Source: a virus | DNA length: 24,630 bases | Direction: 5' to 3' (one strand) | IMG/VR virus record: IMGVR_UViG_3300028115_000109 | Span: 1 to 24,630 of that record | Part shown: one piece after another, positions 1 through 24,630 of the stretch | How positions within the stretch are numbered: the stretch's first letter is position 1 | Layout: the number at the start of each line of letters is the position of its first letter | The notes under the pieces: generated by a model | Database searches by the model: none | What the model saw: only the letters and a program-made list of their open reading frames with translations | Told to the model about the DNA's origin: nothing | Program-made: the position numbers and the translations under genes

Positions 1-1881
1 TGTAATTATAAATCCTTCGACAATATCGCTCTGAGGGCCAAAATCTTGAGACAAAACATATATTTGTCCTTCATAAGATACAGTATCAACACCAGAAGAA
101 TATGTTACATTACTATCCCACTCTTCATAATCTATTTTTACATAAGGGAAAATATATGAGTTATTAATTATTGATTTATGCAAAGAATTATCTCCACTAG
201 ATAAAGCGCAATCTTCATTTGCAGGAGTATAAATAACTCCTGTATCAAAGTAATCGGCATTAGCAGGATAACCACTTGATCCATATATAGCATTATTTAA
301 TTCTCTTGTGTATTCAAATTCATTAAACATCTTTGTGGAAATTAGTCCTGCATCAGAAATAGAGTCCCCCGCAACAGAATTCACTAACTTTTTAGAATTA
401 AAACCTGGAGTTATCACATAGACAGGTTCTTGAGTATTAACGTCATACAAATAAGCATGAATTCCAAGAACGTCATTGCTTGCATTTGAATTATTAATTT
501 TCAATTGTTCGATATCAACAACTTCATCATTAGCATCAAGAATATCCCAATTAAACACAATTGTATCTTGCCTCTCTCTGTAGGAAAGATTATCTACCTT
601 AAGCTCATAATTCTTGGGGCTTAATATAGCATCATCACCCTGAACTTCTATTCCTTGTTTAGTTAAATTATAAGTTGGACCAATTCCATATTCGTCATAA
701 GCGCAAAAAACATAATAATAATCAAAACCAAACGCTTGGCTCAAACTAAAAGAGCCATCAACAACTTGATTTTCATCTGTATAAAAGAACTCAATCTTTG
801 GACCTAAGTTTTCCCAAAAATCAGTGTTTGATGGATTTTTATTTATATCCGCAGTATGTTCCTGAATAACTTGATATACATTACCATCACTATACAAGTA
901 TTTTTCACCAACAAGATAAAGATGATTATTTAAGCTTACATAATCAGGAGCACTTGCAATCTCACTAAGGTATTCTACACTCTTATACAAATCGGTATAA
1001 TCACTCAGAATTGTATTACTTTTTACATATAAATACTTGACTACTACATTACTAAAATCATCATCACTATTTATCCAAGAAAAACTAGTCAAGGAAGAAT
1101 TAAGAGATTCAGTAAAGTTTAAAATTTCAGGCTCAGAATTGGAACAGTTTATTGTAGCAATTGAACTCCTTCCGTAAGAATCATAAGATTTTATTTCAAT
1201 AGCAAACTGTCTATCAAGATCCAAATCATTAAAAGCTTGAGTAGTAATTTCAAAAGAAAAATTTCTATAATCAGACAAAGCCCCTACAACATCATCGGTC
1301 AAAAGATAATTTTGCAATCCTTGAGAATTGTTTAAAATATCATTATCAATCAATATTCTATCCACTCCATTTTTTATGGTAATCTCAAATTTATCAAAAA
1401 ATGTATCACTCAAAAGTTCTTTAGATAAAGACTGCCCCTCCTTTGAGTGCCCTGGCGGAGCAATAAGTTCCCAATTTATTAATAAGCTTCTTCCAACAAA
1501 ACTAGCATTAACTATAAGACTATTATCCTGATCAGATGGAGATGAGACGATTAAATTATTAGCAGTACCAAGATCAACAATACTATTTAAATTATTAAAA
1601 GAAAATGTAGATTTGAATTCCGGAGCTGATATAGAAATAGTTTGCTCTATATACTGTGATCGTATACCTATATCATTTATCGCGAAAACCCTAACATTAA
1701 AACTTCCATAATTTCCCTTTAAATCCACCCTATGAGTATATTCTTCGTAAACCTCCTCAACTAAAGAAGAACCTTTACCAAGATCATATTGAAAAGAATA
1801 ATTATCTGAAGTACCAACAAGTTGATAATTTACAGATAAATCTGTAACCAAAAATTTTACTCCTAATGCTGTTGATTTCAT
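1..1881 (-). CDS. J-like tail tip C-terminal protein with FN3-like domains (3' end beyond window)
   Basis: An ATG at 1879-1881 opens a frame of exactly 627 codons that reaches base 1 without a stop, so the gene continues outside the window. Residues about 10-85 look like a fibronectin type III-like domain ending in the 'V.V.A.N..G..S' pattern (VRVFAINDIGIRS) found in C-terminal arms of lambda gpJ-like tip proteins. Similar beta-rich stretches with 'Y.V.A.D.YG' ends follow (residues 225-240 and 388-400). Residues 326-360 and 585-614 resemble small carbohydrate-binding (CBM5/12-like) modules. The start lies one base past the stop of the upstream gene (TAA-A-ATG) with no good Shine-Dalgarno, which suggests coupled translation. 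Probable role: the distal, receptor-facing part of the tail tip. The family assignment is from memory of gpJ architecture; the open frame is seen directly. Confidence 0.82.
   Translation of the reverse strand, partial: MKSTALGVKFLVTDLSVNYQLVGTSDNYSFQYDLGKGSSLVEEVYEEYTHRVDLKGNYGSFNVRVFAINDIGIRSQYIEQTISISAPEFKSTFSFNNLNSIVDLGTANNLIVSSPSDQDNSLIVNASFVGRSLLINWELIAPPGHSKEGQSLSKELLSDTFFDKFEITIKNGVDRILIDNDILNNSQGLQNYLLTDDVVGALSDYRNFSFEITTQAFNDLDLDRQFAIEIKSYDSYGRSSIATINCSNSEPEILNFTESLNSSLTSFSWINSDDDFSNVVVKYLYVKSNTILSDYTDLYKSVEYLSEIASAPDYVSLNNHLYLVGEKYLYSDGNVYQVIQEHTADINKNPSNTDFWENLGPKIEFFYTDENQVVDGSFSLSQAFGFDYYYVFCAYDEYGIGPTYNLTKQGIEVQGDDAILSPKNYELKVDNLSYRERQDTIVFNWDILDANDEVVDIEQLKINNSNASNDVLGIHAYLYDVNTQEPVYVITPGFNSKKLVNSVAGDSISDAGLISTKMFNEFEYTRELNNAIYGSSGYPANADYFDTGVIYTPANEDCALSSGDNSLHKSIINNSYIFPYVKIDYEEWDSNVTYSSGVDTVSYEGQIYVLSQDFGPQSDIVEGFIIT
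40..129 (-). repeat. Carbohydrate-binding-like module, second copy in J C-terminal protein
   Basis: Residues 585-614 read as Trp-Asp-Ser, Val-Thr-Tyr-Ser-Ser-Gly, Val-Ser-Tyr-Glu-Gly-Gln-Ile-Tyr-Val. This fits the first half of a CBM5/12-like module ('W....tYs.Gd.V.y.g.iY.'). The second half would lie close to or beyond the window edge. Confidence 0.4.
802..906 (-). repeat. Carbohydrate-binding-like module, first copy in J C-terminal protein
   Basis: Residues 326-360 show the order Tyr-Ser-Asp-Gly, Val-Tyr-Gln, His-Thr-Ala, Asn-Pro, Phe-Trp-Glu. This is the usual layout of CBM5/12-like modules inserted in phage tail proteins. Related segments are seen in the gpL-like and gpM-like proteins of this window. 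Sugar binding is inferred. Confidence 0.5.
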
Positions 1882-1882
1882 T

Positions 1883-2578
1883 TTAAATTTTTATAACGTC
1901 TCTAATTGTATAGTCAAAAAGTTCTAATTCTTCAGGGGGATCAGGAACAGCCATATCCGCTTGAGGAGGTATAGGTAAGTAAGGTTTAACAACAGATATA
2001 TTTTTATCTATAGCATCAAATTTATTTGGGCTATATTCACTGCCTATAATTTCAAATTTATTTTCACTATTTTCTTTTATTCTTATTACACGGTACAATT
2101 TTCTATCTAGATATATTTGATTTTCAGAACTCAAGCTAGAAATATGACGCACTAAACCGAAAGAATTGATTGTGCCTTGCTCGGAATCCAAAACATCTTT
2201 TAAAGATATAGAATCAACAAGCTCGATTTTATCTTCATCAACATATATTGTAGCCCATTCAGAATTAATTAAAGAGTTAAATTGTAAGTCTTGACTTGAT
2301 TGAGTAACTCCCTCAATTATTATATCTAAATTTTCTTTTAATAATAAATTATGACCAACCTCAAGCTCGAGTTGAATACAGTCCAGTCCGGACACAGAAG
2401 TATATTTATCAACTGCGAAAAAATTCTTTATTGAGCTTAACTTGAGACCTGGATTAGATGATGACTCTTCACCCAAAATAGGTAAAATTGTAACAGGCTC
2501 ATCCAAATCATCTATAGATTCAGACAAAAACCCAAGCATAAAACCAGAAGCTTGAAGTTGAGTAATTTGCATCTTCAT
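1883..2578 (-). CDS. Detached central segment of gpJ-like tail tip protein
   Basis: Encodes 231 residues from the first ATG, or 229 from the third codon (2570-2572). The Shine-Dalgarno GAAGG lies 1 base before the first ATG but 7 before the second, so 2572 is the better start. Residues 162-193 carry 'YRVIRIKE...' followed by a Tyr-Ser-Pro-Asn-Lys-Phe-Asp-Ala-Ile-Asp run. In single-chain gpJ proteins this 'wRV..i.E....I....nP.Kyd.id' pattern joins the hub to the FN3 arm, and the upstream 1612-residue protein lacks it. The C-terminal Pro-rich stretch also resembles the linker before FN3 domains. Inference: gpJ is split and this is the middle piece, assembling with its neighbours at the tail tip. 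The frame is the same as the upstream gene, with one TAA between them. It could otherwise be an independent small tail protein. Confidence 0.65.
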   Translation of the reverse strand: MKMQITQLQASGFMLGFLSESIDDLDEPVTILPILGEESSSNPGLKLSSIKNFFAVDKYTSVSGLDCIQLELEVGHNLLLKENLDIIIEGVTQSSQDLQFNSLINSEWATIYVDEDKIELVDSISLKDVLDSEQGTINSFGLVRHISSLSSENQIYLDRKLYRVIRIKENSENKFEIIGSEYSPNKFDAIDKNISVVKPYLPIPPQADMAVPDPPEELELFDYTIRDVIKI

Positions 2579-2590
2579 TCCTTCGTTGGA
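2579..2590 (-). promoter_or_regulatory. Shine-Dalgarno that decides the start of the J-middle gene
   Basis: The minus strand reads GAAGGAATGAAGATG. GAAGG is 1 base from the first ATG (2576-2578) and 7 bases from the second (2570-2572). Normal spacing favours the second ATG, giving a 229-residue product. Confidence 0.6.
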
Positions 2591-2602
2591 AGATCTTGAA
2601 TT

Positions 2603-5600
2603 TTATCCCAAATTAAAATATCCAAGTTTAAATAAATCCTTACCCAAGTAAAAGCTATCCTTTCCATCTTCTTCAACACTTCGAGTTTCATTGGGTAAAG
2701 ATAGGTATTGATTTTTTGTCAACTTTAAACTTGATGAATTCCATAGTTGATTTAATTTAACTGAATCAGATATAATCGCAGAACCATTAGAATCCAATAA
2801 ATATATAGCTTTATTTTCATCTACATAACCAATGGGGTTATTATCAACTTTTGAATATGCTGGAAAATTATTTATGTCATTATGATAAACAAATAAACGA
2901 TTAATTTCATTATCTGTATTCTTATAATTTAAAATCCACGGACTTATATTTGCATGTCCTTCATAATTACTAATAAAAAAGAAATATCCCCCAGTTGCAG
3001 GTGATGAAAAATTAGCATCTTCCTCAGATAAAACAAAAATCCACCCAATATTTTCTACATAAAAATATAAATTATAATTCAATCCCTTAGTTAACACTTC
3101 CCCAATATAAGTCCAACCTAAATTCCTAACAAAAGCCCACTGTCTTGAGGCGATATACAATTGACCAAAAAATTTAGAAATAGTCCAGCTTTTAAAATCC
3201 ACAAAGTCCTTCTCAATGCCAATCAATTTTAATTCAGCAGAAGATAAATAATCTTCATTGACATTATTTTCTATACCAGAATTAATATAACTTTTTAAAG
3301 AGTAAGTTGATCCTTCAGATATTTGATTCAAGGCATTAATCGTAAAGTGAGATTCTGAATCTATATTCTCTGGACATACATAATGTATACCTCCCGGATT
3401 ATTTAAGGAATCTAAACCTTCACTGTATATATTTAAAATATTACCGTCTTGCTCTTTTGATAATTGAAAGCTATGCTTTGTTGGGTTTCTAACAAAATAA
3501 GCCTCTTCATGAATTCTTCTGGAACTTATACCCGCAGGAAGCGTTCCATCACTAACAAACCTAACCCTTTCACCTTCACTAAATTCGTGGTGATATAAAA
3601 GAATTAAATTCTCATCAATAGATACAGTGAATTGCTTTTTTAATATTAGATTACCGACAATAGTTTTTTCCGAAACGACACTTAAAGCCTCTTTGTCGAG
3701 GATCAAATCCAAAGTGCCCTCGAATTTTATTATTTGAGGAGAATTTATATTTTCTATCTCAACGTCTTGATCTTCGTCAGATTCATATGTATTTCCTATA
3801 GATCTAGCCTCAATATTTTGAAAACTTTCACTTCTAGCTCCATAAGAAATTGTTATCTCGACCCTAGAAAGTCCTCCCAATGTTAAAGCAGGTTTATCTA
3901 TTATTATATATGGATCAAATATTTTTATCGATTTACCTTTTTTTATTGTTCTATATAATCCAGTTCCTAAGATTCTACCACTCTTGTATTTACCTGATCT
4001 CATTTCGTCGGATACTTCAAAAATAGATCCTGGAACAAGGTAATTAGCTTCCATTGATGTATTAAATTTAATATTTTCCCCTTCAAGATTTGATGTAAAT
4101 AATATCCATTTCGCTAACCTTTGCGCTTGAGATCTAGAAGTTATACCAAAACCTATACTCTCTTTCTCTGAAAATCCAAATTTTTGCATAAGCGAAGGGT
4201 CCTCCTCAAATACCATATCAGGTCTAAAAGATTTTTCTTTATTATTAAATTTGACAACTGCGCTACTAAATTTCTTACTTTTATAATCTCCAGCGTAAGT
4301 AAATCCCCCCTCATGAACGTTAGAATTATTAAATAATTTAATTGGTTTTTTAGGGTAATCCATTGTTACACTCACTTGCCCCCCAAAATAAGCTATCATT
4401 CCCCTGAAGACAGAACTAAATGCGTTTAATGTATTTAATGCTTCACTCTTATCAGTTAAGTAGATATTGCTAGTAAATCTCGGCTCAACTGTGGGATAAT
4501 TTATTTGCGCGGCGCACCCTCCAAAAGAATATTTATTACCATCTTTATATATATATGAACCCTCAATATCCAAACTTGGCCCAGACACGGTTACGGTTCT
4601 TTCGGAAGCGTTGGTGCGGATAATAATTCTTTCTTCTATATGAGAGTACCCAGATCTCAAGCAAGACTTTTGTTGAATATTTTGTTTAATTGCATCATTA
4701 TATTCATCAAAATGATGTTTATTCATAAAGAAAGCTATCTTCTTCCCTTTAAAAGAAGTTCCATCGCCAAATTCTTTTTTAAAATCGTACACAGAAAAGG
4801 TTTTGATAGCAATTTCTTCTTCAAGTGAATAAATCTTATCCTTAATCTCAGAATTTGTAGGCGTTCCCCCATTACTTGACAACAATTCTGTAGCTCTAAT
4901 TCTCAATTCCTCGTTAGAATAAGATAATATAAAAGATATCAAAAGCTCGACAGTTACATTTTTATCAGCGTACCTCTCCACCTCAGAAGAAGTAGCCCCT
5001 TGCCCAAATATATCTTGAAAAACATTATCTATATTAACAGATGTAATTATCTGATCGCGACTACTCATTCCTGGAGGTATGTAATCCCTACTTAAAAATC
5101 TTTTTTCAGAGAATTTGGCGGCTCCAGATTCATTTAGGTACCAAAAATAATCTTCAATCTTTATGGTAATATATCCATATTCCTCAGATATACCATCCTG
5201 ATAATTAACAACATTGTCTGTATGAAAAGCTCTCGGGACTGAAGATTTTGTTTCAATAGAATAACCAGTCTCAACCAATTCATCGCAGTACTTTGCTACT
5301 TTATATAGCTGCCATTTATCAATATTATATTGTTCCAATCCATATTTTGCTACCCCGAACCTTGGATTACTTAATACATCATAAAATATCCAAGCAGGAT
5401 TATCACTCCAGTATTTATCATTATCAGAAACTGAATATATAGATTCTCCGTCACTTTGCCCCTTAAACAATCCATCCCAAGCTCCCTTGTATTTACGAGT
5501 AAAAGGATCATAATTTGATGGAACAAGCATTTTTTTCATCTTGACATGATATGACCGTTCAGGTACAGAAGAAAAATTTCTTGAATCAAACTTTAAACTA

Positions 5601-7441
5601 GCAACTGCACTATTTGGATAATAAAAGTTTTCATTTATTTTTTCGGCAACAGAAGATACAGAAAGCGTTCTTTTATTTAAAATTCCATCCAAAGCGTTAT
5701 AAACAGAATCCAATCTCTCAAAGGGTTCTACATTAATTTTACCAACTTGATTCATGTTTTCACCATTCGTTCCTGGATTTGTCTCCACCTCACTATCTGG
5801 AGTCGATGCAGTAGGATCATATTCATTGCTTAATTTTATAACCTTAAAAGTCATCCCATTATTTAATTTCTCAGTTATTTTATTCCACTCAAATTTTATA
5901 TTTATTGAAAACTCGTACACTCCCGTAGAAATTCCTCTTATTTGAAAATATTTTCTATCAAAAACATAACGCTGATATCTTTCAAGTACCCCAGGATTAT
6001 TCTGAACAAACATCTCATAAGACTTCATCACCTCATCAGAGTCAATATTTTGATCGCTATATATAGGTTTAAAATTTACAGCCTGCTGCTCGGATGCAGA
6101 GAGTTTTTCCCAATATTTTTTTCCAAATTGATATTTAGGATTATCATTAAGACTTCCGTCAGTTATTATCTCTGCAGAAAAATCTTCGATTTCTAAATTA
6201 TTAAACAGACAAACGCACCCGGAATCTGGATCCAGCACATTATATTCTTTTCCTGCGGACTGAACAAGTATAACAAAGTCGCACCAATTAAAAAAATTAT
6301 CACCTTTCCTGTTCCTTCGGCTCATTTCGAGCTTCAAATTAATATCAACCTCTGTAACATTTGTGTTTGTAACAATATGAGAAAATATTCTTGCCCCATT
6401 TTCTTTGGCGAACTCTATTTCATTAAACTCTGTTGATGAATCAATATCCTTCATACCTGATATATTGTAAGGAAAATTTCTCCTTTCATTTTGGCTTAAA
6501 TTAAGCCTCTCGCACCTCTTGGATTGATAATTGACGCCATCAACATACGGAGATGGCCCGATCAATAAAGTATCATATTGCCTAGAATAAGATGCGCCGC
6601 CAAATAGATTTTTTGCTCCAAAAGAATTTTGCTCCCCAAGAGATATTTTTATAATATCAGAATGATCTTCTTTTGAATTTTCTGTTAAAATATAATTATA
6701 TAATCCCTGATTATTCTTAACAGGAACATCATTCAAAAATACAGCCTTATCATAATTTTCTGCATCCATAATTGGATTACCCATATCATCAACAAACCCA
6801 ACTATAGGTCCTTCACACAGGAGATCCATATATTCTATTTCGGAAAAAGACTCAAGTGCATGTTTATTTTCATGTTTTTCTAGATTTTTAAACTTTCTTT
6901 TTGCGCCAATTACATTAGACCCAATCCGCAACCTGCCGTAACCCAAAGGAACCGGAGAACCTTGAGAAACCCTATTTTCTGCACCATTTAATACATAAGA
7001 TTTAGTATTAATACTTGAGCTTGTAACTTTAGGAGGTTCAGGTGGCTTCATTAATGCAGCAATACCATAACTTATTGCAACCATAATGACAGTTTGAACT
7101 ATCAGCTTAGTCCAAGCAATCTCTGCAAGCTTTGCGGCAATCCATTGACCAGCTCCTTCTACAGAAGGAACAAGGTGAATTTCTTGATTCTTAATTTTTA
7201 ATTCTACCTCATCTTCTTTTAGTAAATTTTTTTCTAAATCTTCCTCGCTATTTATTTCATTTATATCTTTTTTTAGTAGAACATATTGATTTCCATCAGA
7301 CAAAGATTCAACGACGGCATCAAGGAAACCATTTTTATTACAGTCTATGGCATGAAAAGCTTCGGGAATAGTGTCCACATTGAGTGTCCACTTTCTACCA
7401 AATTGCTTACCCAGCTTGCCATGTAAATATATACTTTTCAC
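2603..7441 (-). CDS. Fused gpI/gpJ-like tail tip attachment protein, C-terminally truncated
   Basis: Encodes 1612 residues from a GTG at 7439-7441, with AAGG six bases upstream. Residues 1-180 look like lambda gpI: a 'LHG.LGK.FG' start, a hydrophobic segment at about 112-132 (LIVQTVIMVAISYGIAALM) and 'QGSPVPLGYGRLRIGSNVI'. A gpJ-like hub follows, with EGPIVGFVDD at 210-219 and a 'YPNSAVASLKFDSRNF' / 'VPSNYDP' / 'NPAWIFYDVLSNPR' core at 608-694. Cell-surface contact and tail closure are the known roles of gpJ. Residues 1268-1355 hold a 'LPAG' beta module, 1433-1495 a Trp-rich module and 1541-1612 an LGKD module shared with the protein at 15479-16600. The protein ends there, where gpJ would normally continue; the missing parts appear in the next two genes. 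JAB lies 24 bases upstream. Confidence 0.9.
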   Translation of the reverse strand: MKSIYLHGKLGKQFGRKWTLNVDTIPEAFHAIDCNKNGFLDAVVESLSDGNQYVLLKKDINEINSEEDLEKNLLKEDEVELKIKNQEIHLVPSVEGAGQWIAAKLAEIAWTKLIVQTVIMVAISYGIAALMKPPEPPKVTSSSINTKSYVLNGAENRVSQGSPVPLGYGRLRIGSNVIGAKRKFKNLEKHENKHALESFSEIEYMDLLCEGPIVGFVDDMGNPIMDAENYDKAVFLNDVPVKNNQGLYNYILTENSKEDHSDIIKISLGEQNSFGAKNLFGGASYSRQYDTLLIGPSPYVDGVNYQSKRCERLNLSQNERRNFPYNISGMKDIDSSTEFNEIEFAKENGARIFSHIVTNTNVTEVDINLKLEMSRRNRKGDNFFNWCDFVILVQSAGKEYNVLDPDSGCVCLFNNLEIEDFSAEIITDGSLNDNPKYQFGKKYWEKLSASEQQAVNFKPIYSDQNIDSDEVMKSYEMFVQNNPGVLERYQRYVFDRKYFQIRGISTGVYEFSINIKFEWNKITEKLNNGMTFKVIKLSNEYDPTASTPDSEVETNPGTNGENMNQVGKINVEPFERLDSVYNALDGILNKRTLSVSSVAEKINENFYYPNSAVASLKFDSRNFSSVPERSYHVKMKKMLVPSNYDPFTRKYKGAWDGLFKGQSDGESIYSVSDNDKYWSDNPAWIFYDVLSNPRFGVAKYGLEQYNIDKWQLYKVAKYCDELVETGYSIETKSSVPRAFHTDNVVNYQDGISEEYGYITIKIEDYFWYLNESGAAKFSEKRFLSRDYIPPGMSSRDQIITSVNIDNVFQDIFGQGATSSEVERYADKNVTVELLISFILSYSNEELRIRATELLSSNGGTPTNSEIKDKIYSLEEEIAIKTFSVYDFKKEFGDGTSFKGKKIAFFMNKHHFDEYNDAIKQNIQQKSCLRSGYSHIEERIIIRTNASERTVTVSGPSLDIEGSYIYKDGNKYSFGGCAAQINYPTVEPRFTSNIYLTDKSEALNTLNAFSSVFRGMIAYFGGQVSVTMDYPKKPIKLFNNSNVHEGGFTYAGDYKSKKFSSAVVKFNNKEKSFRPDMVFEEDPSLMQKFGFSEKESIGFGITSRSQAQRLAKWILFTSNLEGENIKFNTSMEANYLVPGSIFEVSDEMRSGKYKSGRILGTGLYRTIKKGKSIKIFDPYIIIDKPALTLGGLSRVEITISYGARSESFQNIEARSIGNTYESDEDQDVEIENINSPQIIKFEGTLDLILDKEALSVVSEKTIVGNLILKKQFTVSIDENLILLYHHEFSEGERVRFVSDGTLPAGISSRRIHEEAYFVRNPTKHSFQLSKEQDGNILNIYSEGLDSLNNPGGIHYVCPENIDSESHFTINALNQISEGSTYSLKSYINSGIENNVNEDYLSSAELKLIGIEKDFVDFKSWTISKFFGQLYIASRQWAFVRNLGWTYIGEVLTKGLNYNLYFYVENIGWIFVLSEEDANFSSPATGGYFFFISNYEGHANISPWILNYKNTDNEINRLFVYHNDINNFPAYSKVDNNPIGYVDENKAIYLLDSNGSAIISDSVKLNQLWNSSSLKLTKNQYLSLPNETRSVEEDGKDSFYLGKDLFKLGYFNLG
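2606..2821 (-). repeat. LGKD module, copy in J-like protein
   Basis: Residues 1541-1612 align by eye with residues 147-219 of the protein at 15479-16600. Shared landmarks in order are IY/VY, Gly, Leu-x2-x-Trp-Asn-x-x-Ser-Leu-Lys-Leu, Tyr-x-Ser-Leu, a Thr-Arg pair, Asp-Gly, Leu-Gly-Lys-Asp-x-Phe and Gly-Tyr-x-Asn-Leu. The module forms the extreme C-terminus of the J-like chain. Function unknown. Confidence 0.75.
2957..3145 (-). repeat. Trp-rich 'WxY-GW' module in J-like protein
   Basis: Residues 1433-1495 repeat a short beta unit: WAFVRNLGWTYIG, then YFYVENIGWIFVL, then GGYFFFISN. The same 'aromatic-x-aromatic-x3-x-GW' unit occurs in the 1857-residue minor tail protein (13780-14130). It probably forms a small beta-sheet module; the ligand is unknown. 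Confidence 0.6.
3377..3640 (-). other. 'LPAG' beta module inside J-like protein
   Basis: Residues 1268-1355 contain EFSEGERVRFVSDGTLPAGI, then AYFVRN, then HSFQLS, then a Gly-Gly-Ile-His turn. I recall this pattern ('f..Gd.V.f...g.LPagl....YyV.n.t...F.ls') as an insert domain in many aquatic phage tail proteins. It lies before the Trp-rich and LGKD modules. Confidence 0.5.
6902..7441 (-). other. gpI-like N-terminal domain of the J fusion
   Basis: Residues 1-180. A beta-grasp-like start (MKSIYLHGKLGKQFG) is followed by a predicted membrane or hydrophobic helix at about 112-132 and the gpI-type C-terminal signature with QGSPVPLGYGR. In lambda, gpI is a separate tail-tip assembly protein encoded just upstream of gpJ. 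Here the two form one chain. Confidence 0.75.
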
Positions 7442-7465
7442 CTTAAACCTTATTTCTTTTTACAC

Positions 7466-7783
7466 TTATTTTTCGTATATGTAAAAATCATCATCCCTTA
7501 AACTATAAATTAAAAAAGGAATACATAATTGTTTATACATTTTTATATCAAAAGGAGAAGGAAAAGATGAGGCATTTACATGAGAATGATAAATAAATAC
7601 GACATTATTTTCAATTAAAACTTCAGGATTAATCCTAAAGTGAACCTCAGGATAATTGCTTAAATTTTGACATCCTAAAAACTTTAAACTTGATCCTTCC
7701 CTGCATATCACCCCGCAAGATTCCTCACTAGGTTTCAACTTAGCATATAATCTTATTTGAGAAAGTATATCATCACAAATCAT
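7466..7783 (-). CDS. Stand-alone JAB/MPN (JAMM) metallopeptidase, N-terminal half of lambda gpK
   Basis: Encodes 105 residues. The JAMM zinc site is complete: Glu21 in the ESCG motif, then His66-Ser-His68, seven residues, Ser76, two residues, Asp79 (HxH-x7-S-x2-D). In lambda gpK a JAB domain of this kind is fused to an NlpC/P60 peptidoglycan hydrolase; here the chain stops at residue 105, so the cell-wall hydrolase half is absent. Position between gpL-like and gpI/J-like genes matches gpK exactly. The ATG follows the gpL-like TGA stop directly (TGA-ATG) and in the same frame, and there is no clear Shine-Dalgarno, which suggests termination-reinitiation coupling. Likely a tail-tip assembly or processing peptidase. 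The catalytic residues are seen; the substrate is unknown. Confidence 0.9.
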   Translation of the reverse strand: MICDDILSQIRLYAKLKPSEESCGVICREGSSLKFLGCQNLSNYPEVHFRINPEVLIENNVVFIYHSHVNASSFPSPFDIKMYKQLCIPFLIYSLRDDDFYIYEK

Positions 7784-8995
7784 TCACACGAAAGGATTAT
7801 TTTCTGCACCAGGAAAACCCCCAAAAGGAAGATTTGTTGACTCATGAGTTATAGCTTCAGGATTTTTTGTTCCAGCTATAGAGTTAAACCCTCTTAATTC
7901 TTCAATATTCCCAAACCTTTTTTTACAAGCACTAACGCTTTTAGAACATTCATCTTTTAACCAATATTCTGTGTCTAAAAATGGATGATGATCACTAGCA
8001 ATTCTATGACTCTTTATACAAACAAATACCTGTGGAATATTAAGATAAGGGTTACTTGAATTATGATTAATAATCTGAACAACATCTCCAGTAGAATATC
8101 CTTCTGGATTTTCCTGAGTACCTTTAATAAAATTCCTTATAGTATTCCCTCCTGAAAAAGATTCTTCATATCTATGGCCAAATTTATACCATTCTGGCAC
8201 GGCATTCAACAATTGTCCCTTGCCAGTATATCTCTGAGCGTCAACTTTTCCATATGAAGCAAGATTCAAATCAGAAGATTCAGAATTTTGGGCGTTAGAA
8301 TTATACTTTAAATCTCTAACTAAATTTTTACCTTCTAAAGTTTCTATAGGAAGTCCTTTATAATTACATCCAATTTCACATCTATAAGTCCAAACACAAT
8401 GGTTAGCGATTATTGGTCTAGCCGGAATCCAAGCATTTTCCATTTCAAGCGCAGACACTAGCTCGAATTGAATAGAATTTTTATCTTCAGATGTTTTTCG
8501 GTTTATAAAATATATATCATCAGGAAAATGAGCTGCATCGTCACTCCTCCCAAAAGCATTCCTGTTTTGATCATTAACGCCCCTTGATGAAACTTCAAAA
8601 TTTTGATTATCCAAGAACCTAGCAAAAGTTCTTTTTCTTGTAACCTTGCAATTAACAAAATCCTGATTGGCATATAATATCTTAGAAAATAAACCTTCTG
8701 GATTAGCTATTGTTAATTTAGGCCTAGGTAATTTACCTTCCCCCTGATACTCAAAACCTTCCATCTTAATTGGTAGCGGTTGATAAGAATTTCCCTGCCA
8801 TACCAAAGGGTTTGTTCCATTGATCATTGGACAAAATCTATACACAGGCTCATCGTTCACGTTAACAGAGTAAACGTCCTTTAAAAACTCAAGGCTTTTC
8901 TGCAGATTGCTAAAATCAATTTCATATAAATCAATAACAGCATCTGGGGTAATAGATATTACTTGCTTATTTAAATTTGAAGAAGACTTACTCAT
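7784..8995 (-). CDS. Minor tail protein L-like (Fe-S tail tip protein)
   Basis: Encodes 403 residues, against about 230 for lambda gpL. gpL bridges tube and tip and binds a 4Fe-4S cluster through four cysteines in its C-terminal domain. Here Cys200, Cys206 and Cys210 lie in HCVWTYRCEIGC, and Cys350 and Cys357 in DECSKSVSACKKRFG, followed by the typical LPFGGFPG end. The extra length lies mainly between these cysteine pairs (residues 211-349). It includes a carbohydrate-binding-like segment at 299-346 (YSTGDVV ... VFVCIKSH ... EYWLKD). The N-terminus also fits gpL: a Leu-Tyr-Glu-Ile-Asp run, Phe-Cys at 54-55, and PLPIKMEGFEYQGEGKLPRP. The start ATG overlaps the upstream TGA by four bases (ATGA). 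Confidence 0.92.
   Translation of the reverse strand: MSKSSSNLNKQVISITPDAVIDLYEIDFSNLQKSLEFLKDVYSVNVNDEPVYRFCPMINGTNPLVWQGNSYQPLPIKMEGFEYQGEGKLPRPKLTIANPEGLFSKILYANQDFVNCKVTRKRTFARFLDNQNFEVSSRGVNDQNRNAFGRSDDAAHFPDDIYFINRKTSEDKNSIQFELVSALEMENAWIPARPIIANHCVWTYRCEIGCNYKGLPIETLEGKNLVRDLKYNSNAQNSESSDLNLASYGKVDAQRYTGKGQLLNAVPEWYKFGHRYEESFSGGNTIRNFIKGTQENPEGYSTGDVVQIINHNSSNPYLNIPQVFVCIKSHRIASDHHPFLDTEYWLKDECSKSVSACKKRFGNIEELRGFNSIAGTKNPEAITHESTNLPFGGFPGAENNPFV
7958..8101 (-). repeat. Carbohydrate-binding-like module inserted between Fe-S cysteines of gpL-like protein
   Basis: Residues 299-346 follow the CBM5/12-like order GYSTGDVVQI, PQVFVCIKSH, Pro-Phe-Leu, EYWLKDECSK. The end of the module runs directly into the Cys350-x6-Cys357 pair. 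Sugar binding is inferred from the family pattern only. Confidence 0.6.
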
Positions 8996-11900
8996 TTTAA
9001 ATTAATACTAGGCCGGAGATATTGATCGTCACTTGGTCTAGCAGGTCCATAACTAACATTATAACCTAAATCTTTTAGCATTCCAATAGATATTTCAGAA
9101 AGAGCTGCACCTTGATTAATTATAGGAACTGCTGGAGCCCTAGCTATCAAACCAAAATCAGTACCTATTTCCCCAGGAAATGTTGGTTGTATTTTATCAA
9201 CTCCTTCGTTAGATACATTGCGAACCTCGGACCTTAAATATAAACCAGAATCAGTCAGAGGAATTTTATCTTTATAAAAATCAGAAAGTGGACTATTAGT
9301 AGGCATATTAAGTTCTGTATTAGAGCTTCCCTCGGCATTCCAGTGATTTAACCCCCACTCTATTTTAGACTGCTTTTCTTCTTCTGATTCTTCAGCCAGG
9401 TAAGCATTATAAGCATCCAAAACAGTTGGATTTTCATCAACATATCTCTCGTAATCATTGACATCAAAAACAATCCCCTCTTGACTATAAGATTGAAGTA
9501 ATTCTTGATACTTCAGCACCGCATTATCACCAATATATTGATAAACTGAAGAATTATTTTCTGATAAATTATAAGCTGCATCAACATTCGCATCATCTTT
9601 CCACCAAGTTCTATTTTGAGACCAAAGAAAACCTACACCTAGCATATTTATCAATTCATGCAATACAGTATAATAAACAGGAGTATGTTGTGAAGCATCA
9701 TAATTAACATTAACAATTTGATTATATTCCGCATTATTTATTTTTTCTGGGTCAATAGTCATTACAGCAGAAATTCTTCTCGCAAAATAATTATCATCAG
9801 GAATAACATAAGACTCAAATCCACCAACATATAATTTTACAAAATTAGATCTATCTAAATGAGCAAGACCTTTATTTAAAAATTCTTTTTCTGTATGGGT
9901 AATCTTAACTACATTCTGACTCTCAATACTAGAGCCTAGACGACCATGGTGATCTTCTAGAACTGTAAGATTTATGGAAAATTCATCTTGAACAATAGAC
10001 TCTAAAGTTGAAACCGCATCTTGTATTTCCTTTTTATGATCTTCACTAAGTTCTGTTTTAAAATCAATATCAACCTCTAATCCTTTATTTAGTATTTGAG
10101 GTAGCGAAGATTTTTGAAGTGAATAATACTCGGAATTTAATTCTGGGTATGTGCTTTTATATATGTCAGATACGATATTAAAACTTGTACGATCAAGAAC
10201 ATGCGCCCAAGCCTTTAAACACGATTGATTTTCATAAACCATTTTCTTTACCTTACTTTCGCCAAATGTAGGATTAATAATTTTATTCCATTCATATTCA
10301 GCATTAGATAAAGTCCAACCTGTAGATACATCTATCTCCGTTAATTCTATTATTCCTTTAGTTATATACAATACATTTTCATCCCTAATTGTATAAGCTA
10401 AAACATCAGATCCTATAGTAATTCTGTAATCAACTTGCTCTATCTCTTCTAAACTTAGCGGATTCATAGCTTCATCGAAGACTGATTGTTCGATAAATAT
10501 TTCACGTTTATCCCATAAATTTCTACTAAATGACTCTAAATGATAACCTCCTTGACCCAGAAGGATAATTTTATCAAAGCCTATAGATGAATTTTCAACC
10601 ATATCGTATATCTGACCAGACACAGCGTAAGCTTTTTTTACAACATTATATCTATTATTACTGGCTTTTACTATACCATATTCTGATATAGAATTTAAAA
10701 CAGAAAACTCAATATTACCGCAACTTTCTACTGAATTATCAAGCCAACATAATATTTCCGCAAACAAGAATTGAGAATCACTATCAATAAATGATTCTAT
10801 AAAAGAAGAATTTAGAACTCTAGATGTAATTTTAGTTAAACCTCTCTGTGCGTAACCCTTAGTATAACCATTAGGAAGTTCAGCTTGAGGTATTTCTCTA
10901 ACTTCTATCAATGTATGATCTTCGGTATTTGCAGAGGATATATTTTGAGTGTTAAACTTTAAAGGCTTGCTTGAAAAATCTTTTTCTATTGAATCATAAT
11001 AATGCGAAGAAGTTTGAAAAATTACGCTATCATCATCTAAAGAATTGTAATAAGATGAACCTCTCGGTAAAACAATAGAAGATTTATCATCGCTCAGAGG
11101 AAGGGTATGCCCTTGATCTTTTCCGTTTTCAAACCAATAATTTAACCCCCACAATTTCTTAGGTTTAGGATATGCTCCTGCAGAAGCAACATAATTTTCG
11201 TAAAGCTCAAGAACTCCTTCTTGAGAGTCGACGTAAGATTCATAATCTCCATTCTCGGAATAAGCTTTAATTTCATACGGAACCCACAAACCAACAAGTT
11301 TTTTGAAATCTTGTTGTCCAATTTCAAATCCTATAACTGCTCTAGCCCGATTCTCAGAAGGTTGCAATTCTGTATTATTGATATAAAAACCAGGTGTGTT
11401 CAAAAATAAAAATGGAGCATTTATAACGTTCTCGTAAGACCATGGAGAAATCTCTTCTTCTTCTTGTATAGTTTCGTCATTAAATTTCACCCAAGCATTA
11501 AGGCTTGATACCAATGAATCGCCTTGGGATTCTATATATAAATTACCTTCTACAGAATTTATTCCCCGACCTATTTTTATATAACCCTTTTCTCGTCCAA
11601 AAGAATCTGTCCAAGATATTTCATTACCCGCAGAGTCAGTTAAAAAACTATCTGCTTGAGCTTTAATCTGAAAATATAAATCAATATATCCCTCTTCCCC
11701 TCCTCTTATAATGTTAGTAGAATAAAGCTCAAATACTCTTTGATCGACAAAATATAAATCAATAGATTCTAAAGATCGACCACTAGATTCTTGAATAATT
11801 ATACCTTGATTATTTTGAAAATAATTTTCATTTGTAGATATAACTTTAAATCCTCTGCCGTTTAAAGTTCTTTTCTTCAATTGAATCTGCATTCCATTCA

Positions 11901-14565
11901 ATCCTATGTCAGATAATTTATTATCAGGAATGCATATTTTTCTGTCAGTTCCTGTTATTTTTTGAGTGATTACCTTCGGATTATTTCTTAAAAAATTAGC
12001 CCTAACATCAGAAGACTCGATTGTTAGCCTTACTTCATTTAAACTGGATTCATTTAAAAGAGAATTTATAATTGATTGAGTTGGTGTTTCCCCGATCAAG
12101 TCTTGATAAATAATTTGTATATCTTTACTCGTTGGACTCTTTAATAAGAAATCTTGACTATTTAAAATCGCGATCACTAAATCAGCAACCCTCCATTGCT
12201 GTTCATTAGACTTGTCGATATAATATGAATCCAGCATCGCCTCGCCCATGATAGATAAATATATATCAGATATTTGACTATCAGTCATAGAATCTTCTCT
12301 AGAAAAACCTTGTGGACAATAATTCGACCCAAAATCATTTTGCCCAAGAATATGATATTCATCGTTAAGTGAATCGGTAGATATTAGATTGATTTCTGCA
12401 CTTAAATCACCAATATTCTTAAGATTTACCTGCTTCCTTATGTACCCCTTTTCACCCAAGGATTCAATTAGTTCTTCGTCGTCTCTGCTTGAGAAGTTTA
12501 TTGTTTTATTGACTATAATTTCCGCGCGAGCTTGAGAAGCTGGAGTTTCATTGTCTATAATTTTATCGCTATTTAAATCAATAGCATACTGCTCGAATCT
12601 AGCCCTTATGCTATGATTATTTTTGTAATTATATATATGCTGCCATTCTTGACACACAAAATTGTGAGGAGCTTCATATGGAGCTGGAGCAGAAAACATA
12701 AAAGGTATACATCCGTAATGCTGCTCAAGAAAATGCAGTATAGCATAAGCCTCACTATCATCTCTATTATTAAACTGAACCTCTAAAGTCAATAAACTTT
12801 CATTGATTCCGTCTTGATAAATCTGAGTATAACCCGCCCCAAGGGAAATCTCTTGCAGTCTGGGATTCTGAGATACAGTTAATCCCAAAGATGGTTTCCA
12901 CATAAAATCTCTAGTCCATTGCCCTGTATTTATATGTGAGAAATTGCCTAATTCTCTAGTCCATTCTTGATGCATTTCAACAGGAGGCAATCCCTGAGCT
13001 TGACCCTCTCCGCTATGAAAATAATAATATTGATTATTTCCAGTATAAAAAACTACATCGTTTTTTTCGTAATAATCATCTTCAGAGTAAGTGGGGGCAC
13101 TAGCAACAAAAAGAGAATCATTTTTTTGCAATATAGATGTATCCAAGTTCCTTAATTTTACCAAAACATCATTGCTATCTTCGAAATTAAGCGAGTGAGA
13201 AAAATCTTGACAATAAAATTTCTTGGTTTGAATGTCAAGAGAATCATATGGATGAAAAGAAGAAGCTCCGTCCCAATTGAAACCAGAAATACCTTGACTA
13301 TATTTTAAATAAGAAAGAGGCTTATCTTTTGCATCTTGTCCTTGATGATTTTCTAAAAAATGTATAATCGCATTTGCTTCTCGATTTGTTCTATTTTTAA
13401 ATTTTAGATTCGCTTCAAACGTTAAACTATTAATATTCTTTGGGTGAACAACATAATAACCATTTCCGTATTGATATTTATAGTTATTAGCTTTATAATT
13501 TACAATTGCTCCATAGTCAGAATCAAAAAAGAATCTATCTTTTGACCACAAATCAGAATCATCAGAAGGATCAACAAGAATTCCAGATAAAATAATATTA
13601 TTACTTGACCTGGTTTCATAAGAGTTTATTTGATAAGATTCATTTACTGGCTGAATTCTTATTCTTGTATTCTTTCCATTATTATTCAAAGAAGCAACAC
13701 TTTCTTCAGGAGCATTTATTATCGATAAATCTGGAGCATCAATTTTTTGAATTTCATTAAATGAATTAAATCCAAACCACTGAAGATCAGTATAATTATA
13801 AAACAAAGCCTTATAATTACCTTGAGGGTCATTCCTCCAATGAAGCCATGAATTTGAACCAGCCTTGCTTGGCGAACTTGATCTATTTTCTAAATATAGA
13901 AAGCTGTTTCTTTGATCATTCAAATTACCAAGTACTGCCTTATCTGCATAAAACCACAAACCTTGCGCTAAATCAGAATGAAACCAAAAATTTTGCTCTC
14001 CATCTTCTATCAAGCTTACAAAAATAAAACCAAACAAAGTATTATAAATCCACGATGAATCACCATCTCTACTAAAAGCTGAGTAATCAAGAATAGAATC
14101 CTCTCCAAGATTTGGCCGAAAAAACCAACTAGATTGATACCAACTTAATGTAATATGATTTGCGTCAAAAACTTGATTAAAATCATAAGCTTGGCTAGAG
14201 TGATTGATTTCCTCAAAATCTTTTTCTATAGACAATATTTTATATAATCCGTCTGAACCAACTGTCGAGCCTTGAAGACTTATCCTTTGCCCTTCTTGCA
14301 ATTCGTCAGAGTTGTTCCATTCGTCGTATATATAATATGTTTCAATTCCACCATTACTTGGCCCCACATCATCTAGTGTAAATCGATATTCCCCAGAAAT
14401 AACCGACTGGCTATTATTTACATCATCTCGAGCATAATAAAACCTGCCATCCCCTGTGTTGTAAACAAAATCAAATTTCTGATAATTTTCTCCAGTTTGA
14501 AATATACCCTGATAATTAGAAATATGAGTAGGTTCTTGCGATAGATATATTTTCTGCTGGCTCAT
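8992..14565 (-). CDS. Giant mosaic minor tail protein with duplicated gpM-like domains and metzincin-like C-terminus
   Basis: Encodes 1857 residues and sits where lambda has the ~110-residue gpM, between tail structural genes and gpL. Domains seen in order: carbohydrate-binding-like start (17-60); Trp-rich module (146-262); gpM-like repeat 1 (377-473, NREANAIIHFLENHQG); carbohydrate-binding-like module (491-540); gpM-like repeat 2 (589-659, DSEAYAILHFLEQHYG ... FVCQEWQ); a DUF4214-like helical stretch (about 758-857); a YVD-type repeat (1107-1156); and a metzincin-like domain (about 1490-1840) interrupted by a second YVD repeat (1704-1755). The metal motif is HELIN rather than HExxH, so proteolysis is doubtful. 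Likely a large decoration or side protein of the tail tip. It overlaps both neighbours (TAATG at its start, ATGA at its end). Domain names come from pattern memory; the repeats are seen directly. Confidence 0.78.
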   Translation of the reverse strand: MSQQKIYLSQEPTHISNYQGIFQTGENYQKFDFVYNTGDGRFYYARDDVNNSQSVISGEYRFTLDDVGPSNGGIETYYIYDEWNNSDELQEGQRISLQGSTVGSDGLYKILSIEKDFEEINHSSQAYDFNQVFDANHITLSWYQSSWFFRPNLGEDSILDYSAFSRDGDSSWIYNTLFGFIFVSLIEDGEQNFWFHSDLAQGLWFYADKAVLGNLNDQRNSFLYLENRSSSPSKAGSNSWLHWRNDPQGNYKALFYNYTDLQWFGFNSFNEIQKIDAPDLSIINAPEESVASLNNNGKNTRIRIQPVNESYQINSYETRSSNNIILSGILVDPSDDSDLWSKDRFFFDSDYGAIVNYKANNYKYQYGNGYYVVHPKNINSLTFEANLKFKNRTNREANAIIHFLENHQGQDAKDKPLSYLKYSQGISGFNWDGASSFHPYDSLDIQTKKFYCQDFSHSLNFEDSNDVLVKLRNLDTSILQKNDSLFVASAPTYSEDDYYEKNDVVFYTGNNQYYYFHSGEGQAQGLPPVEMHQEWTRELGNFSHINTGQWTRDFMWKPSLGLTVSQNPRLQEISLGAGYTQIYQDGINESLLTLEVQFNNRDDSEAYAILHFLEQHYGCIPFMFSAPAPYEAPHNFVCQEWQHIYNYKNNHSIRARFEQYAIDLNSDKIIDNETPASQARAEIIVNKTINFSSRDDEELIESLGEKGYIRKQVNLKNIGDLSAEINLISTDSLNDEYHILGQNDFGSNYCPQGFSREDSMTDSQISDIYLSIMGEAMLDSYYIDKSNEQQWRVADLVIAILNSQDFLLKSPTSKDIQIIYQDLIGETPTQSIINSLLNESSLNEVRLTIESSDVRANFLRNNPKVITQKITGTDRKICIPDNKLSDIGLNGMQIQLKKRTLNGRGFKVISTNENYFQNNQGIIIQESSGRSLESIDLYFVDQRVFELYSTNIIRGGEEGYIDLYFQIKAQADSFLTDSAGNEISWTDSFGREKGYIKIGRGINSVEGNLYIESQGDSLVSSLNAWVKFNDETIQEEEEISPWSYENVINAPFLFLNTPGFYINNTELQPSENRARAVIGFEIGQQDFKKLVGLWVPYEIKAYSENGDYESYVDSQEGVLELYENYVASAGAYPKPKKLWGLNYWFENGKDQGHTLPLSDDKSSIVLPRGSSYYNSLDDDSVIFQTSSHYYDSIEKDFSSKPLKFNTQNISSANTEDHTLIEVREIPQAELPNGYTKGYAQRGLTKITSRVLNSSFIESFIDSDSQFLFAEILCWLDNSVESCGNIEFSVLNSISEYGIVKASNNRYNVVKKAYAVSGQIYDMVENSSIGFDKIILLGQGGYHLESFSRNLWDKREIFIEQSVFDEAMNPLSLEEIEQVDYRITIGSDVLAYTIRDENVLYITKGIIELTEIDVSTGWTLSNAEYEWNKIINPTFGESKVKKMVYENQSCLKAWAHVLDRTSFNIVSDIYKSTYPELNSEYYSLQKSSLPQILNKGLEVDIDFKTELSEDHKKEIQDAVSTLESIVQDEFSINLTVLEDHHGRLGSSIESQNVVKITHTEKEFLNKGLAHLDRSNFVKLYVGGFESYVIPDDNYFARRISAVMTIDPEKINNAEYNQIVNVNYDASQHTPVYYTVLHELINMLGVGFLWSQNRTWWKDDANVDAAYNLSENNSSVYQYIGDNAVLKYQELLQSYSQEGIVFDVNDYERYVDENPTVLDAYNAYLAEESEEEKQSKIEWGLNHWNAEGSSNTELNMPTNSPLSDFYKDKIPLTDSGLYLRSEVRNVSNEGVDKIQPTFPGEIGTDFGLIARAPAVPIINQGAALSEISIGMLKDLGYNVSYGPARPSDDQYLRPSINLK
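9046..10098 (-). other. Degenerate leishmanolysin/metzincin-like domain
   Basis: Residues about 1490-1840 of the 1857-residue protein. The region runs from a VDIDFKTELS start through AVMTID and TVLHELINMLGVGFLW (H1636, E1637, N1640) to YIGDNAVLKY and ALSEISIGMLKDLGYNV. Apart from Asn at the second His of HExxH, this is the order I know from M8-like domains in aquatic phage and bacterial proteins. A YVD repeat is inserted at 1704-1755, and no third zinc ligand is clear. Confidence 0.6.
9301..9456 (-). repeat. YVD...WGLNxW repeat, copy 2, inside the metzincin-like domain
   Basis: Residues 1704-1755: DYERYVDENPTVLDAYNAYL, then WGLNHWNAEG and a Leu-Asn-Met-Pro end. It splits the metalloprotease-like domain between YIGDNAVLKY and ALSEISIGML. 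A shorter relative (SYEMFVQNNPGVLERYQRY) occurs at residues 474-492 of the J-like protein. Confidence 0.8.
11098..11247 (-). repeat. YVD...WGLNxW repeat, copy 1
   Basis: Residues 1107-1156 of the 1857-residue protein: DYESYVDSQEGVLELYENY, then WGLNYWFENGKDQGHTLP. It aligns with copy 2 over DYExYVD, VLxxYxxYxA, WGLNxW, G and LxxP. Confidence 0.8.
12589..12801 (-). repeat. gpM-like repeat 2
   Basis: Residues 589-659. Core: LLTLEVQFNNRDDSEAYAIL then HFLEQHYGCIPF, a Pro-rich loop, FVCQEWQHIYNYKNNHSIRA. This is the more typical copy of the gpM/minor-tail pattern. Confidence 0.7.
12946..13095 (-). repeat. Carbohydrate-binding-like module between the gpM-like repeats
   Basis: Residues 491-540: PTYSEDDYYEKNDVVFYTGN, QYYYFHSGEG, PP, EWTREL. 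The order of Tyr, Asp-Val-Val, Tyr-Tyr and Trp matches the CBM5/12-like layout seen elsewhere in the window. Confidence 0.5.
13147..13437 (-). repeat. gpM-like repeat 1
   Basis: Residues 377-473. Core: LTFEANLKFKNRTNREANAI then IHFLENHQG, ending in FYCQDFSHSLNFEDSN. It aligns with repeat 2 over L-T-E-x-x-F-x-N-R and EAxAIxHFLExHxG. Confidence 0.65.
13780..14130 (-). repeat. Trp-rich 'WxY-GW' modules in the 1857-residue tail protein
   Basis: Residues 146-262 contain SSWFFRPN, SSWIYNTLFGFIFVSL, NFWFHSDLAQGLWFYAD, SFLYLEN, SWLHWR and LQWFGFN. These short aromatic strands are spaced 15-25 residues apart. The style matches the Trp-rich module of the J-like protein (2957-3145). Confidence 0.6.
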
Positions 14566-15482
14566 TATTTTATTATTTGTTTGATACTTATATTACTCTT
14601 TGCGTAAGAATTTTCAGATATCGACATAGATTGAGATTGTATTTTGCCTTTGGTTGAAAAGGTTGCAAGTTTTACTCCTTGAACAGAATACAAATTAGCA
14701 AATATTTCAGAATCTTGAATTCCTTCAGGAGAAAAAGAATTTTGTTGATCCCCATAACTATTAAGATTGGGTATCATATCATTCGCCTCGATGGTCATCT
14801 CAGACTCAATAGTTTCCACCGAAACTCGAACAGGCAATACGCCTTCGGCTCGAGTATTAACAGAGGTGTGCTCGGATGCTCGAATATTATTATGTATTTT
14901 TCTGTTTACCACTACTGAATAAGCCAAGGAGGATATTTCAAATTGAGAATCAATAGCATTATCGGCGGATGAACCGCTAGCTTTCATTTCCCCAAACGAT
15001 TTCAATGAATGCGCAAAATCAACTTCTGTTTTTCTGAAAAAGTAATTTGTTTCTTTTCTTATTGTTCCATATATATCATAACTCGCACTTGCTTCAATCA
15101 ATTGAAATGGAGATAATCTAAAATTAAAGGAATTCAAATACATGTTGTCAAAAAAATATCTTCCCACTTGATTTGTATTGATGGGATTTTCGCTCATACC
15201 TTTTTTGATATCGAACAATCTATCTATATTATTAGGAGTTCCATTTTTCGCGAATGTTTCTGCTGATATGTAAAAACTGATTTCCAACTTGCCCTTTAGA
15301 TTTTGAATTGGAGAGAAATTAACAAATTCTGTTTTGGCGCCAGAAATTGAAGGGTCATAATCTCCATAAACTCTTTCTACATTTAGTGATGGAGCTATAG
15401 ATAAATTAGCAGACTTGACCATCAGATCTTTATTGTCTAAAGAAATTTTTCCATTTTCGAATCTTAAAAAAGGAGAACTCAT
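14565..15482 (-). CDS. Tail structural protein, paralogue of the upstream gene
   Basis: Encodes 305 residues, with no membrane segment or signal peptide. Residues 99-142 (PINTNQVGRYFF ... ASASYDIYGTI) align with residues 65-127 of the adjacent 373-residue protein (PFLNTNSVGKYDF ... TQVDIKVYGNL). A C-terminal stretch near 185-230 (SLAYSVVVNR ... LPVRVSVETIESEMTI) aligns with DFSFSRTVNL ... LDPVQVDTQYPIETDINFTI. The two genes are therefore tandem paralogues that diverged, this one lacking the LGKD module. The beta-rich, soluble character and position downstream of the tape measure fit a tail tube-like or distal tail protein. The start overlaps the previous stop by four bases (ATGA) and the end overlaps the next gene by one base (TAATG). 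Exact function not identified. Confidence 0.62.
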   Translation of the reverse strand: MSSPFLRFENGKISLDNKDLMVKSANLSIAPSLNVERVYGDYDPSISGAKTEFVNFSPIQNLKGKLEISFYISAETFAKNGTPNNIDRLFDIKKGMSENPINTNQVGRYFFDNMYLNSFNFRLSPFQLIEASASYDIYGTIRKETNYFFRKTEVDFAHSLKSFGEMKASGSSADNAIDSQFEISSLAYSVVVNRKIHNNIRASEHTSVNTRAEGVLPVRVSVETIESEMTIEANDMIPNLNSYGDQQNSFSPEGIQDSEIFANLYSVQGVKLATFSTKGKIQSQSMSISENSYAKSNISIKQIIK

Positions 15483-16600
15483 GATATATAAAATTGATTA
15501 TGCAATGACTCATAACCCTTGAAGGTCAAAGATACGCTCATTTCTTCATTGATAGAGCCATTGATGCTTTCACTTATTAATCTCACATTGTAGCCCGTAA
15601 AGCTATTTATTATATTGTTTTGATCTTGAGCATCCAATATTTCTATTTCAACAGAACTTCTTGGCGCAGATTGCAATCGATCTTTTATCTCTCGAATTTC
15701 ATATTGATCAGCAATAATCGTAAAATTAATATCAGTTTCTATTGGATATTGTGTGTCAACCTGAACTGGATCTAAATTTTGCGCGATCAATTCATCACCT
15801 TGACCTTTTGGTATTGCATATACAGGTTGTAAATTTACTGTTCTAGAAAAACTAAAATCACTAACGGCATCAATATCAAAATCACTTACCTTTATCTTGA
15901 TGCTTGATTGATCTGGGTATTGTACTTCTGGTTCTTGCTCGGTTATCAAGTTCGCGTATCCATTCATAATAAATGCATCCTTGCCCAATGCCAATACATC
16001 TCCATCATCAATGGTTCTAGTTCTTGCGTTCAAACTATTGTATGTAAAATCCGATAACTTCAACGAAGCGGTATTCCATTGATCTTTCAAATTTGCTGAA
16101 CCCTCTTGATCAAGCACTTGCCCTTGAACATTTGTATAATATACATAATCTCCATCAAAAGGATAATATTCACTAGAAGTATTAACAGCATAAGGATCAA
16201 CTTTCAAAACATTACTACCAAGATTACCATATACTTTAATATCTACTTGTGTATCAGGGATTGATCCTGCAGCACAATTCACTGAATATCTAGAAACCCT
16301 TGCTTTAGTAAACCCAAACCCTTTCGTATTACTGTCGTACAAAATCGCTCCGCTAATTTCCTGTTCATCGAAATCATATTTTCCCACAGAATTTGTATTC
16401 AAAAATGGATCTTTTCCAACCATCTTTCTTGAGATGGAGAAATTTCCCTCAAGAGGGCTATTGGGAAGAGCGTCGATAAAGCCAACGCCAGCTACATTAA
16501 CAGGTTTTTCGCTGATTCCATAACTTCCATCAACATCTTGAACGCCATTCAATTTATGACCATTTATAATAACGGTTTGCTCATAATTAGAGTAACTCAT
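15479..16600 (-). CDS. Tail structural (tube/distal-tail-like) protein with inserted LGKD module
   Basis: Encodes 373 residues. The N-terminus (TVIINGHKLNGVQDVDGSYG, then FSISRKMVGKDPFLNTNSVG) has the look of tube-type structural proteins of aquatic phages. Residues 147-219 form a discrete module (WNTASLKL, LGKDAFIMNGYANL) that recurs at the C-terminus of the J-like protein and is absent from the adjacent paralogue. Removing it restores a roughly colinear match with the 305-residue protein. It starts 2 bases after the tape measure TAA. GGAGG lies 18 bases before the ATG, too far for efficient use, and GAGTG lies at 7 bases, so coupled translation is likely. Tube genes normally precede the tape measure, so a distal-tail role is at least as likely. 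Function inferred from context. Confidence 0.62.
   Translation of the reverse strand: MSYSNYEQTVIINGHKLNGVQDVDGSYGISEKPVNVAGVGFIDALPNSPLEGNFSISRKMVGKDPFLNTNSVGKYDFDEQEISGAILYDSNTKGFGFTKARVSRYSVNCAAGSIPDTQVDIKVYGNLGSNVLKVDPYAVNTSSEYYPFDGDYVYYTNVQGQVLDQEGSANLKDQWNTASLKLSDFTYNSLNARTRTIDDGDVLALGKDAFIMNGYANLITEQEPEVQYPDQSSIKIKVSDFDIDAVSDFSFSRTVNLQPVYAIPKGQGDELIAQNLDPVQVDTQYPIETDINFTIIADQYEIREIKDRLQSAPRSSVEIEILDAQDQNNIINSFTGYNVRLISESINGSINEEMSVSLTFKGYESLHNQFYIS
15944..16162 (-). repeat. LGKD module, copy in tail structural protein
   Basis: Residues 147-219. It matches residues 1541-1612 of the J-like protein in order and spacing (WNTASLKL versus WNSSSLKL; LGKDAF versus LGKDLF; GYANL versus GYFNL). 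It is bounded on both sides by sequence shared with the neighbouring paralogue, so it looks inserted. Confidence 0.78.
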
Positions 16601-16602
16601 GA

Positions 16603-19600
16603 TTAATCACTCAAAAGTCCTCCGGCCCGTTGCTCCTCAACAATAACAGCAACAACCTGCTGCTTGATTCTTTCTGCTAGATCTGCATTTTTTTGTTCAT
16701 CATTGGATCGATCCGCCGGATTTTCTCCTGAGGAGCGTTGATCTTTATCTTCTTTAGAGTTAGACCCCTTGTCCATGTTAATTGAAATACTTATGTTATT
16801 AGTATTGCCGCCAGTTGTAGAAGATTTATCAGACGAATCTATTTGAGTTACAGCTCCTCCATCATTAAATTTTCCTGCGTTTATACGATCCAGCATTGGC
16901 TTTCCTATTTGACGAGCACTGCTTGCGCGAATTACATATTCTCCTTCGCTCAACATTGCGGGAATTTGGTCGATTCCAGACTTGCCTGAGATGTGGCCGC
17001 CGCTTGCGTATTTGTTGATTTTTCCTCCTCTATAAACGAGTGCCTTTGTTCCAGATGCTAAATCAGCGCCATGTATATAGTCCATTTGAGTCATGCCTGA
17101 GGACTGCAAATAATCACCAACAGATCCTTCATCAAAACCTCCCCCCAAAAGCTCTCGATCACCCCCAAAATCAATACTATTCATCATTTGACTAACACCC
17201 ATACTTACAGCCGTACCAATCAATTGATTTATTAAAGCTCTTTTTTTTGCTTTTTTCTTCATTCTTTCCTGAAGAGCTTCTTGCCTTTTTCTGCTTTCTT
17301 CAGACATTATTTCCTGTATTTCTCTAGAGTCCTCTTGCAAACCTAGGGTTTGAGTTTGTCCGGCATAAAACATTGAAGACATGGGTTTTGATTGATATTT
17401 TCTTCCGGACTCATACACTCTAGCTCCTCCGAAATTTGCAGCCAATGCAGAACCAACCTCGCCCCCGTCATTAAATCCTGGTATTTTAAAAAATGAACCT
17501 AAAGACTTAAAAGGCGAGAATAACATCTCAAGAATTTTACTCATGAATCCGCCTCCAGCAGGATTAATTGCATCAAAAACATCTCTACTTGGCGCCTGCC
17601 CTAAAAAATTACTCCGGCCAACTCCTATCTCTGAACCAAATACCCTACGGGAAGATCTTGATGAATTTATAGCTCCTTTTATATCTGTACTATATTTTTG
17701 ACCCTGAATTGGTTTTCCAAAAATTTCTGATAGACCTTGAGATGGAGGATTTTTAAAAAAGTCCCCAACACTTCTGCCTCCATTTGAAAGTCCAGGAATA
17801 GTTCCTCCTGCATTCAAGCTATGCATGAATGCTCCACCGTATTTGTTTACTGCATCGCGACCCATCACATATTCGCCATCGGTTACCATAGCTGGTACGC
17901 CGCCACCGCGACTATAATTACGTATAGCTCCGCCACGATATTTAGCGCCAGGCATTGGAATATTGCCGACAATTTGGTTTGCTATATTTGTTAAGTATGC
18001 CCCTTGTATCGCTTGCAAGAAATTCATGGCAACATTATTCAGCACATCATCAAGATCCTCGGCTTGATTGATTGCAGCTTGCATGCCAGAAACCAACCCA
18101 TCTCTAAAATTTGTAGCAACAATAGTGCCAAGTTGATGATCTAATTCATCTGCACTTCGCCTCATTTTTTCTTGTTCTGCGGCGAATCCATATTGAAATG
18201 CTTTGGGGCCAGTTCTTTGACGGATCAATTCATCAGTTATTTGTTTTTCTGTTTTTGCTCGGTTTTTTGCTTTTTGTTCTATATCAGCGTAATCTTCTTT
18301 TAAAGAAGAAAGTTCTTGTGACGAATTTCTTAGAAATGCATTTATTTTTTGAAGATAACCAGATTGCTTTCCAACCTCTATAGCAATTTCTTTTTGATCT
18401 TCTACACTGAGATCTGCAAATCCTTGCTCGGACAAACCTTGAGCGGCAAGTTCCTTTTTAAACTCTTGCTCAAAGTCACTACCTTGCAATGTTGTAATTA
18501 ATTTTTTTGTTTGCCCAAATTCAGCTTTTCTTTCAGAATCATATCTAGCAGCCGCAGCAGTATTAATAGCTTTATTGTATGCGTTTTGAGCTTTTTCCGT
18601 CTCTGTCATCAGATGTCCCCTCGTTCTAAGCTCGAAATCATATTGATTATTCATTTCCGCAAGCAGATTACTTGAAACACGCATATCTTTATTAAATTTG
18701 TCTTGAGCGGAAAGTAAAACTTTTTCTTTATTTAAGCGAAGAATTATTGCGTCGTTTTCTTGCTTTCTGAGCATTTCTTGATCCTGCAATCGGTTAGCTA
18801 TTTCTGAAAAAAGCAGCTCTATTTCTTGGGGTGTTTTGCTTTGTAATCCTGAAAGAATAGTTTTGCCACTAACCTGCTCTTCTCCAAATAATTCTTTAAA
18901 TATCTTACCTCCTGAAAACATTTTATCTTCAGAACCTCTAAAGGCTTTAGATAGTATTTCTTTTTGAGATCGAGTCCTTCCTAGAAATTCCATAGTTTTT
19001 GCGCCGACAGCCTCTGGGTTTTTTTCTTGAAAGTCTCGCAAAGTTTTTACATCAGCACCACCTACTTTATAAATTATGTCTTCTTCTTGTTGATTCAGGT
19101 CCTGTATTCTTTTACTTATTCCCGCCTTTATACCTTCATAATCTTGTTCAGATAAGCTTCCAGACATTCGATCAGAAAGAATTGAAAACATTTTCGAGCT
19201 TAATGCTTGTCGTTGTTTTTGTATGTTAGAAGTCCCTTCTTCAACCATTAATGATTTAACAGCCTGAGTTCTTACGGTTTTTAAATGCTGTTGGACAGAA
19301 GGTAAATCCCTATATGATTCTTCAGCTGTATAACTTTTCCCTTCTTTGATTTTTTTTAGAACTTCCTCTGGTGCAGAAAATTTAAACATCATATCCGAGA
19401 ATGCTTCTCCTGGCTTAGGGCTATATCCTGAAAAATATCGCCCCCCCACTTCTGTTGCTGGTTTCAAAGCAATATCACTTAAGCCAGATTCGATAAAACC
19501 TCTTATGCTTTGATCAAATTTGCCAGACGTTGCTTGTCGCCTTGCTCGAGCTTCGTCTTCTATAGCTTTGTTAGACTCGTTTAGGCTTGATACTAATCCC

Positions 19601-22600
19601 CCCAACGCTCCAACCGCGGCACCAATTGCAGTACCCCAACCAGGAAACATCATACCCACAGCTGCACCTGTTGCAGCACCACTCATCATTCCTGATGCAA
19701 TACCTCCTGCAGAACCAGGCTTATCTGCTCCAGGAATAAATCCAGCAAGCATTGGAAGTCCCATCATCAAGCCCATACCGCCCATTCCTTGGTTCATATT
19801 TTTAATTCCTCCAACCAATTTAGCTCCAAGCGTTTTCCTTTTTGCGGTATTAGCTGCAACTTGTGTTGTGTTAGACTGAGAAGCTATGGTGTTTGCTTGT
19901 TGTGACACTGTGTTTCTTGTTGTAGAGGTGGTGTTTTTTTGTTTTTCTGTGGTATTTTGTTTTGTGATTTTATCTGCCTTATCTAGTCCACTCTTACTCA
20001 ATTCAATAGATTTGCCATTTTTCTTTTGTTTTTTAATGGTTTCATCTATTTGTTTTCTATAATCTTCCTCTGAATACATTGAAGCATCAATACTTTGAAT
20101 TTGCTCGTTTATTTTTCTAGCGAGAGCTTTTCTTTCGTCATTATTTCCAGCGTCTTTACCTATATCTCCGGCTGTAAAACCTTCTGCATAATTCGGCACA
20201 AATCCATTCGCACCAAACACATCGCGCAAACCATTTGGCTCATCATGTGTATTGGTTACGCCGAGGCCGAGAGGATTACTTTTGTTTATGAGTGCGCCGT
20301 GTGAGCCCACACGAATTTGTGAAACTGGAACACCAGCCGCTTTTTCTCGGCCTATTGCATCAGATAATGGATCGGCGAAGTTGGGGATGTGGCCGTATGC
20401 TCGAGCTTTGGAGTAAAAATCGTTTTTTAATCTTTCTAAATTTCCGTATTTACCTTTTGGCCAACTCGCAAAAGTCCTCTTGCTGTTCTGTGCCGGAACC
20501 AGAGGGTCTCCTTCTTGCCCTCTTTTGTTAATATAGTCTTGAAGCTCAGAAGTATAACCCAGGCTTGCTAAATTTTTTTGAGAAACTTGACCCTTAGGAG
20601 CAAAGGCCATTGCTTTTGCTCCTCCTATACCCTCATAACTATCAATCCTGTAGAATTTTTCTGCGGCAGATTTAAGATGGGCTGCATCACCACCACTTCC
20701 TAGCGCTATTTTAGCTTCAGCCCCAAGACTTCCAAGCGGTCCAGCCCCAAATAAATCCCACAATGCATCTCTGCCAGGCCTAGGAATATCTAACAATGCA
20801 TTTCCTGGAGGGTCTACGCCGTAAGCTTCCTTAGCAACTCCTTTCTGAACTGACATGATAATTTTTTCAAAAATTTTACCAGAAGCAACTGCTACATCTG
20901 AAGATGTTATTACGCTGGGAATACTAGGCATCTTAAACAGCGAATTAACAAGTTGATTCGAAGTTTTTTGCGCTTGCTTAATTAGGTCTCCCTGTATTTT
21001 ATTTTTAATTTTAGGATCATTAGCTTCTCGCTCTTTATCATCTTTACCAATAGTAAAATATGGAACATTCACAGCCTTCATCCCGGTTTTTTTTGTAGCG
21101 CTAAATTTTTTATCTCCGCTTTTTGCACTGGGGTTTATATAAATTATATTTTTCTTTCTGTCTGGACCAGTATATCCACCGCCATCTTGAGCAGAACCAG
21201 CAAATAATACCATTTTACTATCCGCATTATATGTTTGCGCAAAATTCGGTATATATCCCCCCGCAGCATATGGATCGAATCCATGTATACTACCAAATGC
21301 TTGTTGATAATTTTTTCCAGCTTTGCTGGATTGTGGGGGCATGATTGCGGGCTGTTTAAAGCCTGCGAAATTTTTGACTGTTTCTGCGCTGTTGTATATG
21401 ACTGGGCCTTCGCCAGGCATGTTCATACTACGAATTGTTCCAGCAGCATATCCTCCTCGTGCAGCTTGTGCGCGCTCGGGGTCTGCATAATTTGGAATAT
21501 GACCTGAAGCTCTTCGCCTTCCTTGTGTTAAATTTGGGCCAAATCCCTGTCGATACAAAGTACTTGCGGCTTGTTTGCTTACTACATTTAACGCGTTCGC
21601 TTCTGCAACTTGAGCTTTGAGTAAACCAAGTATGATTTTTTCCTTTTCGGTGCGACTGATATCGGTACGCAACATTTCTTTATTGAGAGCTGCGTTTTGA
21701 CCAAACAATGTTACCAAGCTTGTTTGTATGGCTTTTTGTTTTTGAGCTTCGCTTGTTGTTCCAACCAAAGAAGTTAAACTTTCTTTTGTGAATTTAGCTG
21801 CTTGACCTAAAAGTTTAAAAAACACTGCTGTAAGCATAACCAATCCTGGTCCAGTCAGCACATTACCTATGCCTTTGAGTAATCCTGTGGCGAATTTGCC
21901 TCCAGCGCTTTCTCCATCTCCAAGAGCGCCTCCTATTCCCTCAGCAAAGCTTTTGACTGTGTTCAATATTTTCTCCATTCCAGGAGCAAGCATGATTTCG
22001 CCAATTTGCGCGCTAACTTGCTTGATAGCCAATCCTGTTTCAGTGGCCATTGCACTCATGGTATTTCGAAGCTGCTCATTTTTTTGAATAGATTCATCTG
22101 TGGCTGCAGCAGATATTCTTGAAGCTTCAGCCAGAATACCATTTTGCTTGGCCGCATCACTCAAAACAGCTTTTAAAATGTTGATCTGAAAAACTCCACC
22201 AACAGTTTGAGCAATCTGAGCTTTTTGCGCCGCAGATAAGGTATCAAATGTATTCGCAAGATCACTAAGTATCGTCTTGGCGCCCAAAACATTTCCCTCT
22301 ATATCCCTTACAGCTATGCCAAGACTTTCTAATTGGTTCAATGTATCGGTTCTGCCAATACGAGTGAAAATTGTTTTCAATGAGTTTCCGATTACTGCAC
22401 CACCACGAGCAGTTTTTTGTTGAGCCGCCGTAACAATACCTACAAATTCATCAATATCAACTCCCGCACTCAAAGCAGACTGTCCAGCTCTTGAGATGGC
22501 TTGAGCAAAGTCTTCGGCGCTAACCGCAAACTTAACATCAACCGCAGCAAACTTACTAACAAGCTGAGTGGTATCTTTTATTTGACTACCGTATGTGTTC

Positions 22601-23127
22601 ATTGCGGCAGTCAAGGCTTTTACAGCTTCAGCTGAATCCATGCCTGTCAAACGGGTCAAGATCAGAGCATCTTTGGTTCTCTTTAAAGATTCCTCAACGC
22701 TCAAGCCTTGACGAGCATATTCTGTTGCAGCTTGAGCGGCAACATTGAATGCTGCACCAGCTTCTTTTGCTACTTTAAAAAGGCCATCTCCAAATTTATC
22801 CAAGTTTTGAGTGCTTAAGCCCATCACAACATTGATATCGGCCATAGCTTTTTCGACCTCAACCATATTGCGAACCATGCCTTTAAATGCATCAGCTACT
22901 CCATTGATTATGGCCATACTAGCACCGAACGCAAGAATACGAGCATTAGCAGCCTCCATCGATTTGGTAAACTCATCAGCACCCCGTTTCATGTTGCCAA
23001 GAGGCTGAGTTGCACCCTTGTCATCAATGGTTATTTTGATGGGCGTACGGCGAATTCTATTTACAGCCGCTTGTACCGCCGCTTCAAGCGGCTTAGTATT
23101 ACCATGTACGTCAAGATCAATAGCCAT
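16603..23127 (-). CDS. Tape measure protein with IPNFA motifs and an embedded nuclease-like segment
   Basis: Encodes 2174 residues. The TMP sets tail length, fills the tube and enters the cell envelope at infection. Residues about 55-330 match the TP901-1-type tape measure N-terminal domain (EVEKAMADINVVMG, AAQAATEYARQGLS, AQAISRAGQSALSAGV). Four IPNFA-type motifs lie at 542-548, 624-630, 912-918 and 975-981. Residues 749-870 have a PD-(D/E)XK-like pattern. An Asn/Thr-rich linker (1051-1096) precedes hydrophobic Gly/Ala-rich segments (1110-1183), then long charged helices (1185-1660). Two Gly-rich GEYV repeats lie near the C-terminus (1730-1784 and 2032-2093). At 0.15 nm per helical residue the upper bound is about 320 nm of tail; globular inserts reduce this. 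Two tandem AAGGA sites precede the ATG. Coding G+C is higher than in the tip genes. Confidence 0.93.
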   Translation of the reverse strand: MAIDLDVHGNTKPLEAAVQAAVNRIRRTPIKITIDDKGATQPLGNMKRGADEFTKSMEAANARILAFGASMAIINGVADAFKGMVRNMVEVEKAMADINVVMGLSTQNLDKFGDGLFKVAKEAGAAFNVAAQAATEYARQGLSVEESLKRTKDALILTRLTGMDSAEAVKALTAAMNTYGSQIKDTTQLVSKFAAVDVKFAVSAEDFAQAISRAGQSALSAGVDIDEFVGIVTAAQQKTARGGAVIGNSLKTIFTRIGRTDTLNQLESLGIAVRDIEGNVLGAKTILSDLANTFDTLSAAQKAQIAQTVGGVFQINILKAVLSDAAKQNGILAEASRISAAATDESIQKNEQLRNTMSAMATETGLAIKQVSAQIGEIMLAPGMEKILNTVKSFAEGIGGALGDGESAGGKFATGLLKGIGNVLTGPGLVMLTAVFFKLLGQAAKFTKESLTSLVGTTSEAQKQKAIQTSLVTLFGQNAALNKEMLRTDISRTEKEKIILGLLKAQVAEANALNVVSKQAASTLYRQGFGPNLTQGRRRASGHIPNYADPERAQAARGGYAAGTIRSMNMPGEGPVIYNSAETVKNFAGFKQPAIMPPQSSKAGKNYQQAFGSIHGFDPYAAGGYIPNFAQTYNADSKMVLFAGSAQDGGGYTGPDRKKNIIYINPSAKSGDKKFSATKKTGMKAVNVPYFTIGKDDKEREANDPKIKNKIQGDLIKQAQKTSNQLVNSLFKMPSIPSVITSSDVAVASGKIFEKIIMSVQKGVAKEAYGVDPPGNALLDIPRPGRDALWDLFGAGPLGSLGAEAKIALGSGGDAAHLKSAAEKFYRIDSYEGIGGAKAMAFAPKGQVSQKNLASLGYTSELQDYINKRGQEGDPLVPAQNSKRTFASWPKGKYGNLERLKNDFYSKARAYGHIPNFADPLSDAIGREKAAGVPVSQIRVGSHGALINKSNPLGLGVTNTHDEPNGLRDVFGANGFVPNYAEGFTAGDIGKDAGNNDERKALARKINEQIQSIDASMYSEEDYRKQIDETIKKQKKNGKSIELSKSGLDKADKITKQNTTEKQKNTTSTTRNTVSQQANTIASQSNTTQVAANTAKRKTLGAKLVGGIKNMNQGMGGMGLMMGLPMLAGFIPGADKPGSAGGIASGMMSGAATGAAVGMMFPGWGTAIGAAVGALGGLVSSLNESNKAIEDEARARRQATSGKFDQSIRGFIESGLSDIALKPATEVGGRYFSGYSPKPGEAFSDMMFKFSAPEEVLKKIKEGKSYTAEESYRDLPSVQQHLKTVRTQAVKSLMVEEGTSNIQKQRQALSSKMFSILSDRMSGSLSEQDYEGIKAGISKRIQDLNQQEEDIIYKVGGADVKTLRDFQEKNPEAVGAKTMEFLGRTRSQKEILSKAFRGSEDKMFSGGKIFKELFGEEQVSGKTILSGLQSKTPQEIELLFSEIANRLQDQEMLRKQENDAIILRLNKEKVLLSAQDKFNKDMRVSSNLLAEMNNQYDFELRTRGHLMTETEKAQNAYNKAINTAAAARYDSERKAEFGQTKKLITTLQGSDFEQEFKKELAAQGLSEQGFADLSVEDQKEIAIEVGKQSGYLQKINAFLRNSSQELSSLKEDYADIEQKAKNRAKTEKQITDELIRQRTGPKAFQYGFAAEQEKMRRSADELDHQLGTIVATNFRDGLVSGMQAAINQAEDLDDVLNNVAMNFLQAIQGAYLTNIANQIVGNIPMPGAKYRGGAIRNYSRGGGVPAMVTDGEYVMGRDAVNKYGGAFMHSLNAGGTIPGLSNGGRSVGDFFKNPPSQGLSEIFGKPIQGQKYSTDIKGAINSSRSSRRVFGSEIGVGRSNFLGQAPSRDVFDAINPAGGGFMSKILEMLFSPFKSLGSFFKIPGFNDGGEVGSALAANFGGARVYESGRKYQSKPMSSMFYAGQTQTLGLQEDSREIQEIMSEESRKRQEALQERMKKKAKKRALINQLIGTAVSMGVSQMMNSIDFGGDRELLGGGFDEGSVGDYLQSSGMTQMDYIHGADLASGTKALVYRGGKINKYASGGHISGKSGIDQIPAMLSEGEYVIRASSARQIGKPMLDRINAGKFNDGGAVTQIDSSDKSSTTGGNTNNISISINMDKGSNSKEDKDQRSSGENPADRSNDEQKNADLAERIKQQVVAVIVEEQRAGGLLSD
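16849..17034 (-). repeat. TMP Gly-rich GEYV repeat, C-terminal copy
   Basis: Residues 2032-2093: YRGGKINKYASGGHISGKSG, IDQIPAMLSEGEYVI, then an Ile-Asn-Ala-Gly and Asn-Asp-Gly-Gly end. This is the well-known tape measure C-terminal repeat ('GG..sG.DtiPamLs.GEyVi....G...l..iN.G'). Confidence 0.85.
17776..17940 (-). repeat. TMP Gly-rich GEYV repeat, first copy
   Basis: Residues 1730-1784: YRGGAIRNYSRGGGVPAMVT, DGEYVMGRDAVNKYGG, SLNAGG. It aligns with the copy at 16849-17034. Its coding line is about 53% G+C by hand count, above its surroundings, partly because of Gly and Ala codons. Confidence 0.85.
19579..19800 (-). other. TMP hydrophobic Gly/Ala-rich segments
   Basis: Residues 1110-1183 include GLMMGLPMLAGFIPG and AATGAAVGMMFPGWGTAIGA followed by AVGALGGLVSS, with Gly or Ala at regular steps. 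Such stretches in tape measures are thought to enter the host inner membrane during DNA delivery. Insertion is inferred. Confidence 0.6.
20185..20205 (-). repeat. IPNFA-type motif 4 (GFVPNYA)
   Basis: TMP residues 975-981. It closes a ~70-residue unit that begins at motif 3 and contains AAGVPVSQIRVGSHGA and NPLGLGVTNTHDEPNGL. Confidence 0.8.
20374..20394 (-). repeat. IPNFA-type motif 3 (GHIPNFA)
   Basis: TMP residues 912-918. Codons from Tyr911 to Ala918 all end in C (TAC GGC CAC ATC CCC AAC), which is unlike the three other copies and the surrounding AT-rich coding. Confidence 0.85.
20518..20883 (-). other. Candidate PD-(D/E)XK nuclease-like segment inside the TMP
   Basis: TMP residues 749-870. 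A helix with Glu (SGKIFEKII, E754) is followed by a loop NALLDIP (D780), then RDALWDLFG (D787, D791), then the strand-like LGAEAKIAL (E804-x-K806), then a helical stretch AAHLKSAAEKFYR. The order Glu ... Asp ... ExK fits the restriction endonuclease-like core. IPNFA motifs lie at a distance on both sides (2 and 3). Enzymatic activity is a hypothesis; it may also be a catalytically dead structural insert. Confidence 0.4.
21238..21258 (-). repeat. IPNFA-type motif 2 (GYIPNFA)
   Basis: TMP residues 624-630. It closes the unit that starts at motif 1 and contains AAGTIRSMNMPGEGPVIYNS and a QPAIMPPQSSKAG stretch. It opens the region leading to the nuclease-like segment. Confidence 0.85.
21484..21504 (-). 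repeat. IPNFA-type motif 1 (GHIPNYA)
   Basis: TMP residues 542-548, right after the conserved N-terminal part and a basic GRRRAS stretch. Codons here end mostly in A or T, unlike motif 3. Confidence 0.85.
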
Positions 23128-23130
23128 ATT

Positions 23131-23150
23131 TCCTTATTCCTTAGATAAGG
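23131..23150 (-). promoter_or_regulatory. Tandem Shine-Dalgarno and small inverted repeat before the tape measure gene
   Basis: The minus strand reads AAGGAATAAGGAAATATG, with two AAGGA sites, one 10 and one 3 bases from the ATG. Arms CCTTAT and ATAAGG (23145-23150 and 23132-23137) can pair around a 7-base loop. One site then lies in the loop and the other in the stem. The pairing is short, so an effect on translation is only a possibility. Confidence 0.4.
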
Positions 23151-23166
23151 TAAATATACACCAAAA

Positions 23167-24153
23167 TTATGTCACACCATGTAATTTCATTAAATCTTCC
23201 ATATTCAAGGTGCCACCTTTCTTTTTTGCTTCCTCATGAAGATCCACTGCGCCCTTGGGTTTTTGTATACCCAATCGTTCATAATCCTCATCCTTTGCGC
23301 CAACAAGCGTTCCGCCATCACCTTGTGAAAGTTTATCTTTTACCTTATCTCTTTCTTCTTTTGAACTGCTACCAAATTCCAACAATTTCGCGGGATCTTT
23401 TCTTATATTCTCAGGTATATTTTCATTTGAGTCAAATATATTTTTAAATACTCTAGTATATACGATCAGTCTTATTTGATTGTATGTCAATTCGCAAAAT
23501 GGTTTTCCATAAAACTGCAGACTATCTTCAGCAAAACTTAAATATGGATTGTAAAAGTCTTCTAGTATTGTATATTGTATATTTTCCTCGCTGAAACTTT
23601 GAAAAATTTCGTTGTAAGTGAACACAACTTTCTTGATATCTACGTTCTCAAGCTCATCAAAAACTTCTTCGCTAAACAATTCGCGCTTCATTTCGGCATC
23701 TCGATAGAAACTCTTGATCATATAAAAGTCATTGAGTCTATCTTTTGCATACTTCTCGCAGGTGTTTCCAACAAGCTGTATTTTTTGGGTTTGCTTTTCT
23801 AGCAGCAATTGTTCTTCTTTTTTGATGATTTCTTTTTGTCGATCAACGTCTTTTTTGAGCACTAGTTTTGTTAATGCTTTCTTTAAGTTTTTGAGATAAA
23901 AAGTTTTTTCGGTGATCACTTTTTCATCCGCCTCAAGCCATTGACCTTCATCTTTCAGAAACTCAAGCATATCCTTTTCGGTGGGTACACCCCTGCGCTT
24001 GGCCTCATTATAATAACCCTCTTCGATCTCCTCAAGCTCAACTTGATCGTGTGGGGTTAAATGCTTTATATATACAAGCTGATCGTCAAGAATCGTGGTT
24101 GAGTAGCCACGAACTACATCTCTAAAAACTCTTCTGCGCTTGGTAGCTTCCAC
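23167..24153 (-). CDS. Tail-assembly-chaperone-position protein, coiled-coil rich
   Basis: Encodes 328 residues from a GTG at 24151-24153. The in-frame codons upstream are TGC and then the TAA of the previous gene, so no earlier start exists in this frame. Residues about 85-130 are strongly charged and helical (KKDVDRQKEIIKKEEQLLLE). Residues 205-265 hold a more conserved-looking stretch (FYNPYLSFAEDSLQFYGKPF, then LTYNQIRLIVYTRVFKNIF). The C-terminus is Lys/Glu-rich. Lying directly before the tape measure gene, it occupies the place of the lambda GT/T5-type tail assembly chaperones that coat the tape measure during tail assembly. I infer that role from position; I see no decisive motif. The best-spaced ATG at 24155-24157 is out of frame and leads to an 11-codon peptide. 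Confidence 0.55.
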   Translation of the reverse strand: MEATKRRRVFRDVVRGYSTTILDDQLVYIKHLTPHDQVELEEIEEGYYNEAKRRGVPTEKDMLEFLKDEGQWLEADEKVITEKTFYLKNLKKALTKLVLKKDVDRQKEIIKKEEQLLLEKQTQKIQLVGNTCEKYAKDRLNDFYMIKSFYRDAEMKRELFSEEVFDELENVDIKKVVFTYNEIFQSFSEENIQYTILEDFYNPYLSFAEDSLQFYGKPFCELTYNQIRLIVYTRVFKNIFDSNENIPENIRKDPAKLLEFGSSSKEERDKVKDKLSQGDGGTLVGAKDEDYERLGIQKPKGAVDLHEEAKKKGGTLNMEDLMKLHGVT

Positions 24154-24156
24154 GCA

Positions 24157-24630
24157 TTATATGTTTCCTTCTTCGATGTCCGTATCAAGCTTTTCAAAAT
24201 CAGCTTTACTTACCGCACCACTACTATAATACCAAAAACTATAAAGCGCCGCAATTTTTCCGCCAACAATGTCATACAGTTCATCGCCGTCTTCTTCTAG
24301 CTCATAATAGGTCTGCAATTTTTGCTCAAAATCATTTCCCACAAACAAAGGATTCATATCCTCTTCGTCTTCTTTTTGTAAATATGTAAGATTAAGAATA
24401 TACCATTGTATCACTTTATTTTCGGCACGCACATCTGCAGTGTGATTAAATAAATTGGAATAAGAAGTTTCAACATTAATAATATCCTTTCTAAGACCAG
24501 CGATTTCACCTGATATTTCTTCAAGTCGCTCAGAATCTTTTTCTGTTTTGGTTGATGACTTTAAACCCAATCTCTCTGCTTCTTGAGATAATTCTCCGTA
24601 TTGCACATACATTTTTGTCAAAGCTTTTGC
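24157..24630 (-). CDS. Tail-assembly-chaperone-position protein (5' end beyond window)
   Basis: The frame is open to the last base of the window (157 residues). Candidate starts inside are TTG at 24619-24621 and ATG at 24610-24612, neither with a Shine-Dalgarno, so the true start is probably outside. Residues about 25-60 form a likely coiled coil (SERLEEISGEIAGLRKDI). The second half is acidic with aromatic patches (NKVIQWYILNLTYLQ, then Glu/Asp runs, then ALYSFWYYSSG). No enzymatic motif is visible. Position two genes before the tape measure suggests a tail assembly chaperone analogous to lambda gpG. It shares the reading frame of the downstream gene, with one TAA and one codon between them. 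Confidence 0.5.
   Translation of the reverse strand, partial: AKALTKMYVQYGELSQEAERLGLKSSTKTEKDSERLEEISGEIAGLRKDIINVETSYSNLFNHTADVRAENKVIQWYILNLTYLQKEDEEDMNPLFVGNDFEQKLQTYYELEEDGDELYDIVGGKIAALYSFWYYSSGAVSKADFEKLDTDIEEGNI

What the first reader, a model, noticed from the sequence alone, without database searches (positions are those of the whole stretch)
20374..21258. Possible PD-(D/E)XK nuclease cargo inside a tape measure protein, between IPNFA motifs
Residues 749-870 show helix-Glu (FEKII), Asp in NALLDIP and RDALWDLFG, then LGAEAKIAL with an ExK pair, followed by a helical segment. This is the residue order of restriction-endonuclease-like folds. The segment lies between IPNFA motifs 2 and 3 (residues 630-912), and tape measures are ejected into the envelope with phage DNA. 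A nuclease delivered this way could act on host DNA, competing phage DNA or a packaged substrate. The AT-rich coding of the insert (about 25-35% in sampled lines) differs from the GC-rich IPNFA units on each side. Seen: motif order and flanks. Inferred: fold and delivery.
Basis: partly seen in the sequence, partly recalled or inferred. Interest (0 to 1): 0.72.

Follow-up and report, generated by a model that had tools for sequence, protein, structure and literature searches.

The report
Swappable nuclease-like cargo in phage ruler
A phage protein that sets tail length carries, between short repeated motifs, an exchangeable segment with the conserved active-site pattern of a nucleic-acid-cutting enzyme, which suggests that these phages may inject varied enzymes as part of their ruler protein.

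Summary
The segment is real: aa 624-918 of a 2174-aa lambda-type tape measure protein (TMP; 16603-23127, minus strand), between GYIPNFA and GHIPNFA. All named residues are present. The bare motif was weak evidence (loose form in 81% of shuffles); conservation makes the case. In 80 non-redundant relatives the columns read 754 E/D (75/5), 780 D (80 of 80), 804 E/D (40/40), 806 K (80 of 80); D791 is not conserved. This is the PD-(D/E)XK residue order. The fold is unconfirmed: a fair AlphaFold model (pLDDT 80.9) matched no solved or viral structure significantly. The wider pattern is firmer. G[YFH][IV]PN[FY]A motifs divide these TMPs into modules. The module between motifs 2 and 3 is a hotspot (median identity 28% against 81% for the N-terminus), and near-identical modules occur in diverged TMPs with changes near the motifs. 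75 of 77 TMPs of this N-terminal type carry the nuclease-like family; other slots hold a SNase and GNAT-like domains. No immunity gene fits directly downstream in the 40 of 54 loci where this could be read. Best reading: a modular effector-carrying TMP whose main cargo is a diverged PD-(D/E)XK-like nuclease. Activity, injection and target are inferred.

The parts
16603..23127 (-). tape measure protein, 2174 aa
   Evidence: PhageMin_Tail E 7.6e-27; several PHROG tape measure families, best E 1.2e-53
21484..21504 (-). motif 1, GHIPNYA (aa 542-548)
21238..21258 (-). motif 2, GYIPNFA (aa 624-630)
20395..21237 (-). cargo module between motifs 2 and 3 (aa 631-911), nuclease-like family, cluster 2
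20638..20907 (-). nuclease-like core (aa 741-830) with E754 (20866-20868), D780 (20788-20790), E804 (20716-20718), K806 (20710-20712), K824 (20656-20658)
   Evidence: alignment A8, 80 sequences; model 2
20374..20394 (-). motif 3, GHIPNFA (aa 912-918)
20185..20205 (-). motif 4, GFVPNYA (aa 975-981)
20206..20373 (-). module between motifs 3 and 4, the commonest module type (cluster 0)
   Evidence: 71 loci in cluster 0
21259..21483 (-). conserved module between motifs 1 and 2 (cluster 1)
   Evidence: 54 loci in cluster 1; median identity 0.84

Best explanation
The tape measure protein of this lambda-like siphophage is also a carrier of exchangeable effector modules, with short G[YFH][IV]PN[FY]A motifs at the module borders. 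The module between motifs 2 and 3 (aa 631-911) is a diverged PD-(D/E)XK-like, metal-dependent nuclease whose active site would be E754, D780, E804 and K806. Shown here: module borders, residue conservation, recent module exchange with changes near the motifs, purifying selection, near-universal presence in this tape measure type. Inferred: the module sits in the tail tube, leaves with the tape measure protein at infection, folds at or inside the inner membrane in a few copies, and cuts nucleic acid that hampers the infection (host DNA or RNA, or DNA of a rival phage or plasmid). Its fast divergence would reflect an arms race over the target or an inhibitor.
For: 80 of 80 relatives keep acid/D/acid-x-K, with D780 and K806 invariant; in cluster 4 E, D, E and K are invariant in 9 of 9, and in cluster 6 E, D and K in 6 of 6 with E or D before K. 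K or Q follows in the next helix in 79 of 80. Clusters linked by hhalign (97.9, 89.5, 68.9, 91.6%). Cargo median identity 0.28 against 0.81 N-terminus (250 pairs of 46 TMPs). Module transfer: window/L055 cargo DNA 0.999, N-terminal DNA 0.769; L014/L059 0.954 against 0.705; borders near the motifs. dN/dS of the module in window pairs 0.137 (L020) and 0.342 (L022). Family in 75 of 77 TMPs of the N-terminal set and in 56 of 93 independent motif-picked loci. Another nuclease type, SNase, in an IPNF-bounded module of L182. Lambda tape measure protein acts at the inner membrane during injection (PMC13190303, passages).
Against: No significant fold match for either model; no Pfam, PHROG or PDB sequence match for the window's module, and the one Pfam row is noise (E 0.094). 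PADLOC gave a type II endonuclease model for only 1 of 80 members at E 0.0047. The model shows a helix between D and ExK and no clear three-stranded meander. No biochemical data; a folded ~25-kDa domain may not fit a tail tube. No virion or ejection evidence for this phage group.
Confidence: 0.6

Rival explanations
1. The module is a swappable enzyme or ligand-binding domain of another kind (some Rossmann-like alpha/beta domain), not a nuclease.
For: No fold match to nucleases; the weak VIA rows are STING and Rab-type alpha/beta domains (best Z 3.4).
Against: Those Z values are within noise by the tool's own note; conservation falls on acid, D, acid-x-K.
Confidence: 0.2
2. The module is a toxin with an immunity partner, aimed at competitors, as in polymorphic toxins.
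For: Hypervariable module behind fixed flanks and a toxin-like repertoire including SNase and GNAT-like domains; a Sle1-type effector with an immunity protein exists (PMC13277306 section 10).
Against: In 40 of 54 loci the next gene starts within -3 to +3 nt of the TMP stop, leaving no room for an immunity gene directly downstream; in 51 of 54 the listed upstream ORF ends within 150 nt. The other 14 downstream flanks were cut (4), had only a distant small ORF (2) or no ATG-started ORF listed (8).
Confidence: 0.12
3. The nuclease is a selfish homing-type element embedded in frame, spreading itself by cutting alleles that lack it.
For: Recent transfers of near-identical modules between diverged TMPs; homing nucleases at phage exchange borders are known (PMC10448857, listing and abstract start only).
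Against: Present in 75 of 77 TMPs rather than patchily; a P-loop-like, non-nuclease module is exchanged in the same way (L067/L071); I saw no empty site in these 77, though L057 and L058 lack the family.
Confidence: 0.06
4. The module is a structural or DNA-end-binding part of the tail, its acidic and lysine residues kept for assembly or for handling the phage's own DNA end.
For: Near-universal presence in this TMP type.
Against: Its sequence diverges far more than the rest and unrelated modules such as SNase occupy similar slots elsewhere.
Confidence: 0.1

Closest known systems
PD-(D/E)XK nuclease superfamily (motif order recalled)
   Same: Acid, D, (E/D)xK in order, then K or Q in the following helix.
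   Different: 24 residues with a predicted helix between D780 and E804, extra N-terminal strands; no profile or fold match found.
Polyvalent proteins of phages and conjugative elements (PMC5512222, passages read)
   Same: Varied enzymatic domains in one virion-associated protein thought to be injected with DNA.
   Different: The passages describe head proteins; the phrase 'tape measure' does not occur in that paper's main text. Here the carrier is the tail ruler and modules are bounded by a fixed motif.
MuF polymorphic toxins of temperate phages (PMC5576092, abstract and outline)
   Same: Phage structural protein with variable toxin domains, proposed to be delivered into host bacteria.
   Different: MuF proteins belong to the DNA packaging module; here internal modules of a tape measure protein.
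Sle1-type effectors of actinobacterial contractile injection systems (PMC13277306, abstract and sections 10 and 12)
   Same: Tape-measure-related protein with a variable functional domain, packaged in a phage-tail-like particle; one is said to act presumably on nucleic acids.
   Different: Bacterial injection system, C-terminal domain and, in one case, an immunity protein; here a phage, internal modules between motifs.

Membership tests
PD-(D/E)XK nuclease superfamily | conserved D ... (E/D)xK with an upstream acid | tested here: met
   80 of 80 relatives, D780 and K806 invariant
PD-(D/E)XK nuclease superfamily | alpha-beta-beta-beta-alpha-beta core fold | tested here: inconclusive
   model 2: pLDDT 80.9, no significant match in PDB or BFVD; order helix-strand-helix-strand-helix
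PD-(D/E)XK nuclease superfamily | profile match to a described nuclease family | tested here: inconclusive
   none in Pfam for the window; 1 of 80 members hits PADLOC REase_II at E 0.0047
PD-(D/E)XK nuclease superfamily | metal-dependent nucleic-acid cleavage | not testable with these tools
   needs bench assay
Tail tape measure protein | TMP N-terminal domain, long coding frame in tail operon | tested here: met
   PhageMin_Tail and PHROG hits; neighbours minor tail protein L and fibre J
Polyvalent injected protein | several unlike enzymatic domains in one protein | tested here: inconclusive
   window TMP has one recognised cargo; some relatives have several modules, e.g. SNase plus a VD...EMK-type module in L182
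Polyvalent injected protein | packaged in the virion and injected with DNA | not testable with these tools
   needs virion proteomics and an infection assay
Polymorphic toxin | variable effector part behind constant parts | tested here: met
   0.28 against 0.81 median identity
Polymorphic toxin | adjacent immunity gene | tested here: not met
   no room directly downstream in 40 of 54 loci; other 14 not readable

The most novel reading that the evidence does not exclude
A widespread group of largely uncultured phages uses the tail tape measure protein as a modular magazine: interchangeable enzyme cassettes, mostly a fast-diverging nuclease family, are plugged between IPNFA motifs and injected with the genome, making the ruler protein a first-wave weapon against host or rival nucleic acid.
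Probability: 0.5. Interest if true: 0.88.

Novelty: new variant of a known kind. Interest (0 to 1): 0.76.

Why it matters
Tape measure proteins are mostly treated as rulers and membrane conduits (recalled). One with defined cargo slots would give phages another virion route for injected effectors besides head-packaged polyvalent proteins and MuF toxins, would explain why the middle of these proteins varies so much, supplies nuclease-like families that Pfam does not hold, and makes the question whether enzymes travel through a tail tube directly testable.

Tried and rejected
GC argument: rejected for the core. D791 as catalytic: D in only 13 of 80. Model 1 (281 aa, 21 sequences): pLDDT 67.7, no match. 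Model 2 (225 aa, 80 sequences): pLDDT 80.9, no significant match. Modules with a VD...EVK pattern (8 sequences) were not linked to the cargo family (hhalign probability 0.1%), had no PDB match and in Pfam only DUF4683 for 1 of 8 at E 0.0028. L007 and L008 match in an unrelated protein and look like chance. Domain counts with profile A8 were dropped because A8 contains flanking motif columns; counts come. One search used 46 TMPs: L009 (near copy of the window), L024, L026, L047, L050 and the more distant loci were left out, and 250 random pairs were scored. For A8: 138 HMM hits, 96 after removal at 85% identity, of which I used 80 (clusters 2 and 3, with the window in place of its own slice L001) and left out the 16 of clusters 4 and 6. 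The strict pattern was found in 145 of 147 family modules; the other two are L085_1 (a 93-aa piece cut off by a loose motif match, as I read it) and L035_2 (AE in place of FE). The pattern counts for clusters 4 and 6 come from a loose regular expression, so I rest on the alignments. In 'cargo' means the segment between the second and third motif, which in some loci is another module type; over all listed pairs its dN/dS runs from 0.02 to 0.50. Named hosts: the genome scan gave 12 loci, eight of them better matches on MAG contigs and four weak Firmicutes hits; 1 of 295 genomes of one class held the family, namely the MAG already known; of six MAGs two had matches. Kinase-like, HAD-like and ADP-ribosyltransferase-like readings of other modules are by eye only: no supporting Pfam hit, no telling PDB hit for the kinase-like and HAD-like ones. 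Earlier description sought; in those listings I saw no paper on IPNFA motifs or nuclease modules in tape measures, but the library is open-access only, the listings were capped, and most papers were seen as titles and abstract starts.

Full report
What is there. The window is a 24,630-base virus record with a lambda-like tail operon on the minus strand: tape measure protein, minor tail protein L, tail fibre J. The tape measure gene, 16603-23127, encodes 2174 aa. Window 20374-21258 is aa 624-918, from GYIPNFA to GHIPNFA; related motifs stand at 542 and 975. The loose residue pattern is cheap (80.8% of 5000 shuffles), the strict one less so (1.9%). The composition contrast holds for aa 651-770 only.

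Relatives. A scan with the N-terminal 541 aa gave 78 loci (best 80 hits kept). Most have three to six IPNFA-type motifs; the range is 0 (a cut locus) to 11. I cut out the stretches between motifs and clustered them. The stretch between motifs 1 and 2 is conserved. Between motifs 2 and 3 most loci have a member of cluster 2, 3 or 4; more distant tape measures have these, cluster 6 or single modules. Clusters 2, 3, 4 and 6 show acid, D and (E/D)xK and are linked by profile comparison (97.9, 89.5, 68.9 and 91.6%).

Active-site test. Of 138 HMM hits 96 remained at 85% identity, and 80 (clusters 2 and 3) were aligned. Position 750 is G in 80; 754 E in 75, D in 5; 780 D in 80; 804 E in 40, D in 40; 806 K in 80; 824 K in 64, Q in 15, gap in 1; 791 is D in 13. 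In cluster 4 the four residues are invariant in 9 of 9; in cluster 6 E, D and K are invariant in 6 of 6, with E or D two before K. From recalled knowledge this is the residue order of PD-(D/E)XK nucleases.

Fold test. Model 1 was poor (pLDDT 67.7). Model 2 (pLDDT 80.9, pTM 0.76) gives helix 112-139 with E124, a short strand at 151-152 next to D150, helix 157-163, strand 172-178 with E174 and K176, helix 186-199 with K194, and four strands before residue 63 (add 630 for protein numbering). Foldseek against PDB (best E 0.66) and BFVD (best E 0.068) found nothing at E 0.001, and VIA-align's best Z was 3.4. The fold is neither confirmed nor excluded.

Module exchange. Over 250 random pairs of 46 tape measures median identity is 0.81 for the 540 aa before motif 1, 0.84 for motif 1-2, 0.28 for motif 2-3 and 0.80 for motif 3-4 (lower quartile 0.24, since some loci have an extra module there). 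Three cases show near-identical modules in diverged proteins: window/L055 (module DNA 99.9%, N-terminal DNA 76.9%), L014/L059 (95.4 against 70.5%) and L067/L071 (97.6 against 65.1%; a P-loop-like module). Sliding identity puts the changes near motifs: in the window it reaches 1.00 at aa 618 and falls at 918 (motifs 624 and 912); L014/L059 638 to 878 (motifs 626, 867); in L067/L071 the shared stretch starts at the motif at 913 and runs on through the next motif to about 1150, and another shared stretch lies at 560-620. dN/dS of the module in window pairs is 0.137 (L020) and 0.342 (L022).

How common. Of 77 tape measures of the N-terminal set with a complete module, window included, 75 carry the family (76 of 256 modules). 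In all, 147 of 567 modules belong to it. Other modules in IPNF-bounded slots include a SNase domain (L182; Pfam E 1.9e-9; PDB thermonucleases, best E 1.8e-4), GNAT-like domains (L137 above, L132 below the Pfam cut-off) and P-loop-like modules with AAA hits below cut-off. The motif occurs in 207 of 1997 ORFs of 120 aa or more; in L009-L086 its only carriers besides the tape measure were five single-motif ORFs on the other strand.

Context. In 40 of 54 loci the next gene starts within -3 to +3 nt of the tape measure stop; in 4 the flank was cut, in 2 only a distant small ORF and in 8 no ATG-started ORF was listed. In 51 of 54 an upstream ORF ends within 150 nt. So no immunity gene sits directly beside the gene where this could be read; one elsewhere in the genome is not excluded. 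tblastn of three cargo modules and of the motif 3-4 region found nothing in 50,697 GenBank phage records; the whole protein matched 94 of them, at most over about 16% of its length. Among 295 bacterial genomes of one class only the MAG already known held the family.

Interpretation. Firmest: IPNFA motifs delimit exchangeable modules in a tape measure protein, and the main module keeps a PD-(D/E)XK-like residue set. Inferred: that it is a nuclease, is injected, and acts on nucleic acid in the host. [quoted passage not shown] tape-measure-related effectors of contractile systems have variable functional domains (PMC13277306, abstract and sections 10 and 12). Head-packaged polyvalent proteins (PMC5512222, passages) and MuF toxins (PMC5576092, abstract) are the nearest phage precedents. 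The listings showed no paper describing such slots in tape measures.

Noticed in passing
L182:8760-9341 (-) and L182:8067-8738 (-): Two neighbouring IPNF-bounded modules in one tape measure protein: a SNase domain (Pfam E 1.9e-9) and a module with a VD...EMK-type pattern.
   Followed up: partly
L057, L058: Tape measure proteins with 11 and 9 motifs and large modules, without the nuclease-like family.
   Followed up: no
L209, L210: Eight-motif tape measure proteins on two contigs of a MAG labelled Halobacteriovorax; whether phage or contamination was not tested.
   Followed up: no
L063:10343-10927 (+), L065:10409-11002 (+), L088:711-1424 (+): Modules that look kinase-like by eye (glycine loop, DLHGxN, IDPG); no Pfam or PDB support.
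   Followed up: partly
L185:678-1331 (-): Module that looks like an ADP-ribosyltransferase by eye (YRG...SFST); no Pfam hit.
   Followed up: partly
window 8992-14565 (-): Large minor tail protein whose C-terminal part holds HELINMLGVG, reminiscent by eye of a degenerate zinc-metallopeptidase motif.
   Followed up: no
one member of alignments A6 and A9 (not singled out): An inter-motif module matches Pfam DUF7178 at E 1e-12, so that uncharacterised family also occurs as tape measure cargo.
   Followed up: no
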